A DNA stretch of 64,000 nucleotides from Loktanella sp. DSM 29012 (GTDB taxonomy: Bacteria > Pseudomonadota > Alphaproteobacteria > Rhodobacterales > Rhodobacteraceae): assembly GCF_900110705.1 (NCBI RefSeq), contig NZ_FOEJ01000002.1, positions 372,001 to 436,000 of the forward strand, given 5' to 3'. The position numbers and the translations under genes are program-made. This document shows positions 1 through 64,000 of this stretch, one piece after another (position 1 is the stretch's first letter; each line of letters begins with the position of its first letter). The notes below the pieces were generated by a model, which saw only the letters and a program-made list of their open reading frames with translations, had not been told where the DNA came from and did no database searches.

Positions 1-708
1 GGCGTCAACAGCCGCATAGGCCGCCGCCGGGGTTGCGGCAAACCCCATGAACCGAATGCGCGCGTCACCAGCGGCCAGCGCCCGCAGCGCGTCCTCTTCC
101 CCGCCCTCACCGTAGATGTGCAGTGCGATATCGGGGTCAGGGCAGCCGCGAAATGCCGAAATCAGGTGATCAAATCCCTTTTGCGGTTCCAGCCGGCCGA
201 TCGCACCAAAGACACGCACCGGCCCCACACGGTCAGGCACGGCGCGGAAATCACACAGGTCGACGCAGGACTGGATCGTCACCAGCCTGCCCGCATCACA
301 CAGCTGGCGCGATGCGAACCATTCCGCCTGCGCGTGGCTGACCGCAACAACACGGTCGAACAGCGAAAAAGCCACCCGCATCAACGTCATGAACCGGGCG
401 CGGCTGACGACATTTCGGTTCACGAAACCCTCGGTGTAGCTGTGTTCGACGTGGATCAGCGGCGTGCCAGCGTTTGCCGCGCGCAGGCCGATCAGACCGG
501 GCAGACCGCGCCAGTTCAGCGTCAGATGCGACACGATCACATCCGCATCCAGCACAGCGGACGGAACCTTGCCGCGTTCGATCTGCTGGGTGACGTGGCG
601 CGCACCCGCCTGCAGGCGGCCATCATTCACCAGAAAATCGACAACGCGCATCACACCGCCGGCGGTGCTGTCATCAACAAGGTGCAACACAACGGGTTGA
701 TCGGTCAT
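1..708 (-). CDS. Family 4 glycosyltransferase, C-terminus cut by window edge
   Basis: The reading frame runs from an ATG at 708 off the left edge of the window, so 236 residues are visible and the C-terminus is missing. It begins MTDQPVVLHLVDD and has a G-G-V-M-R loop typical of the N-terminal Rossmann fold of GT-B enzymes. Later it shows GAIGRLEPQKGFDHLI and the IYGEGGEE stretch, the usual nucleotide-sugar-binding half of GT4 transferases (Glycos_transf_1). Its ATG overlaps the stop of the upstream GT2 gene as ATGA, so the two are translationally coupled. It probably adds a sugar to the lipid-linked repeat unit of the exopolysaccharide. Donor and acceptor cannot be told. Confidence 0.85.
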   Translation of the reverse strand, partial: MTDQPVVLHLVDDSTAGGVMRVVDFLVNDGRLQAGARHVTQQIERGKVPSAVLDADVIVSHLTLNWRGLPGLIGLRAANAGTPLIHVEHSYTEGFVNRNVVSRARFMTLMRVAFSLFDRVVAVSHAQAEWFASRQLCDAGRLVTIQSCVDLCDFRAVPDRVGPVRVFGAIGRLEPQKGFDHLISAFRGCPDPDIALHIYGEGGEEDALRALAAGDARIRFMGFAATPAAAYAAVDA

Positions 709-1703
709 GAACGTGACTCCTTTGCAGTCATGAGGGCCGAAATGGCCGAAGGTCCGGCGCTGCACAGCACTGCTGTCGCCGCCAGTGTGGTCAATGTCTT
801 GCGGGGTTCCTCGAACAGCGGACGCCAAGACTGGCGCAGCGATTGCAGGACCAGTGTGCGCGCCCGACCTGCATCCAGATCGCTGATGGCGCGACGCGCG
901 AGATAGCGCAGCTGATAGGCCCGTGCGATGGGGGCCACCTGCGCAAACAGCGCGGGGTCCAGTGGCGTCAGTTTCGCCACCATGTTTTCCCATGATGCCA
1001 ATTGCCGGTCAGTTGCCGCCGACAGGCCCCCTGCGCTGATGCGGTAGCGGGTCAATAGCCCCGGCACGCCCGCGAATAACCAGTCCGTTGTCAGCGCAAT
1101 GCGCATCCAGCATTCGATGTCTTCGGACTGACGAAAGGTTTCGTCGAAATACCAGTCGCGGCTCTTCTCATAGGCTGGTCTGTAGGCGATGGCATCGAAC
1201 ACGGCACGCCGGATCACCGCAGCAGACCCGTTGCCAATCGGATTACGTTTGAGGATATGGGCCGCGTCGACCCCCGACAGACGTGGTGCCTGGGTCTGCC
1301 CCAACAATGCACCGGCATCGTCGATCAGGGCAGACCCGGCGTAGCTGACACCGACCTCTGGAGAGGCATCCAGATGTGCGATATGGGCGCCCAGCTTCCA
1401 GCGTTCCCATATGTCGTCGGCGTCACAGAACCCGATCAACGGCGCGCGTGCGGCGTGAATGCCGGTGTTGCGCGCGCCCGCCAGTCCGCGATTGCGTTGC
1501 TGGATCAATCGAACCCGAGGGTCCGATTGATACGACGCGGCAATCGCGGCGGTCGCATCGCTGGAACCATCGTCGACGACGATGATCTCGAAATCGCAAA
1601 ACGTCTGTGCGAGGAGGGCAGCAAGTGTTTCGCGCAGCGTGGCAGCGACATTGAAGGCGGGTACAACGATTGTTGCTCGGGGATGGGATGAGACAGGTTT
1701 CAT
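705..1703 (-). CDS. Family 2 glycosyltransferase
   Basis: This is a 332-residue GT-A fold glycosyltransferase. The N-terminus has the family pattern TIVVPAFNVAATLRETLAAL followed by EIIVVDDGSSDAT, and the metal-binding acidic motif appears in GFCDADDIWE. The chosen ATG (1703) overlaps the stop of the preceding GT2 gene by four bases, and its own stop overlaps the next ATG, which fits a tightly packed operon. A longer in-frame extension upstream lies inside the neighbouring gene and is rejected. The C-terminus ends with a hydrophobic patch and may touch the membrane. Role: transfer of a sugar to the growing polysaccharide repeat unit in the cytoplasm; the linkage is unknown. Confidence 0.9.
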   Translation of the reverse strand: MKPVSSHPRATIVVPAFNVAATLRETLAALLAQTFCDFEIIVVDDGSSDATAAIAASYQSDPRVRLIQQRNRGLAGARNTGIHAARAPLIGFCDADDIWERWKLGAHIAHLDASPEVGVSYAGSALIDDAGALLGQTQAPRLSGVDAAHILKRNPIGNGSAAVIRRAVFDAIAYRPAYEKSRDWYFDETFRQSEDIECWMRIALTTDWLFAGVPGLLTRYRISAGGLSAATDRQLASWENMVAKLTPLDPALFAQVAPIARAYQLRYLARRAISDLDAGRARTLVLQSLRQSWRPLFEEPRKTLTTLAATAVLCSAGPSAISALMTAKESRS

Positions 1704-2623
1704 TTCGAAAACAGAGCCTTTGCACAGGGACGCGGCAGGACGACGGCGATCAGGGCGCCGATCAGGGTCAGCAGACCACGGCGCGGTACGTTGAAAAAAC
1801 CGACAGGACTTTGGATCAGGCCACGCAGGGCATAGCGCAGGGGCTGCAGCCGCCCTTGGCCCAGCCGCAGTGAACGGCGTGACAGATAACGCAGGTAGGT
1901 CGCATCGGCAGCCCGGCTGGGCACATGGCCGTAGCGGGCGGCGGTGGCGACAGCGATGGCACGGCCACGGGTCATTGCCATCAGGTCGGCAGACAGGCCA
2001 CCGGCACTGGCCCGATACCAGACCTGCAGCATGTCCAGACCGATCACGCGCGCCCCGTCGCCGACAAGGCGGATCAGCCATTCCAGATCCTCGTTATGCA
2101 CGATCTCGGGGTTGAAACCGCCCGTCGCGGCAAAGGCCGCGCGCCGGACCGCGAGGTTCGACATGGTGCAGACGGGATTTTCCGCCAGCAGTATCGGCAC
2201 GGTCAGATCGCCTGCGGGCACGGTCGAGGTCGCAATGGCGTCACGCGGCCGCGCGGTAAAGAACGCGACCTGACCGTAGACCGCATCGACCGACGGATCT
2301 TCAAAGGCTGTGGCCAGTTCGGCCAGCTTGGTCGGCGACCAGATGTCGTCCGCATCGCAGAATGCAATGACATCGCCTTTTGCCAGGTCGATGGCCCCGT
2401 GGTTGCGTGCATGGCTCGGCCCCTTGCCCGGATTGCCGACCAGGGTGATCCGGCGGTCATAGGCCGCCATGGCCGAGGTCAATACCCGCGATCCATCGGT
2501 GGAACCGTCGTCGATCACGATGACTTCCCACGCGGGATAGGACTGGGCCTTGATCGCGTTCAACGTCTCGATCAGCGTGTGCTGCGCGTTGTAGCAAGGG
2601 ATGATTATCGAAAAGGTCAGCAT
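1700..2623 (-). CDS. Family 2 glycosyltransferase
   Basis: A 307-residue GT-A enzyme. It starts MLTFSIIIPCYNAQHTLIET, then shows VIVIDDGSTDGS and the DADD metal-binding motif in IAFCDADDIWSPTK. It resembles the adjacent GT2 gene in layout and length, so the pair may derive from a duplication. An NEDLEWLIRL stretch carries the usual ED acceptor-side motif. It lies three bases downstream of the flippase gene and is coupled to the next transferase by an ATGA overlap. It is predicted to build the exopolysaccharide repeat unit on the cytoplasmic face of the membrane. Sugar specificity cannot be read from the sequence. Confidence 0.9.
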   Translation of the reverse strand: MLTFSIIIPCYNAQHTLIETLNAIKAQSYPAWEVIVIDDGSTDGSRVLTSAMAAYDRRITLVGNPGKGPSHARNHGAIDLAKGDVIAFCDADDIWSPTKLAELATAFEDPSVDAVYGQVAFFTARPRDAIATSTVPAGDLTVPILLAENPVCTMSNLAVRRAAFAATGGFNPEIVHNEDLEWLIRLVGDGARVIGLDMLQVWYRASAGGLSADLMAMTRGRAIAVATAARYGHVPSRAADATYLRYLSRRSLRLGQGRLQPLRYALRGLIQSPVGFFNVPRRGLLTLIGALIAVVLPRPCAKALFSK

Positions 2624-2626
2624 GGA

Positions 2627-3862
2627 TCACACCTTCAGGGGATGAGAGAAAAAGGCCGCGCGGATCGCAGGCAGCGAGGCCGCACAGAACAGCGTGGTGG
2701 TGGTGACGGCATAGCCCGTGGCGACGGCGGCCAGCCCGTGCGGCGCGAGGATCACCGTGTTGGCGACCACACCCATGGTCAGGGCAACGGTCACCAGCAA
2801 TTCGACCTGGGGGCGATTGTTGGCGCGCAGCCAGCCTGCCGCAGCGGTCCAAAGCGTCGTCGGGATCGCCACCAGGCAGAGGATCGCCACGATATCCGCA
2901 ATGTCGTCCCAGCCGTCACCGAACATGACAGGCACGTAATAGGGGGCCGCCAGCGCCTGCAGGATGACGACCGGTGCAATCAGACCGACACCGATCAACA
3001 TGCTGCCGCGCAGCGCAGCCGTGCGGTCGGCCGTTTGCGTCAGATGCGGAAAGAGCACGGTCGAAAAGGCGGTGGTGAACGAATTGGACAGGCTCAGACC
3101 GGCATTGAACGCCATGAAATACAGTCCCAGCGCCTGCGGTCCCATCAGGGCACCGACAATCAGCTTGTCCGATTGCAGGCGCAGCGCCTTGACCAGTTCC
3201 ACACCCAGCACCGCCCAGCCAAAACTGACAAAGGGGCGCAAGGGGGCGTAGCCTGCTTGCGGGTCACGCCGCCAGGGGTGCAGGCGCCGCACCGCCATCA
3301 GCCAGATGGGTGCGGACAGCAGACGCGGCAGCACGACGGCCAGCGCCGAAGGCCAGACCAGCACCAGCAGCACCGACATCAGGTTCGCCCCGACGATCTG
3401 TGCGCCCGCGATGCTGGCCGTCCGCTTGAGCTGGCCTGCCCGCATCGCCAGCGCCACCTGCACCAGACCGGCGGGCATGAACAGGTATTCTGCCCCCAGC
3501 AGCAGGATCAGGACCGCCAGGATCTCGCTGCCCCCACTCAGGAGGAATCCCAGCGCGATCAGCGACTGAAGCCCGAACAGGCCGCTGCACCAGACCCAGA
3601 AAATGCGATGCGCCGTCGCACAGGTTGCCTGAAGTTCCTCGTCGCGCGCTGCGATGATCCGCTGCCCGACACCGTTTTCGGTCAGGGATTTCAGAATATC
3701 GCCCGCCGCGATTGCACTGGCAGCGATGCCGATCTGGGTCAGGTCCAGGCTGCGGGCCACGGCCATCACGACAAACAACCGCGAGACCTTGGATGCGACC
3801 TCTGATGCGCCATAGGCCATCAGGTTGCCGACAAAGGCCGTGGGTTTGCGTGTCAATTGCAT
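2627..3862 (-). CDS. Polysaccharide flippase, Wzx/MATE-like oligosaccharide transporter
   Basis: A 411-residue integral membrane protein with about twelve hydrophobic segments and a polysaccharide-synthesis (MOP superfamily) N-terminus, VGNLMAYGASEVASKVSRLF. This family flips undecaprenyl-linked repeat units across the inner membrane. I place the start at the ATG at 3862 (MQLTRK), because the longer in-frame extension has no hydrophobic or conserved sequence. The ribosome-binding site is weak. It is the first gene of the minus-strand glycosyltransferase operon and is transcribed away from the export lipoprotein gene. The intergenic region between them carries one copy of the CTATCCG palindrome, about 104 bases from this start. 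Confidence 0.85.
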   Translation of the reverse strand: MQLTRKPTAFVGNLMAYGASEVASKVSRLFVVMAVARSLDLTQIGIAASAIAAGDILKSLTENGVGQRIIAARDEELQATCATAHRIFWVWCSGLFGLQSLIALGFLLSGGSEILAVLILLLGAEYLFMPAGLVQVALAMRAGQLKRTASIAGAQIVGANLMSVLLVLVWPSALAVVLPRLLSAPIWLMAVRRLHPWRRDPQAGYAPLRPFVSFGWAVLGVELVKALRLQSDKLIVGALMGPQALGLYFMAFNAGLSLSNSFTTAFSTVLFPHLTQTADRTAALRGSMLIGVGLIAPVVILQALAAPYYVPVMFGDGWDDIADIVAILCLVAIPTTLWTAAAGWLRANNRPQVELLVTVALTMGVVANTVILAPHGLAAVATGYAVTTTTLFCAASLPAIRAAFFSHPLKV

Positions 3863-3965
3863 GATGCAGGGTCCGTTCAATTCGTGTTGAACCCTGTTTA
3901 GGCGCAAGCACCCAAGATTGTCCCAGCCACGTCCGGGCAGGCCGAACGGGCAAACGTGCAACGAT

Positions 3966-3981
3966 CTATCCGGACGGATAG
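3966..3981. promoter_or_regulatory. Palindromic operator candidate, copy 1 of 3
   Basis: The sequence CTATCCG-GA-CGGATAG is a perfect 7-base inverted repeat around two bases. It sits in the divergent promoter region, about 80 bases before the GTG of the export lipoprotein gene and about 104 bases before the flippase ATG. Near-identical copies lie at 8419-8434 and 11595-11610. The 16-base size and symmetry suit a dimeric LuxR/NarL-type regulator, such as the one encoded at 10976-11590; that link is inference. Confidence 0.6.
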
Positions 3982-4060
3982 GCGCGCTGCCTTATGCGCA
4001 ATGGACCCTGCAAGGCGAACGGGGTTAACGTTGCTGCAACCACCAGCATCCGAGGTTTCC

Positions 4061-5287
4061 GTGCGCCTGTCCAAAACCACACGATACGCGGCCTCTGTTT
4101 TCGTGCTGGCCACCGCCTGCACGTCATATGACCGTCCTGACAACCTGGAACCGGTCGCCAGCGGCGACGCCTATCAGGCGCAATATCGTGAACCGACCGT
4201 GACCCGCGCCAATGCGCAGTTCCTGCGATCGGCCGAGCTGAACGCGCAGAAATGCCTGCCCTACGGGGCGGCTGCCGGATCGGATGGCCGCATCGGCAAG
4301 GGCAGCGCCATTGCCGCGGCCGCTTTGCAGGGCGAACGCCTGACACGCAATGACCTGCTGGACGTGCGGATCGCAGATGACGAAACCCTGACCGGCGACT
4401 ACGTGATTTCGCGCGACGGCACGCTCAAGCTGCCGTTCCTCGATCCTGTCCGCGCACAGGGCCGCAGCAGCAATCAGATCGAGGCCGACATCGCCCGCGA
4501 ACTGGTAGCCGAAGGGTTCTACGATACCGCCCCGCGCGTTTCGGTCCGGGCAGCTGATTTCGCGTCCGTCACCGTCGGCGTGTCGGGTGCCGTATTTGAA
4601 CCGCGCGCGGTCGAAATCGGCGGCGTGCCCGGCAATGGCCTCGACACCCGCAGACAAGACGCGATGGGGGCCTCGACCGAGGCGCGCAACCTGTCTGCCG
4701 CCTTGCGGGCGGCGGGCGGTGTCCGGCCCGATGCCGATATTTCGGCCGTTGAGGTCCTACGCGACGGCACTGTCTATAAACTGGACATGCGCGGCGTGTT
4801 CGAAGGTCAGAACGCCGTCGACGTGATGCTGTTAACCGGTGACGAAGTGCGCGTCCCCAGCCGCCAGTGTTTCCAGGAGGACCTGATGCGGCCCAGCCCG
4901 ATCAGCCCACCGGGCGTCAGCCTGTATCTGTCGAACCTCACGCAACCCGCCTCCGACAACGCGTCCTCTGCCATCGGTCAGACCGTGCGCGAGGTGCCGT
5001 GGGGGACGCGATACCTTCAGGCCGTGATCGACGCCAACTGCGTCGGTGGACCCCGCAGCACCAGCGCGGACAGGTCGTCGGTCCTGTTCACACGCAATCC
5101 CGTGACGGATGTATCGACCGTGATCGAACGCGATATCGAGGATCTGGTGCGCCGCGCAGACCGCGATGATTACGACCCCTATCTGCTGCCGGGTGACGCA
5201 CTGGCCTGCTATGACAGCACGATCACCAACGTGACCGAGATCGGCCGTGTCTTTGGCGTTCTGGGGGCCGTTTCACTACTGCGCTAG
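4061..5287 (+). CDS. Wza-like polysaccharide export lipoprotein
   Basis: A 408-residue outer-membrane polysaccharide export protein. I choose the GTG at 4061 because it follows a CGAGG ribosome-binding site and gives a short signal peptide ending VLATAC, with Cys as the probable lipidated residue. The upstream in-frame ATG at 3956 would add 35 residues without a signal sequence. The Poly_export domain is visible at LDVRIADDETLTGDYVISRD through the segment ending GFYDTAPRVSV. SLBB-like sequence follows (VTVGVSGAVFEPRAVEIGG). The C-terminal part probably forms the outer-membrane helix ring. Its stop codon shares CTAG with the convergent sensor kinase gene. A palindromic operator candidate lies about 80 bases upstream. 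Confidence 0.85.
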   Translation: MRLSKTTRYAASVFVLATACTSYDRPDNLEPVASGDAYQAQYREPTVTRANAQFLRSAELNAQKCLPYGAAAGSDGRIGKGSAIAAAALQGERLTRNDLLDVRIADDETLTGDYVISRDGTLKLPFLDPVRAQGRSSNQIEADIARELVAEGFYDTAPRVSVRAADFASVTVGVSGAVFEPRAVEIGGVPGNGLDTRRQDAMGASTEARNLSAALRAAGGVRPDADISAVEVLRDGTVYKLDMRGVFEGQNAVDVMLLTGDEVRVPSRQCFQEDLMRPSPISPPGVSLYLSNLTQPASDNASSAIGQTVREVPWGTRYLQAVIDANCVGGPRSTSADRSSVLFTRNPVTDVSTVIERDIEDLVRRADRDDYDPYLLPGDALACYDSTITNVTEIGRVFGVLGAVSLLR

Positions 5288-7806
5288 GCCAGTGCAGCGA
5301 TGGTGTCGCGGTGCAGGTCGGGCAAGGCCGCGATCAATCCGGGCAAGGCATCGGTATCGCCTGATTTGGCCGCCGTCTCGATCTGCTTGAGGGTTTCGCG
5401 CAGGGCAACCGCCCCGAAAACGGCCGCACTGCCCGCGCCCTTGTGCGCAGCGGCGGCCATTGCGGCGGGGTCGCCTGCCCCGTCCGTCAATTCGGCAATC
5501 AGCGCGCCCATGTCGGCGTCGAACCGGCTGCGCATCATGTCATAGGTATCGACCCCCAGCACATCGCGCGTTTCGCGATTGTGCTGGCTGTCGATCACGT
5601 CAAAGGCACGGGGCGCGGTTTGCGCGCGATCTTCTTTGGCGAGCGCTGCGTGCAGCGCGGCCTGCGTGAGTGGTTTCGTCAGAATTCCGTCCATCCCGTC
5701 CTCCAGAAAGGCCGCCCGTTCGTCCTGCAGGACGTTCGCGGTCAGTGCGAGGATCCGTGTGTTGGCCGAAGCCCCCTGGCCTGCGCGGATCAGCCGGGTG
5801 GCGGTGCGCCCGTCCATCACGGGCATGCTGATATCCATCAGGATCAGGTCATAGGCATGTGACTGCGCCTTGATCATTCCTTGCTGCCCGTCATGCGCCT
5901 CGGTCACACGGTGGCCTGCGGCCTGCAACATGTCGCGCACGACAATGCGGTTGATCTCGTTGTCCTCAACGACAAGAATATCCAGCGGTGCGATTTTGCC
6001 GGAGGACCGGACGGTTTCGACCGCATCGGCATGACGCGTCACACGTTTGATCGGGATATCGATCCAGAAGGTGCAACCCTGCCCCGGCTCACTATTTACG
6101 CCGATCTGCCCGTCCAGCGCCGTCACGAACCGTTTCGCAATCGCAAGACCAAGCCCCGTTCCGCCCACATCGCGGTCATAAGCCGTGTTGCCCGTGACAA
6201 AGTCATCGAACACCCGATCCTTGAGGTCGGCTGCGAGACCGGGGCCGGTGTCCGCGATCTCGACGCGCAACCGGTCGCCCTGGCCGTCTGCGCGGACGCT
6301 GACGGTCAGCGACACCTTGCCCTGCCGGGTGAATTTCACGGCATTCCCCACGAGGTTCATCAGGACATGCTGCAACCTGTCGGGATCGGATTCGACCCAG
6401 ACCTGCGGTGGTCCATCCCAGCCCCAGTCCAGCGCGGTCCCGTTCTGTGCGGCCATGCTGCTTTGACTGTCGATGATATCCTGCACCAGATCGCCCAAGT
6501 TCATCGCGACCCGCTGGATGTTCAGCTTGCCCGCGTCATAACGCGTGATGTCCAGCACGTCGGACACATGGGTCAACAGAAGGCGGCCCGAGGTTTCCAT
6601 ATGGCGCAGATATCGCGCCTGATCCGGTGTCAGCGTGGTGTTGTGCAACAGGTCCATGTTGCCCAGAATTCCGTTCAGTGGCGTCCGGATTTCGTGGCTC
6701 ATGGTCGCAAGGAATTCGGTCTTCAGCTTTTCCCCGGCCAATGCCCGGTCACGGGCTGCGACCAACTCGGCCTCGGCTGCAACCCGCGCTGAAATATCCC
6801 GCAGGAACGCGATGTAGATTTCGCCGGTATCCGTGGTGGCTGACTGGATGGCCAGTTCGACGGGAAACAGTTCGCCATTGGCGCGCTGCGCCTCGAGTTT
6901 GAGCCGGCCCTTGCCGACCACGTGTTTTTCGCCCGTCGTCCGCATGCGTTCCATCCCGGCGTCATGAGCACCGCGCAGATGTGGCGGTACGATGACCTGC
7001 CCGATGTCACGGCCGATCACATCGTGACGGCTATGACCGAATATCACTTCGGCGGCGGGGCTGAATTCGATGATCCGGCCACGCGCATCACTGACGATCA
7101 CACCGTCCAATGACGTGCCGATCACGGTGTTCAGACGCACGGCGGTCTGTTTCTGCTGTGTCTCTCGGCGACTGACGATTGCAATCAGGCGATAAAGGTA
7201 AAAAATCGCAAGCCCCAGGGTCCCGATCAGTAGCGACAGCGCAAAAGCCAGCTGCGACATGGTGCGCGCCACCGCTTCGCGCCGAACATCAGATTCGCGC
7301 GCAAAGATATCAAGCCCTGCGGTCGCCAGATCCCGCACCGATGGCCGGATGCCATCGGCCAATGCCGCCAGCTCTGGCAGCAGCAAACGCAGATCCGCAT
7401 CATCGGCGTCGATGATCGGCACGCTGGCGGTCAGAAACAGCTGAATGTCGCGCAGGGTGTCGGAAAATCCGACATCGGCGCGCGTTGTTTCAAACACACT
7501 TGCCTGCGAAATCGTGTCCATCCGGCTGTAGAACACGTCAAAATTGCGCCGCAGCGCAGACAGGTTGACCGGGTCAGCATCCAGATGCCGTCGGTATTCC
7601 AGGAATTCGACCTCGGTCTGGGCCAGCGACCATTGCACGTTGTCGGAATTGGCCGAGCCCAAAAGCCTGATTTCGCGCGAGACATTGAACGCGAGAAACA
7701 AGATGGCTCCGATCACCAAAAGGCCGGCCAGCACCGCAAAGGTGCGACCGGCTGCGGCGCGTTGGTCTGCCGTATCAGGCAAAGCGAGCCTCCCTTGGTC
7801 GGGCAT
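5284..7806 (-). CDS. Hybrid sensor histidine kinase with PAS, receiver and Hpt domains
   Basis: An 840-residue membrane phosphorelay kinase. A transmembrane helix near residues 20-45 and a second near 180-205 bracket a periplasmic region. A PAS domain follows, then the dimerization domain with the phospho-accepting His371 in SHEIRTPLNG. The HATPase follows with its N box (NLVGNAVKFT) and G boxes (DTGPGLA, GGTGLGLAI). The receiver domain has its Asp at 658 (LILMDISMPVMDG) and the Hpt domain has His788 (AHKGAGSA). All relay steps up to Hpt are therefore in one chain, and the Hpt should hand phosphate to a separate regulator, plausibly the LuxR-type one at 10976. It lies 18 bases after its likely periplasmic partner gene. 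Confidence 0.93.
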   Translation of the reverse strand: MPDQGRLALPDTADQRAAAGRTFAVLAGLLVIGAILFLAFNVSREIRLLGSANSDNVQWSLAQTEVEFLEYRRHLDADPVNLSALRRNFDVFYSRMDTISQASVFETTRADVGFSDTLRDIQLFLTASVPIIDADDADLRLLLPELAALADGIRPSVRDLATAGLDIFARESDVRREAVARTMSQLAFALSLLIGTLGLAIFYLYRLIAIVSRRETQQKQTAVRLNTVIGTSLDGVIVSDARGRIIEFSPAAEVIFGHSRHDVIGRDIGQVIVPPHLRGAHDAGMERMRTTGEKHVVGKGRLKLEAQRANGELFPVELAIQSATTDTGEIYIAFLRDISARVAAEAELVAARDRALAGEKLKTEFLATMSHEIRTPLNGILGNMDLLHNTTLTPDQARYLRHMETSGRLLLTHVSDVLDITRYDAGKLNIQRVAMNLGDLVQDIIDSQSSMAAQNGTALDWGWDGPPQVWVESDPDRLQHVLMNLVGNAVKFTRQGKVSLTVSVRADGQGDRLRVEIADTGPGLAADLKDRVFDDFVTGNTAYDRDVGGTGLGLAIAKRFVTALDGQIGVNSEPGQGCTFWIDIPIKRVTRHADAVETVRSSGKIAPLDILVVEDNEINRIVVRDMLQAAGHRVTEAHDGQQGMIKAQSHAYDLILMDISMPVMDGRTATRLIRAGQGASANTRILALTANVLQDERAAFLEDGMDGILTKPLTQAALHAALAKEDRAQTAPRAFDVIDSQHNRETRDVLGVDTYDMMRSRFDADMGALIAELTDGAGDPAAMAAAAHKGAGSAAVFGAVALRETLKQIETAAKSGDTDALPGLIAALPDLHRDTIAALA

Positions 7807-7824
7807 GTTGGGGGGAATGCCGGA

Positions 7825-8340
7825 TCAGTTGACGGCCTCGAGACGGTCAAGTTGCCATATGCTGCGTGAATAAATGACCTCGGTGCGGTAGGCCGGATCG
7901 CTGTCATACGGATACACGACCCACAACGGCCCCTTGTCCCGCACGCGCATTTCCGCATCGTCCATCAGATAGGCAACCATGCCACCACCCTCGACCGCAT
8001 CGCTGACCGGGATTTCAACCGCATAGTCATTGATCGCCGTGGCGATGATCGTGCCCTCGGTCACGCCCAGGGCCTCCATCAAGGTCGCCAGTGAAACGCC
8101 CTGAAAACTGTGCACGCCTTCGGTCCAGATCGTGCTGGTTTCAAAGGTGGTCGCGTCGAGCGCCATCAGCGCATCGCGATCCAGCTGAAGCTGATCGTCC
8201 ACGTTCGTCATCTGGATATTGCCCGTGATCGTCAGCAGGACATCGCCCTGCGGTGCAGGAATATCCTGTGCCAGCAGCGGCGTGGCACTCAGGATCAGGA
8301 TCGCCGATGCACCGGCGATTGTGCGCAGAAATTTGATCAT
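7825..8340 (-). CDS. Periplasmic protein with molybdopterin-oxidoreductase-like fold, partner of the sensor kinase
   Basis: A 171-residue exported protein with signal peptide MIKFLRTIAGASAILILSAT and cleavage near LLAQ. The mature part resembles the oxidoreductase molybdopterin-binding (SUOX-type) fold, with SFQGVSLATLMEALGV, an isolated GGGMVAYLMDD strand and WVVYPYD. It is too short for a full sulfite-oxidase-type enzyme, and the Cys that would ligate molybdenum is absent, so a sensing role is more likely than catalysis. It precedes the hybrid kinase gene by 18 bases in one operon, and the operator palindrome lies about 79 bases upstream. An AGGAT ribosome-binding site supports the ATG. The link to ligand sensing is inference from context. 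Confidence 0.7.
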   Translation of the reverse strand: MIKFLRTIAGASAILILSATPLLAQDIPAPQGDVLLTITGNIQMTNVDDQLQLDRDALMALDATTFETSTIWTEGVHSFQGVSLATLMEALGVTEGTIIATAINDYAVEIPVSDAVEGGGMVAYLMDDAEMRVRDKGPLWVVYPYDSDPAYRTEVIYSRSIWQLDRLEAVN

Positions 8341-8418
8341 GGTCAGTCATCCTCATTCATTACGGCAAATCTATGCCCAAGGGCGTCCAGTCCGATAGTC
8401 GGGCATCGGGATAATCCC

Positions 8419-8434
8419 CTATCCGAACGGATAG
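8419..8434. promoter_or_regulatory. Palindromic operator candidate, copy 2 of 3
   Basis: CTATCCG-AA-CGGATAG is a perfect inverted repeat, extended by one further C/G pair to 8-base arms (8418-8435). It lies just after the galU stop codon and about 79 bases upstream of the ATG of the periplasmic protein and sensor kinase operon. Distance and sequence match the copies at 3966 and 11595. Confidence 0.6.
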
Positions 8435-8437
8435 GTT

Positions 8438-9325
8438 TCAGGCGGCCATCTGCTGCGCACCCGTACGCTGATTGACAAAATCCGCAAACGGACCACCCAG
8501 GTCGGACCGCGCCATGGCATAGGCGGCCGTTGCCTGAACATAGCCCTGCACCGATCCGCAATCGAACCGTTCACCGGCGAATCGGTAGCCTGTCACCCCG
8601 ATCGCGTCGACATCGGCATTGATCGCATCGGTCAGCTGCAATTCACCGCCTGCCCCCGGCGTCAGCGCCGCCAACCGGTCGAAAATCGCGGATTCCAGAA
8701 TGTAGCGTCCGACAACCGCCTGCGTCGAAGGTGCCGCGTCCGGTGCCGGTTTTTCCACCATGCCCCTGGCATGGGCGATACGACCCTGCTGCTGGGCCAC
8801 ATCCAGCACGCCATAGGACGCCGTATCCGCGCGGGGCACGTCCAGCGTGGCGACCATATGCCCACCGACACGGGCGTGCGCCTGCACCATCTGTTTCAAG
8901 GCACCGGGCGCGCCCATGATGACGTCATCGGGCAAGAGGACGGCAAAGGATTCCTTGCCGATCAGATGCCGGGCCTGCCGCACCGCATGCCCCAACCCCA
9001 AGGGCTGCGCCTGCCGCAGGATCGTCAATGCACCCTCTGGCATATGGCTGCACGCCAGCGCATCCAGTGCAGCAGTCTTGCCCTTTTCGCGCAGGCGATG
9101 TTCCAGCAGGGCGGCGGTGTCGAAATAATCCTCCAGCGCCCCCTTGCCGGCGGCCGAGACAAAGATGAATTCTTCGATCCCGGCCTCGCGGGCCTCGTCG
9201 ACGGCGTATTGGATCAGGGGACGATCCACGAGGGTCAGCATTTCCTTGGGAATGGATTTCGTGGCGGGCAGGAAACGTGTACCCATGCCTGCGACGGGAA
9301 AGACGGCTTTGCGGATATGTGTCAT
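8438..9325 (-). CDS. galU: UTP-glucose-1-phosphate uridylyltransferase
   Basis: This 295-residue enzyme makes UDP-glucose from UTP and glucose-1-phosphate in the cytoplasm. The nucleotide-binding start KAVFPVAGMGTRFLPATKSI and the following PKEML are diagnostic of GalU, as are LLPDDV and MVEKP further along. The ATG at 9325 follows an AGGAG ribosome-binding site; the longer frame upstream is shadow. It is 23 bases downstream of the fused WecG/phosphoglycosyl transferase gene, so UDP-glucose supply is co-transcribed with the initiating enzyme of polysaccharide synthesis. UDP-glucose may feed the glycosyltransferases in this locus and probably also other envelope pathways. Confidence 0.96.
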   Translation of the reverse strand: MTHIRKAVFPVAGMGTRFLPATKSIPKEMLTLVDRPLIQYAVDEAREAGIEEFIFVSAAGKGALEDYFDTAALLEHRLREKGKTAALDALACSHMPEGALTILRQAQPLGLGHAVRQARHLIGKESFAVLLPDDVIMGAPGALKQMVQAHARVGGHMVATLDVPRADTASYGVLDVAQQQGRIAHARGMVEKPAPDAAPSTQAVVGRYILESAIFDRLAALTPGAGGELQLTDAINADVDAIGVTGYRFAGERFDCGSVQGYVQATAAYAMARSDLGGPFADFVNQRTGAQQMAA

Positions 9326-9348
9326 GTCGGTTCTCCTAGTTTCAGTTG

Positions 9349-10728
9349 TCAATGGGCGCCGCGGCCGGACAGGACGGCGCGGAAGGTCATGGCGATCAGG
9401 ATCAGGTCCAGGATCAGGGTGCGCGATGCGGCATAGGCCAGATCCATGTCGATCATCCGGTCGAACCCGATATCGGCACGGCCGGACACCTGCCACAGGC
9501 CGGTGATCCCGGGTTTTACCGCCAGCCGCCCGTAGGCACGTGCGGGATAGGCCGCCACCTCGGATGGCAGGGCAGGACGCGGACCGACGATCGACATTTC
9601 GCCGCGCAGGACGTTCAGGATCTGCGGCAGTTCGTCGATGGAAAACCGCCGGATGAACCGGCCCACGCGGGTGACGCGCGGATCGTTGCGGGATTTGAAA
9701 CACACACCCTCGCGGTCAGAGGTCGCAAGCAGCGCTGCCCGGCGGGCTTCGGCGTCCTGCCCCATCGACCGAAACTTCAGCATCTGGAACGGGACGCCGT
9801 CCCGGCCAACCCGCGTCTGGCGGAAAAAGACCGGACCACGGCTGTCCATCTTGATGGCGATGGCGGTCAGCGTGCACAACGGTGCCAGTGCGACCAGTGC
9901 GGATGCAGACACCGTGATGTCCAGCGTGCGGCGCAACACCGCTGCGCGTGGTGCGTGACGCGCGGCCCGGATGGCGCTGCGGGCCAGAAATGTTGCGTTG
10001 CCGAGCAGATAGCGTTTCGCCAGACGCCGTGGTTCCTGCGCCAGCCGCCAGATCCATTCGGACCGGGCACGGCGCAGCCAGACCGGCGCGCGCGATACGT
10101 TGCCCGCGTAGAAATCCAGTGCGGCCCCCACGCCCAGTGTCAGCGCGGCGTTCAGCAGATGGGCATTGCGGTGCAACCAAATTTCCTGTGCAGGCACACC
10201 CAGCGCGACCAGCACGATATCGGCACCGGTGGCGTTGATATCGGCGATGACCGCGGCATCGTCCTGCGCACCGGCGAAACCGTCACGTGTTCCTGTGATC
10301 CGCAGATGTGGAATGGCACGGATCAGGTTGCGTGCCGCCAGATCGGCTGTTCCGGGCGTGCCGCCGAACAAGAATACACCGCGACCTTCGCGGGCGGCCT
10401 GGACCAGCAGCGCCGGGATCAGGTCGGTGCCATTCAGGTTTGCGGTCAACCGCTGCCCTGTCATCCGGGCGGCCAGCGATACGCCAAGTCCGTCGGGCAA
10501 CAGCATGTCGGCGCAGCGCAGCGCAGCCGCATACTGGCGGTCGCTCTCCATCACGTTAGCACAGTGGGCGTTGACAAAGAACGCACGGCGGCGTCCCGGG
10601 GCCAGCAATTGTGCCACGGCTTGCGGTGTCGTCATGTTGGCCAGCGTCAGGTCCAGCGTCGGCAGATAAGTCGTCGGACGCAGCATGACGGGCAAGGCGG
10701 CGCGAAAATCGTCGGCAGTATGTTTCAT
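9349..10728 (-). CDS. Fused WecG/TagA-type glycosyltransferase and monotopic phosphoglycosyl transferase
   Basis: A 459-residue two-domain protein. Residues about 25-200 match the WecG/TagA/CpsF (GT26) family, with FFVNAHCANV, LLPDGLGV, NLNGTDLIP and VALGVPAQEIW. Residues about 260-459 are a bacterial sugar transferase of the WbaP/ExoY type: a hydrophobic re-entrant helix, then MLKFRSM, the catalytic DELPQ, VLRGEMSIVGPRP and KPGITGLWQVSGR. The C-terminal half would load sugar-1-phosphate onto undecaprenyl phosphate, and the N-terminal half would add the second sugar. Fusing the two would channel the lipid intermediate. An AGGA ribosome-binding site supports the ATG. It is the first gene of an operon with galU. 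Confidence 0.93.
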   Translation of the reverse strand: MKHTADDFRAALPVMLRPTTYLPTLDLTLANMTTPQAVAQLLAPGRRRAFFVNAHCANVMESDRQYAAALRCADMLLPDGLGVSLAARMTGQRLTANLNGTDLIPALLVQAAREGRGVFLFGGTPGTADLAARNLIRAIPHLRITGTRDGFAGAQDDAAVIADINATGADIVLVALGVPAQEIWLHRNAHLLNAALTLGVGAALDFYAGNVSRAPVWLRRARSEWIWRLAQEPRRLAKRYLLGNATFLARSAIRAARHAPRAAVLRRTLDITVSASALVALAPLCTLTAIAIKMDSRGPVFFRQTRVGRDGVPFQMLKFRSMGQDAEARRAALLATSDREGVCFKSRNDPRVTRVGRFIRRFSIDELPQILNVLRGEMSIVGPRPALPSEVAAYPARAYGRLAVKPGITGLWQVSGRADIGFDRMIDMDLAYAASRTLILDLILIAMTFRAVLSGRGAH

Positions 10729-10882
10729 CGGGGTCGTCCTGTGTTCAAATGATCTGGGTCATAGATCCTTGAAAACAGGCACTTCTCGCAACGGAGCGAG
10801 CGGACAGGCGGACGCCCCATGCGATCCTGCGACATCTACAGCGGGTCATCGTCGCCCCCAATTGAATGGTAAACATATCCTA

Positions 10883-10904
10883 ATTGGTTAACGCCCTAAC
10901 CAAT
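10883..10904. promoter_or_regulatory. Inverted repeat in the divergent region upstream of the response regulator
   Basis: ATTGGTTA and TAACCAAT form a perfect 8-base inverted repeat separated by ACGCCC. It lies between the divergent fused-transferase gene (start 10728) and the LuxR-type regulator gene (start 10976). It differs from the CTATCCG palindrome and could be an operator for another regulator or a site for autoregulation. Confidence 0.4.
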
Positions 10905-10923
10905 ATTGTGGGTCATGGCGCCT

Positions 10924-10951
10924 TTGATTGGTCACAGTGATTGTCTAGGCT
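10924..10951 (+). promoter_or_regulatory. Possible sigma-70 promoter of the response regulator gene
   Basis: TTGATT at 10924-10929 and TAGGCT at 10946-10951 are separated by 16 bases and lie 25 bases before the ATG of the LuxR-type regulator. The match is modest, and alphaproteobacterial promoters are poorly conserved, so this is only a candidate. Confidence 0.3.
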
Positions 10952-10975
10952 GCATTAACGAAACGAGGACACGCT

Positions 10976-11590
10976 ATGAGAGTATTGATCGCCGATGATC
11001 ACGACCTGCTGCGGGATACGCTTGTCATGTTCTTGCAGGCCCAGGGCGGGATCGACACGGAATCCGTCGCGGATTTCGACGCGGCCTGTGCGCGGATCAC
11101 TGCGGACGCGCCTTATGACCTCATCCTGCTGGACTACAACATGCCCGGCATGAACGGGTTGGACGGTTTGAAAAAGGCGATTGCAATGGGGGACGGCCAG
11201 CGTGTCGCGCTGATGTCCGGAGAGGCGACCCGCCAGATCGCAGAGGATGCGCTGGATTCGGGGGCCGCCGGTTTCGTGCCGAAATCCCTGCCTGCCAAAT
11301 CGCTGGTCAACGCTGTGAAATTCATGGCGATGGGCGAACAATACGCCCCCATCGATTTCATGACGGCGGTCGAGGAAACGCAATGCAACCCGCTGGCAGA
11401 GAAGCTGACGGCGCGGGAATTGCAGGTTCTCAAGGGGTTGACCGAAGGCAAATCCAACAAGGAAATCGCCCGCGACCTCGACATTACCGAACCGACCGTA
11501 AAGCTGCATGTCAAAACGCTATACCGCAAGGTCGGGGCCGCAAACCGCACGCAGGCTGCGATGATCGCCCGCGAGGCGGGGCTCTTCTAA
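10976..11590 (+). CDS. LuxR/NarL-family response regulator
   Basis: A 204-residue two-domain regulator. The receiver domain (residues 1-115) keeps the acidic pair D7-D8, the phospho-acceptor D53 in LLDYNMPG and the conserved K103. The C-terminal HTH (about 140-204) shows LTARELQVLKGLTEGKSNKE and the recognition helix region EPTVKLHVKTLYRKVGA, which is the GerE/LuxR class. No kinase lies beside it, but the hybrid kinase at 5284-7806 in the same locus ends in an Hpt domain that could phosphorylate it. It sits among exopolysaccharide genes that carry a shared palindrome upstream, so it is the best local candidate to bind it. A GAGGA ribosome-binding site precedes the ATG. Confidence 0.93.
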   Translation: MRVLIADDHDLLRDTLVMFLQAQGGIDTESVADFDAACARITADAPYDLILLDYNMPGMNGLDGLKKAIAMGDGQRVALMSGEATRQIAEDALDSGAAGFVPKSLPAKSLVNAVKFMAMGEQYAPIDFMTAVEETQCNPLAEKLTARELQVLKGLTEGKSNKEIARDLDITEPTVKLHVKTLYRKVGAANRTQAAMIAREAGLF

Positions 11591-11594
11591 GGAC

Positions 11595-11610
11595 CTATCC
11601 TGACGGATAG
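11595..11610. promoter_or_regulatory. Palindromic operator candidate, copy 3 of 3
   Basis: CTATCCT-GA-CGGATAG matches the copies at 3966 and 8419 with one arm mismatch. It begins four bases after the response regulator stop codon and about 90 bases before the ATG of the Wzz-like gene, the same spacing range as the other two copies. Confidence 0.55.
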
Positions 11611-11634
11611 TGCGACGGACGGATGGACCGGACG

Positions 11635-11663
11635 ATTAACCATACGCCCACGCGACGGTTAAT
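11635..11663. promoter_or_regulatory. Wide inverted repeat before the Wzz-like gene
   Basis: ATTAACC and GGTTAAT form a perfect 7-base inverted repeat with a 15-base spacer. It lies between the third CTATCCG palindrome and the start of the Wzz-like gene. The half-sites resemble the GGTTA/TAACC arms at 10883-10904, so the same protein could bind both places. This is a weak inference. Confidence 0.3.
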
Positions 11664-11699
11664 TGGCAAATAGGTAAACAGCGGCAAAGGAGATTGCCG

Positions 11700-13133
11700 A
11701 TGTTGATTGCCCCCACCCTGCCCCCTGCTGCCACACCGCGCCGGTCGCGTATCCGCCGTGCCCTGCTGGGTGGCGGGTTGGCCGATCTGGGCCGCCTGCC
11801 CCGCTATGCGGCATTCGCGATCCTGGGGGCCACACTGATCTGGGCACCGATCACGGGGTATCTGCGGACAGCACCGCTGACCTACAAATCCAGCACGTCG
11901 CTGATCCTGCCCGGTTCGGGGGCATCCGCATCGCTGAACCTTAACGGCATCGGTCAGGCCAGCTCTTATGCAAGTTCGGCATTCGCCAGCAACGCGGTCA
12001 GCCCGACCGAAACCTACAAACGCCTGCTGAACGCCGACCGCATCCTCGCCGCGGCCGCCAGGTCACTGGACATCAGCATGCCGGATCTGGGCCGCCCGCG
12101 CGTGTCACTGGTCGACCAGACCAGCCTGATCCATTTCGAAATGACAGGCGGCAGCCCCGTCGAGGCCAAGGCGCGCGGCGAGGCGATCCTGGATGCGTTT
12201 TTCACCGAATTGGACGCCCTGCGCGCCGACGAGGTTGCAACCCGCGAGGACAGCGGATTGCAGGCCATCGCCGACTATCGCGATTCGGTCGCGCAGACCC
12301 GGGCCGCCATCAGCACCCTCCAGGACAGCAGCGGATTGTTGTCGGTCGAACAATACGACGTGCTGATGGACCGGCACCTTGCCTTGGAAACCGAACTGCG
12401 CGTCCAGACGGCAACCCTCGCCGAAAAAGAGGCCGCGACAGCCAGCCTTTCGTCACAACTGGGCGTCAGTGCCGAGGCAGCGGCCCGGACGCTCAAGCTC
12501 TTTGCCGACGGTGCCTATCTGTCCTTGTTGGACGAGGCTGCGCGCTTTGCTGCCCAGTTGGCAGAGGCGCAATCGCAATTCGGACCGCGCCATCCGCAGG
12601 TCGTCACGGCCCGACAGGGCCACGATACTGCACGCAGCACGGCACAGGCCCTCGCGCGACAGGTCACGGGTCTGGATGATGCAACACTGGCTGGCCTCGA
12701 CCTCGCACCGCAGGGCGTGCGGGCCGACCTGCTGGCGCAACTGGTCCAGATGCAGGCAGACAGCCGCGGCGCGCGCCAACAGCTCGAGGCGCTGCGTGCG
12801 CAATACGCCGCAGGTCAGCGCGATCTGGCCGCCAAGGCCGCTGCGGCCGCACAACTACAGGATCTCGAACGTGATTTTTCGGTGGCAGAGGCTGTCTTTG
12901 CCTCGGCCATCGCGCGGGCGCAATCCAGCAAATCGGACGTCTACGCGTCCTATCCGCTGGTGCAGGTGCTGGAAAACCCGTCGCTTGCGGACAGACCTTC
13001 ATCCCCCAACCGCAAGCTGGCCTATGCCGCAGGCGGGGCCGCGACGATGATGATGTTGTTCGGCCTGTTGATGGGCTGGGTCCGTCTGGCACTGATCAGC
13101 CGCCTGCTGACCAAACCGGAGCGTCCCGCATGA
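11700..13133 (+). CDS. Wzz-like polysaccharide co-polymerase without a kinase domain
   Basis: A 477-residue inner-membrane protein. A first transmembrane helix lies near residues 40-60 (YAAFAILGATLIWAPITGYL). A long periplasmic region with coiled-coil-rich Ala/Gln/Leu sequence (about 170-420) follows, then a second helix near the C-terminus (AAGGAATMMMLFGLLMGWV). The SPNRKLAYA stretch just before the last helix corresponds to the conserved P-x-x-P segment of chain-length regulators. Only about 20 residues follow the last helix, so there is no Wzc-type tyrosine kinase. The ATG at 11700 follows AAGGAGA; a TTG two codons earlier is less likely. It is coupled to the polymerase gene by an ATGA overlap and probably sets chain length. 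Confidence 0.85.
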   Translation: MLIAPTLPPAATPRRSRIRRALLGGGLADLGRLPRYAAFAILGATLIWAPITGYLRTAPLTYKSSTSLILPGSGASASLNLNGIGQASSYASSAFASNAVSPTETYKRLLNADRILAAAARSLDISMPDLGRPRVSLVDQTSLIHFEMTGGSPVEAKARGEAILDAFFTELDALRADEVATREDSGLQAIADYRDSVAQTRAAISTLQDSSGLLSVEQYDVLMDRHLALETELRVQTATLAEKEAATASLSSQLGVSAEAAARTLKLFADGAYLSLLDEAARFAAQLAEAQSQFGPRHPQVVTARQGHDTARSTAQALARQVTGLDDATLAGLDLAPQGVRADLLAQLVQMQADSRGARQQLEALRAQYAAGQRDLAAKAAAAAQLQDLERDFSVAEAVFASAIARAQSSKSDVYASYPLVQVLENPSLADRPSSPNRKLAYAAGGAATMMMLFGLLMGWVRLALISRLLTKPERPA

Positions 13134-14395
13134 CCGACCTGAACCCGGTCGAGCGGTTCATCTACAAGACGCTGGTTTACACTTGGCCGCTTTATTTCAT
13201 CGGCGCGCTTTATGTGGTGGGACCCGTGCTGGCCTGGATGCTGGGTGCCTTGGCTGTTCTGGTCCTGTTTCTGGGCGATGCGATCCGGGATGACATGCGT
13301 GCCGCCGGACCGATCCCGCCGGTGGTCTGGATGTGGATCATCGGCATGGCCGTGATGCTGGTCGCCCTCTGGGTCGGTCACCTGAACTGGGACATGGGCC
13401 TGAAGCAGACGATCAAATCCAGCATCGGCTGGGCCAAGGGCTGGGCCTTGATGGCGCTGTTTCCGCTGGCGGGTGCAGTCCTGCCGATCCGGCGCAGCGT
13501 GCTGATCCGGGGGCAATGCGTCATTGGGCTGGGCACATTGATCCTGGCCCCCATCCTGCTGGCCGCACCACATATCGGATTGCCGGAGAAAATATTGACC
13601 TCGCCGCTCAAGGCCGTCGGTGGACCGGGGCCAGAGTATTTTTCGGTCTATTTCTTTACCTGGGACCCGTCCAGCTGGACCCCACGCTGGCAATTCTACG
13701 CCCCCTGGTCACCCTTTGCCGCGATGCTGGGCCTGATGATGGTCCTGTTCGCGATGGAAGAGGACAACACACGCTGGCGGCGCATCGGGATCGCCGCGGG
13801 CATGCTGATGATCCTCGCGTCGAAATCGCGCATGGGGTTGGTCGGGCTGGTGGCCTGCACGATCGGACCCCGCATGATGCCGTTGCTGTTGCGCGGCTGG
13901 GCCTGGCAGGTGGTGGCCGGTCTGACGGCCTCCATGGCGATGCTGGGGGCCACGATGGCCGCTGCCGCCCTCGATGCGGTCGCCACGTTCAAGGGGGCCC
14001 GCGCCGACAGCACGCGGGTGCGCGAAACCCTGCAACGGATCGCTTGGGAGCGTTGGAAAAACGACGCTGTCTGGTTCGGTCACGGGCGCGTGGCCCCTGG
14101 ATCGCACGCGGTGGAATACATGCCGATCGGCAGTCACCACACTTGGTATGGGCTGTTGTTCGTCAAGGGCGTGGTCGGTCTGCTGGCGCTGCTGGTGCCC
14201 TTTGTCTGGCAGTTGGCCATCGCGATGAAGGACGCCACGCTGGGGCCGCGCGGACGGCTGCCAATGGGCTTCATGATGACGCTGACGCTGCTGTCCTTTG
14301 GTGAAAACGTCGAAATCGAGGCCTATCTGCTGTGGCCGGGCCTGATGCTCTTGGGCATCCACGCGCGCGAGGTGCGCAGCGCCCCTGCCTTGTGA
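13130..14395 (+). CDS. Wzy-like polysaccharide polymerase / O-antigen ligase-type membrane protein
   Basis: A 421-residue protein with roughly ten transmembrane segments and a large soluble loop around residues 150-195 and 280-330. The loop before the last helices holds GHGRVAPGSHAVEYM and GSHHTWYGLLFVKGVVGL, the pattern of an O-antigen ligase/polymerase (Wzy_C) domain with H-x-x-W/Y residues. The protein would join flipped repeat units in the periplasm. Its ATG overlaps the Wzz-like stop codon, so co-polymerase and polymerase are translated together, as expected for partners. It could instead be a ligase that attaches polymer to another acceptor; with no lipopolysaccharide genes nearby, polymerase is the better guess. 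Confidence 0.75.
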   Translation: MTDLNPVERFIYKTLVYTWPLYFIGALYVVGPVLAWMLGALAVLVLFLGDAIRDDMRAAGPIPPVVWMWIIGMAVMLVALWVGHLNWDMGLKQTIKSSIGWAKGWALMALFPLAGAVLPIRRSVLIRGQCVIGLGTLILAPILLAAPHIGLPEKILTSPLKAVGGPGPEYFSVYFFTWDPSSWTPRWQFYAPWSPFAAMLGLMMVLFAMEEDNTRWRRIGIAAGMLMILASKSRMGLVGLVACTIGPRMMPLLLRGWAWQVVAGLTASMAMLGATMAAAALDAVATFKGARADSTRVRETLQRIAWERWKNDAVWFGHGRVAPGSHAVEYMPIGSHHTWYGLLFVKGVVGLLALLVPFVWQLAIAMKDATLGPRGRLPMGFMMTLTLLSFGENVEIEAYLLWPGLMLLGIHAREVRSAPAL

Positions 14396-14463
14396 TCAAC
14401 GGGGCGTTGTCACGGACCCGCCCCTGCCCCAAGGTATCCGGTGATGCACCACAGGATACTGTC

Positions 14464-15441
14464 ATGACCGATCTCAACCAGCCGCTGGGCGGCAATACCA
14501 TGCCCCGTTTCGGTGGCCCCGCGACCATGATGCGGCTGCCCGCACAGGATAGCGCCGCCGGGCTGGATGCCTGTTTCATTGGCGTACCGCTGGATATCGG
14601 CACGTCAAACCGGCCCGGCACGCGGCTGGGTCCGCGCCAGATCCGCGACGAAAGCAGGATGCTGCGTCCCTACAACATGGCGACCGGGGCCGCGCCCTTT
14701 GACAGCTTGCAGGTGGCGGACCTTGGCGACGTGCCGATCAACACATTCGATCTGAAAAAATCGGTCGGGATCATTGCCGATCACTACCGCGCGGTCCTGG
14801 CCCACGACGTGATCCCGCTGACACTGGGCGGGGATCATACGATCACCTGGCCCATCCTGCGGGCGATTGCCGAAAAATACGGCCCCGTTGCCCTGATCCA
14901 TGTCGATGCCCACGCCGACACCAACGCGGATATGTTTGGCGAAACGGTGGCCCACGGCTGCCCGTTCCGCCGCGCCCACGAGGAGGGTCTGCTGATCGAC
15001 GACAAGGTGTTCCAGATCGGGTTGCGCGGCACCGGCTATGCCCCCGCCGATTTCGACTGGGGCCGCGCGCGTGGCTGGTCCGTCATCCCGGCCGAGGCGT
15101 GCTGGCACAGATCACTGACCCCGTTGATGGCGCAAATCCGCGACCGGATCGGCGATGCCCCGGTCTATCTGACCTTTGATATCGACAGTCTGGACCCCGC
15201 ATTTGCCCCCGGCACGGGCACGGCGGAAATCGGTGGTCTGACAATCCAGCAAGGCATGGAAATCGTGCGCGGCTGCGCTGGTCTCAATCTGGTCGGCTGC
15301 GATCTGGTCGAGGTCTCGCCGCCCTATGACATGGCCGGCAACACCGCCGTGACGGGCGCTGGCCTGCTGTTTGAAATGTTGTGCGCCCTGCCCGGCGTTT
15401 CACGGACCGGTCAGGGCGCCACATCCGATATCGCGTTCTAG
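14464..15441 (+). CDS. Arginase-family ureohydrolase (agmatinase or guanidino-acid hydrolase)
   Basis: A 325-residue metal-dependent hydrolase that releases urea from a guanidino substrate. The dimetal ligands are all present: His in LTLGGDHTITW, the DAHAD cluster in HVDAHADTNADMFGE and FDIDSLDPAFAPGTGT. The segment HGCPFRRAHEEGLL after the second motif is usual in proteins annotated as agmatinase, guanidinobutyrase or guanidinopropionase. The ATG at 14464 gives a normal N-terminus; upstream in-frame codons belong to the polymerase gene. Its TAG stop shares CTAG with the convergent ABC permease gene. The transporter next to it suggests the substrate may be imported, but specificity cannot be decided. 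Confidence 0.88.
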   Translation: MTDLNQPLGGNTMPRFGGPATMMRLPAQDSAAGLDACFIGVPLDIGTSNRPGTRLGPRQIRDESRMLRPYNMATGAAPFDSLQVADLGDVPINTFDLKKSVGIIADHYRAVLAHDVIPLTLGGDHTITWPILRAIAEKYGPVALIHVDAHADTNADMFGETVAHGCPFRRAHEEGLLIDDKVFQIGLRGTGYAPADFDWGRARGWSVIPAEACWHRSLTPLMAQIRDRIGDAPVYLTFDIDSLDPAFAPGTGTAEIGGLTIQQGMEIVRGCAGLNLVGCDLVEVSPPYDMAGNTAVTGAGLLFEMLCALPGVSRTGQGATSDIAF

Positions 15442-16196
15442 CTTTGCGCGCGTTCGGCCCAGCCTGCGAATATCTTTTCCAGGAAAACGACCGCGTAATA
15501 CAGCACGATCCCCAACACCGCGAGCGCGATCAGAACGGCAAACATCAACGGGTAGTTGCCGTTCGTCTCGCCCGATTTGAACAGCGCACCAAGGCCCCGC
15601 CCGTGCGGGCTGACGATTTCCACAAGGTTGGTGCCGATGAACGCCAGCGTCGCCGCCACCTTGAGCGCGCCAAAAAATTCCGGCAGCGTTTTCGGCAGGG
15701 CGATCTTGCGGAAAATCGTGAATTTCGACGCGCCCAGCGCCCGCAGGATGTCCCGGTATTCCGGTTCCAGCGTCGACAGACCGATGCCCACCGAAACCGC
15801 GATCGGAAAGAACGAGATCATGAAGGCCATCAGCACCGTATTGAAATCGTGTTGCCCGATGAACAGCAGCGCAATGACAGGCACCAGCGTCGCCTTAGGC
15901 ACCGCGTTGAACCCGACCAGCAGCGGATAAAGCGCATCCCGCGCGATGCGCGAGAATCCGATGATCATGCCCAGCAGCGTGCCGAACACCACGGCCAAAA
16001 ACAGCCCGACAACGGTTCGCCACAGCGTTTGCCAGCCCATGATCAGAAACAATTCCTTGTATTGCCAAAATGCGGGCGGCAGGTCGGACGGCGACGCCAT
16101 CTTGTAGTTCGGCCAACCGTTGACCCAGACCAGAAATTCCCAAAACCCGAGGAAAATCAGGATCGACGCGACCGGAACGGCGATTTTGTACAGCAT
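15438..16196 (-). CDS. ABC transporter permease, NitT/TauT/thiamine-precursor type
   Basis: A 252-residue inner-membrane permease with about six helices and the EAA loop around EYRDILRALGASKFTIFRKI, the site that docks on the ATPase. It belongs to the BPD_transp_1 family found with NMT1/THI5-type binding proteins. Its ATG overlaps the ATPase stop by one base (TGATG), and the binding-protein gene lies upstream, so this is the last gene of a three-gene transporter operon. The shared CTAG stop with the ureohydrolase gene leaves no room for a separate terminator. Confidence 0.92.
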   Translation of the reverse strand: MLYKIAVPVASILIFLGFWEFLVWVNGWPNYKMASPSDLPPAFWQYKELFLIMGWQTLWRTVVGLFLAVVFGTLLGMIIGFSRIARDALYPLLVGFNAVPKATLVPVIALLFIGQHDFNTVLMAFMISFFPIAVSVGIGLSTLEPEYRDILRALGASKFTIFRKIALPKTLPEFFGALKVAATLAFIGTNLVEIVSPHGRGLGALFKSGETNGNYPLMFAVLIALAVLGIVLYYAVVFLEKIFAGWAERAQS

Positions 16197-16984
16197 CAGT
16201 GCGCCCCCCCGTCACGGCCCTGTGCGATCTTGATCTGATCACGCAGGATATGCAGCATGTCCGCCACCTTGGGCGTATAGAGAACGTCCAGCGTGCGGTC
16301 CTCTGGCAGATCGACGTCCATGACATATTGCGTGCGCGCAGGGCGACCTGACAGCACGATCACCTGGTCCCCCAGAAACACGCTTTCGCGCAAATCATGG
16401 GTAATCAGAACGGTGGTGAAGGGTTCGGCGCGGCGCAGATCGCGCATGGTCTGCCACAGGTCCTCGCGCGTGAATGCGTCGAGTGCGCCGAATGGTTCGT
16501 CCATGATCAGCACTTCGGGTTTGTGGACCAGCGACCGGCAGAGCGACGCGCGCTGCCGCATCCCGCCCGATAATTCAGAGGGGCGCTTGTTCTCGAACCC
16601 GGTCAGGCCGACCATATCCAGCAGTTCCATCGCGCGCGCCTCACGGTCGGCACGTGACATGCGCGGGGCGACGATTTCCAGCGGCAGGATCACATTGTCC
16701 ATGATCGAGCGCCATTCCAGCAGCACCGGGTTCTGAAACGCCATACCGACCGTCTTGCGCGGGCCCTTGACCCGTTCGCCATGCAGATAAACCTCGCCCT
16801 CGTCGGGCTTCATCAGACCGGCCACCAGCCGCGTCAACGTGGATTTGCCGCAACCAGACGGTCCGACCACAGCAGCAAAGGTGCCCGTCGGCACCGACAC
16901 ATTCAGACCGTCCAATACGGGCAATGGCCCGCTGGCGGTGGTATAGGCGTGTTTTACGCCCTTGATCTCGATTAGATTTTCGAT
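16196..16984 (-). CDS. ABC transporter ATP-binding protein with apparent ATC start codon
   Basis: This ATPase has Walker A GPSGCGKST, Q-loop FQNP, signature LSGGMRQR, Walker B VLIMDEP and H-loop LITHD, and energizes the permease at 15438. No ATG, GTG or TTG in this frame gives a full N-terminus: the first TTG (16924) would delete the first beta strand. The frame is open upstream and reads ENLIEIKGVKHAY after an ATC codon at 16984. That codon follows an AAGGGGGG ribosome-binding site at about 6 bases. The 262-residue product matches the usual length of this family. I therefore annotate an ATC start; a base difference from ATG or start at TTG are the alternatives. Confidence 0.85.
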   Translation of the reverse strand: MENLIEIKGVKHAYTTASGPLPVLDGLNVSVPTGTFAAVVGPSGCGKSTLTRLVAGLMKPDEGEVYLHGERVKGPRKTVGMAFQNPVLLEWRSIMDNVILPLEIVAPRMSRADREARAMELLDMVGLTGFENKRPSELSGGMRQRASLCRSLVHKPEVLIMDEPFGALDAFTREDLWQTMRDLRRAEPFTTVLITHDLRESVFLGDQVIVLSGRPARTQYVMDVDLPEDRTLDVLYTPKVADMLHILRDQIKIAQGRDGGAH

Positions 16985-17009
16985 GGTTTGCCCCCCTTGC
17001 TCTGAAATC

Positions 17010-17030
17010 GGGCCGCCCGATGGGCGGCCC
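17010..17030 (-). terminator. Intercistronic hairpin after the binding-protein gene
   Basis: GGGCCGCCC and GGGCGGCCC form a perfect 9-base stem with a 3-base loop, 8 bases after the binding-protein stop on the minus strand and before the ATPase gene. No T-run follows, so it more likely trims or stabilizes the upstream mRNA, or partly terminates, than fully stops transcription. Confidence 0.6.
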
Positions 17031-17038
17031 GTGATAGT

Positions 17039-18058
17039 TCAGTTCAGCATACGCGCGTCAGCGGGCGGCAGATAGCTTGGATCGAAATAGAGAGCTGCGT
17101 CAGGTTCATTCACGAACTCATAGACGCTTTTGGTCTGTTCGATCGCGCTGGCCATCCGCGCATCGTCGATCCCGCCCATGCCGTTTTCGGCCACGTAGTC
17201 GGTCAGCACATTAGCATCGATCGACATTTGCAGACGCTCGGTTTCCAGTGCGGCATCGGCGGCCGGGTTGCGTTCGATCAGCGCCGCAATCGCTGCGTCA
17301 GGCGTTGCGATGGCGTCCTTCCAGCCCATCGCCACGGCGGTCAGGAAACCCGTCACGGCATCCGGGTTGGCGGCGGCAAAATCAGTATTCACGATGATCG
17401 CATTGCCATACAGATCGACACCGTAGTCAGCCATCAGCAGCGTCGAGATATCGTCTGCCTCCACGCCCAGACGTTTCAGGTTCAGCACGGACGAAAACGA
17501 GAACCCCGTGATCGCAGCCACTTCGCCTTCGGCCAGCATCGGCTCTCGGGTCGGGAAACCGACAGGTTCGACCGTGATGCTGTCGATATCCAGACCGGTT
17601 TCCGCAGCAAAGATCGGGAACTGCGCCCAGGCCCCATCGGGCGGCGGTGCGCCCAGAACCTTGCCTGCGAGGTCAGCCGGGGCTTCGACGCCCAGCGACT
17701 TGCGCCCGACCACGGCAAAGGGTGGTTTGTCATAAACCATCATCACGGCAGTCACAGGCGCGCCGGGGTTCTGGTCAAGGAATCGCATCAACGAATTGAT
17801 GTCAGCGAATCCGATGGGAAAGGCCCCTGTCGCGACCTTGGGGATCGCATCCAGTGAGCCCGCGCCTTCGCTGATCGTGACTTCCAACCCCTGATCGGTG
17901 AAATATCCAGCATCAAGTGCATGAAAATAGGGCGCTGCCGGGCCTTCGAATTTCCAGTCCAGCGAGAACGGCATTTCGGTCTGCGCGATCGCGGGGGCCG
18001 CAATCAGAGCCGCAGCAGCAGCAAGCATCGAGGTATGAAGCGTCATGTTTTGTCCCAT
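17039..18058 (-). CDS. ABC transporter substrate-binding protein, NMT1/THI5-like
   Basis: A 339-residue periplasmic binding protein. The signal peptide reads MTLHTSMLAAAAALIAAPAI with cleavage after AIA. The mature start FSLDWKFEGPAAPYFHALDA, then GYFTDQGLEVTI, is the hallmark of NMT1/THI5-like (SsuA/ThiY) binders of pyrimidines, sulfonates, nitrate or similar small molecules. The ATG at 18058 is the outermost candidate; a second ATG at 18046 is equally possible. It heads the operon with ATPase and permease. No TPP riboswitch is visible upstream, which argues against a thiamine-precursor transporter under classical control. The neighbouring ureohydrolase hints at a guanidino or amine ligand, which is untested. 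Confidence 0.88.
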   Translation of the reverse strand: MGQNMTLHTSMLAAAAALIAAPAIAQTEMPFSLDWKFEGPAAPYFHALDAGYFTDQGLEVTISEGAGSLDAIPKVATGAFPIGFADINSLMRFLDQNPGAPVTAVMMVYDKPPFAVVGRKSLGVEAPADLAGKVLGAPPPDGAWAQFPIFAAETGLDIDSITVEPVGFPTREPMLAEGEVAAITGFSFSSVLNLKRLGVEADDISTLLMADYGVDLYGNAIIVNTDFAAANPDAVTGFLTAVAMGWKDAIATPDAAIAALIERNPAADAALETERLQMSIDANVLTDYVAENGMGGIDDARMASAIEQTKSVYEFVNEPDAALYFDPSYLPPADARMLN

Positions 18059-18331
18059 TCTGATGATTTCCCGGTGACGCTAGCGACGTGAATGACATCG
18101 CGCGAGTCCAATCTTGGCATCGGTCATGTCGGACATCTGGCTCATCTGGCCTGCCTGAAAACTAATCACCTGTTGACCCACGCTGCTGAACGATTCACGT
18201 TTTTACAAACCATCCTGCGGCGGTGCCGCTTGAATTGCGCGGCGCGCTCGGCGATCTTGCCCAGAATAACAGGATTTATACCGCATGCCGCACCCGGATC
18301 GACAGCCAGCGCCCGACAACAAGATTCATCC

Positions 18332-19216
18332 ATGATCGGTGGGATTGATCTGGGCGGCACAAAGATCGAGGCGCGCCTGTTCGATGATACGGCACTGCAG
18401 ACGTGCGATTTGCGTCGCGTGCCGACACCGCTGGATGATTTTGATGCACTATTCGCGGGATTGATTGCACAAATCAACTGGCTACGGGATCAGGCAGACG
18501 ATCCCGATCTGGCCATTGGCGTTTGCGTGCCCGGCGTGATCGACCCGCAGACCGGCGCGGTCTGGGCGGCAAACGTGCCACTGTCGGGGCAGGATCTGGG
18601 GGCCGCGCTGACTGCGCATTATGGCCGCAGTTTGCCTGTTGTCGTCGACAGCATGGCATTTGCCTATTCGGAAACCCACGGTGGGGCCGGTCAGAACGGA
18701 CGCTGCGTGCTGGGGCTGGTGCTGGGCACGGGTGTCGGTGCCGGGCTGTGCCTGGACGGCGCATTTCCGCCGCGCGCGGTCGGGTTGGCTGTGGAAATCG
18801 GCCATGTCGGCGTGCCTGCCCGCGCCCTGGCGCGCCACGGATTGCCTCTTTGGGCCTGTGGCTGCGGACGCGCGGGATGCTGGGAAACCTGCATTTCCGG
18901 GACAGGTCTGGCCCGGTTGGCGTCCCATGTCACAGGGCAGACCATACCTGCAGAGCAGGTGACAGACCCTGCAACGCTCGACATCTGGGTGGACCTGACC
19001 GGCGAGGCGCTGGCCACGTTGCAAAACCTGATCGACCCTGACGTCATCGTCATCGGCGGCGGGCTGAGCCGGCGCGCCGATCTGATCGCCTGTTTGCCTG
19101 CGGCACTGGACATGCACCGACTGGGCCAGACCCGTGCCCCCGCAATCCGCGCAGCGCAACATGGCGACAGTTCCGGTGCGCGCGGTGCGGCCCTGCTTGC
19201 GGCCACACGATGCTGA
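18332..19216 (+). CDS. nagK: ROK-family N-acetylglucosamine kinase
   Basis: A 294-residue sugar kinase. The ATP phosphate-binding motif GGIDLGGTKIEA is at the N-terminus. The ROK catalytic Asp is in VVVDSMAFA (Asp in place of the frequent ND pair), and GLVLGTGVGAGL is the second phosphate loop. The zinc site is the His of EIGHVGV plus CGCGRAGCWE. The ATG at 18332 starts exactly at the fold. It overlaps nagA by 7 bases, so the kinase product GlcNAc-6-phosphate goes directly to the deacetylase. The pair suggests use of GlcNAc from chitin or recycling of cell-wall amino sugars; no GlcNAc transporter is in the window. Confidence 0.88.
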   Translation: MIGGIDLGGTKIEARLFDDTALQTCDLRRVPTPLDDFDALFAGLIAQINWLRDQADDPDLAIGVCVPGVIDPQTGAVWAANVPLSGQDLGAALTAHYGRSLPVVVDSMAFAYSETHGGAGQNGRCVLGLVLGTGVGAGLCLDGAFPPRAVGLAVEIGHVGVPARALARHGLPLWACGCGRAGCWETCISGTGLARLASHVTGQTIPAEQVTDPATLDIWVDLTGEALATLQNLIDPDVIVIGGGLSRRADLIACLPAALDMHRLGQTRAPAIRAAQHGDSSGARGAALLAATRC

Positions 19217-20307
19217 TCGCGCCTGACCTGTTGTGGGAATCCGGTCGCGGCATGACCGGGATGGGTGTCACGCTGGCAGGCGGTCTGGTCACGCATATCG
19301 CCCCCTTGGCCGGGGCAACGCCGGACCTGCGCGTCGCAGTGCTGATGCCCGGTTGCACCGATTTGCAGGTGAACGGCGGCGGTGGCGTGTTGTTCAACAA
19401 TGATCCCACAGTCGACGGGCTGGAACGGATCGTCGCCGCGCATCAGACCCGCGGCACGGCAGAGGTCATGGCCACGGTCATCACAGACCACCCCGATGTG
19501 ACCGAGACCGCGGCCCAAGCCGTGATCGCCGCCCGCACCATGCCCGGCCTGCTGGGCCTGCATATCGAAGGACCGCATATCGCGCTGGCGCGACGCGGCA
19601 CCCACGACCCTGACGCCATCCGTCCACTGGACGCACGCACGGTTGACCTGATCGCGCAGCTGCGCGCCCATGACATTCCGGTCATGCTGACCCTCGCGCC
19701 CGAATGCAGCGACGCCGGGCTGATGGAACAGGTCTCGGCCACCGGCGCAATCCTGTCGGCGGGGCATTCGGATGCGACGGCGCCACAGACGGCCGCCGCA
19801 CTGGATGCCGGGATCACCTGTTTCACCCATCTGTTCAACGCGATGCCACCGATGACATCGCGCGCGCCGGGGATCGTGGGGGCTGCGCTGCGATCAGAGG
19901 CCTATTGCGGCCTTATCGCGGATGGCATCCATGTGGACTGGGACATGATCCGGATCGCCATGGCCGCGCGGCCAGTTGCGGATCGCATGTTCCTCGTCTC
20001 GGACGCGATGGCGACGGTCGGTGGCCCGGATGAATTCGACCTGTATGGGCGGACGATCCGCGTGGCCGATGGAGCGCTGATCAATGCAGAGGGTGCGCTG
20101 GCAGGCGCACATCTGGACATGGTGACCGCTTGTGCCAACATTCACCACCACGCCGGCGTATCCGTCGCACAGGCCATTCGCATGGCAACCGACATTCCGC
20201 GCACCGTTATGGGCCTGCGCCCCAGATCAATCGTTCTGGAAACCCCGGTGCGCGACCTGCTGGCACTTGACATGGACATGCAGCGCATCATCCTGCCCGA
20301 TCAATAG
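19210..20307 (+). CDS. nagA: N-acetylglucosamine-6-phosphate deacetylase
   Basis: A 365-residue amidohydrolase that makes glucosamine-6-phosphate and acetate. Visible landmarks are DLQVNGGGGVLFN, the metal-binding Glu in GLHIEGPHI, His in ILSAGHSDA, THLFNAMPPM and the catalytic Asp in LVSDAMATVG. The ATG overlaps the nagK stop by 7 bases. The last bases overlap the convergent MarR-type gene. The deaminase NagB or a NagQ-type step is not nearby. Function is assigned with good confidence from the motifs and the nagK pairing. Confidence 0.95.
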   Translation: MLIAPDLLWESGRGMTGMGVTLAGGLVTHIAPLAGATPDLRVAVLMPGCTDLQVNGGGGVLFNNDPTVDGLERIVAAHQTRGTAEVMATVITDHPDVTETAAQAVIAARTMPGLLGLHIEGPHIALARRGTHDPDAIRPLDARTVDLIAQLRAHDIPVMLTLAPECSDAGLMEQVSATGAILSAGHSDATAPQTAAALDAGITCFTHLFNAMPPMTSRAPGIVGAALRSEAYCGLIADGIHVDWDMIRIAMAARPVADRMFLVSDAMATVGGPDEFDLYGRTIRVADGALINAEGALAGAHLDMVTACANIHHHAGVSVAQAIRMATDIPRTVMGLRPRSIVLETPVRDLLALDMDMQRIILPDQ

Positions 20308-20822
20308 ATGTAGCGGATTTGTTCAGTCCAGTAGCGTTCCATCCGGCGCAGGGACCCGTTGATTTCGTCGATCCGCGTCTGATCCATCACGCCAGACGAC
20401 ACCAGATCACCCGCATGTCGGGCAAACAGATCCGACAACGCCCGGTGCACCACACGCCCTTTTTCGGTCAGCCGCACCCGCACTGAGCGACGGTCAATGT
20501 CGGACCGCTGGTGGTGCATATAGCCGCCATCGACCAGCTTCTTGAGGTTATAGCTGACGTTCGATCCCTGGTAGTAACCACGCGATTTCAATTCGCCGGC
20601 GGTCACTTCCTTGTCGCCGACGTTGAACAGCAGCAGCGCCTGCACCGGGTTGATATCCTGCATGCCCAGCCGTTCGAATTCATCCTTGATCACGTCCAGC
20701 AGCAACCGGTGCAGCCGTTCGACCATGACCAGCGTATCCAGATAGCTTTGCAGAAAAACCCGGACCAGCGGTGGCGTATCGCACTGATCCGCGGCCTTTG
20801 GTATATTGGCATGCAATGTCAT
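20301..20822 (-). CDS. MarR-type winged-helix transcriptional regulator
   Basis: A 173-residue regulator. The winged helix spans roughly residues 55-130, with TAGELKSRGYYQGSNVSYNL as the helix-turn-helix and DIDRRSVRVRLTEKG as the wing, the standard MarR D-x-R-x-x-x-V-x-L pattern. Long helices at both ends should form the dimer interface. It resembles LdtR-type alphaproteobacterial regulators, but this is from memory and uncertain. The ATG at 20822 is chosen; a longer frame would enter the upstream region and sdhE in another frame. The end overlaps nagA by 7 bases convergently, so regulation of nagKA by it is not implied. Confidence 0.85.
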   Translation of the reverse strand: MTLHANIPKAADQCDTPPLVRVFLQSYLDTLVMVERLHRLLLDVIKDEFERLGMQDINPVQALLLFNVGDKEVTAGELKSRGYYQGSNVSYNLKKLVDGGYMHHQRSDIDRRSVRVRLTEKGRVVHRALSDLFARHAGDLVSSGVMDQTRIDEINGSLRRMERYWTEQIRYIY

Positions 20823-20878
20823 CGCGGAATCCCTTGGGCGGCTGGCTCTCAGGATGATCCGAATTGTGAAATTTTCCG

Positions 20879-21157
20879 TTAATCGCCGCGCGGTCGCGTC
20901 AATCCTTGCGCCAGAACAGCAATATCGGCGACCATCGGGGCGAACCTGGCCGGTGCCTCGGATTGGCCGGAAACCCAGCGATAGATTTCCAGATCGCTTT
21001 CTTCCATCAGATCCTCGTAGGTGCGCAGATCCTCGGCACCGTATTCCGCCAGCCGCGCCTTGGCAAAAGCCGACAGAATGAGGTCCATTTCCTTGATCCC
21101 GCGGCGCATCGACCGCATGGCCAGCCGCTTGCGCGTAATGTCCAGATCCTCGGTCAT
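20879..21157 (-). CDS. sdhE: FAD assembly factor SdhE (succinate dehydrogenase flavinylation)
   Basis: A 92-residue Sdh5/DUF339 protein. The conserved surface RRGIKEMD (the RGxxE motif that contacts the SdhA flavin site) and the later TYEDLMEESDLEIYRW pattern identify it. It helps attach FAD covalently to the succinate dehydrogenase flavoprotein subunit in the cytoplasm. Length is normal for the family. It is coupled by an ATGA overlap to the upstream XRE regulator gene. No sdh genes are in the window. Confidence 0.93.
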   Translation of the reverse strand: MTEDLDITRKRLAMRSMRRGIKEMDLILSAFAKARLAEYGAEDLRTYEDLMEESDLEIYRWVSGQSEAPARFAPMVADIAVLAQGLTRPRGD

Positions 21158-21543
21158 TGCGGCACCTCCAGCGCCCGGCGCAAACGTTTTTCCAACCGCG
21201 CCAGTTTATCGGCATCCCGTGCGATCGACATACGCAAATCGCGCATCTGCGACAACAATTCACTGATTTCGGGGGCGATGCTGACCACGTCGTCGGGGGC
21301 CGCGACGCCCTCGCCCTCGCCAGTCAGCAACCAGCCCAATGATACGTTCAGCATGCCCGCCATCATCGACAGGCGGTTCGCACGCGGTTCCTTGAGGTCC
21401 TCTTCCCATGCGCTGACGGTGCCTGTCTTGACGCCCAGCTTCTTGGCCAGGTCGGATACGCTCATACCTGCGGCATCGCGCGCCGCCGTCAGCCGGTCGC
21501 CGAATGTCGCGGCATCATCGCTATACCAGTCGTTGTCTTGCAT
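21154..21543 (-). CDS. XRE-family helix-turn-helix regulator
   Basis: A 129-residue protein with a Cro/C1-type HTH at about residues 15-70 (FGDRLTAARDAAGMSVSDLA, then KTGTVSAWEEDLKEPR). A leucine-rich helix near the C-terminus (LLSQMRDLRMSIARDADKLA) may be a coiled-coil dimer interface. The ATG at 21543 follows an AAGGATG ribosome-binding site; the longer upstream frame overlaps the divergent aminotransferase gene and is rejected. It is translationally coupled to sdhE. Its target is unknown. The divergent aminotransferase promoter 80 bases away is a natural candidate. Confidence 0.88.
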   Translation of the reverse strand: MQDNDWYSDDAATFGDRLTAARDAAGMSVSDLAKKLGVKTGTVSAWEEDLKEPRANRLSMMAGMLNVSLGWLLTGEGEGVAAPDDVVSIAPEISELLSQMRDLRMSIARDADKLARLEKRLRRALEVPQ

Positions 21544-21592
21544 CGCGGGGCCATCCTTGTTGCTTGCCTGATGTGGTACACACATCCTATGA

Positions 21593-22828
<1,236 letters not shown>

Positions 22829-22840
22829 CAGGGATCGGGT

Positions 22841-22861
22841 GGCTGGCCAATCCGGCCAGCC
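22841..22861 (+). terminator. Hairpin after the aminotransferase gene
   Basis: GGCTGGCC and GGCCAGCC form a perfect 8-base stem with a 5-base loop, 12 bases after the aspC stop. Only a weak TTAATT follows, so termination may be partial. The next gene on the same strand begins 40 bases later. Confidence 0.5.
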
Positions 22862-22900
22862 GGTGGTTAATTGATCGCGAACCAAGGATTGATGGGGTTT

Positions 22901-23335
22901 ATGGGCGCAGACCTGCCAGACTATTATTTCCGCATCCGTGAAAACGGTGCTGTCGTGTTCAAGGTCGACACCGAGAACCGGCAACGCCGGATCGAGATGA
23001 ACCAGCTGGCTGTGGTCAACGTCCGCAACGGCGAGGTGAAACCCCACGGCGACACCATCCTGTCAGAGGCCGATATCGCGGCAATACAGGAATGGCTGGA
23101 TGCGCGTGTGGCGCTCTTGGCCCAGCGGGATATCGACGACATCCATCGCGCCATCGACTACCTGAACATCACGACCCAATGGGTGCAATCCAAGGCGACG
23201 GATGCGCAGCTGGACAGCGTGACGGACCCTTTGCTGCTGGCAATGCATGATCTGCGCAGCACGCTGGTGCGCAAAAAGGCGGACCGGATCCTCAGTCAGG
23301 CCGATGGCGGCAAGGCTGACAAACCGCGCGACTAG
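22901..23335 (+). CDS. Conserved hypothetical protein
   Basis: A 144-residue soluble protein that I do not recognize as a named family. It begins MGADLPDYYFRIRENGAVVF and shows an N-terminal beta-rich part followed by helices (about 60-130) rich in charged residues, with no signal peptide or membrane segment. Two ATG codons (22892 and 22901) and a TTG at 22871 are possible starts; I use 22901 because the clear domain begins there, though AAGGA lies closer to 22892. Its TAG stop shares CTAG with the convergent DedA gene. Confidence 0.7.
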   Translation: MGADLPDYYFRIRENGAVVFKVDTENRQRRIEMNQLAVVNVRNGEVKPHGDTILSEADIAAIQEWLDARVALLAQRDIDDIHRAIDYLNITTQWVQSKATDAQLDSVTDPLLLAMHDLRSTLVRKKADRILSQADGGKADKPRD

Positions 23336-23940
23336 CCGCGCGATCGGGCGATCAGTTTGCGCAGCACGCGAAACACGTACCACACCAAGAGCACTGTCAG
23401 CAGGATGTTGGTCACCGGGTTCAGATAGATGCCCACGCGGTCATAATTGGCCGACAGCAGATACCCCGCTGCGATCAACCCCGCGTTCCAGATGGCAGAT
23501 CCAATCGTGGTGTAGATGAAAAAAGTGCGCAGCCGCATGCCCGACAGGCCCGCGGGCACCGAAATCAGCGTGCGGATGCCGGGGACCATGCGGCCAAAAA
23601 ACACCGCCGCCTTGTCGTGCCGGTCGAACCATTCGATCGCGCGCCGCACGTCAGCGACCTCGAGCGTCAGCCAGACACCATAGCGTTCGATGAATGCCTC
23701 CAGTCGCTTGCGCCCGATGGCCTGTCCAACCCAGAACCACAGATAGGCCCCCGCCACGGCCCCGATGGTGCCCATCACGAAAATCGCGATCAGCGACACC
23801 TTGCCCTGCGCGGCCTGAAACCCGGCCAGCGGCATGACCAGTTCGGACGGGATCGGCGGAAAGACGTTTTCCAAAAACATCACCACACCGACCCCCAGCG
23901 CGCCCAGTGTGTCGATCATGCGCGTGATGAAATCAAACAT
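23332..23940 (-). CDS. DedA-family membrane protein
   Basis: A 202-residue inner-membrane protein of the SNARE-associated/DedA (VTT domain) family. It shows the conserved ENVFPPIPSELVMPLAG start with its key Glu, a membrane segment with G-x-x-x-G-A-Y-L-W-F-W, and the FFGRMVPGIRTLISVPAGL motif with functional Arg residues. DedA proteins recycle lipid carriers or phospholipids across the membrane and depend on the proton motive force. Its start overlaps the MATE gene by 8 bases. A role in returning undecaprenyl phosphate is possible and would fit a polysaccharide-producing cell; this is inference. Confidence 0.9.
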   Translation of the reverse strand: MFDFITRMIDTLGALGVGVVMFLENVFPPIPSELVMPLAGFQAAQGKVSLIAIFVMGTIGAVAGAYLWFWVGQAIGRKRLEAFIERYGVWLTLEVADVRRAIEWFDRHDKAAVFFGRMVPGIRTLISVPAGLSGMRLRTFFIYTTIGSAIWNAGLIAAGYLLSANYDRVGIYLNPVTNILLTVLLVWYVFRVLRKLIARSRG

Positions 23941-25318
23941 GCGGATGCCCCTGCGTTGCCGAGGAGGTGGGCAGGATACGACGTTGAATCAACATCCGCC
24001 AGCACAGCGCGACGGCGGCAAAGGCCAGACCGATGGTCAGCCCCAGCCACAGGCCCTGCGGCCCCCAGCCCAGCGTAAAGGCCATGACATAGCTCAGCGG
24101 AATGGCGATCACCCAATAGCTGATGGTCGCGATGATCATCGGGATGAACGTGTCCTGCAATCCGCGCAGCACGCCCAGCGCGATGACCTGGGCCGCATCC
24201 ACGATCTGGAACAACGCGGCCAGCGCCAGCAGGCTGGCCCCCAGCGGCAGGATCATCGGCAGGGCCGGATCATCGGGGTCGACGAACAATGCGATCAATG
24301 ATTGCGGCACGGCGAGGAACACGGCGATGGTGAACAGCACGAACAGACCCGACAGGCCGAATGCCGTCACCGCGCCCCGGCGCAGACCCACCGCATCACC
24401 GCGACCGAATGCGCGCCCCGCACGCACCGTGGCCGCCTGCCCGATGGCGATATGGATCATGAACATCAGGCTGGTCAGTTGCAGGGCGATGCCGTGGCTG
24501 GCCAGTGCGATCTTGCCGATCCAGCCCATCATGATCGTGCTGGCGGTGAACAGGCCACCCTCGGCCAAGGCCGTTATACCGATGGGCCAACCCAAACGGA
24601 ACACCCGTGCCATGATCTGCGGGTCGGGACGGAACGGATTGCGCAGCAATTCGTATTCCGGCAGCTTGCGCAGGATATAGATGATCAGCAGCACCACGGT
24701 GCCGCTTTGCATTGCAACGGACGCGATGGCCGCGCCCCTGATCCCCAGCTCGGGCGCGCCGAAATTGCCGAAAATGAGCATGTAGTTGACACCTACGTTC
24801 AGCACTGCCGCAGCAATCGTGGCCCACAGGATAAAGGCGGTCAGTTCCAGCGCCACCAGAAAGGATTTCAGCGTCATGACGATCAGCGCAGGGATCATGC
24901 CCAGAATCGCGATTCCCAGGTAGGCGCCGCCCGCACTTGCGATTTCAGGGGTCTGTCCGATAGCCAGCAGGATCGGTTCCGCCCAGAAAAACGGCAGCGA
25001 CACAACCACGGCGTAGAGGATCGAAAGCCAAACCGCCATGCGTGTCACGCGGCGGGCAGTCTGCGCGTCATCCGCCTCGGATGCGGCGGCGACAAGCGGT
25101 GTGACGGCCTGGGCGAACCCTGCACCCACGATGAAAATGACGAAAAACAGGCTGGTGGCCAGCGTCGCCGCCGCCAGCGCGCTGACGTCGTACCACCCCA
25201 GCATCACCGTATCGGTGATGTGGATCGCGAATTGCGCCATGTTGCTGGCGACCAGCGGGGCGCCCAGCCTGACGACGGCGCGGATATGATCCGGATAGGT
25301 GAATGCAACAGTAGCCAT
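23933..25318 (-). CDS. MATE-family multidrug efflux transporter
   Basis: A 461-residue, twelve-helix transporter of the NorM type in the MATE family. The start HIRAVVRLGAPLVASNMAQF and HITDTVMLGWYDVSALAAA are typical of helix 1-2, and the second half repeats the fold from about residue 240 (MARVFRLGWPIGITALAEGG). Members exchange sodium or protons for cationic drugs at the inner membrane. The ATG at 25318 is well placed. It overlaps the DedA start by 8 bases, so the two form one transcription unit. Confidence 0.9.
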   Translation of the reverse strand: MATVAFTYPDHIRAVVRLGAPLVASNMAQFAIHITDTVMLGWYDVSALAAATLATSLFFVIFIVGAGFAQAVTPLVAAASEADDAQTARRVTRMAVWLSILYAVVVSLPFFWAEPILLAIGQTPEIASAGGAYLGIAILGMIPALIVMTLKSFLVALELTAFILWATIAAAVLNVGVNYMLIFGNFGAPELGIRGAAIASVAMQSGTVVLLIIYILRKLPEYELLRNPFRPDPQIMARVFRLGWPIGITALAEGGLFTASTIMMGWIGKIALASHGIALQLTSLMFMIHIAIGQAATVRAGRAFGRGDAVGLRRGAVTAFGLSGLFVLFTIAVFLAVPQSLIALFVDPDDPALPMILPLGASLLALAALFQIVDAAQVIALGVLRGLQDTFIPMIIATISYWVIAIPLSYVMAFTLGWGPQGLWLGLTIGLAFAAVALCWRMLIQRRILPTSSATQGHPHV

Positions 25319-25362
25319 GCCCGGGGTTTAGGCCCGATCCATCGCCTCGTCCACTGCCAGCG

Positions 25363-26172
25363 TCACCCCTGATCGGGAAACACCTGCTGCAATTCCGCAT
25401 CGAAGCGTGCCCAGGAAATCGACGCCTTGTTGCCGGCATATCCGTGATAGTGCGACCGCCCCGACGAGGTCGGCAAACCAGCCCAGATCCGGGCCAGATT
25501 GTTCATGAACCGATGTCGTCCCATGTCGCCGCGGCGCACAGCCTGCAAACCGGCCTCATGCAGCAGCACATCTGCCAGACGGTCCTGCACGGACGGGGAA
25601 AACAGGTGATTTTCGCTCAGGCCAGCCTCGCGGACGACGCGGCGCAGCGTGCTGGGGATGAACTGATACCGTCCGATGGCGTGGTTTTGGCCCGGCGTCG
25701 CGTCGATCCAGGCGTAGATTTCGCCGATCGTCAGCCGCGTGGGGCGATCAGGTGGCTGTATGTCCGCACCAAAGACGACCGCATCATAGCCGTCGCGATG
25801 CGATTCAGCCTGCCCGATGACCTGCCGGATGATGTACACATCGCGGTCGCCGACGGGTCCCGCCAGCATGATGCGGCGATCCGGTGCCGCAAGGCGCGAG
25901 GTCCCCGCTGTCGCATGTTGGTCGGTGCCTGCAGGACGCGGCGGCAATGGGGCGAACATGCTGCCACCTGCCTGACCGGCAAACAGGCTGGGGCCTTGCG
26001 TCAACGCGGCAGGCCTGGGCGCGGGGTCCCGCGACACGATCAGCGGGCCGCGTTTTTGCATCAACGGGGCCGCCACGGTCGTGCGCGGATTGGCCTGCGG
26101 CCTGTCCGGCCAGAAACTGACCAGTGTCGCACTGGCCGCAAGGGTTGCTGCAAAGAGATGTTTCAAAATCAT
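25363..26172 (-). CDS. Secreted lysozyme-like (muramidase) protein
   Basis: A 269-residue exported protein. Starting at the ATG at 26172 it has a signal peptide MILKHLFAATLAASATLVSF. A low-complexity Pro/Ala linker to about residue 110 follows, then a lysozyme-fold domain. The probable catalytic Glu is in VIGQAESHRDGYDAVVFGA, and the companion segment reads LTIGEIYAWIDATPGQNHAI, then GRYQFIPSTL. The last strand pair includes HGYAGNKASISWARF. It should cleave peptidoglycan. No phage genes surround it, so it looks like a chromosomal cell-wall enzyme. The longer ATG at 26208 has no ribosome-binding site. Confidence 0.75.
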   Translation of the reverse strand: MILKHLFAATLAASATLVSFWPDRPQANPRTTVAAPLMQKRGPLIVSRDPAPRPAALTQGPSLFAGQAGGSMFAPLPPRPAGTDQHATAGTSRLAAPDRRIMLAGPVGDRDVYIIRQVIGQAESHRDGYDAVVFGADIQPPDRPTRLTIGEIYAWIDATPGQNHAIGRYQFIPSTLRRVVREAGLSENHLFSPSVQDRLADVLLHEAGLQAVRRGDMGRHRFMNNLARIWAGLPTSSGRSHYHGYAGNKASISWARFDAELQQVFPDQG

Positions 26173-26241
26173 GGCCCGCCCGGAATAATTGAGGATCGGG
26201 CGGACCATGTGGCGAATGTGTTGAAATTTCGTGTCCTGGCG

Positions 26242-27126
26242 TCAGCCGTCGAGCACGTCGCGCCAACTGTGGGCGGGGGCGAAACCGACCATGTGTTTTG
26301 CCTTGGTGTTGTCGTAGAACGTTTCGTTTTCGCCCATCGGCCGGGTCTGTTTCACCCCCGCGTAGAACCGCGACATGACGTCGTCACTGGTCAGGTTCAC
26401 GCTCATGTCGTCGTTGGACACGTTGAACACCTCATAGCCCAGACCGTCGGTGTTCAGACAGCATTCCACCATCTGCGCCAGATCGCGCGCGTCGATATAG
26501 GCAAAGATATTGCGCCGCCGCAGCGCCGGATCATCCATGAACGCCGGAAAGTTTGCGGCATATTCGTGCGGCTCTATCACGTTGTTGATGCGCAGACCGT
26601 AAATGTCGGTGCCGCTGCGCTCCTGAAAACTGCGTGCGCAAGCCTCGTTGACGACCTTGGACATCGCATAGCTGTCCTGCGGTACGGTCGGATGGTCCTC
26701 GTCGATAGGGACGTAGGCGGGCTTCAGCTCTCCGTCGTAGAAACAGATGCCGTAGGTGGTTTCGGAACTGGCAAAGATCACCTTTGGGATGCCCAGTTTC
26801 GTCGCCGCATCCAGCACGTTGTAGGTGGACATGGTATTCGCCTCGAACGTGACGTTGTCCGGCTGGATCATGATGCGCGGCACGGCTGCAAAATGCACCA
26901 CGGCGTCATAATGCGGCACGCCGGAACCGGGTTCCAGTTCCTCGAAATCGGCAAAGGCCCGCATGGCGTTGAACACCTGACCGGCATCGGTCAGATCGAC
27001 CCGCAGGCTGCGCCCGTCCGCCTCGGCCGCCAGATCGACGTTCGTGACCTGATGTCCCAGCGCACGCAGATGTGCGACGGCATATTTGCCTGCCTTGCCG
27101 CTGCCGCCGGTGAAAAAGATACGCAT
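26242..27126 (-). CDS. NAD-dependent epimerase/dehydratase family protein
   Basis: A 294-residue extended SDR. The Rossmann glycine motif FFTGGSGKAGKYA is at the N-terminus, and the catalytic Tyr-x-x-x-Lys is in DSYAMSKVVNE. A hydrophobic VVHFAAVPR strand precedes the cofactor-side Ser in FASSETTYG. The ATG at 27126 follows AGAGGAA; the longer frame is not supported. Substrates of this family include nucleotide sugars and sugar acids. The gene stands apart from the polysaccharide cluster and is divergent from the secreted hydrolase gene, so its substrate is unknown. It could act on uronate or sugar lactone intermediates. Confidence 0.85.
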   Translation of the reverse strand: MRIFFTGGSGKAGKYAVAHLRALGHQVTNVDLAAEADGRSLRVDLTDAGQVFNAMRAFADFEELEPGSGVPHYDAVVHFAAVPRIMIQPDNVTFEANTMSTYNVLDAATKLGIPKVIFASSETTYGICFYDGELKPAYVPIDEDHPTVPQDSYAMSKVVNEACARSFQERSGTDIYGLRINNVIEPHEYAANFPAFMDDPALRRRNIFAYIDARDLAQMVECCLNTDGLGYEVFNVSNDDMSVNLTSDDVMSRFYAGVKQTRPMGENETFYDNTKAKHMVGFAPAHSWRDVLDG

Positions 27127-27361
27127 TTGATATTCCTCTGTGATGCCCGTCACCCGGGACCTTGGTGCGATCATTCACTGCCAGCCGGGCGCGGTCAAAC
27201 AGATCGCCGATACGCACGGCCCTCTGCACTGGGCCCGCCCGCCGTCGCACCACCCGCCCGCGCGAAGGTCCCACTTAAAACACGGCCAAATTCCGCATAG
27301 CGGATTGGAATTTCATTTTTGCACTTCCACAATGCCGCATCACGTCGCATCGTGGCGGCAG

Positions 27362-27395
<34 letters not shown>

Positions 27396-27412
27396 CCCTG
27401 ATGAAAGGCCCG

Positions 27413-28699
27413 ATGATGACACGCATGTTTCCCGCAATGGTCGCCGCCATGACCGCCCTGCCCGCCGTGGCCGAGAACCGCATTGATGTCGTGCGCCCCG
27501 ACGCGCCCGAACTGGCGGCCATCGGCGAGCACGTTGTCGGCGTGCGCACACTGACCTTTACCAATCCCGACCAGGTCGATATCCTGAATACGGGTGCCGA
27601 GGGCGAGGTCGCCCGCTACGATCGTTCCCTGACGGTCGAGGTCTGGTATCCCGCGGCAGACGGCACCACGCCAGGCGGCACCTACGATACCGTCCTGCGG
27701 GACGGCGTGACGCAGACCACCCTGACCGGCCGTGCCGCACGCGATGCATCCCCTGCCGCAGTTGATACCTTTCCACTGGTCATCATCTCGCACGGCTACC
27801 CCGGCAACAGGTTCCTGATGGCGCATCTGGGCGAAAACATCGCGTCCAAGGGCTATGTCGTGGCGGCCATCGACCATACCGACAGCACCTATTCCGACCA
27901 GTCCGCCTTTGGGTCGACGCTGTATAACCGCCCCTGGGACCAGCGTTTCGTCGTCGACCAGATGGAATCGCTGGACGATGATCTGGGCGCACTGGTGCAG
28001 GACGGCAATGCCGCCGTCGTGGGCTATTCCATGGGGGGCTATGGCGCGCTGATCTACGCGGGTGCCGGCGTGACGCAAGAGAGCCTCGATTTCGGCTACA
28101 GCCCGCCGCAGCAATTGCTGGCGCGCAACCTGTCAGGCAGCGACAGCCACGCCAGCCTGTCCGACGACCGGATCAAGGCCTTTGTCGCCATCGGCCCCTG
28201 GGGCAACAATTCCGGATTTTTCAGCCCCGACACGCTGGCCGCGATCGACAGCCCGCTGATGTTGATCGCGGGCGAAATCGACGATGTTTCGATCTATGAC
28301 GCGATGCGCGGAATCTTTGACGACGCCACTGGCACCGACCGCCACCTGCTGACGTTCCAGTCCGCCAACCACAATGCAGGTGCCCCGATGCCCGCCCCCG
28401 CCGAAAGCTATGCGCCCTCACCAGCCACGGGCGAACCGACCTTCGGCCACTACGCGGATGCGGTCTGGGACAACGTGCGGATGAACAACATTACCCAGCA
28501 TTTCGTCACCGCATGGCTGGACCAGCACCTCAAGGGCATCGACCGCGCCGCCTATTTCGATCTGGTGCCCAACGCGCAGGACGGTGTCTGGGACCGTGAC
28601 GACGCAGGCAACCCGACAGAGGCCGATACCTATTGGACCGGTTTCCCGAACCGCACCGCCGCGGGCCTGTCGTTCGAGACGAAACGCGCGGGCGACTAA
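27413..28699 (+). CDS. Secreted alpha/beta hydrolase
   Basis: A 428-residue protein of the platelet-activating-factor acetylhydrolase/dienelactone hydrolase-like group. Signal peptide MMTRMFPAMVAAMTALPAVA is followed by LTVEVWYPA, the oxyanion segment VIISHGYPG and the nucleophile elbow VGYSMGGYGAL, with Asp probably in GEIDDVS and His in the QSANHNAG region. The chosen ATG (27413) follows AAAGG. The frame is open upstream through the GACA repeat, so longer forms are possible. A C-terminal FVTAWLDQHLKG helix closes the fold. It acts outside the cytoplasm; its ester or amide substrate is unknown. Confidence 0.85.
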   Translation: MMTRMFPAMVAAMTALPAVAENRIDVVRPDAPELAAIGEHVVGVRTLTFTNPDQVDILNTGAEGEVARYDRSLTVEVWYPAADGTTPGGTYDTVLRDGVTQTTLTGRAARDASPAAVDTFPLVIISHGYPGNRFLMAHLGENIASKGYVVAAIDHTDSTYSDQSAFGSTLYNRPWDQRFVVDQMESLDDDLGALVQDGNAAVVGYSMGGYGALIYAGAGVTQESLDFGYSPPQQLLARNLSGSDSHASLSDDRIKAFVAIGPWGNNSGFFSPDTLAAIDSPLMLIAGEIDDVSIYDAMRGIFDDATGTDRHLLTFQSANHNAGAPMPAPAESYAPSPATGEPTFGHYADAVWDNVRMNNITQHFVTAWLDQHLKGIDRAAYFDLVPNAQDGVWDRDDAGNPTEADTYWTGFPNRTAAGLSFETKRAGD

Positions 28700-28776
28700 T
28701 CACCGGCCGGCTGCCCATTGCTGCGACGCGCCCACCCACCTAGTATGGGCGAAACCAAAGCAAAGAGCAGCCCGCC

Positions 28777-30732
28777 ATGTCCGATCTTCTGTCCGGCCAG
28801 ACGCCGTCCACCTATGACGCCTCATCCATCCAGGTGCTGGAGGACATGGAACATGTCCGCCTGCGGCCGGGCATGTATATCGGCGGCAAGGACGACCGCG
28901 CGCTGCACCACATGGTCGCCGAAATCGTCGACAACTCGATGGACGAGGCCGTCGCCGGCCACGCAACATGGATCGAGATCGAACTGCACGCCAACGGCCA
29001 CGTCAGCGTGCGCGATAACGGGCGCGGCATCCCCACCGATCCGCACCCCAAGGACCCCAGCAAATCCGCGCTGGAAATCATTTTCTGCACGCTGAACGCG
29101 GGCGGCAAGTTTTCCGGCGACAGCTACCAGACATCGGGCGGTTTGCACGGCGTCGGGTCCTCGGTCGTGAACGCCCTGTCCGACCACCTGCGGGTCGAGG
29201 TTGCGCGCAACAAGGAACTCTTTGCGATGGAATTCTCGCGCGGGGTCCCGCAGGGAAAACTGCAAAAGGTGGGGGCCGCCCCCAACCGGCGCGGCACCGC
29301 CGTCACGTTCCACCCGGACGAAGAGATTTTCGGCAAGCTGCAACTGAAGCCCAAACGCCTTTTCCAGATGGCCCGGTCCAAGGCCTATCTGTTCAGCGGT
29401 GTCGAAATCCGCTGGAAAACCGAAATCGACGACGGCGAAACGCCTGCTGCGGCCACGTTCAAATTCCCCGGCGGCCTGTCGGATTACCTGAACGAGACGC
29501 TGACCGGATCGACCACCTATTCCGAACGCCCCTTTGCGGGCACCGTGGATTTTACCGAAAAATTCGGCGTCCCGGGCAAGGTCGAATGGGCGATCAACTG
29601 GACCCCCGCGCGGGACGGGTTCATCCAGTCCTACTGCAACACCGTCCCCACACCAGAGGGCGGCACGCACGAGGTCGGGTTCTGGAACGCGATCCTCAAG
29701 GGGATCAAATCCTATGGCGAGCTGACCAACAACCGCAAGGCCGCGACCATCACCCGCGAGGATCTGATCGTGGGCGGCTGCGCGCTGGTGTCTTGCTTCA
29801 TCCGCGAACCCGAATTCGTGGGCCAGACCAAGGACCGTCTGGCCACCATGGACGCGCAGCGCATGGTCAACGCTGCCGTGTCGGACCATTTCGACAACTG
29901 GCTGGCCGCCGACACCAAATCGGCGGGCGCGATCCTCGATTTCCTGATCCTGCGGGCCGAAGAACGTCTGCGCCGCAAACAGGAAAAGGAAACCTCGCGC
30001 AAATCAGCCACGAAAAAACTGCGCCTGCCCGGCAAACTGACCGACTGCACGTCCAAGACGCGCGAAGGGACAGAGCTGTTCATCGTCGAGGGCGACAGCG
30101 CCGGCGGGTCAGGCAAGGGCGCGCGCGACCGCAAGACACAGGCGCTGTTGCCGCTCAAGGGCAAGATCCTGAACGTGCTGGGTGCCGCATCGGGCAAGCT
30201 GACGACCAACGCCGAAATCAACGACCTGTGCGAGGCGCTGGGCTGCGGCATGGGCAGCAAATTCAACCTTGACGACCTGCGGTATGAGAAAATCATCATC
30301 ATGACCGACGCCGACGTCGATGGCGCCCATATCGCGGCGCTGCTGATGACGTTCTTTTTCAGCCAGATGCGCCCGCTAATCGACAACGGGCACCTCTATT
30401 TGGCCTGCCCGCCTCTCTATCGTCTGACGCAGGGGCCGAAACGGCTGTATGTGGCGTCCGACGCGGAAAAGGACCGCGCGATGGAAAAGGGCCTGGGCGG
30501 CAAGGGCAAGATCGACGTGCAGCGGTTCAAGGGTCTGGGCGAGATGGACGCCAAGGACCTCAAAGAGACCACGATGGACCCCGCCACCCGCAAACTGATC
30601 CGCGTGACAGTGGACGATGTGGAACCGGGCGGGACAGCTGATCTGGTGGAGCGTCTGATGGGCAAGAAGCCGGAACTGCGCTTCCAGTTCATTCAGGAGA
30701 ACGCGCAGTTCGTGGAGGAGTTGGATGTTTGA
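28777..30732 (+). CDS. parE: DNA topoisomerase IV subunit B
   Basis: A 651-residue ATPase subunit of topoisomerase IV, which decatenates daughter chromosomes. The GHKL ATPase has EIVDNSMDEAV and DNGRGIPTD, followed by QTSGGLHGVGSSVVNALS. The TOPRIM domain has the catalytic Glu438 in VEGDSAGGSGK and D511-D513-D515 in TDADVDGAH. Length is near that of alphaproteobacterial ParE and shorter than GyrB. It keeps the conserved RFKGLGEM C-terminal segment. parA/parC is not beside it. A real distinction from GyrB rests on length and on SGKGARDRKTQALLPLKGKI. Confidence 0.93.
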   Translation: MSDLLSGQTPSTYDASSIQVLEDMEHVRLRPGMYIGGKDDRALHHMVAEIVDNSMDEAVAGHATWIEIELHANGHVSVRDNGRGIPTDPHPKDPSKSALEIIFCTLNAGGKFSGDSYQTSGGLHGVGSSVVNALSDHLRVEVARNKELFAMEFSRGVPQGKLQKVGAAPNRRGTAVTFHPDEEIFGKLQLKPKRLFQMARSKAYLFSGVEIRWKTEIDDGETPAAATFKFPGGLSDYLNETLTGSTTYSERPFAGTVDFTEKFGVPGKVEWAINWTPARDGFIQSYCNTVPTPEGGTHEVGFWNAILKGIKSYGELTNNRKAATITREDLIVGGCALVSCFIREPEFVGQTKDRLATMDAQRMVNAAVSDHFDNWLAADTKSAGAILDFLILRAEERLRRKQEKETSRKSATKKLRLPGKLTDCTSKTREGTELFIVEGDSAGGSGKGARDRKTQALLPLKGKILNVLGAASGKLTTNAEINDLCEALGCGMGSKFNLDDLRYEKIIIMTDADVDGAHIAALLMTFFFSQMRPLIDNGHLYLACPPLYRLTQGPKRLYVASDAEKDRAMEKGLGGKGKIDVQRFKGLGEMDAKDLKETTMDPATRKLIRVTVDDVEPGGTADLVERLMGKKPELRFQFIQENAQFVEELDV

Positions 30733-30753
30733 GGTATAAGTTATTTTAAAGAT

Positions 30754-31338
30754 TTACTGTCGTAAGAACAAATCATGCGAACCTCGGTAAATATTCAGGG
30801 TCGTTACCCCTCTCGTTATGGTTTGTAGCAAACTATCCATCGCGAAATTCAAAAAAGCCTCAACTTCTTTTTGCACATCGCTATTGGACGATACGATCAG
30901 CTTTGAAAATTTCCACAAAAGGCGCTGCTGGCCATGCAAAACCATCGATCCTTGCAAGTCTAAATACTTCCAATTCATTGTATACAACGTAGACTCAACA
31001 GAAATAGCAACGACGTCTTGAGTAACTTCTCTGCAGTTGAAAGAAATATTTAGAATTGGGGCATGCGGATCGTCCGACAAAGACTTACCCATTTTGACTA
31101 CGTCACCTTCAATAAAATATCTTAACCATAATGAATCGAGATTACACTTTTCAAAAACATACTCAGTTGGCATGTCGAGTGTGAAGCTGTCAGATTTTAG
31201 AACCTCCTCCCAACCACTCTCTGCTTTAATGTAGTTTGGTGCTCCGTATTCATCTAGATATGCGCTCGGCGTCTCTGCACTTGCTGGCACTACGAATATA
31301 CATAAAATGCAGATAAAAAAACTGTGTGTAATGCTCAA
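30754..31338 (-). CDS. AT-rich orphan gene for a secreted protein of unknown function
   Basis: A 194-residue predicted secreted protein unlike its neighbours in base and codon use, visibly richer in A and T. I choose a TTG start at 31338: it follows a GGGAG ribosome-binding site by 8 bases and gives signal peptide SITHSFFICILCIFVVPASA. The outermost TTG (31407) lacks one. The mature part has a few Cys and Trp residues and ends IYRGSHDLFLRQ. I recognize no family. It sits alone between parE and the DUF3047 gene. The composition suggests recent transfer, although no repeats or integrase are present at the edges. Confidence 0.6.
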   Translation of the reverse strand: MSITHSFFICILCIFVVPASAETPSAYLDEYGAPNYIKAESGWEEVLKSDSFTLDMPTEYVFEKCNLDSLWLRYFIEGDVVKMGKSLSDDPHAPILNISFNCREVTQDVVAISVESTLYTMNWKYLDLQGSMVLHGQQRLLWKFSKLIVSSNSDVQKEVEAFLNFAMDSLLQTITRGVTTLNIYRGSHDLFLRQ

Positions 31339-31436
31339 GATAAAAACTCCCTTCTTTCTCAATAATGCTAAAAGAGTATCTTTGCCTCTCAGTTCTGCGT
31401 CAAGCAATCGATGTCTCGCGAGAGGTCAACGCACCT

Positions 31437-32075
31437 TTATTCCACCACCAACCCACTGACCTGCGCGCGGATCATGCTTTGCGTGTCGTCGCTGTCGGCG
31501 CTGACGGCCATGCCGACCAGCGCGCCGGGGGCGCTGCCGAAGGCGCGGGTCAAATCGCCCGTCAGGTTGACCGACACGTTCATCTGTCCGGTGTCCGCCT
31601 GCCGCAGCGGGATCGTAACACCCGTGCCCGGCTCGCCATAGGGCGACGGGATCACCGACCCCACCGCGTTGTTGCCGCCCCAGACGTATTGCAGGATGCG
31701 CACATCCCGGCGGCCCAGCAGCGCGCGGATATCGGCCCCCGCCAGCTCTGCCACGGCAGCATCCGGCGCGAACAGGAAATAGACCGCGATATTGCGGTCA
31801 TCGCCGCCCTTGCGGCTCAGGTTCGTGGGCGGCACGCTTTCGCTGACGGACCAGCTCCATGACGCGGACGTGGCCCCCCGCATCTGATCCGGCACCCGGG
31901 TCCACAGCAGGCTGACCGTGTTGTCCGACGCGATCCCCAGCGTGCCCCCGGACTGGCTGTAGTCATTGGACGACAGCACCTTGAGTCGCTGTTCGGTCCA
32001 GTTGTTGAAACTGATCGCCTGCGCCGAGGCGCTGGTGGCAAGCAGGGTGGCGGCAATGGTTAGGGTACGAAACAT
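31437..32075 (-). CDS. DUF3047 secreted protein
   Basis: A 212-residue exported protein: signal peptide MFRTLTIAATLLATSASAQA, then a beta-rich jelly-roll-like domain with WSWSVSESVPPTNLSRKGGD and DDRNIAVYFLFAPD, the DUF3047 hallmark. The function of the family is unknown; carbohydrate or lipid binding is possible. It is divergent from the DUF1194 gene, and the promoter region between them carries three copies of a GCGTCAC heptamer. Confidence 0.85.
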   Translation of the reverse strand: MFRTLTIAATLLATSASAQAISFNNWTEQRLKVLSSNDYSQSGGTLGIASDNTVSLLWTRVPDQMRGATSASWSWSVSESVPPTNLSRKGGDDRNIAVYFLFAPDAAVAELAGADIRALLGRRDVRILQYVWGGNNAVGSVIPSPYGEPGTGVTIPLRQADTGQMNVSVNLTGDLTRAFGSAPGALVGMAVSADSDDTQSMIRAQVSGLVVE

Positions 32076-32119
32076 GGGATCCTCCGGTTACTGGACCTGA
32101 TGGTAGCGGCTTTGGCACC

Positions 32120-32164
32120 TGCGTCACCCCGGCGCAGGCTGCGTCACGCGATTGTCAGTGACGC
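32120..32164. promoter_or_regulatory. Heptamer array GCGTCAC in divergent promoter
   Basis: GCGTCAC occurs at 32120-32126 and 32140-32146 as direct copies exactly 20 bases apart, and as its reverse complement GTGACGC at 32158-32164. The two direct copies lie two helical turns apart on one face of the DNA. The position between the DUF3047 and DUF1194 genes suggests an operator for a shared regulator. Confidence 0.4.
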
Positions 32165-32193
32165 CGCGTCAAATCGCGGTTTATGTTTCAGAC

Positions 32194-32901
32194 ATGCGTA
32201 TCTTTGCCCTCTGTCTCGCCCTGATCGCCCCTGCCGTCCAGGCGCAGGTGACAGAAACATCATTGGAACTGGTCCTGCTGGCCGATGCCTCGGGGTCGAT
32301 CGACGCGGATGAACTGGCGTTCCAGCGTCAGGGCTACGCCGATGCGATGACCAGCGGCCCCGTGCTGTCAGCCATCGAAAACACCCTGCACGGGTCCATC
32401 GCCGTCACCTATGTCGAATGGGCGACCAACCAGGTGCAGGTCACCGACTGGATGCTGATCGACGGCCCTGAGACGGCGCAGGCCTTTGCCGCCGCACTGA
32501 TGACGGCCCCCCGGTCCGCCTATGGCAGCAACGCGATCGGCGCGGCCCTGCTCGAGGCGCAGCGCCTGATCGAGGCGAACGACATCGACGGGTTTCGCCA
32601 CGTCATCGACTTTTCCGGTGACAGCATGGGCAATTCGTCCGGTCCCCCCATCGTGCCGTCACGCGACACGGTGCTGGCGCAGGGCACGACGATCAATGCG
32701 CTGCCGATCCTGCGTCCCGACAACCCGCGCCGCGCGGGCGTGGACCTTGAACGGCTCTATGCCGAAAACATCATCGGCGGGCCAGGCGCGTTCATGGTCA
32801 CAGCCGAGGGGCGCGACACCTTTGCCGCCGCCGTCCAGCGCAAGCTGTTTCTGGAAATCGCGGGCCTGATGCCCAGCGGTCAGGACTACGCCCGGCGCTA
32901 G
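32194..32901 (+). CDS. DUF1194 protein with von Willebrand factor A-like fold
   Basis: A 235-residue secreted protein. Signal peptide MRIFALCLALIAPAVQAQ is followed by a MIDAS-like motif LVLLADASGSIDADEL and a matching TYVEWA strand with D-W-M-L-I. RHVIDFSGDSMGN supplies the later metal-side residues. This is a vWA-like domain of DUF1194, common in Rhodobacterales and of unknown role. The ATG at 32194 gives a proper signal peptide. Its TAG stop shares CTAG with the convergent cytochrome gene. Confidence 0.88.
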   Translation: MRIFALCLALIAPAVQAQVTETSLELVLLADASGSIDADELAFQRQGYADAMTSGPVLSAIENTLHGSIAVTYVEWATNQVQVTDWMLIDGPETAQAFAAALMTAPRSAYGSNAIGAALLEAQRLIEANDIDGFRHVIDFSGDSMGNSSGPPIVPSRDTVLAQGTTINALPILRPDNPRRAGVDLERLYAENIIGGPGAFMVTAEGRDTFAAAVQRKLFLEIAGLMPSGQDYARR

Positions 32902-33278
32902 CGCTGCAAGGTTTCGATGTAATTCGACAGCGCCAGCAGTTCGGCCGGGACGGGCACGGGGTTGCCGTCCTCTTCGGTCATGATGATCGGTCCCAGATCA
33001 CCGTCGCCAAAGCGCGGCATGACCCCGCTGACGTGATTGCCACGGTTGAAACCGTCGATCACGCTCATCACGTAGTCGGCGGGGTAGCTGCCGCCGTTGC
33101 GCGCACTGATACGCGTCAGATCAGGGGCGACGACACCGTCCGACACCGCCATGCCCTGCCCGTTAGCCCCGTGACACGCCGCGCATTGCGACTGGAACGC
33201 GGCCATGCCGTCGACCGGCTCGGTTTCCGGCGCACAGGCCGCCGTTGCAATGATAACGAGTGGAAGAAAACGGAACAT
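32898..33278 (-). CDS. Class I cytochrome c, probable lipoprotein
   Basis: A 126-residue monoheme cytochrome. The lipobox-like end ATAAC suggests lipid anchoring to a membrane. The heme site is QCAACHGANGQG and the axial Met is probably in VSGVMPRFGDG. The chosen ATG (33278) gives a short signal peptide; a longer frame is not needed. Its partners cannot be deduced: no oxidase or dehydrogenase genes are close. Its stop shares CTAG with the DUF1194 gene. The lolD gene follows upstream on the same strand at a distance of 25 bases. Confidence 0.85.
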   Translation of the reverse strand: MFRFLPLVIIATAACAPETEPVDGMAAFQSQCAACHGANGQGMAVSDGVVAPDLTRISARNGGSYPADYVMSVIDGFNRGNHVSGVMPRFGDGDLGPIIMTEEDGNPVPVPAELLALSNYIETLQR

Positions 33279-33303
33279 GGCGCGCCTCGCTGCTGATGTG
33301 CGC

Positions 33304-33996
33304 CTACTGTGCCCCGGATTCCACCAGTTTGCCAGCCTCCAGCCGCATTGCCCGATCCATGCGCGCAGCAAGTTCAAGGTTGTGCGTGGCGATCAGCGCC
33401 GACAGCCCCGTGGACCGCACCAATCCCATCAGCGCATCGAACACCCGGTCGGACGTTTCAGGGTCCAGATTGCCCGTGGGTTCATCCGCCAGCAACAGTT
33501 TGGGGTTGTTGGCCAGCGCGCGGCAAAAGGCGACGCGCTGCTGTTCGCCCCCCGACAGTGCGGCAGGCCGATGCCCCGCCCGCGGGGCGATCCCCACGGT
33601 GTCCAGCAACGACAGCGCACGCGCCCTGGCATCGGACCCCGAGGCCCCATTGGCCAGTTGCGGCAGGACGATGTTTTCCAACGCGGTGAATTCGGGCAGC
33701 AGATGGTGAAACTGATAGATGAAACCCACATCATTGCGCCGGATCGTGGTCCGTCTGCGGTCGCTCAGGCCCGTGACGTCCTCGCCACCGATCTGCACCC
33801 GACCTGCGTCGGCCACGTCCAGCAGACCCGCGATATGCAACAGCGTGGATTTGCCCGCACCCGAGGGGGCGACCAGCGCCACGACCTCGCCCGGGGCGAT
33901 GGTCAGCGAGGCGCCGTCCAGCACGCGCACTTCGGACGGTTTACCATGGTTATAGCCCTTGGTCAGGCCCTCCAGCGTCAACACGGGGTCATTCAT
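33304..33996 (-). CDS. lolD: Lipoprotein-releasing system ATP-binding protein
   Basis: A 230-residue ABC ATPase. Walker A reads [12 protein letters not shown], the Q-loop region [17 protein letters not shown] is typical of LolD/MacB-type ATPases, the signature is [10 protein letters not shown] and Walker B is [12 protein letters not shown]. With the LolC/E-type membrane protein upstream it extracts lipoproteins from the inner membrane for LolA. Its ATG overlaps the LolC/E gene by 8 bases. Only one LolC/E-like gene is present, as in many alphaproteobacteria, where a homodimer may replace LolC/LolE. Confidence 0.93.
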
Positions 33997-35275
33997 AGCG
34001 CAGCGCCTCGACAGGGTTCATGCGGGCCGCACGGCGCGCGGGAAAAATCGTGATGACCCAGCTAAGCGCAAGGCTCAGCGCGATCGTCGCCACCATGTCA
34101 CCCCATTCGAGGATCGCATCGGGAAAGAAGAAGCCCTGCGCCTCGAGCCCGCTGACGCCGTTGCCGGACACCTGATCGACAAGCGCATAGACATGCGCGA
34201 TGTTGAGAGAGAACACGACACCCAGCAGCACGCCGCACAACGTGCCGATCGTCCCGATCGAGGCACCGACGATAAAGAACACCCGCAGGATCGAGCCCTC
34301 CGTCAGGCCCATGGTGCGCAGGATACCGATGTCGCGGCCCTTGTTTTTCACCAACATCACAAGGCCGGACACGATGTTCAGCGTGGCGATCAGGACCAGC
34401 AAGGACAGCAGGATGAAGATGAAATTGTCCTGCATGTTCAGCGCGTTGTTGAAACCTGACAGGCGCGATTTCCAGTCCGAAAGCAACGCATTTTCACCCG
34501 CGGCAGCCGCGATCTGCGGACCTATCTCATCGACGGCGTCGGGGGTTTCCAGACTGACCTCGATTTCGTCGGCGACACCGTCGCGGTTGAAAAACAACTG
34601 CGCCTCGTCCAGCGGCATGTAGATGCGGGTGCGGTCGATCAGATCCAGCCCCGCGCGGAAGATATACACAACCTCGAACGCACCGGTGCGCGGCGACGTG
34701 CCCATGGCGGTCCGCACGCCATTGGGGGAGATGATCCTGATGCGGTCGCCCACGGTCACGCCCAGTTCCTGGGCCACGCCCCAGCCAATGGCGATGCCTT
34801 CGTCAAAGCGGTCAAGCGTGCCGCGGGCCTCGTCGGGGCGTTGCGCCACCAGCGGAATTTCGTTCAGGTCGTCGGCAGAGATGCCGAAAACCTCGACCCC
34901 GGCATTGCCGTTGCCGCGGTTGGCCATGACCTGCGCGCGCACCAGGGGGGCGGCGCGCAGCACACCCGGCACTTCGGCGATCCGGCCGGCCAACTGGTCG
35001 TAGTCCACAATCAGGTAGGACACGATATCCGTGCCCGCGACGGTGTTCTGCTGATAGACGGTCACATGGGCATTGGCCCCCAGCATCGTGTCGATGAATT
35101 GCGCCCGAAATCCCGTCCGCAGGGCCAGCGTCGCAATCAGCGCAAAGACCGCAAGCGTAATCCCTATCAGGCTGATCCACGTCATGACGCTGACGCCGCC
35201 CTCTGCGCGTTTGGCGCGGATATAGCGCCAGGCGATCATCCACTCGAAGCGGGCAAAGGGTGCGGTTGTGGCCAT
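33989..35275 (-). CDS. lolC: Lipoprotein-releasing system permease, LolC/LolE type
   Basis: A 428-residue membrane protein with the type VII ABC topology. One helix lies after [20 protein letters not shown] and a large periplasmic domain spans about 50-270. Three C-terminal helices follow, with [20 protein letters not shown] and the IGILRTMG cytoplasmic coupling segment. It is the membrane partner of the LolD ATPase and overlaps its start by 8 bases. I use the ATG at 35275; a codon earlier by four residues is less supported. The symbol could equally be lolE, because only a single such gene is seen. Confidence 0.9.
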
Positions 35276-35366
35276 GGTCGGTCCCAATCTGGTGGTCGCG
35301 CGGACCTTGGAGGTATTTCGCGGGCCGCGTCAATGCAACCGGGTGTGATCGGCATCGGCGTTGGAT

Positions 35367-35421
35367 GGGGCGCTGCCCCGCCGCTGCGCGGCCCCACGGG
35401 ATATTTCAAACCAGAAGAAGA
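35367..35421. repeat. GC-rich intergenic element, copy A
   Basis: On the plus strand a GGGGCGCTGCCCC hairpin and a GC-rich stretch are followed by CCCCACGGGATATTTC and then ACCAGAAGAAG. A related element lies on the minus strand at 52931-52986. The unit resembles short dispersed elements common in Rhodobacterales intergenic DNA. It separates lolC from the DUF2937 gene. Confidence 0.6.
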
Positions 35422-35422
35422 C

Positions 35423-36004
35423 CTAGGCGCGGGTCTTGCGAACGCCGCCCAGTGTGGGGGCGGTCCGGGCGGCGGACGGTGTCAGCCGGGGTTCCCTGCG
35501 GGTCTGCGGTGCTGCGCGCGGGCGGCGGCGGAACAATGATGCGAGGCCGCGCAGGCCGAGGGCTGCCACCAGCCAACCAAGCGTACCACCGATTGCCCCG
35601 CTTGCGGCACCTGCAACCGTCAGCGGCAGCGCAGGTTCGAAATCGGCCCAGGCCGCCTGAACCGTTGCGGGATCACTTACGCGTGTCACCAGCGCGATGC
35701 GCCCCACGGGGCTGGCCGCGCGCAGACGCGCCAGATCATCGCTGAGTACCGCATGACGCCGGAACGTGCGGCGCATGTCATCTTGGCGGTCGGTCAGGAA
35801 CGGTGTGCCGGTCATCTGGTCCAGCGCCTGCGTCCGTGTCAGCCCCGCACGCATCGCTGATGCCTCGAAATCGCCGACCACAACGCTGAGCGCGTCGACC
35901 TGCCCCGCCAGCCTTTGCAGGTAGGCCTGCGTAAAGGCGGGATATTGCGAACAGGCGGCCGCACCCGCAAGCGCACAGGCCAAGGTGACGCTGCGCCAGA
36001 TCAT
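35423..36004 (-). CDS. DUF2937 membrane-associated protein
   Basis: A 193-residue protein. It begins MIWRSVTLACALAGAAACSQ and continues YPAFTQAYLQRLAGQVDAL, the DUF2937 signature, followed by a helical region. A second hydrophobic segment at about residues 135-160 includes GAIGGTLGWLVAALGLRGL, and the tail is arginine-rich. Family function is unknown; members are small inner-membrane proteins of alphaproteobacteria. An ATG four codons earlier is possible, and neither candidate has a clear ribosome-binding site. Confidence 0.8.
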   Translation of the reverse strand: MIWRSVTLACALAGAAACSQYPAFTQAYLQRLAGQVDALSVVVGDFEASAMRAGLTRTQALDQMTGTPFLTDRQDDMRRTFRRHAVLSDDLARLRAASPVGRIALVTRVSDPATVQAAWADFEPALPLTVAGAASGAIGGTLGWLVAALGLRGLASLFRRRPRAAPQTRREPRLTPSAARTAPTLGGVRKTRA

Positions 36005-36095
36005 CGGCGCAGCCATTCAGATACCATAAGTGTCATCTGCTGCCTCTTTTTTTCAGACAGCATACAGGGGCACGCAGCACCTGTCACCGTTTGCG

Positions 36096-37433
36096 TCAGA
36101 TGCCGGCGTAGATTGCCTTGATCCTGGCCACAGCATCGGAGACGGACATTTCTTCGGCCTCGCCAGTGCGCCGGCAAGTCAATTCCACCACACCGTTCTT
36201 GACACCGCGGGGGCCGACCGTGATGCGCCACGGTAGGCCGATCATGTCCATCGTGCCGAATTTCGCGCCCGCCCGTTCGTCCCGGTCGTCATAAAGCGGG
36301 TCCAGACCCGCTGCCTGGAAGTGCGCGTAAAGATCGTCGCAGACGGAATCGCACCCCGCATCGCCCGCACGCATGTTCAGGATACCCACGTGGAACGGTG
36401 TGACGCCCTCGGGCCAGATGATGCCCTTGTCGTCGTGGCTAGCCTCGATGATAGCACCCAACAGGCGGCTGACGCCGATGCCGTGTGACCCCATGTGGAC
36501 CGGCACGCTGTCGCCGTCGCGGGTCTGGACCGTGGCGCCCAGCGCCTCGGAATACTTGGTGCCGAAATAAAAGATCTGGCCGACCTCGATGCCGCGTGCC
36601 GTGCGGCGGCGTTCCTCTGGCACTTCAGCAAACAGGGCCGCGTCGTGCGTTTCATCGGTGCGCGCATAGCGCGAGGTGAATTCATCCATCACCGCCTGAC
36701 AGGCCGCGCGGTCGTCGAAATCGATCTCGCGGTCGCCAAAGGTCAGATCCGTGATCTGGCTGTCGTAGAACACCTCGGATTCACCGGTCTCGGCCAGGAC
36801 CAGGAATTCATGCGTGTCATCGCCACCGATGGGACCCGAGTCCGCCCGCATCGGGATCGCCTGAAGCCCCATGCGTTCGTAGGTTCGCAGGTAGGTCACC
36901 AGATGACGGTTGTAGGCGTGCAGCGCGTCCTCTTTGGTCAGATCAAAGTTGTAGCCGTCCTTCATCAGGAATTCCCGGCCGCGCATCACACCGAAACGCG
37001 GGCGCACCTCGTCGCGGAATTTCCACTGGATCTGATACAGGGTCAGCGGCAGGTCCTTGTAGCTGTTGACGTTGGCGCGGAACACGTCGGTGACCAGTTC
37101 CTCTGCCGTGGGGGTGAACAGCATGTCACGGCCGCCGCGGTCCTTGACCCGCAGCATTTCGTCGCCATAGGCGTCATAGCGCCCGCTTTCGCGCCACAGG
37201 TCTGCGGATTGCATGGTGGGCATCAGCATCGCCAGATGGCCCGCGCGCGCCTGTTCCTCGTGGACGATCTGCTCGATCCGGCGCAGCACCTTGTAACCCA
37301 TCGGCAGCCAGGAATAGATCCCGGCGCTGGCCTGCTTGATCAGGCCCGCCTGCAACATCAGCCGATGGCTGACAATCTGCGCCTCACGCGGGGTTTCCTT
37401 GAGGACGGGCAGGAAATAGCGGGACATGCGCAT
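36096..37433 (-). CDS. proS: Prolyl-tRNA synthetase, short alphaproteobacterial type
   Basis: A 445-residue class II synthetase that charges tRNA-Pro. It begins [20 protein letters not shown]. Motif 1 includes [16 protein letters not shown], motif 2 has [20 protein letters not shown] and motif 3 has [14 protein letters not shown]. It lacks the INS editing domain found in the longer bacterial enzymes, as expected for alphaproteobacteria. The anticodon-binding domain is C-terminal. The ATG at 37433 is used; a GTG six codons earlier lies next to an AAGGA that could also serve this ATG. Confidence 0.95.
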
Positions 37434-37570
37434 GGGTCGGTGATCCTTCACTCAAGGGTTATTCGGTGATCCGTGTAATGGGCGCGCCAAACCGCCGCAA
37501 GCGCTGCGTGGCTTGCGCCAGAACGCCACCTGCGCCATTTAGGAGGCGCACCAGACAGAAAGAGCCCGCC

Positions 37571-38629
37571 ATGCCCCTGACACCGCGCCAGCAAGCGACC
37601 TACTGGGGGATCGCCATCGTCGCTTTCCTGCTCGCGCTCTTTGCGTTGGGCAATGTCATCATGCCGTTTCTGCTGGGCGGTGCGATTGCCTATGTGCTGG
37701 ACCCGGTCGCGGACCGGTTGCAGAAACTGGGGCTTAGTCGGGCGCTGTCCGTTGCGATCATTTCGCTGGTGGCGCTGCTGCTGTTCGTGCTGTTGATCCT
37801 GCTGGTGATCCCGACGCTGATCCGACAGGCAAACGATCTGGTGCAGATTGCGCCGACCCTGTTCGAAAACCTGCAAACCTGGCTTGCGGCACGGTTCCCT
37901 GACCTGCTGGTCGAAGGCAGCACGATCCGCACGCAGCTGGACAATATCGGGGCGATGATCCAGTCGCGCGGCGGGCAACTGCTGGAAACCGTGTTGTCGT
38001 CGGCCTTGGGTCTGGTGAACGTCGTCGTGTTGCTGGTCGTCGTGCCTGTGGTCGCGATCTACCTGCTGGTCGACTGGGACAACATGGTCGCCCGGATCGA
38101 CGAGATGTTGCCGCGCGATCATGTCAGCACGATCCGCACACTGGCGAGCCAGATCGACCGCACGCTGGCCAGTTTCATCCGGGGTCAGGGCCTCGTGTGC
38201 CTGATCCTGGGCACCTATTATGCCATCGCGCTGGCGCTGGTGGGGTTGAACTTTGGCCTTGTCGTCGGGGCCGTGGCAGGCGCGCTGACCTTTATTCCCT
38301 ATGTCGGTGCCGTCGTGGGCGGCGGGTTGGCCATGGGCCTTGCGCTGTTCCAGTTCTGGGGCGACTGGCCGTGGATCATCGCGGTCTACGCCATTTTCCA
38401 GTCGGGTCAGTTCGTCGAAGGCAATATCCTGACGCCGAAACTGGTCGGGTCCTCTGTCGGCCTGCATCCGGTCTGGTTGCTGTTCGCGCTGTCGGTCTTT
38501 GGGTCGTTGTTCGGATTTGTCGGCCTGCTGGTCGCCGTGCCTGTGGCCGCTGTGATCGGGGTTCTGGCGCGCTTTGTCCTCGACCGCTACCGGCACAGCA
38601 CGCTCTACCGTGGCACGTCAGAGGATTGA
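37571..38629 (+). CDS. perM: AI-2E/PerM-family transporter
   Basis: A 352-residue membrane protein with about eight helices. It belongs to the TqsA/PerM (AI-2E transporter, UPF0118) family, seen in NVIMPFLLGGAIAYVLDPVA, the repeated LV-rich helices and the conserved IPYVGAVVGGGLAMGLAL segment near the C-terminal helices. Members export small molecules or ions; most are uncharacterized. It lies 3 bases before hdaA, an arrangement widely shared in alphaproteobacteria. The upstream start candidate at 37466 overlaps the proS leader and is not used. Confidence 0.85.
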   Translation: MPLTPRQQATYWGIAIVAFLLALFALGNVIMPFLLGGAIAYVLDPVADRLQKLGLSRALSVAIISLVALLLFVLLILLVIPTLIRQANDLVQIAPTLFENLQTWLAARFPDLLVEGSTIRTQLDNIGAMIQSRGGQLLETVLSSALGLVNVVVLLVVVPVVAIYLLVDWDNMVARIDEMLPRDHVSTIRTLASQIDRTLASFIRGQGLVCLILGTYYAIALALVGLNFGLVVGAVAGALTFIPYVGAVVGGGLAMGLALFQFWGDWPWIIAVYAIFQSGQFVEGNILTPKLVGSSVGLHPVWLLFALSVFGSLFGFVGLLVAVPVAAVIGVLARFVLDRYRHSTLYRGTSED

Positions 38630-38632
38630 GCC

Positions 38633-39295
38633 ATGGCCGAGCAGCTGATCTTTGATTGGCCGGTGGGTGTCTCGCTCGAGGCGGCGGATTTCTTTGTCTC
38701 GCGGGCGAATGAAACCGCGTTTCGCATGGTCCGCGACCCGGCCCGCTGGCCGCAAGGCAAGCTGCTACTGGTCGGTCCCGGCGGCGCCGGCAAGAGCCAT
38801 CTGTCGCGCGTCTTTGCAGCAATGCAGGGCGCGCGGATCGTGACGGCAGACGCCATCGCAGGGCTGTTTCCCGATACCGCCCTGGTGGTCGAAGGCGTCG
38901 ACAGCCTGACACCGGACCAGGAACCGGACCTGTTTCACCTGCACAATCACATGATCGCGCACGGTCTGCCGCTGCTGATGACCGCGCGCAGCCTGCCGGG
39001 CACATGGGGCATCGTCCTGCCCGACCTCAACAGTCGGATGCAGGCAACAACCCCGGTGCGCATCGCCCCCCCCGACGATGCCCTGCTCGAGGCGCTGTTG
39101 ATGAAACTGTTTGCCGACCGGCAGATCCTCGTGCCGCCCACGCTCCCCCGTTACCTAGCGTCGCGCATCGACCGGTCCTATCTGGCTGCGCAGCGCATCG
39201 TGGCCGCACTGGACAGTGCAGCACTTGCCAGCGGCAAATCCGTCAGCACCCGCATGGCGGCCACCCTTTTGGAACAGGACGCGACCCATGGCTGA
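38633..39295 (+). CDS. hdaA: Hda/HdaA-type regulator of replication initiation
   Basis: A 220-residue AAA+ protein of the DnaA-related Hda type. It lacks the DNA-binding domain IV and begins MAEQLIFDW, which includes a beta-clamp-binding QLIF stretch. Walker A is GPGGAGKSH. The Walker B region VVEGVDSL is unusual in having EG rather than DD/DE. Conserved arginine-finger region and sensor residues follow ([14 protein letters not shown]). Hda with the loaded clamp stimulates DnaA-ATP hydrolysis. It is transcribed with perM upstream and overlaps the start of ppk by 8 bases. Confidence 0.88.
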
Positions 39296-41504
39296 TGACT
39301 GTCACACGGACGCCATGGAAGGCCGCGATACAGCGCCAATGACTCAGGCAGATTTCCTTACCTCCCCGCTTCCCGACCCTGTCACGCTCGACATCGACCT
39401 GACCGGCCCCCACCGCTTTGTGAACCGTGAGCTGTCGTGGATCGGTTTCAACATGCGCGTGCTGGAAGAGGCGGAAAACCCCCGTGTACCCCTGCTGGAA
39501 CGGCTGCGGTTCCTGTCGATCTCGGCCACCAACCTGGACGAATTTTACACTGTCCGCGTCGCGGGTCTGCGCGAACTGGCACAGGCGGGCAATACAACCC
39601 CGGCGATGGACGGGCTGACACCCGTGGAACAGCTGGCGCTGATCGATTCCGCGGCGCGCGATCTGATGGCGCGCCAGCAGACCATTCTCGACACGCTGAC
39701 CACCGAAATGGCGGCTGCCGGTATTGCACTGCTGAATGCAAATGACCTGTCCAAGGCCGACATCGCCTTTCTCGAGGAATTCTTTCTCGATCAGGTGTTT
39801 CCCGTGCTGTCGCCTCTGGCGATTGACCCCGCCCACCCGTTCCCGTTTCTGCCGAACGAAGGGTTTGCGCTGGCGCTGCAACTGGATCGCAAGAACGACA
39901 AACGGTCGTTGCGCGCCTTGCTGCCGGTGCCCGCACAGATCGCCCGGTTCGTGCGCCTGCCGGGCGAGGGCCACCGTTTCATCCCGCTCGAGGAATTGCT
40001 GCTGCAATTTGTCGGGCGGCTCTATCCGGGCTATGGCATCAAGGGGCATTGCGCCTTCAAGGTGCTGCGTGACAGTGACCTCGAACTCGAAGAAGAAGCA
40101 GAGGATCTGGTCCGGGAATTCGAAACAGCACTGAAACGCCGCCGGCGTGGCGAGGTCGTGCGGCTCAAGATATCTGCAAATGCCCCCGCGGGCCTGCGCG
40201 ACCTGATCATGGACGCCCTGCCCGTGACCGAGGCCGAAATCGTCGCCGTAGACGGTCTGATCGGCATCGCCGATCTGTCGGAACTTGTTCTGGACGACCG
40301 CCCGGATCTGTTGTGGCCGCTGTTTTCACCCCGTGTCCCAGAACGGGTGCAGGACCACGAGGGGGACATGTTTTCCGCCATCCGGCAAAAGGACATGCTG
40401 CTGCACCACCCCTACGAGACGTTCGACATGGTGGTGCGGTTCCTGGCACAGGCCGCACGCGACCCCAATGTGGTGGCGATCAAACAGACGCTTTACCGGA
40501 CCTCCAAACGTTCGCCCATCGTCGAGGCCCTGTGCGAGGCCGCCGAGGACGGCAAATCCGTCACGGCGCTGGTCGAGCTCAAGGCCCGTTTCGACGAGGC
40601 CGCCAACATCCGCCAGTCACGCAGGCTGGAACGGTCGGGCGCACACGTCGTCTATGGTTTCCTGAACCTGAAAACCCACGCCAAGATCAGCACCGTCGTC
40701 CGGCGCGAGGGCGACCGTCTGGTGACCTACACGCATTTCGGCACGGGCAACTATCATCCGATCACGGCCAAGATATACACCGACGTGTCCCTGTTCACCT
40801 GTGACGCCAAACTGGGGCGTGATGCGAACAAGGTGTTCAACTACCTGTCGGGCTACGCCCAGCCCGAGGCGCTGGAAAACCTGTCCATCGCGCCCATCGA
40901 CCTTAAATCCACGATCCTTACCCGCATTTCCGAGGAAATCGGCTATGCCAAGGCCGGCAAACCCGCGGTCATCTGGGCCAAGATGAACAGCCTCATCGAA
41001 ACCGACGTGATCGACGCCCTCTATGAGGCATCGCAGGCGGGGGTCCGGATCAATCTGGTCGTGCGCGGGATCTGCGGCCTGCGGCCCGGCGTCGCCGGGC
41101 TGTCCGAAAACATCCGCGTCAAATCGGTGGTGGGACGCTATCTGGAACATTCGCGCATCGTCTGTTTCGGCGGGGGTCAGGGCCTGCCCAACAAAAAGGC
41201 GCGGGTCTACATCAGCTCTGCCGACTGGATGAGCAGGAACCTCAACCGGCGGGTCGAGACGCTGGTCGAGATCACCAACAACACGGTCAAGGCCCAGATC
41301 GTCAGTCAGATCATGGCGGCCAATCTGGCCGATGTCGCACAAAGCTGGATCATGCAGCCTGATGGCAGTTTCGCGCGGGCAACCATCGCCGACGGTGAAT
41401 TCGCATTCAACTGTCACCGGTTTTTCATGGAAAATCCGTCGCTCTCGGGGCGGGGGTCTGCCGGTGCGTCCGATGTGCCGCAGTTGACACACGACGACGA
41501 CTGA
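39288..41504 (+). CDS. ppk: Polyphosphate kinase
   Basis: A 738-residue PPK1-type enzyme that makes polyphosphate from ATP at the membrane. It has the N-terminal [20 protein letters not shown], the conserved [15 protein letters not shown] and the phosphohistidine region [11 protein letters not shown] (His483 or the nearby His is the phosphorylated residue). The [21 protein letters not shown] segment is the C-terminal PLD-like domain. The ATG at 39288 overlaps hdaA by 8 bases; a second ATG at about 39339 would skip an unconserved leader. It is followed by ppx, giving synthesis and breakdown side by side. Confidence 0.96.
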
Positions 41505-41579
41505 GCCGGTCGGGTCAGGCGTTGACAGCAGCCCTCCATATCCCGATTGATGGGGTCCGACCAACGGGGATGCGGACCA

Positions 41580-43166
41580 ATGACCGAAACCGAAACCGAG
41601 GCCACGATCGACTGGGGCCCGTTTGGCCGTCCACTGTTCGATGGTGAATCGGCCCAAAGCCTCAAACGGGTCGGCGTCGTCGACGTGGGCTCGAACTCGG
41701 TTCGTCTCGTGGTGTTTGACGGCGCGGCACGCAGTCCCGCCTATTTCTACAACGAAAAAATCATGTGTGCGCTGGGGGCGGGCCTGTCGGAAACGGGGCA
41801 CCTGAACCCCGAGGGCCGCGTGCGCGCCCTGTCCGCCATCCGCCGCTTTGCTGCATTGGCCCAGGGAATGGGCTGCGGCCCGCTGACCGCCGTCGCCACC
41901 GCCGCCATGCGCGAGGCCAGCGACGGTGCGGATTTCCGGGCAGAGGTCGAACGCGAAACCGGCGTGAAACTCTGGGTCATTTCCGGCGAAGAAGAGGCCC
42001 GCCTGTCCGCGCAAGGTGTCCTTTTGGGATGGCCCGGCAGCTATGGTCTGGTCTGCGATATCGGCGGGTCCAGCATGGAACTGGCCGATCTGGCCGAAGG
42101 CCGCGTTGGCCGCCGCGTGACCTCGCCCTTGGGCCCGCTGAAACTGCGCGAGATCAAGGGGGGCACCAAGGCGGTCAAGGCCTACATCAAAACCGTCGTG
42201 GCAGACTTGCACGACCAGATGGACAACCAGACGGGTATGCGCCTGTTTCTGGTCGGCGGCAGCTGGCGCGCCATCGCTCGTGTCGACATGGAACGCCGCG
42301 GCTATCCGCTGACCGTTCTGCACGAATACCGCATGACCGCACGCCGCATCGGGGCCACCGCAGACTATATCAAGGCATCCGACCTGCAGGATCTGCGCGC
42401 CCGATGCGGCATATCCGACAGCCGCATGTCGCTGGTGCCCCTGGCGGTGCTCGTGCTCAAGGAACTGGTGCGGGTGTTCAAACCCAAGGATGTGGCGATT
42501 TCGTCCTATGGTATCCGCGAAGGCATGCTGTTCGAACAGATGCCCCGCGAATTGCGCGAACGCGATCCCCTGATCGAGGCCTGCCGCTTTGCCGAGGCCA
42601 AGGATGCCCGCCTGCCCGGCTTTGGCCGGTTGCTGTATGATTTCATCAAACCGCTGTTTCCCCGCGCCAACTGGCAGCGTCTGCGCATCATCAAGGCCGC
42701 CTGCCTGCTGCACGATGTCAGCTGGCGCGCGCATCCCGACTATCGCGGTGAAATTACCTTTGACAACGCGACCCGCGCCAACCTGGGCGGACTGAAACAT
42801 TATGAACGGGTGCTGCTGGGGCTGGCCCTGATGAAACGCTATTCCGGCAAGACGCCGGACAGCCGTTTTGACGATCTGTTCGCGCTGCTCAAGCCCGACC
42901 AGATGCGCGAGGCGGACATCATCGGCCGCGCCATGCGGTTCGGTGCAATGCTCTGGCTGGACGGAAACCGCCAGCCCGGGACATTCAAATGGAGCCCCAA
43001 GAACAAGGAACTGACACTGACACTGGACGAGGACGCGCGGCCCCTGTTCGGCGAGGTCGCGGAATCACGCCTGAACGCATTGGCACAGGCAATGGACGCG
43101 ACCCTGACGGTCCGGTTCAAGCGTCACAGCTCGACATCACCCAACGCGTCCTCTGGCGGCACATAG
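41580..43166 (+). CDS. ppx: Exopolyphosphatase / GppA-type phosphatase
   Basis: A 528-residue enzyme of the Ppx/GppA family. It shows GVVDVGSNSVRLVVFDG (phosphate 1 motif), TAVATAAMREAS, CDIGGSSMELADL (phosphate 2), then VGGSWRAIAR and YGIREGMLFEQM. The C-terminal half is the HD-like domain (LLHDVSWRAHPDY) typical of longer exopolyphosphatases. The ATG at 41580 is used, with a weak GGGGAT before it. The 3 prime end overlaps the convergent small secreted-protein gene by 43 bases. It degrades polyphosphate made by the upstream ppk. Confidence 0.93.
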   Translation: MTETETEATIDWGPFGRPLFDGESAQSLKRVGVVDVGSNSVRLVVFDGAARSPAYFYNEKIMCALGAGLSETGHLNPEGRVRALSAIRRFAALAQGMGCGPLTAVATAAMREASDGADFRAEVERETGVKLWVISGEEEARLSAQGVLLGWPGSYGLVCDIGGSSMELADLAEGRVGRRVTSPLGPLKLREIKGGTKAVKAYIKTVVADLHDQMDNQTGMRLFLVGGSWRAIARVDMERRGYPLTVLHEYRMTARRIGATADYIKASDLQDLRARCGISDSRMSLVPLAVLVLKELVRVFKPKDVAISSYGIREGMLFEQMPRELRERDPLIEACRFAEAKDARLPGFGRLLYDFIKPLFPRANWQRLRIIKAACLLHDVSWRAHPDYRGEITFDNATRANLGGLKHYERVLLGLALMKRYSGKTPDSRFDDLFALLKPDQMREADIIGRAMRFGAMLWLDGNRQPGTFKWSPKNKELTLTLDEDARPLFGEVAESRLNALAQAMDATLTVRFKRHSSTSPNASSGGT

Positions 43167-43501
43167 GCGGGCGCATCCGGGGCGCGCCGAATGATGATAT
43201 CGCCGTTCGGCAGGATTTCGGGGTTTTCATAGTTACCGATATAGTCGATCCGGGACATGATCTCGGCCAGGGCCGGGCCCATTTCCTCGCGCAGCATCTG
43301 CAACGCGGGGCCCACGTTATCGGCCAGATCCTGCAATTCGCGGATCGCGGGATCCGCCTCGCGCAGCAGACCGCGCAGGAACAGCTTGGCCCCCTCCTCG
43401 ATCAGGTCGCGTCCGCCGGTATCGGCATCGGCCTCCGCCTCTTGGGCGACGGCAGGCAGGGTGGACAGGGTCAATACAGCAACAAGGATGAGATGTTTCA
43501 T
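43124..43501 (-). CDS. Small secreted protein, conserved in the group
   Basis: A 125-residue protein with signal peptide MKHLILVAVLTLSTLPAVAQ and an acidic mature part (EAEADADTGGRDLIEEGAKL). A helical middle region and a short beta end (EILPNGDIIIRRAPDAP) follow. Such proteins are often annotated as AAA family ATPases by error; there is no Walker motif. It follows the endonuclease-family gene by 34 bases on the same strand and overlaps ppx convergently by 43 bases. The function is unknown. Confidence 0.8.
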   Translation of the reverse strand: MKHLILVAVLTLSTLPAVAQEAEADADTGGRDLIEEGAKLFLRGLLREADPAIRELQDLADNVGPALQMLREEMGPALAEIMSRIDYIGNYENPEILPNGDIIIRRAPDAPAYVPPEDALGDVEL

Positions 43502-43535
43502 AACTCAGACATGGGGGCCCCCACGTGATTTTCAA

Positions 43536-44537
43536 TCACACCATCAGATCCAGCGTGACCGGGAAATGGTCTGACGCCAGTAACAAGGCCTCGCGCAGTG
43601 ACGTATCTGCAAAAACCTCTGGATCATCAAATGGATGCCAGATGCGCCATACAGGCTGCGTCGCACGCAAGGCAGGGCTGACCATGATGTAATCCAGCAG
43701 CGCCGACAGATAGGGGCCATCGTTCGGTCTGAACCGGGCCGTCGCAGGCCGCGCACCATTGCGGCTGCCCAAGGCCAGTTGCGCATGCGGGTCATGCAAA
43801 GGCATCCTGTCCCCTTGCGTCCCCAGCACGATTTCCACGCCGGATTGCCCGAATTCGACCTCGTATTCGTCCAGCCCCGGCCCGTCGTTGAAATCGCCCA
43901 GCACCACCAGCCGGGCCGCAGGATCGTCCCGCAACATCTGGTCCACCCGTCGGCGCAGCCACAGGCATTGCGACAGTTGCTTGCGCCGGTTTGCAACCCC
44001 GACACGGGCGCGTTGGGCCGCCGTATCGCCGTGGGCCGCCTTGGATTTGGAATGCACACCGATCAGCGACAGCGCTGCGCCGTCCCTTGGCGTATAGACC
44101 AGTTCCAGCGGCGGCTTTGACCAGACGGCATCGATGTCATGGCCGTTCAGCGTCACGGTCAGGGAACGGTCGAACCGGGGGGCCGCGTTGTCGGACAGCG
44201 GGCGGTGAACCGCACGACCGCAGTCGGGATCGAACATCAGCGCGATTTCCTGCCGCGTGTCATTGGCAAAACCGATCAGGGCCGCGCGTTGTCGCAACCC
44301 GTAGTGGTCCGCAAAATTCCGCAGTGCCGCCGCCCCGCTGCGACGCGACGACGTATCGGGGGCCTCGATCACCATGATGGCGTCGGCGTTCATCGTCTGC
44401 AGGACATGGGCAATCGCATCGGCCTGATCGCGGCGGGTCACATCCCAGCGTTTCGACCAGCCGTCATCGCGCACCAGCGCGCCTGCGTCATCGAACAGTG
44501 CATCGAACCAGGCAACGTTCCACGTGGCCAGCCGCAT
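43536..44537 (-). CDS. Endonuclease/exonuclease/phosphatase family protein
   Basis: A 333-residue DNase I-fold protein. It begins MRLATWNVAWFDALFDD, with the metal-ligand Asn in TWNVAWF and the Glu in IMVIEAPD. LIGVHSKSKAAHGDTAAQRA and VVLGDFNDGPG follow, and the catalytic SDHFPVTLDL is at the end. The fold cleaves phosphodiesters in DNA, RNA or lipids. No signal peptide is visible. Its ATG shares one base with the stop of the TerB/DnaJ gene (TGATG). The substrate is unknown. Confidence 0.88.
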   Translation of the reverse strand: MRLATWNVAWFDALFDDAGALVRDDGWSKRWDVTRRDQADAIAHVLQTMNADAIMVIEAPDTSSRRSGAAALRNFADHYGLRQRAALIGFANDTRQEIALMFDPDCGRAVHRPLSDNAAPRFDRSLTVTLNGHDIDAVWSKPPLELVYTPRDGAALSLIGVHSKSKAAHGDTAAQRARVGVANRRKQLSQCLWLRRRVDQMLRDDPAARLVVLGDFNDGPGLDEYEVEFGQSGVEIVLGTQGDRMPLHDPHAQLALGSRNGARPATARFRPNDGPYLSALLDYIMVSPALRATQPVWRIWHPFDDPEVFADTSLREALLLASDHFPVTLDLMV

Positions 44538-45217
44538 CACCCGGTCCCGGCGTTGATCTGCTCCCATGCGCGGTTGATCGCGATCAGGCGTTTTTCAGCC
44601 AGCCGGACGGCCTCTTCGGGCACGCCGCGAGCCAACATGCGGTCAGGATGTGTCTCGCGCACCTGCGCGCGCCAGGCGGCACGCACCTCTTCGATCGGTG
44701 CATCGGGCGAAACACCCAGCACATCATAGGCGTCGCGGTCCGCGTCAGCCACGAACTGCGCCCTGATCCGCGCGAACCGGCGATCGTCGAACCCGAATAT
44801 TTCGGCCACCCGCGCCAGAAACGCATCCTCGGCCGGGTGATAGTCACCATCGGCCATCGCGATGTGAAACAGACCCTCCATCAGGTCCGACAGCGGGCCC
44901 TCGGCCCCACGAAACATCGACGCGATCTTGGTGGCATAGGCCTCGAACCCCGCGACATCGGTGCGCGCCATGTTGAACAATCGCGCGGCATGCGCCTCTT
45001 CTGAGGCGGGGATGTGGAACACCTCGCGAAAGGCCGCGACCTCGTTGCGGGTCACCTGCCCGTCCGCCTTGGCCATTTTGGCACCCAGCGCGATCACAGC
45101 GATGGTAAAGGCCACGGACCTGTCAGGCGGCGTGCGCAGCAGATCGAACACCGTCGCCAGCCCCTCGCCCGCGCGCAGGGCCGCCAATGCGTCAGAGATT
45201 CGGGACCAGAGCGACAT
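44537..45217 (-). CDS. TerB-like and DnaJ-domain protein (DjlA-like)
   Basis: A 226-residue protein. Residues about 30-140 form a TerB (tellurite-resistance/DjlA) helical domain (AFTIAVIALGAKMAKADGQV, VFHIPASEEAHAARLFNMAR). Residues about 160-226 form a J-domain with the DnaK-stimulating HPD in RETHPDRMLARG. Unlike E. coli DjlA, no N-terminal membrane helix is seen, so it is probably soluble. It is part of the run of genes downstream of mcm, with a 10-base gap to the GNAT gene, and would recruit DnaK to unknown clients. Confidence 0.88.
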   Translation of the reverse strand: MSLWSRISDALAALRAGEGLATVFDLLRTPPDRSVAFTIAVIALGAKMAKADGQVTRNEVAAFREVFHIPASEEAHAARLFNMARTDVAGFEAYATKIASMFRGAEGPLSDLMEGLFHIAMADGDYHPAEDAFLARVAEIFGFDDRRFARIRAQFVADADRDAYDVLGVSPDAPIEEVRAAWRAQVRETHPDRMLARGVPEEAVRLAEKRLIAINRAWEQINAGTG

Positions 45218-45227
45218 GCCCCGATGT

Positions 45228-45698
45228 CTACAACATCTTGGTCAAAAGAATAAGGTCGATCCAGCGATCGAATTTGCGCCCCACTTGCGGAAGGGTCGCG
45301 ATTTTCACAAACCCCAGTTTTTCGTGAAAGGCCACCCCTGCTGGATTTTCGGCGCTGCACCCGGCCCATAGGGTATGGATGCCCGCGGCGCGTGCGTCTG
45401 CGCACAGCGCATCCATCAGTGATCGCCCCAGCCCCGCACCCCGCGCGGCGGGTGCCAGATGCACTGTGTGTTCCGCCGTATGGCGATACCCGTCACCGCC
45501 GCGAAACGGGCCATAGGTGGCAAAACCTGCGACCAACCCACCGGTTTCGGCCACCAGCACGGGGCGCGTGGCAATCAGATCAGCAATGGCCTGCGGTGTC
45601 TTTTCGATTGCGGTAAACGTGATGCCTGTCTCGCGGATGATCGGGTTCCAGATCGCGCAGATCGCCGCGGCATCGGCGCGGGTCGCGGCCCGGATCAT
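45228..45698 (-). CDS. GNAT-family N-acetyltransferase
   Basis: A 156-residue acetyltransferase. It begins [20 protein letters not shown], with the acetyl-CoA-binding segment LAPAARGAGLGRSLMDAL and the AGCSAENPAGVAFHEKLGFV region typical of phosphinothricin/methionine sulfone N-acetyltransferases. The amine substrate is unknown. Its ATG overlaps the stop of the VOC gene (ATGA). The real role could be detoxification of an amine or amino-acid analogue. Confidence 0.88.
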   Translation of the reverse strand: MIRAATRADAAAICAIWNPIIRETGITFTAIEKTPQAIADLIATRPVLVAETGGLVAGFATYGPFRGGDGYRHTAEHTVHLAPAARGAGLGRSLMDALCADARAAGIHTLWAGCSAENPAGVAFHEKLGFVKIATLPQVGRKFDRWIDLILLTKML

Positions 45699-46300
45699 CC
45701 CAGCGTCCTGACCCCGTCCGGCGTGCGGATCGTGGCACGAAACCGTGGCGCACCAGCGGCATAGATCACCCGTGGGTCGTCCAAGGCCAGATCGCGACCC
45801 AATGCCTCGGCCTGCGGGTGGTGCACCTCCCAGCCGATCAGGGTGCAGCCCCGGTCGGTCAGTGTTTCTGTCGGGTGCGCCACCCCGTCACCCCAGCGGA
45901 TCAGCGTGGGACAGGCCCCCTGCAGGGGCAGGCCGCCGTCATCAGGCACGGTGATGTCCCACCGCAACGCGCCGCGTTCCAATGGCACGATGGCACCGAC
46001 GTCCGCAGGCGCATCCGCAATCGCGCCTTTCAGATCGTCCGTCCTGCAAATCCAGTTCGCACAGCGCGGCGGCCCGGCAAAGGCATCCAGCGCGAACCAC
46101 GCAGGGCGCGTGCGCTGCGCGTCCGGATCCAGCGCAATCACCTCGAGGTAGGTGTCGCCCAGCGCCAGCAGCGTGTTGTGCGTGCCGAAGGCCGCGTGTT
46201 TGCCCCCTGGCTGCAACGGAACGCCCAGCGTTTTTTCCACCCATGCCGTGCCTGCATCGAGGTCGGTACAGGCAATCGCGATATGGTCGAGGGTCAGCAT
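45695..46300 (-). CDS. VOC-superfamily glyoxalase-like protein
   Basis: A 201-residue protein of the glyoxalase-like domain type (PF13468 style). It begins [20 protein letters not shown] with the usual His ligand, then [20 protein letters not shown] with the Glu ligand. It immediately follows the methylmalonyl-CoA mutase gene and could be mistaken for methylmalonyl-CoA epimerase. The short epimerase is a different, about 135-residue VOC protein, so I do not call it one. A dioxygenase or hydrolase role is possible. Confidence 0.8.
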
Positions 46301-48427
46301 TCAGGTGCGCGTCTCGCGGATCAGTTCCAAAATGTCCTGTGCGGCGACAGGGATGTTCGTGCCGGGGCCAAAGATCGCCTTGACCCCCGCATCATACAGG
46401 AATTTGTAGTCCTGCTGCGGGATCACGCCACCGCAGATCACAAGGATATCACCCGCGCCCGCGTCCTCCAGCGCCTTGATCAGCTTGGGGGCCAGTGTCT
46501 TGTGACCTGCCGCCTGCGAACTGATGCCGATGACGTGCACATCGTTGTCGATGGCGTCCTGTGCGGCCTCCTCTGGTGTCTGGAACAACGGGCCTACGTC
46601 CACGTCAAACCCGATATCGGCGAATGCCGTCGCGATGACCTTGGCCCCACGGTCGTGCCCGTCCTGCCCCATCTTGACGACCAGCATCCGGGGGCGGCGC
46701 CCTTCTTCGGTTGCGAAATCCTCAATGTCCTTCTGGATCGCGGCAAAGCCTGCGTCGCCTTCGTAGGCGGCACCGTAGACACCGGCCAGCGTCTTGACCT
46801 CGGCGCGGTGGCGGCCAAAGACGTCCTCCATCGCGCTGCTGATCTCGCCCACGGTCGCCCGCTGGCGTGCGGCCTCGACCGCGGCCTCCAGCAGGTTGCC
46901 GCCCTCACGGGCGCGGCGGGTCAGTTCGGCCAATGCAGCATCGCAGGCCGCCTGATCCCGCCCGTCGCGCGTGGCCTTCAGCCGGGCAATCTGGCTGTCG
47001 CGCACGCCCGCGTTGTCGATGTCGCGGATGTCGATCGGGTCTTCCTTGTCCTTGCGGTATTTGTTGACGCCGACGATGACCTCTGTGCCGCGGTCGATAT
47101 TGGCCTGCCGGGTGGCGGCGGTTTCCTCGATCCGCAGTTTCGGCATGCCGGATGCGACGGCCTTGGTCATGCCGCCCAACTCCTCGACCTCTTCCATCAG
47201 GGCCCAGGCGGCTTCTGCCAGATCATGCGTCAGCTTTTCGACGTAGTAACTGCCCGCCAATGGATCGACGACCTTGGTGACGCCGGTTTCCTCTTGCAGG
47301 ATCAGCTGCGTGTTCCGCGCGATCCGGGCCGCGAAATCGGACGGCAGGGCAATCGCCTCGTCCAGCGCGTTGGTGTGCAGCGACTGGGTGCCGCCCAACA
47401 CCGCGCTCATCGCCTCGTAGGCGGTGCGCACCACGTTGTTGTAGGGGTCCTGTTCCTGCAAACTGACGCCCGAGGTCTGGCAATGGGTCCGCAACATGGA
47501 TGATTTGGGGTTCTTGGGCGCGAATTCTTCCATCACGCGGAACCACAATAGGCGCGCCGCGCGCAGCTTGGCCGCCTCCATGAAAAAATTCGTCCCGATG
47601 GCGAAAAAGAAACTAAGCCGTCCGGCAAAGTGATCGACATCCATGCCCGCCGCAATCGCCGCGCGCACGTATTCGCGGCCGTCCGCCAGCGTATAGGCCA
47701 GTTCCTGCACCAGGTTCGCGCCGGCCTCTTGCATGTGGTAGCCGGAAATCGAGATCGAGTTGAATTTCGGCATCTGGTCGGACGTGTACTGGATGATGTC
47801 CGAAATGATGCGCATCGACGGTTCCGGCGGATAGACATAGGTGTTGCGCACCATGAATTCCTTGAGGATATCGTTCTGGATCGTGCCTGACAGCACGGAC
47901 CTGTCGTGGCCCTGTTCCTCACCCACCACGATGAAATTCGCGAGGATCGGAATGACCGCCCCGTTCATCGTCATGCTGACCGACACCTTGTCCAGCGGGA
48001 TTCCGTCGAACAGGATCTTCATGTCCTCGACGCTGTCGATGGCGACACCGGCCTTGCCCACGTCGCCTTCGACCCGCGGGTGGTCACTGTCATAGCCGCG
48101 ATGGGTGGCCAGATCGAATGCCACCGACACGCCCTGCTGACCAGCGGCCAGCGCCTGACGGTAGAACGCATTTGATTCTTCTGCCGTGGAAAACCCCGCG
48201 TATTGCCGGATTGTCCAGGGCCTGCCTGCGTACATCGTGGCCTTGACCCCGCGCGTGTAAGGGGCCGCCCCCGGAATGCCGCCCATATGCGGCAGATCGG
48301 CCGTATCCTCTGCGGTATACAGCGGTTTGACGGCAATTCCTTCGAGGGTGTGCCACGTCAGATCGTCTAGGGACCGCCCGCGCAGTTCCTTTTCGGCGAT
48401 CTTTTCCCATTCGGTTTTGTCAGACAT
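46301..48427 (-). CDS. mcm: Methylmalonyl-CoA mutase, single-chain
   Basis: A 708-residue cobalamin-dependent mutase that converts methylmalonyl-CoA to succinyl-CoA. The catalytic barrel has [20 protein letters not shown] and [20 protein letters not shown]. The C-terminal B12 domain has the lower-axial His591 in [12 protein letters not shown], with GGVIPQQDY near the end. Length fits the large (ScpA/MutB-type) subunit, which can act as a homodimer. The ATG at 48427 gives [17 protein letters not shown]. The gene is the first of a long run of same-strand genes. pccA and pccB, which make its substrate, are close by. Confidence 0.96.
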
Positions 48428-48534
48428 GATGTGGCGCTCCTCTTCCTCTGCGCCATTCATGCCGCGACGCGGCGCAAAGGTCAAAAAGCTTGCGCTATCA
48501 TCGTGCTATTATTTTTCGCTGCAGGGTAATTTTA

Positions 48535-48548
48535 TTGCGCATGCGCAA
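48535..48548. promoter_or_regulatory. Perfect palindrome between mcm and the DUF4174 gene
   Basis: TTGCGCATGCGCAA is a 14-base perfect palindrome, 107 bases upstream of mcm and 47 bases upstream of the DUF4174 gene. A propionate-responsive regulator such as PccR in related Rhodobacter species recognizes a T-rich TTTGC/GCAAA sequence. This site has a related core, but the match is loose. Confidence 0.4.
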
Positions 48549-48595
48549 AACGACGCGGGCATGGCATTGGCGCGAGACACACCTATATTCAGATC

Positions 48596-49084
48596 ATGAA
48601 CAAAAGAAATTTCATCGCCGGCCTCACGGCCATGACACTCTGGCCCGCCATGCTGCCGGCGCAGTCGGAATCACCCGGTGCCGTCGCCGCCTGGCTGGCC
48701 GATCCGGCAACCCCGCTGAACGCGGACCAGATCATGTTGTCCGATTTCCAGTGGATCGCCCGCCCGGTCGCGGTTTTCGCCGATTCACCCAACGATCCCG
48801 CGTTCATCGAACAGATGGAACTGCTGGCATCCCGGGTCGATGAACTGGTCGAACGTGACGTCGTGGTGCTGTTCGACACCGACCCTGCCGCACGTTCACC
48901 CATGCGCCTGCAACTGCGGCCGCGCGGTTTCATGATGGCGCTGCTGGGCAAGGACGGTCAGGTGAAACTGCGCAAACCCAGCCCGTGGGACGTGCGCGAA
49001 TTGTCCCGGTCCATCGACAAGATGCCGGTGCGTCAGCGTGAAATCACCGAACGCCGCGCTGCAGGATCAGCGGCGGTCAACTGA
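48596..49084 (+). CDS. DUF4174 secreted protein
   Basis: A 162-residue exported protein. Signal peptide MNKRNFIAGLTAMTLWPAML is followed by a short thioredoxin-like domain: LSDFQWIARPVAVFADSP, VVVLFDTDPAARSPMRLQLR and GFMMALLGKDGQVKLRKPSP. There is no CxxC. This matches DUF4174, whose role is unknown. It is divergent from mcm, and the end overlaps the minus-strand membrane-protein gene by 18 bases. Confidence 0.85.
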   Translation: MNKRNFIAGLTAMTLWPAMLPAQSESPGAVAAWLADPATPLNADQIMLSDFQWIARPVAVFADSPNDPAFIEQMELLASRVDELVERDVVVLFDTDPAARSPMRLQLRPRGFMMALLGKDGQVKLRKPSPWDVRELSRSIDKMPVRQREITERRAAGSAAVN

Positions 49085-49462
49085 TTGCGGCATGGCCCGC
49101 GCCGCACCGCGGATCGCCATCCAGCCCAGGGTCATCAGGATCACCAGTACCAGAATCAGAACGAACACCGGATCAATCGCCACGCTGACCAGCACACGCC
49201 CCACGACGAACAGCGCGAGGTAGACGGCCAACCCGCCAAAGGTGAATGTCCGCACCGGTTCCAGCAGGACCCCGGCCGCCCGAACGACCCCCCAGAACAC
49301 GATCACGCAGATCATCGGCACCGTCACGACCGAGCGCGGAAGCTCGGTCGCGTAGCTGATTTCGGTATCCTGCACCATGATGTTGAGCAGGCCAAACCCC
49401 GCGATCACGGCGATCACGCAGGCGGCCAGCCAGATCAGCAAGAGTTGCCAGGTTTGTGTCAC
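49067..49462 (-). CDS. Four-helix membrane protein of unknown function
   Basis: A 131-residue protein with four strong hydrophobic segments (for example LLLIWLAACVIAVIAGFGLL and FGGLAVYLALFVVGRVLVSV). The start overlaps the pccA stop by four bases (ATGA), so it is cotranslated with the carboxylase. It overlaps the DUF4174 gene convergently. No family is recognized. Co-transcription with pccA may be incidental. Confidence 0.75.
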   Translation of the reverse strand: MTQTWQLLLIWLAACVIAVIAGFGLLNIMVQDTEISYATELPRSVVTVPMICVIVFWGVVRAAGVLLEPVRTFTFGGLAVYLALFVVGRVLVSVAIDPVFVLILVLVILMTLGWMAIRGAARAMPQSVDRR

Positions 49463-51456
49463 TCGAACTCCATGATCACATCATCCACGGCCAGGCTGTC
49501 ACCAGGGGCCGCATTGATCTTGGTCACGACGCCCTTGCGTTCGGCACGCAGGATGTTTTCCATCTTCATCGCCTCGACCGTGCACAGCGCCTGACCGTCC
49601 TGGACCTCGTCGCCCACGGCGACATTCAGCGACACGATCAACCCCGGCATCGGGCACAGCAGCAGTTTCGACGTATCCGGCGGCACCTTGACCGGCATCA
49701 GCTTGGCAAGTTCGGCCTGACGCGGGGTTCGGACATGAACCTTGACGTCGGCCCCGCGGTGCCGCACCCGGAACCCCCCCGAAATCTTGGCCACCTTAAG
49801 CACCAAGGGCGTGCCGTCCACCATCAGGCGCGCCAGTGGCTGACCGGGCAACCAGTCGCTTTCGACCCGCAAGGTCCGGTCACCGATGGTGACATCGGCC
49901 CCCGCACGGTCGGCCTTGATCACCGCATCATGGCTTTCGCCCTGTAGCGTGACGTTCCAGTCCGTGCCGACGTGGCGTTCATGGTTGTCCATGCGCCCGG
50001 TGATGCGTGTGCGACGGATTTCACCGATTCGGTGCATCGCCGCAGTTGCCGCAGCAACACGCAGCACCGTGTCCCCTGCCAGATCGACGCCCTGAAACCC
50101 GTCAGGAAATTCTTCCTCGATGAATGCGGTGGTCATGTCGCCTGCAGTGAATTTCGGATGATCCATCACCGCGGCCAGGAATGGCAGGTTGTGGCCAATC
50201 CCCTCCAGCTCGAATCCGTCCAGCGCCAACCGCATCTCCTCGATCGCGGCTGCGCGGGTCGGTGCCCAGGTACACAGCTTGGCGATCATCGGATCGTAGA
50301 ACATGCTGATCTCGCCACCCTCGAACACGCCGGTATCATTGCGCACGGCCCGCCCGGCCTCTGCCACCTCGACCGGTGGGCGATAGCGGGTCAGACGCCC
50401 GATGGACGGCAGGAACCCGCGGAACGGATCCTCGGCATACAGGCGGCTCTCGATGGCCCAACCATTGATCTTGAGGTCATCCTGACCAAAGGCCAGTTTC
50501 TCGCCTGCTGCCACGCGGATCATCTGTTCGACGAGGTCGATGCCCGTGATCAGTTCTGTCACAGGATGTTCCACCTGCAACCGCGTGTTCATTTCCAGAA
50601 AATAGAAATTGCGGTCGCCATCCACGATGAATTCGACGGTGCCCGCGCTGGTATAACCGACGGCCTGCGCAAGTGCGACCGACTGCGCGCCCATCGCCGC
50701 ACGGGTCTCCTCGTCCAGAAACGGGCTCGGGGCCTCTTCGATCACCTTCTGGTTGCGGCGCTGGATGCTGCATTCGCGCTCGTGCAGATAGACCGCGTTG
50801 CCGTGGCTGTCGGCCAGGACCTGAATTTCGATGTGGCGCGGCTGGGTCACGAATTTCTCGATGAAAATCCGGTCGTCGCCAAAACTGTTGGCCGCCTCGT
50901 TCTTGGACGACTGGAATCCCTCGCGTGCGCCAGCGTCGTCCCATGCAATCCGCATGCCCTTGCCACCGCCCCCCGCGCTGGCCTTGATCATCACCGGATA
51001 GCCGATCTGCTGGCTGATCTTTACCGCCTCATCGGCATCGGCAATCAGGCCCATATGGCCCGGCACCGTGCTGACACCAGCCTCATCCGCCAGCTTCTTG
51101 GACGTGATCTTGTCGCCCATGGCCTCGATGGCCCCCACGGGCGGCCCGATAAAGGCCACGCCTTCGGCTTTCAGCGCCTCGGCGAACTTGGGGTTTTCCG
51201 ACAGGAAACCATAGCCCGGATGCACCGCTTCAGCGCCGGTCTGGCGAATCGCGTCCATGATCTTGTCGATCACGATATAGGATCGGTTGGCGGGGCTTGG
51301 TCCAATGTGGACCGCCTCATCTGCCATCTTGACATGTAGCGCCTGCGCATCTGCATCCGAATACACTGCAACAGTGGCGATCCCCATACGCCGCGCCGTC
51401 TTGATGACGCGGCAGGCGATTTCGCCACGATTGGCGATCAGAATTTTCTTGAACAC
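49459..51456 (-). CDS. pccA: Propionyl-CoA carboxylase, biotin-containing alpha subunit
   Basis: A 665-residue enzyme subunit that carboxylates biotin and carries it to the beta subunit. The biotin carboxylase domain starts MFKKILIANRGEIACRVIKT, with ATP-binding IKASAGGGGKGMRIAW and the EMNTRLQVEHPVTE active site. A linker (BT) domain follows. The biotin attachment site is VEAMKMENIL with Lys631. It pairs with PccB at 52983-54509 to feed methylmalonyl-CoA mutase. The gene sits downstream of small genes and is followed by an overlapping membrane-protein gene. 3-methylcrotonyl-CoA carboxylase is a related alternative; the pccB/mcm context favours propionyl-CoA. Confidence 0.94.
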   Translation of the reverse strand: MFKKILIANRGEIACRVIKTARRMGIATVAVYSDADAQALHVKMADEAVHIGPSPANRSYIVIDKIMDAIRQTGAEAVHPGYGFLSENPKFAEALKAEGVAFIGPPVGAIEAMGDKITSKKLADEAGVSTVPGHMGLIADADEAVKISQQIGYPVMIKASAGGGGKGMRIAWDDAGAREGFQSSKNEAANSFGDDRIFIEKFVTQPRHIEIQVLADSHGNAVYLHERECSIQRRNQKVIEEAPSPFLDEETRAAMGAQSVALAQAVGYTSAGTVEFIVDGDRNFYFLEMNTRLQVEHPVTELITGIDLVEQMIRVAAGEKLAFGQDDLKINGWAIESRLYAEDPFRGFLPSIGRLTRYRPPVEVAEAGRAVRNDTGVFEGGEISMFYDPMIAKLCTWAPTRAAAIEEMRLALDGFELEGIGHNLPFLAAVMDHPKFTAGDMTTAFIEEEFPDGFQGVDLAGDTVLRVAAATAAMHRIGEIRRTRITGRMDNHERHVGTDWNVTLQGESHDAVIKADRAGADVTIGDRTLRVESDWLPGQPLARLMVDGTPLVLKVAKISGGFRVRHRGADVKVHVRTPRQAELAKLMPVKVPPDTSKLLLCPMPGLIVSLNVAVGDEVQDGQALCTVEAMKMENILRAERKGVVTKINAAPGDSLAVDDVIMEFE

Positions 51457-51483
51457 GTTTTACATCCCTCCAAACGCAAAATC

Positions 51484-51509
51484 GCCGCCGGGGCGCAAAC
51501 CCCGACGGC
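51484..51509 (-). terminator. Rho-independent-type terminator after the small lipoprotein gene
   Basis: GCCGCCGGGG and CCCCGACGGC form a stem with nine of ten pairs and a CGCAAA loop. On the minus strand it is followed by GATTTTGCGTTT. It lies downstream of the lipoprotein gene and upstream of pccA, so it should end that transcript. Confidence 0.65.
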
Positions 51510-51550
51510 AGTCATGTCGTGTTTCAACCCCGCTTGCGCGGGAAAATGTC

Positions 51551-51763
51551 TTAGCGACCGGTGATGTCGTCGCCCAGCGCACCGACGAGCGCGCCACCCA
51601 GTGCAGCAGTCGTGGTATCGCGATCGTCGCCGCCCAGTGCAGCGGAACCTGCAGCGCCGATACCGGCACCAACGATTGCACGCTCTGCGTCGGTGTCGAG
51701 GTTGTCGCAGCCTGCGACGCCCATGATTGCGACCAGTGCGATGGCGGAAGTAGCTTTGTACAT
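51551..51763 (-). CDS. Small glycine-zipper lipoprotein
   Basis: A 70-residue lipoprotein. Signal peptide MYKATSAIALVAIMGVAGC ends in the lipobox VAGC. The mature part holds a glycine-zipper-like repeat, AIVGAGIGAAGSAALGG, then ALGGALVGALGDD. Such proteins may oligomerize in a membrane or in the cell envelope. It is followed by a terminator. Conserved homologues are usually tiny and of unknown function. Confidence 0.85.
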   Translation of the reverse strand: MYKATSAIALVAIMGVAGCDNLDTDAERAIVGAGIGAAGSAALGGDDRDTTTAALGGALVGALGDDITGR

Positions 51764-51893
51764 TTTATAATGCCCTTGTTAGCTTTGAAGATGGGCCCAA
51801 AATCACGCGCCACAAGCGCGAACTCAAGCCCGATTAAGTGTAAAAGGCGCAAAACCGCCGAAATGTTCCCATTCGCAGAAAAATCTTTTCCAC

Positions 51894-52238
51894 TCATCGG
51901 AATACATCCGGAAAAGTGACCCGCGCCACGTCCTCGTCGATGCGCAACAGCGCGTCATAGCTGGCAGGATCGAACGGATCCTCGGCGGCGATCACCTCGC
52001 GACCGAACAACCAGCCCAGCCGTCCTGCGTCCAGATTACCCCGCACAAAGGGCGCGTCGCCAAAATGCTCCCAGAGGGCCCGCAAGAAACCTTCGTCCGC
52101 GCGTTTGTCCGGTGGCCGCCGGTCGGAAAATCGTTCACGCGCGCGCAGCGGCGTTGCACCGTCCTTGTGCGCGCGGCGGATCACGAACTGAAAATCCGTC
52201 CCCGGCAAACGGCCTGGAAATCCACGGTGCTTTTCCAT
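51894..52238 (-). CDS. Hypothetical protein in the pcc region
   Basis: A 114-residue soluble protein, MEKHRGFPGRLPGTDFQFVI, with charged residues throughout and no transmembrane segment. It has a conserved-looking F-L-R-A-L-W-E-H-F-G-D and ends ARVTFPDVFR. Its ATG (52238) overlaps the stop of the DUF6497 gene by one base. I do not recognize a family. Expression with its upstream neighbours is likely. An upstream in-frame extension has no conserved features. Confidence 0.7.
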   Translation of the reverse strand: MEKHRGFPGRLPGTDFQFVIRRAHKDGATPLRARERFSDRRPPDKRADEGFLRALWEHFGDAPFVRGNLDAGRLGWLFGREVIAAEDPFDPASYDALLRIDEDVARVTFPDVFR

Positions 52239-52594
52239 CAGAATTCGTCCCAGCTGCAACGCCCGTCCGTCACTCGGAAGGGTTGGAAAAATTGGACGAC
52301 CTGCGGATCGTATATGCCGAATGTGGTTGGCTTGTCCGACACCGACAACACGATCTGGTCGCCGTCCCAGTCCTGCTGTTGCAGGGCCGGAACAACGACC
52401 ACGTCGCACAACCACGTCAGATCGTCCACGACCTCCGTGAACGTCACAGCGTCATCGCCCCCCGCAAGGGCCGGTGACAGGAACCGGAATCGCGCGATCT
52501 GCGCCTGCGTGTCCATGATCACGTCAGCCAGCGCGATCTGCAGTCCTGACGGCACGGCAATCGGTTGCGGGGTCTGTTGTGCGGTCGCGGGCAT
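52238..52594 (-). CDS. DUF6497-like protein, start uncertain
   Basis: A protein that resembles DUF6497: VPSGLQIALADVIMDTQAQI, then LCDVVVVPALQQQDWDGDQI and FQPFRVTDGRCSWDEF near the end. The first ATG in frame (52594) gives 118 residues beginning PATAQQ, but a signal-peptide-like hydrophobic stretch LILLCCLWAM lies immediately upstream, in frame with no ATG, GTG or TTG to start it. The true start is therefore probably a rare codon or further upstream inside the SAP-domain gene. Conserved homologues carry a signal peptide. The stop overlaps the next ATG by one base. Confidence 0.65.
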   Translation of the reverse strand: MPATAQQTPQPIAVPSGLQIALADVIMDTQAQIARFRFLSPALAGGDDAVTFTEVVDDLTWLCDVVVVPALQQQDWDGDQIVLSVSDKPTTFGIYDPQVVQFFQPFRVTDGRCSWDEF

Positions 52595-52617
52595 GGCCCA
52601 CAGACAGCACAGCAGAA

Positions 52618-52881
52618 TCAGCGCGCCCGCAAGGCCTCGATCAGTTCGGCCTTGGTCATGTCCGAACGACCCGCGACGTCCAGCTCTTGTGCACGCGCAT
52701 ACAGATCGTCCTTGGTCCATTCCTCGTAGGGCGGCTGACGGCCCCCCTTCTCGCCCGGCGACATGTCGTCGTTTGCCTGTGCATTGGCAATCCGGGCGGC
52801 CTTCTGCTTGCTCGCGCCCTCGTCCAGCAGCGCCTCGTAGGTCTCGTCGTCCTTGATGGACGGTCCATGGTCCTTGGTCAT
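52618..52881 (-). CDS. DUF7218 protein with Rho-N/SAP-like domain
   Basis: An 87-residue protein. It begins MTKDHGPSIKDDETYEALLD, continues with GASKQKAARIANAQA, and ends with a SAP/Rho-N-like helix-extended-helix: WTKDDLYARAQELDVAGRSD, then MTKAELIEALRAR. Such short proteins may bind nucleic acids. It lies just upstream of the DUF6497 gene, which overlaps or follows it closely. It is separated from pccB by an intergenic element. Confidence 0.8.
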   Translation of the reverse strand: MTKDHGPSIKDDETYEALLDEGASKQKAARIANAQANDDMSPGEKGGRQPPYEEWTKDDLYARAQELDVAGRSDMTKAELIEALRAR

Positions 52882-52930
52882 CGCAATCTCCTTTGCGCAC
52901 CAACGGACCTACCCCACGCGGGGTTCCCTG

Positions 52931-52986
52931 CATCATCTTGCCACAAATACTCCGGGGGGTCCGGGGGGCTGGCCCCCCGGGGTCAC
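52931..52986 (-). repeat. GC-rich intergenic element, copy B, with hairpin
   Basis: On the minus strand the CCGGGGGGC and GCCCCCCGG arms (52961-52980) form a strong hairpin with a two-base loop. It is followed by ACCCCCCGGAGTATTTGTG and then GCAAGATGATG. It directly follows the pccB stop codon and so may terminate pccB. It resembles the element at 35367-35421, which reads in the opposite direction. Confidence 0.65.
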
Positions 52987-54509
52987 AGTGGAATGTTGTC
53001 ATGCTTCTTCCACGGGTTCTGCTGCTGCTTGCCGCGCAGCGACGCAAAAGCGCGGCAGACCCGGCGCCGTGTGGATCGCGGCATGATCACCTCGTCCACG
53101 AAACCCTTCGAGGCCGCGACGAACGGATTGGCGAAACGGTCCTCGTATTCCTTGGTCAGCTCCACGATTTCTTCGGGGCTGCGTCCGCGATAGATGATCT
53201 CGACAGCACCCTTGGCCCCCATCACCGCGATTTCCGCCGTGGGCCAGGCATAGTTAAAATCACCGCGCAGATGCTTGGACGCCATCACGTCATAGGCTCC
53301 GCCATAGGCCTTGCGGGTGATGACCGTGACCTTGGGCACCGTGGCCTCGCCATAGGCAAACAGCAGTTTCGCGCCGTGCTTGATGACACCGCCGTATTCC
53401 TGGCTGGTGCCGGGCAGAAAGCCGGGCACGTCCACCAGCGTCAGGATCGGGATTTCAAAGGCATCGCAGAACCGCACAAACCGCGCGGCCTTGCGGCTGC
53501 TGTCGATATCCAGCACGCCCGCCAGCACCATCGGCTGATTGGCCACCACGCCGACGGTCTGACCTTCCAGCCGGATAAACCCGATCAGGATGTTGCCCGC
53601 ATAATCGGCCTGAATTTCGTAAAAATCGCCCTCATCCGCCAGTTTGTGAATCAGTTCCTTCATGTCATAGGGCGTGTTGGCATTCACCGGGATCAGCGTG
53701 TCCAAACTGTCCTCGACCCGTTTAACATCGTCAAAGAACGGACGCGTCGGTGCCTTTTCACGGTTGTTCAGCGGCAGGAAATCGAACAGGCGGCGGCATT
53801 CGGCAATCGCTTCGACATCGTTGTCAAAGGCACCGTCCACCACGCCGGATTTCTTGGTATGGGTCGTGGCCCCGCCCAGTTCCTCGGCGGTGACGACCTC
53901 GTTGGTGACGGTCTTGACCACATCGGGGCCGGTCACGAACATGTAGGACGTATCGCGCACCATGAATATAAAGTCGGTCATCGCAGGGCTGTAGACCGCG
54001 CCACCCGCGCAGGGCCCCATGATCAGGCTGATCTGCGGCACCACACCGGACGCCATGATGTTGCGCTGGAACACATCGGCATAGCCCGCGAGGCTGGCAA
54101 CACCTTCCTGGATGCGTGCACCGCCCGAATCATTGATCCCGATCACGGGCGCACCGTTCTGGATCGCCATATCCATGATCTTGCAGATCTTTTGCGCATG
54201 GGTTTCGGACAGCGATCCGCCAAAGACGGTGAAATCCTGGCTGAACACATAGACCATGCGGCCGTTGATCGTGCCCCAGCCCGTCACGACACCATCGCCC
54301 ATCGGCAGGTTGTCCTGCATCCCGAAATCGACCGCGCGATGCGTCACAAAGGCGTCGAACTCCTCAAAGCTGTCGTGATCCAGCAGCAGTTCGATCCGCT
54401 CGCGCGCGGTCAGTTTGCCCTTGGCGTGCTGCGCATCAATCCGTGCCTGTCCGCCGCCCAGTTGGGATTCGGAGCGCTTGGCCTCCAAGGCTTCGATATG
54501 GTCTTTCAT
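52983..54509 (-). CDS. pccB: Propionyl-CoA carboxylase, beta subunit
   Basis: A 508-residue carboxyltransferase subunit. The N-terminal [36 protein letters not shown] and [20 protein letters not shown] (acyl-CoA and biotin sites), then [20 protein letters not shown], are typical of PccB. It transfers CO2 from biotinyl-PccA to propionyl-CoA. In related genomes a short-chain acyl-CoA regulator gene (pccR) lies divergently; here the divergent gene is an MFS exporter, so the regulator must lie elsewhere. A GC-rich hairpin follows the gene. Confidence 0.96.
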
Positions 54510-54714
54510 GCAGGCCTCCCGTCGTGCACATGGCCTCCGCAGGCCGCATCGTCGGGCACTCTAGTCATCGGTTTTGCCGAGGAAAACCCCCAAGGCGCAA
54601 TATATCCCCAGCCGCAGGGGGGCTGCACGAAACAATCTGACGCCATCCAGATCCTTGCGGATCCATGTCACGGCAACCATGGACACCGCAGCGCAAGCCG
54701 CTACTTTGCGCGCG

Positions 54715-55947
54715 ATGACAGACTTTCCCAGCGCGCGCTTTCTCGACCGCCGCACCCCGCCTCATATTTTCACGCTGACACTGCTGGCCGGTGTATCCGC
54801 ACTGAACATGTCGATTTTTCTGCCGTCCCTCACCCGGATGGCGGCCGATTTCGGCACGGATTATGCCACGATGCAGTTCGCCGTTTCGGGCTATCTGGCC
54901 GCAACGGCGGTGATGCAGATCCTCGTCGGCCCCCTGTCCGACCGGTTCGGACGGCGCAAGATCGTGCTGACCTCCATCACCATTTTCATCGCGGCGACGC
55001 TGGGCGCCTACCTCGCCCCCACGATCCAACTTTTCTTGATGTTTCGCATCCTGCAGGCCGCAGTCGCGACCGGAATCGTGCTGAGTCGGGCGATCGTGCG
55101 CGACATGTTCGGGGCAGAACAAAGCGCGTCGATGATCGGTTATGTCACCATGGGCATGGCCCTGATCCCGATGATCGGCCCCACCGTCGGTGGCGCACTG
55201 GATCAGGCATTCGGCTGGCATGCCTCGTTCATCTTTCTGATGGGTGCAGGCGTTTTCTTGTGGCTGCTGTGCTATTTCGACCAGGGCGAGACCGTGCGCG
55301 GCGGCGGCACCGGATTTGCCGAACAGCTGACCAGCTATCCCGCACTGCTGACTGCGCCCCGGTTCTGGGGCTATGCGCTGTGCACCGCGTTCGCATCGGG
55401 GTCATTCTTTGCGTTTCTGGGCGGTGCCTCCTACGTCGCCGACCGGATTTACGGATTGTCGGCCTTTCAGACCGGCATCGCCTTGGGTGCACCCGCCATC
55501 GGCTATGCCGTCGGCAACGGAATATCGGGCCGCTATTCGGTGCGGGTTGGCATCAATCGCATGGTGCTGATCGGCTGCCTGATATCGGCCTTTGGCATGG
55601 GGTTGTCGCTGATCCTGGGTCTGGTGACCGTGATTCCCGCCGGTCTGCTCTTTGGTCTGTGCTCGCTGCTGGGACTGGGCAACGGCATGACGCTGCCCAA
55701 CGCCACCGCCGGTTTGCTGTCGGTGCGCCCGAACCTGGCCGGCACGGCCAGCGGTCTGGGCGGTGCGCTGATGATTGGCGGCGGTGCCGCACTCAGCCAG
55801 CTGGCCGGGGTGCTGCTGGCACGCGGCACGACCGCGATGCCATTGCAGGCGCTGATGCTGGTCTCTGCGCTGCTGGCCATCGCCGCGATCATGTTCGTCA
55901 TGGTGCGTGAAAAGCGCCTGTCCGCCAGCCTCTCGGTCGCGCCCTAG
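54715..55947 (+). CDS. MFS transporter, Bcr/CflA drug-resistance type
   Basis: A 410-residue, twelve-helix major facilitator. Motif A between helices 2 and 3 reads GPLSDRFGRRKIVL and motif C includes GPTVGGALDQAFGW. These, with the N-terminal LAGVSALNMSIFLPSLTRMA, mark the Bcr/CflA (DHA1) exporters of bicyclomycin, chloramphenicol or sulfonamides. I use the ATG at 54715; an ATG 12 codons earlier is possible. It is divergent from pccB. Its TAG stop shares CTAG with the convergent nuclease gene. Confidence 0.9.
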   Translation: MTDFPSARFLDRRTPPHIFTLTLLAGVSALNMSIFLPSLTRMAADFGTDYATMQFAVSGYLAATAVMQILVGPLSDRFGRRKIVLTSITIFIAATLGAYLAPTIQLFLMFRILQAAVATGIVLSRAIVRDMFGAEQSASMIGYVTMGMALIPMIGPTVGGALDQAFGWHASFIFLMGAGVFLWLLCYFDQGETVRGGGTGFAEQLTSYPALLTAPRFWGYALCTAFASGSFFAFLGGASYVADRIYGLSAFQTGIALGAPAIGYAVGNGISGRYSVRVGINRMVLIGCLISAFGMGLSLILGLVTVIPAGLLFGLCSLLGLGNGMTLPNATAGLLSVRPNLAGTASGLGGALMIGGGAALSQLAGVLLARGTTAMPLQALMLVSALLAIAAIMFVMVREKRLSASLSVAP

Positions 55948-56588
55948 CGGCGTGCCGCGCGCCAGCCAGCGGCGCGTGCCTCGGCTTCGGTGCAGAACCA
56001 GCGTTCACCGCGCGACGGGCTGATCCGGGTCTCGTCATAGAATGCGTTGCCGGGCACATGGTAGATTCGCCCGCTGCTGCTAATGTTGCCCTTGATGACG
56101 CAGCCGCCGGGGGGCGCATCGCGCACCTGCTCCTGCGCCCGGAAATCCGAAGGCCGCTGCATTTGCGCCGACCAGAAACCGGCCCCACTGCGCCGCGCCG
56201 CATCCTCGTCCGGGACATAGACCGTGTCATACCGGCGATAGGCGATGGCCAGCCCGTTGCGCACCATCTGCTGGCCAATGTCGACCCCGCCTGCGGTGCA
56301 ACGCGCCACGGTGCGGCCGTAACGGTCGACATCCAGCGGCGCACAACTCACCGCGCGCCCCGCGATCAACGCACGCAGCCCGTCGGTCGCATGGCTGCCG
56401 CAGGAAAACGGAAACCCCTGCGCACTGCGGCAATCCTGCCCGGCCTCTGGCGCATCGATGCCGTTCAATCTGATTCGTGTCTCGCCCACGTGGATCGTGT
56501 CGCCGTCGATGACACGCGCAGGCCCAGAGATCTGGGCCGCCAGGGGGGCAGCACAGAACAGTAAACAAATGGTTAACAAAATCCGCAT
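55944..56588 (-). CDS. Secreted thermonuclease-family (SNase) protein
   Basis: A 214-residue exported nuclease-like protein. Signal peptide MRILLTICLLFCAAPLAAQ is followed by an SNase fold: ARVIDGDTIHVGETRIRLNG, IDAPEAGQDC and the catalytic Arg in DRYGRTVARC. The C-terminal region GGCVIKGNISSSGRIYHVPG and SPSRGERWFCTEAEARAAGW is the accessory module found in many such proteins. It would cut DNA or RNA outside the cytoplasm. The stop shares CTAG with the MFS gene. Confidence 0.9.
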   Translation of the reverse strand: MRILLTICLLFCAAPLAAQISGPARVIDGDTIHVGETRIRLNGIDAPEAGQDCRSAQGFPFSCGSHATDGLRALIAGRAVSCAPLDVDRYGRTVARCTAGGVDIGQQMVRNGLAIAYRRYDTVYVPDEDAARRSGAGFWSAQMQRPSDFRAQEQVRDAPPGGCVIKGNISSSGRIYHVPGNAFYDETRISPSRGERWFCTEAEARAAGWRAARR

Positions 56589-56622
56589 ATCCCCAATCTG
56601 GGGGGCGGATGTGGCGTTTCAA

Positions 56623-56649
56623 TGGCGCGAAACATGACGTTTCGCGCCA
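56623..56649 (-). terminator. Hairpin downstream of betA
   Basis: TGGCGCGAAAC and GTTTCGCGCCA form a perfect 11-base stem with a 5-base loop, beginning 12 bases past the betA stop on the minus strand. The trailing T-run is short (TTGAAA), so it may also act for readthrough from the nuclease side. Confidence 0.6.
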
Positions 56650-56661
56650 AATCGATTCAAA

Positions 56662-58320
56662 TCAGCGCTGACTGACGGCCCATTTCGGATTGATCCACGG
56701 CACATCATTGGCCCGTGGCAGCGGATCGCGGCCCAGAATGTGATCCGACGCCTTTTCACCCACCATGATCGACGGCGCATTCAGGTTGCCGTTGGTGATC
56801 TGCGGAAAGATTGAGCTGTCCGCGACCCGCAACCCCTCCACACCGATGACACGACATTCAGGATCGACCACAGCCATCGGGTCATCAGCGGCTCCCATGC
56901 GGCATGTGCCGCAGGGATGATAGGCGCTTTCGGCGTGTGCGCGGATGAAATCATCAAGTGCTGCGTCCGATTGCACGGCCTCACCGGGCTGGATTTCGTG
57001 TCCGCTATAGGGTGCAAATGCGGCTTGCCCGAAAATTTCGCGCGTCAGGCGGATACAGGTGCGGAAATCGGCCCAGTCCTGCGGATCGGACATGTAGTTG
57101 AACAGGATATGCGGGTCCGCCGCCGGGTCCGCGCTGGTCAGCGTGACCGCCCCGCGCGAGGCGCTGCGCATCGGGCCGACATGCGCCTGATAGCCATGCC
57201 CCTCTGCCGCGACCTTGCCGTCGTAGCGGATCGCCAGCGGCAGGAAATGAAACTGGATATCGGGATATTCCACACCCGGCTTGGACCGGACAAAGGCTGC
57301 GGATTCGAACTGGTTCGAGGTGCCCAGACCGCGTTTGCCGAACAGCCAGGCTGCGCCGATCAACGCTTTCCAGATCAGTTTCCAATAGGTGAACAGCGTC
57401 ACCGGCTGGATCGCGGCCTGCTGGATATAGAGTTCGAGGTGATCTTGCAGATTCTGCCCGACACCGGGCCGGTCCGCGATCACTGCGATGCCGTGTTCCG
57501 CCAGATGATCCGCTGGTCCGATGCCCGACAGCATCAACAGCTTGGGCGAATTGATGGCCGAGGCGGCAATGATGACCTCGCGCGTGGCGCGGATCACCTC
57601 GGTCTGCCCCTTGCGATCGACCTCGACGCCCACAGCGCGCCCCTCTTCAATCACCACACGGCGGGCAAAGGCGCGGATCAGTGTGCAGTTCTCACGCTTC
57701 AACGCGGGCCGCAGATAGGCATTTGCGGCCGACCAGCGCCGACCGCGATAGATGGTGGCATCATAGGGACCAAAGCCCTCTTGCTGTTCGCCGTTGTAAT
57801 CCTTGGTTTCGGGATATCCCGCCTGTTTGCCAGCCTCGACAAAGGCCTTGACCAGAGGATTGCGGCGCGGGCCGCGCGTGACATGCAGCGGACCGTCGGT
57901 GCCGCGCCAGGCCGGATCACCGCCGTGAATGCCCGCGTGCCAATGTTCCATCCGTTTGTAGTAGGGCAACACGTCGGCATAGGCCCAGCCGCGCGCGCCC
58001 ATCTCTTGCCATGTGTCAAAATCGCGGGCGTGGCCGCGTACATAGACCATGCCGTTGATCGAGGAGGACCCGCCGATCACCTTGCCACGTGGTGTGGCCA
58101 GGATGCGACCACCCAGATGCGGCTCCGGTGAGGTATGAAATCCCCAGTCGTAGGCTTTCATGTTCATCGGATAGGACAAGGCCGCAGGCATCTGGATGAA
58201 CGGGCCTGCATCCGATCCACCATGTTCTATCACGATGACCGATTTGCCGGCCTCGGCCAGACGGTAGGCCATTGCACATCCGGCAGAGCCCGCACCGACA
58301 ATTACGTATTCAGCTTGCAT
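56662..58320 (-). CDS. betA: Choline dehydrogenase
   Basis: A 552-residue GMC-family flavoenzyme that oxidizes choline to betaine aldehyde at the membrane. The FAD motif [20 protein letters not shown] is at the N-terminus, with the GMC signature [20 protein letters not shown] and the second [17 protein letters not shown]. The catalytic His is probably H468 in [12 protein letters not shown]. The ATG at 58320 begins MQAEYVIV; a TTG/GTG a few codons upstream is possible. It follows betB on the same strand with a 22-base palindrome between them. With betB it makes the osmoprotectant glycine betaine. Confidence 0.95.
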
Positions 58321-58347
58321 GATGTTCACCGCCCGCAAGGAGCGCCC

Positions 58348-58369
58348 CCAAATTTTCGCGAAAATTTGG
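58348..58369. repeat. Perfect 22-base palindrome between betB and betA
   Basis: CCAAATTTTCGCGAAAATTTGG is a perfect palindrome lying 24 bases past the betB stop and 28 bases before the betA start (minus strand). It could fold as a hairpin or cruciform, separate the two cistrons, or bind a dimeric protein. Similar sequences are familiar in Rhodobacterales intergenic DNA, but I cannot confirm copy number. Confidence 0.8.
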
Positions 58370-58393
58370 CCCCCGGCATCCGCCGGACGGCCC

Positions 58394-59848
58394 CTAGAAT
58401 GGTGCTTCGACCGGGTTCATGGCGACGTAGACGCCCTTGAGCTGGCTATAATGATCAATCGCCGCCTTGGAATTCTCGCGGCCCACGCCGGACAGCTTCA
58501 TCCCACCGAAGGGTGCCTCGACCGGGGCGAGGTTGTGGGTGTTGATATAGCACGTTCCTGCCTCGAACCCGGCAGCCATGCGGTGCGCTCGCGCCAGATC
58601 GCGGGTGAACACCGACGCCGCCAGACCGTAGGGCGTGTCGTTGGCCCGGCGCAGCGCCTCTTCTTCGGTATCGAAGGTCAGCACCGACATGACGGGGCCA
58701 AAGATTTCATCCGTCGCGATCGTCATGTCGTCCGTTACATCGGCAAAGACGGTCGGTTCGAGAAAGAAACCGTCAAGGTCCGGTCGTTTGCCGCCCGTCA
58801 CCAGCCGTGCGCCCTCTTGCACGCCCTTGGCGATGAACCCTTCGACCAGATCGCGCTGACGTGCGCTGACCATCGGGCCAAAGTTGGTCGCCATGTCCTG
58901 CGGGTCGCTCATGACGACGTTTTGCAGACGCTCTGACAGGCGGGCCAAGAACGCATCCACCATGCCCCGCTGCACGAACACCCGCGTGCCGTTGGAACAG
59001 ACCTGCCCCGAGGAATAGAAATTGCCCAGGATCGCGCCGCCCACGGCATCATCCAGGTCCGCATCGTCGAATACCACCTGCGGGGATTTCCCGCCCAGTT
59101 CCATCGTGACGTGGCGCAGCCCCTCGGCTGCGGCGGCATAGACCCGCTTGCCCGTGGGCACCGAGCCGGTCAGCGACACCTTGGCCACGCGTGGATCTGT
59201 GGTCAGCGCGGCCCCCACGGCCCCCAGCCCCTGCACCACGTTGAACACGCCCGGCGGCGCGCCCGCCTCGGTCAGGATTTCCGCGACCTTCAGCGCACAC
59301 AGCGGCGTGGTCTCGGACGGTTTGAACACCATCGTGTTGCCACAGGCCAGCGCCGGTGCGGCCTTCCAGCAGGCGATCTGGGTGGGATAGTTCCAGGCCC
59401 CGATACCCACGCAGACGCCCAGCGCCTCGCGGCGGGCATAGACGAAATCGCCGCCTGCCAGCTGGATATGCTCGCCCGTCAGACTGCCCGCGAGGCCGCC
59501 GAAGTATTCCAGCGCATCCGCACCGGACGTGGCATCGGCCACGGTCGTTTCCTGCAAAGGTTTGCCGGTATCATAGGTTTCCAGCACCGACAGGTCATGG
59601 TTGCGTTCGCGCATGATGTCGGCGGCGCGGCGCAGGATGCGGCCGCGTTCCGTGCCGGTCAATGCGGCCCATGCCGCCTGCGCATTCGCAGCAGCAGCCA
59701 GCGCGCGGTCAATGATCGCGGGGGTAGCCGCGTGGACGGTGGCAATCGTCTCTCCGGTGTAGGCATAGACGACGGGGATCGCCTCTCCGGCGGTATCCTC
59801 GACGTATTCACCTGCAATGTAGTGGCTGGCGGTCGGTTGGGTGGTCAT
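58394..59848 (-). CDS. betB: Betaine aldehyde dehydrogenase
   Basis: A 484-residue NAD(P)-dependent aldehyde dehydrogenase that turns betaine aldehyde into glycine betaine. The catalytic Cys284 is in [12 protein letters not shown] and the general-base Glu is in [30 protein letters not shown] and NTMVFKPSE are the cofactor-binding region, and the tail [18 protein letters not shown] is BetB-like. It lies between betI and betA on the minus strand and is expressed with them. The N-terminal [18 protein letters not shown] fits the family. Confidence 0.95.
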
Positions 59849-59887
59849 GATCTATGCCTCCGATGGGCGAAAATGAAAATTGATGGC

Positions 59888-60442
59888 TCAGGCGCGGCGC
59901 AGCAGGTTCAGCAGTGTCAGGACACGTTCAGCACCCGCCGTCCCTACCCGGTCTGACGCGGCGCGCAGGTAGATGCCGTCGATCATCGCAGCGAGGGTGT
60001 CGGCAGCACCGGCAGGGTCAGGGGTCTGACCGCGCAGCGCATGGGTCAGGTTCGACCGCAATCGCCGCTGATACAGGCGCAGCAGGTGCAGCGCGTCAGG
60101 GTTCGTCTGGGCCTGCCCGTAAAACGTCATCCAGGCGGCGACTACGCCAGGCGCAAAACAGGACTGCGCAAAACTCGCGGTCACGATGGCGGCGGCACGG
60201 TCGTCGGTATCCCGCAGGGCGCTGATCACCTCCTTGCGATAGTCGGTCAGGATCTGGCGCATCGCCGCGACAAATATCTGACCCTTGCCCCCGAAATAGT
60301 GATGCGCCAGCGCCGACGACATGCCCGCACGCTTTGCGATGCGGCTGACAGAGACGTCCAGCGAACCAGCGTCGCCGACCTCTGCAATCGTGGCTTTCAC
60401 CAAGGCAGCACGGCGTATAGGCTCCATTCCAAGCTTTGGCAT
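59888..60442 (-). CDS. betI: TetR-family repressor BetI
   Basis: A 184-residue TetR-type regulator. It begins MPKLGMEPIRRAALVKATIA, and the HTH is VSRIAKRAGMSSALAHHYFG, the usual BetI DNA-binding start, followed by KGQIFVAAMRQILTDYRKE. BetI represses bet and choline-uptake genes and is relieved by choline. It begins the bet operon and is divergent from choX; a dyad at 60483-60502 lies between the two. The ATG at 60442 is chosen; the upstream extension overlaps the divergent promoter. Confidence 0.93.
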   Translation of the reverse strand: MPKLGMEPIRRAALVKATIAEVGDAGSLDVSVSRIAKRAGMSSALAHHYFGGKGQIFVAAMRQILTDYRKEVISALRDTDDRAAAIVTASFAQSCFAPGVVAAWMTFYGQAQTNPDALHLLRLYQRRLRSNLTHALRGQTPDPAGAADTLAAMIDGIYLRAASDRVGTAGAERVLTLLNLLRRA

Positions 60443-60482
60443 GTTGTCACTCCTGATCAGGTGTGGCACCCATAGCCCAAAT

Positions 60483-60502
60483 TTGATTGACTGATCAATC
60501 AA
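60483..60502. promoter_or_regulatory. betI: BetI-type operator
   Basis: TTGATTGA-CTGA-TCAATCAA is a perfect 8-base inverted repeat with a 4-base spacer. The TTGATTG half matches the known BetI box. It sits centrally in the 85-base gap between betI (minus) and choX (plus), so one BetI dimer pair could control both. Confidence 0.75.
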
Positions 60503-60527
60503 CAAAAAACTGACCGGGAGAAACCTA

Positions 60528-61457
60528 ATGACCCTTCGCTCTACACTTTCCGTCATTGCCCTTGTTGCGGCCACGCCCGCACTGGCACAGGACAACTGCA
60601 CCGAAGTCACCTTTGCCGATGTGGGCTGGACCGACATCACGGCCACAACCGCCGCCACATCCGTGGTGCTGGACGCGCTGGGATACGACACCGAAACCAA
60701 ATTGCTCAGCGTGCCCGTGACCTACATTTCGCTGGCCGAAGGCGACGTTGACGTATTCTTGGGCAACTGGATGCCCACGATGGAGGCTGACATCGCCCCC
60801 TACCGCGAGGCCGGCACCGTGGACACCGTGCGCGCCAACCTCGAAGGTGCGAAATACACCCTCGCCGTGAACAAGGCCGCCGCCGACATGGGCATCACCA
60901 CCTTTGCCGATATCGCCACCAACCGCGACGCGCTGGACGGCCAGATCTACGGGATCGAGCCGGGCAATGACGGCAACCGCCTGATCCTCGACATGATCGG
61001 CGCAAATGCATTCGACCTCGAAGGTTTCGAGGTCGTCGAATCGTCCGAACAGGGCATGCTGGCACAGGTCGAACGCGCCGACCGTGGCGGCGACCCGGTC
61101 GTGTTCCTGGGCTGGGAACCCCACCCGATGAACGCCAAGTTCGACATGACCTATCTGGAGGGTGGCGACGACTGGTTCGGCCCCGATCTGGGTGGCGCGA
61201 CCGTCTATACCAACACCACCGCCGGTTTCGCCGAGGCCTGCCCGAACGTCGGCACCCTGCTGACCAACCTCGTGTTCAGCCTCGAAATGGAAAACGAGAT
61301 CATGGGCGCGATCCTGAACGACAACGCCGACCCCGAAGAGGCGGCGACCGCATGGCTGGCGGATAACGCGGCCACGTGGCAGCCCTGGCTGGAAGGCGTG
61401 ACCACGGTTGACGGTGGCGACGCCACCGCAGCCGTCACAGCCGCACTGGCCAACTGA
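60528..61457 (+). CDS. choX: Choline ABC transporter substrate-binding protein
   Basis: A 309-residue periplasmic choline binder of the OpuAC/ProX type. Signal peptide MTLRSTLSVIALVAATPALA is cut before QDNCTEVTFADVGWTDITAT. The aromatic choline box is visible as W in VGWTD, W in FLGNWMPTM, and W in FLGWEPHPMN. The ATG follows a GGGAG site by 7 bases. It is followed by a 13-base-stem hairpin, then choW and choV. It imports choline for betA and betB. Confidence 0.94.
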   Translation: MTLRSTLSVIALVAATPALAQDNCTEVTFADVGWTDITATTAATSVVLDALGYDTETKLLSVPVTYISLAEGDVDVFLGNWMPTMEADIAPYREAGTVDTVRANLEGAKYTLAVNKAAADMGITTFADIATNRDALDGQIYGIEPGNDGNRLILDMIGANAFDLEGFEVVESSEQGMLAQVERADRGGDPVVFLGWEPHPMNAKFDMTYLEGGDDWFGPDLGGATVYTNTTAGFAEACPNVGTLLTNLVFSLEMENEIMGAILNDNADPEEAATAWLADNAATWQPWLEGVTTVDGGDATAAVTAALAN

Positions 61458-61463
61458 TTTCCG

Positions 61464-61493
61464 AACGGGGCCGCATGCAGATGCGGCCCCGTT
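61464..61493 (+). terminator. Intercistronic hairpin after choX
   Basis: AACGGGGCCGCAT and ATGCGGCCCCGTT form a perfect 13-base stem with a 4-base loop, beginning 6 bases after the choX stop. There is no T-run, and choW follows after 166 bases, so it probably protects the choX transcript or reduces readthrough. The rest of the gap to choW holds no recognizable gene. Confidence 0.7.
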
Positions 61494-61659
61494 TCACAAA
61501 TGACGGCCCCGACCCACGGCACCCTTGGCGGATGCGGCGGCTTGGGACTGAAACGGGCCCATCCCGACCGCACAGCACCGTGCTGCGGTAATGTCGCCCG
61601 ACACTGTTGTAACCGAACAGCGCGCCACACGGGGCCGCGCCGCTGAAGGAGTTCACGAG

Positions 61660-62508
61660 ATGGACTGGCTAAGCCTGAGTTTCCTGACAGACACAAAAAT
61701 ACCCGTCGGCGCCTGGTGCCGCGACCTGTTCGACGCGCTGAACGCCGCGATCGGACCAGCAATCGACCTTTTTGCCGACAGCCTGCGTGATTCGGTCGAC
61801 TGGATCGTCGATACCGTGCTGATCCCACCGCCCATCGTTGTCGTCCTGCTGTTCGTCGCATTGGCCTATGCGCTGCAACGACGCTGGCAGACGGCGCTAC
61901 TGGTGCTGGTCGGGTTCCTGTTCATCCTGAACCAGGGCTACTGGGAGGAAACGATCCAATCCCTCACGCTGGTGCTGCTGGCCTGCACGGCCTGCATGTT
62001 GATCGGCGTGCCCATCGGCATCGCAGGTGCGCATCACCCCCGGTTCTACCGCGCGCTGGTGCCGGTGCTGGACCTGATGCAGACGCTGCCGACCTTTGTT
62101 TACCTGATCCCCACGGTGGTGCTGTTCGGGATCGGCATCGTGCCGGGTCTGATCGCCACCGTGATCTTTGTGCTGCCTGCGCCGATCCGTCTGACCTACC
62201 TCGGGATTTCCTCCACACCCACGGCCCTGATCGAGGCCGCACAGGCGTTTGGTGCCACGAAACGCCAATTGCTGTGGAAGGTCGAACTGCCATCCGCCAC
62301 GCCGCAGATCATGGCGGGCCTCAATCAGGCGATCATGCTGTCGTTGTCGATGGTCGTCATCGCAGGTCTTGTCGGGGCCGCCGGCCTGGGCGTGCCGGTG
62401 GTGCGCGCCCTGAACACCGTGAACACCGCGCTGGGTTTTGAATCCGGCTTTATCATCGTGATCGTCGCGATCATGCTCGACCGTACGCTGAGGGTCCGCA
62501 AACCATGA
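61660..62508 (+). CDS. choW: Choline ABC transporter permease
   Basis: A 282-residue permease. It begins MDWLSLSFLTDTKIPVGAWC, has about six helices, and contains the EAA loop EAAQAFGATKRQLLWKVELP. Its MQTLPTFVYLIPTVVLFGIG region matches OpuAB/ProW-type permeases. The ATG at 61660 follows GAAGGAG. Its stop overlaps the choV ATG (ATGA). Confidence 0.94.
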   Translation: MDWLSLSFLTDTKIPVGAWCRDLFDALNAAIGPAIDLFADSLRDSVDWIVDTVLIPPPIVVVLLFVALAYALQRRWQTALLVLVGFLFILNQGYWEETIQSLTLVLLACTACMLIGVPIGIAGAHHPRFYRALVPVLDLMQTLPTFVYLIPTVVLFGIGIVPGLIATVIFVLPAPIRLTYLGISSTPTALIEAAQAFGATKRQLLWKVELPSATPQIMAGLNQAIMLSLSMVVIAGLVGAAGLGVPVVRALNTVNTALGFESGFIIVIVAIMLDRTLRVRKP

Positions 62509-63518
62509 ATGCTGTAGAATTCGACAACGTTTCCATCGTCTTTGGCGACCGCCCGCGATCGGCCCTGCCGCTGATGGACCAGGGCAAGACGCGCGCCGAG
62601 GTGCAGGCAGAGACCGATCAGGTGCTTGGCGTGCACAATTGTTCTCTGACGGTGGAAGAAGGCGAAATCCTCGTGCTGATGGGCCTGTCGGGGTCCGGCA
62701 AATCGACGCTGCTGCGGTCCGTCAACGGGTTGAACCCGGTGGTGCGCGGCGACGTGCGGATCGCCACGCCCGACGGCATGCAATCGGTGACTCAGGCCAA
62801 ATCGCGCAAACTGCGCAAACTGCGCCTGTCCAATGTGGCGATGGTGTTCCAGCAGTTCGGCCTGCTGCCATGGCGCACCGTGCGCGACAACGTGGGCCTT
62901 GGCCTTGAATTGGGCGGACTGTCCACCGCCAAACGCCGCGCTCGCGTGGACGAGGAACTGGCCCTTGTCGGTCTGGCCGACCGCGCCGACGCGCTCGTGG
63001 GCGAACTGTCGGGCGGCATGCAGCAACGCGTGGGCCTTGCCCGCGCCTTTACCACGGATGCGCCGATCCTGCTGATGGACGAGCCGTTCAGCGCACTTGA
63101 CCCGCTGATCCGTGCGCGTTTGCAAGACGAGCTGCTGGACATGCAGGCCGAACGTGGCCGGACCATCATTTTCGTCAGCCACGATCTGGACGAGGCGTTC
63201 AAGATCGGCAATCGCATCGCCATCATGGAAGGCGGGCGTATCATCCAGACCGGCACCCCACGCGACATCTTTACCAACCCAGCCAACGACTACGTGGCCG
63301 ATTTCGTGGCCCACATGAACCCGCTGGGCGTGCTGACCGCCCGCGACGTGATGACCCCCGGCACCGCCGGCGCATCCGAAATCGCAGCCGAAACCCCGGT
63401 GCAGGACATCATCGATACGTTGAAACAGGGCATGATCCTGAGCGTGGTGGAAAACGGCCAAAAGATCGGCCAGATCACCCCGACCTCCGTTCTCAACAGC
63501 CTGTCAAAGAACAGCTAG
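62505..63518 (+). CDS. choV: Choline ABC transporter ATP-binding protein
   Basis: A 337-residue ATPase with Walker A GLSGSGKST, the Q-loop VFQQFGLLPWRTV, signature LSGGMQQR, Walker B ILLMDEPFSALDP and H-loop FVSHDLDEA. The C-terminal extension (about 275-337) resembles part of the CBS/regulatory domain of glycine betaine transporters. With ChoX and ChoW it takes up choline. It overlaps choW by four bases. It is the last clear member of the operon. Confidence 0.95.
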   Translation: MNAVEFDNVSIVFGDRPRSALPLMDQGKTRAEVQAETDQVLGVHNCSLTVEEGEILVLMGLSGSGKSTLLRSVNGLNPVVRGDVRIATPDGMQSVTQAKSRKLRKLRLSNVAMVFQQFGLLPWRTVRDNVGLGLELGGLSTAKRRARVDEELALVGLADRADALVGELSGGMQQRVGLARAFTTDAPILLMDEPFSALDPLIRARLQDELLDMQAERGRTIIFVSHDLDEAFKIGNRIAIMEGGRIIQTGTPRDIFTNPANDYVADFVAHMNPLGVLTARDVMTPGTAGASEIAAETPVQDIIDTLKQGMILSVVENGQKIGQITPTSVLNSLSKNS

Positions 63519-63622
63519 ATGAGTTTGGAATCCGCATGTGGATGACCGCTGTGGGGACAAACTTGCTATTCCAGCGCATCGCAAGATATCGTACCGTGAG
63601 CTTTGGAGATGGAAAGCAAAAG

Positions 63623-63976
63623 ATGGCCAAGTCGATAAATCTGGCGGCAAAGCTCGCAACATTTGACGAAAAATGGTCTCCGCGCACTGTAGCATCCTTC
63701 AATGGTCACGACGTCATGGTCGTGAAGGTCGAGGGAGAGTTCAGATGGCATTCCCACGCAGACACAGATGATTTCTTCCTTGTTCTTTCAGGTGAAATCG
63801 AGATCCGGCTCAGGGACGGACCCGTCACCGTGACAGCGGGAGAGATGTTTGTCGTTCCTAAAGGTGTCGAACATTGCCCGATCGCCGAAAAGGAAGCGCA
63901 TCTGTTGCTGATCGAGCCGACTGGAACCCCCAACACTGGCGATGCCAGAACTGCCGCAGACCGGAAAGTCATCTAA
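63623..63976 (+). CDS. Cupin-domain protein
   Basis: A 117-residue single-domain cupin. The two metal-binding motifs are seen in GEFRWHSHADTDDFFLVLSG (His-x-His plus Glu/Asp) and in the later FVVPKGVEHCPIAEKEAHLL. The ATG at 63623 follows GGAAAG; an upstream ATG gives an unconserved extension. It is about 105 bases past choV and has less GC-rich codon use, so it may be a separate unit. The substrate is unknown. Confidence 0.85.
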   Translation: MAKSINLAAKLATFDEKWSPRTVASFNGHDVMVVKVEGEFRWHSHADTDDFFLVLSGEIEIRLRDGPVTVTAGEMFVVPKGVEHCPIAEKEAHLLLIEPTGTPNTGDARTAADRKVI

Positions 63977-64000
63977 GCGACTGACCGAAATGGGATCAAA

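Follow-up and report, generated by a model that had tools for sequence, protein, structure and literature searches.

NarL of E. coli, whose partners are NarX and NarQ, has been described as a response regulator combining a REC with a GerE domain. It prefers 7-2-7 sites, in which two inverted heptamers are separated by a 2-bp gap, giving 16 bp in total (PMC4549865). PruR-DTB systems comprise a PruR-like periplasmic protein and, encoded after it, a kinase containing W-x7-E, PAS, HisKA, HATPase and REC, and PruR-linked kinases are widespread (PMC13259868). Section 8 and accompanying passages of this 2026 review name neither a partner regulator nor target genes for DTB, and the term 'response regulator' has 0 occurrences in the review. 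The literature searched, which did not extend to Greenwich et al. 2024, yielded no description of a PruR-DTB partner regulator, operator or target set. Likewise, no title among the matches listed in a text search for CTATCCG/CGGATAG concerns such a regulator. The PruR-DcpA system of Agrobacterium tumefaciens, whose homologous pterin receptor is available as structure 7kos, is tied to an attachment polysaccharide.

The window analyzed here, a stretch of 64,000 nucleotides from Loktanella sp. DSM 29012, joins a sensor pair, a regulator and an operator with its targets, all of them proposed, in one place. From sequence comparisons, it is highly probable that CTATCC-N4-GGATAG is the operator of a NarL-type response regulator (RR), which would be part of a PruR-DTB phosphorelay and activate the transcription of exopolysaccharide (EPS) genes and of its own sensor operon.

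The sensor operon is located on the minus strand. Its first gene (7825..8340) encodes a PruR-like periplasmic pterin-receptor homologue of 171 aa, which matches the crystallized pterin binding protein PruR (7kos) with an E value of 5.8e-36 and possesses an N-terminus that is hydrophobic by eye. In PruR, a tryptophan replaces the Mo-ligating cysteine. This family tryptophan is kept in the Loktanella protein, where SRSIW aligns with SRSAW of 7kos, and the protein contains no cysteine at all. The PruR proteins of relatives revealed a strict SRSxW-like pattern in 29 of 44 cases and ND[Y/F] in 42 of 44. A second PruR was not detected in the same genome at E 1e-5. Following a gap of 18 nt, the second gene (5284..7806, minus strand) encodes a DTB-type hybrid histidine kinase containing W-x7-E, PAS, HisKA, HATPase, REC and Hpt, as judged by Pfam and the translation, and the two genes form a two-gene operon as in PruR-DTB systems. 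The periplasmic W-x7-E reads WSLAQTEVE and lies near the N-terminus; 39 of the 45 relatives scored share the pattern. What the first-pass annotation had listed as a periplasmic protein/kinase operon is, by homology, a PruR-DTB pair of the pterin-receptor family, an identity that was absent from the annotation and is added here; the binding of a pterin is likewise predicted from homology.

The proposed binder is encoded at 10976..11590 on the plus strand. It is a NarL/FixJ-type protein with REC (PF00072, E 6.7e-20) and GerE (PF00196, E 1.8e-21) domains, and its nearest solved structure is NarL (1a04, E 1e-22). The residues D7, D8, D53, S81 and K103, which we take to be those of a phosphorylatable receiver (DD, D, S/T, K), are invariant in nine aligned sequences. 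With a score of 110 bits, the RR remains below the NCBIfam NarL equivalog cut-off of 250 bits; it is not NarL itself and may work in a similar way. Among the best 80 loci of a longer list, the closest named relative's RR is that of Loktanella sp. LH_M9 (86% identical).

Three palindromes were found at 3966..3981 (site 1, CTATCCGGACGGATAG), 8419..8434 (site 2) and 11595..11610 (site 3), none of them assigned to a strand, and thus at the positions given in the first-pass annotation. All three contain the exact core CTATCC-N4-GGATAG. The single mismatch that had been reported for site 3 is real when the 14 bases of the 7-2-7 form, CTATCCG-NN-CGGATAG, are considered, and disappears when the site is compared with the core. 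In the sites of relatives, the arms are fixed and the 4-nt centre is variable, with a preference for G at position 7 (21 of 27 pruR sites). Site 1 is situated between the divergent genes of a Wzx-like flippase (2627..3862, minus strand; Polysacc_synt_3 in Pfam) and a Wza-like polysaccharide export lipoprotein (4061..5287, plus strand; Poly_export and SLBB_2 in Pfam), both proposed targets, its edge being 79 nt away from the GTG start codon at 4061. Site 2 lies upstream of pruR-DTB, 78 nt from the pruR start at 8340, with a half-site-like TATCC at +6..10 on the minus strand; the adjacent gene on its other side codes for a GalU-like nucleotidyltransferase (8438..9325, minus strand; NTP_transferase in Pfam, start MTHIRK). 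Site 3 is positioned between the RR stop codon and the gene of a Wzz-like chain-length determinant (11700..13133, plus strand), whose ATG at 11700 is 89 nt away. Site 2 is at most 5 nt away from the galU stop codon, and site 3 at most 5 nt from that of the regulator gene. The product of wzz, a further proposed target, gave a weak match to TIGR03007 (E 1e-8, below the cut-off) and no Pfam match. The Wzy/ligase-like membrane protein encoded downstream of it (13130..14395, plus strand) was named by position and has no Pfam or NCBIfam match. The RR gene itself is not preceded by a site in this locus, as the best match upstream of it contains five mismatches.

Allowing up to one mismatch, the core occurs three times in the window compared to 0.05 expected copies, and 0 of 100 shuffles reached three. 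These are the three sites described above, in agreement with the first-pass annotation, which had noticed no further copy in the window. By itself, the 14-base form at three mismatches is not significant, since four copies were found versus 2.06 expected and 21 of 100 shuffles reached four. The genome-wide search that the annotation had proposed gave the same picture: in 3.42 Mb (99.8% complete), exact cores are restricted to the three in the window, 0.14 exact copies being expected per genome from base composition. Two cores with one mismatch exist outside the window (C20:448001 and C10:395358), and a control pattern also gave two. The first of them, CCATCCGAACGGATAG (L016 8002-8017), is flanked by an XRE gene on one side and a quinone oxidoreductase gene on the other. 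It probably arose by chance, because a similar site in another genome (G307) adjoins neither an XRE nor a quinone oxidoreductase gene.

To assess conservation, 80 named loci around RR relatives, the best 80 of a longer list, were analyzed. At most 350 nt upstream of each gene were scored and the motif was counted at up to one mismatch; gene matches starting after query residue 90 or having less than 150 nt upstream were dropped, and 59 other palindromes obtained by permuting the arm served as a control. In loci with an RR of at least 60% identity, pruR was preceded by the motif in 27 of 30 cases, coming from 21 named genera, and wzz in 16 of 21, and the divergent wza/flippase region (one shared region) contained it in 17 of 20. 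The sites are thus kept at the matching promoters of related loci, as was demanded of them by the first-pass annotation. The sugar transferase gene (11/20) and the regulator gene (17/44) are also preceded by the motif in part of these loci. By contrast, the comparison genes gave 0/21 (wzy), 1/32 (DTB) and 2/14 (galU), and the permuted palindromes averaged 0-0.08 per class, never exceeding 1 except in the case of DTB (4). In the Loktanella locus, the motif is absent upstream of the sugar transferase gene (9349..10728, minus strand), which according to Pfam combines a WecG-type glycosyltransferase with a bacterial sugar transferase in a single reading frame, though it exists there in the 11 relatives mentioned. 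Exceptions to the rule were pruR in L101, L106 and L109, the wza/flippase region in L112, L117 and L127, and wzz in five of the 21 loci; the genome of L101 (G310) has an exact site (L222 3949) at its second regulator-pruR-DTB unit. When the RR is 45-60% identical, seven of 14 pruR genes are preceded by the motif. In a search for covariation of site and regulator, these 14 loci did not reveal an alternative perfect palindrome upstream of pruR. Below 45% identity, the motif was found upstream of the RR in 0 of 14 loci.

The position of the sites relative to the promoters was studied by aligning the promoters on the motif and predicting the -10 positions with a simple weight matrix. At pruR and wza, the mean -10-like score peaks 44-46 and 45-46 nt after the end of the site, respectively; at wzz and the flippase gene, the peak is at 65-66 nt, which is two helical turns further. 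Thirteen of 17 wzz promoters (64-67 nt) and 12 of 18 flippase promoters (64-66 nt) have their best -10 hexamer within the peak, compared to eight of 18 for wza (45-47 nt) and seven of 28 for pruR (44-46 nt). Due to these low numbers of best hexamers within the peak, the nearer spacing class (wza, pruR) is less certain. In addition, the pruR promoters of relatives contain a further TATCC at +6 to +10, approximately 20 nt after the first arm, with a C at +10 in 89%. In those of the flippase gene, a CTCTCC-like sequence occupies +26 to +31, which is approximately 41 nt beyond the first arm. The arrangement resembles a series of weaker sites extending toward the -35 region, as would be expected of such an activator, and the predicted spacing between site and promoter suggests activation.

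To what extent the motif follows the regulator can be seen in 120 genomes of the family. The exact core was detected in 14 of 19 genomes with an RR of at least 60% identity (the values in this group being 63% or more), in 10 of 32 with an intermediate RR (40-59%) and in three of 69 with neither, a control pattern giving five of 69 in the latter group (Fisher p 1e-9 for 14/19 vs 3/69). Five of the 19 genomes with a close RR lack the exact core. In the wider family, it was found in 71 of 295 genomes compared to seven for the control. There are several cases in which the components of the system have been separated. All 18 EPS-linked pruR loci possess the motif, and so do eight of 11 pruR loci in whose retrieved DNA, which includes some short contigs, all five EPS genes looked for are missing; one of the 30 pruR loci belongs to neither class. 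In 12 genomes taken from the EPS-less loci, wzz was not found by a search run without a positive control. A genome of the same genus (G003) carries a 16-kb EPS stretch devoid of the regulator and PruR-DTB, which nevertheless has an exact motif at wzz and one with a single mismatch in the wza/flippase intergenic region. Its regulator-pruR-DTB unit, which has an exact site, is on a different contig, and every regulator match in this genome is on contigs other than the EPS one.

The third type of separation concerns the sensor. In L124, L126 and L127, genes for a FIST protein, a hybrid kinase and the RR follow in a row (about 4-10.6 kb), and no PruR-DTB exists in the locus. The RRs of these operons are 61-65% identical, and the motif (one mismatch) occurs in all three, 77, 68 and 69 nt upstream of the FIST gene, respectively. 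Two FIST loci with an RR below 50% do not contain the motif. The genomes of L126 and L127 revealed no PruR at E 1e-5; in the genome of L124, PruR is present elsewhere than in the FIST locus. In L127, an exact site is additionally located between the RR gene and wzz. The FIST protein of this locus scored 23 bits against NCBIfam NosP (cut-off 450), while FIST domains themselves were detected. These operons suggest an exchange of the sensor. Since the RR is the partner common to all cases of dissociation (EPS-less pruR loci, G003 and FIST operons), the evidence points to the RR as the putative binder and strengthens the candidate put forward in the first-pass annotation, the LuxR-type regulator. 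As regards the names of the sequences, L127 is titled Oceanobacillus sp. HTM 045 and L149 Exiguobacterium profundum SSD5; both loci are Rhodobacteraceae-like and the names look wrong.

It is conceivable that the palindrome is recognized by a different conserved DNA-binding protein encoded elsewhere and that the RR is a mere neighbor. The exact cores in the three genomes without a close or intermediate RR and the many family sites away from any RR would agree with such a binder. However, these three of 69 are at control level, the core otherwise tracks the RR, and the motif stays with the RR where EPS genes or PruR-DTB are absent and is missing upstream of RRs below 45% identity, which makes another binder quite unlikely. 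The direction of the regulation is a separate matter. NarL is an activator at some promoters and a repressor at others (PMC4549865), and the RR might also repress via its sites or act differently depending on the promoter. Against this, the sites precede the apparent -35/-10 region and do so at two phased distances, which is where activators are usually found. Repression or a promoter-dependent action appears rather unlikely.

Two further readings do not assume an operator at all. Due to the proximity of sites 2 and 3 to the stop codons, the palindromes could be regarded as hairpins in the RNA or as terminators at which transcription of the preceding genes ends. Site 1, though, is flanked by two divergent start codons, no T-run follows the sites by eye, the 4-nt centre varies at fixed arms, the spacing to the downstream gene is kept and EPS-less loci retain the site at pruR. 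The reading was therefore rejected as extremely improbable. That the sites arose by chance or are copies of a mobile repeat might be argued from the sequence itself, which offers three 16-bp copies only. Their number in comparison with the 0.05 copies expected in the window and their conservation at the promoters of relatives, foremost that of pruR, led to the rejection of this explanation too, whose likelihood we regard as negligible.

We return to the RR as the binder and activator. The PruR-like protein and the DTB hybrid kinase (HisKA-REC-Hpt) would respond to a signal in the periplasm, which homology suggests to be a reduced pterin, and the phosphate would be passed from the kinase to Asp53 of the RR. 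A dimer of the phosphorylated RR would bind to the palindrome and probably also to the weaker half-sites approximately 20 bp further in, on the same face of the DNA as RNA polymerase, and activate wza, the flippase gene, wzz and pruR-DTB. Feedback is thus expected through the sensor operon and not through the RR's own upstream region. The sites, their conservation, the preferred spacing to -10-like elements and the co-occurrence with the regulator were observed; we infer binding, phosphotransfer, the ligand and activation rather than repression.

The annotation had proposed a local regulon with exclusive sites. This is true for the Loktanella genome, which has no exact core elsewhere, and does not apply to the family, where some sites precede other genes. 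The 17 genomes that combine an RR of at least 60% identity with one or more exact sites contain 36 such sites, and 29 of these are in RR/pruR/EPS loci. Out of 30 loci from the family scan (3 kb, one match per genome), nine sites are beside RR/pruR/EPS genes, three have a kinase-like match alone and 18 have none. Some of the sites precede plausible matrix genes. In another genome of the same genus (G004, L174 7808), the exact motif is found upstream of a gene whose product contains bacterial Ig domains and has a BapA-like start, the latter match falling just short of the cut-off. In G146 (L216 4996 and 10822), it is situated before an alginate-export-like gene and before a pair coding for HlyD and a glycosyltransferase; the contig also harbors an AlgX-like gene. 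Beside the FIST-kinase-RR operon of L126, an exact site precedes a mannose-phosphate isomerase/nucleotidyltransferase gene and a site with one mismatch a GDP-mannose-dehydrogenase-like gene (sites at 14756 and 16403). Other family sites are near genes without an evident link, e.g., those of ribonucleotide reductase and the alkaline phosphatase PhoX, and were not counted as targets. In Octadecabacter, a receiver-SpoIIE phosphatase protein (L091 10893-12170) is encoded after the regulator, and a site with one mismatch at 10618 lies before it.

Whether these findings can be combined into one RR and one operator forming a family-wide biofilm-matrix regulon of the Rhodobacteraceae seems to us an evenly balanced question. 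Such a regulon would have an exchangeable sensor (mostly PruR-DTB, otherwise a FIST protein with its kinase), targets varying by lineage (this EPS locus, alginate-like genes, a BapA-like adhesin) and sites in steps of approximately 20 bp toward the -35 region. If it exists, PruR-DTB systems gain a transcriptional output. The circuit proposed for the Loktanella locus, if right, would directly connect a pterin-type sensor with the genes for slime and biofilms in a common family of bacteria. As the operator is a short DNA word, the circuit is testable.

Compared to the described systems, the proposed circuit shares individual parts with each of them. NosP-NahK also pairs a FIST protein with a hybrid kinase; in L124, L126 and L127, such a pair is likewise encoded with the RR and could conceivably sense NO or haem. 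The Loktanella sensor pair has the gene order and kinase domains of PruR-DTB systems and differs in that its kinase additionally contains an Hpt domain. NarL is similar to the RR in its domain architecture and in the 7-2-7 geometry of its sites. The half-sites are different, an engineered narG site being TACCCCT-AA-AGGGGTA (PMC4549865) and the half-site here CTATCCG. The partners also diverge, since PruR-DTB apparently takes the place of NarX/NarQ, as do the targets, which are predicted to be polysaccharide genes. With PruR-DcpA, the circuit has the pterin-receptor family and the link to a polysaccharide in common. There, however, the output is c-di-GMP turnover by DcpA, whereas the circuit proposed here is a phosphorelay that ends in a transcription factor.
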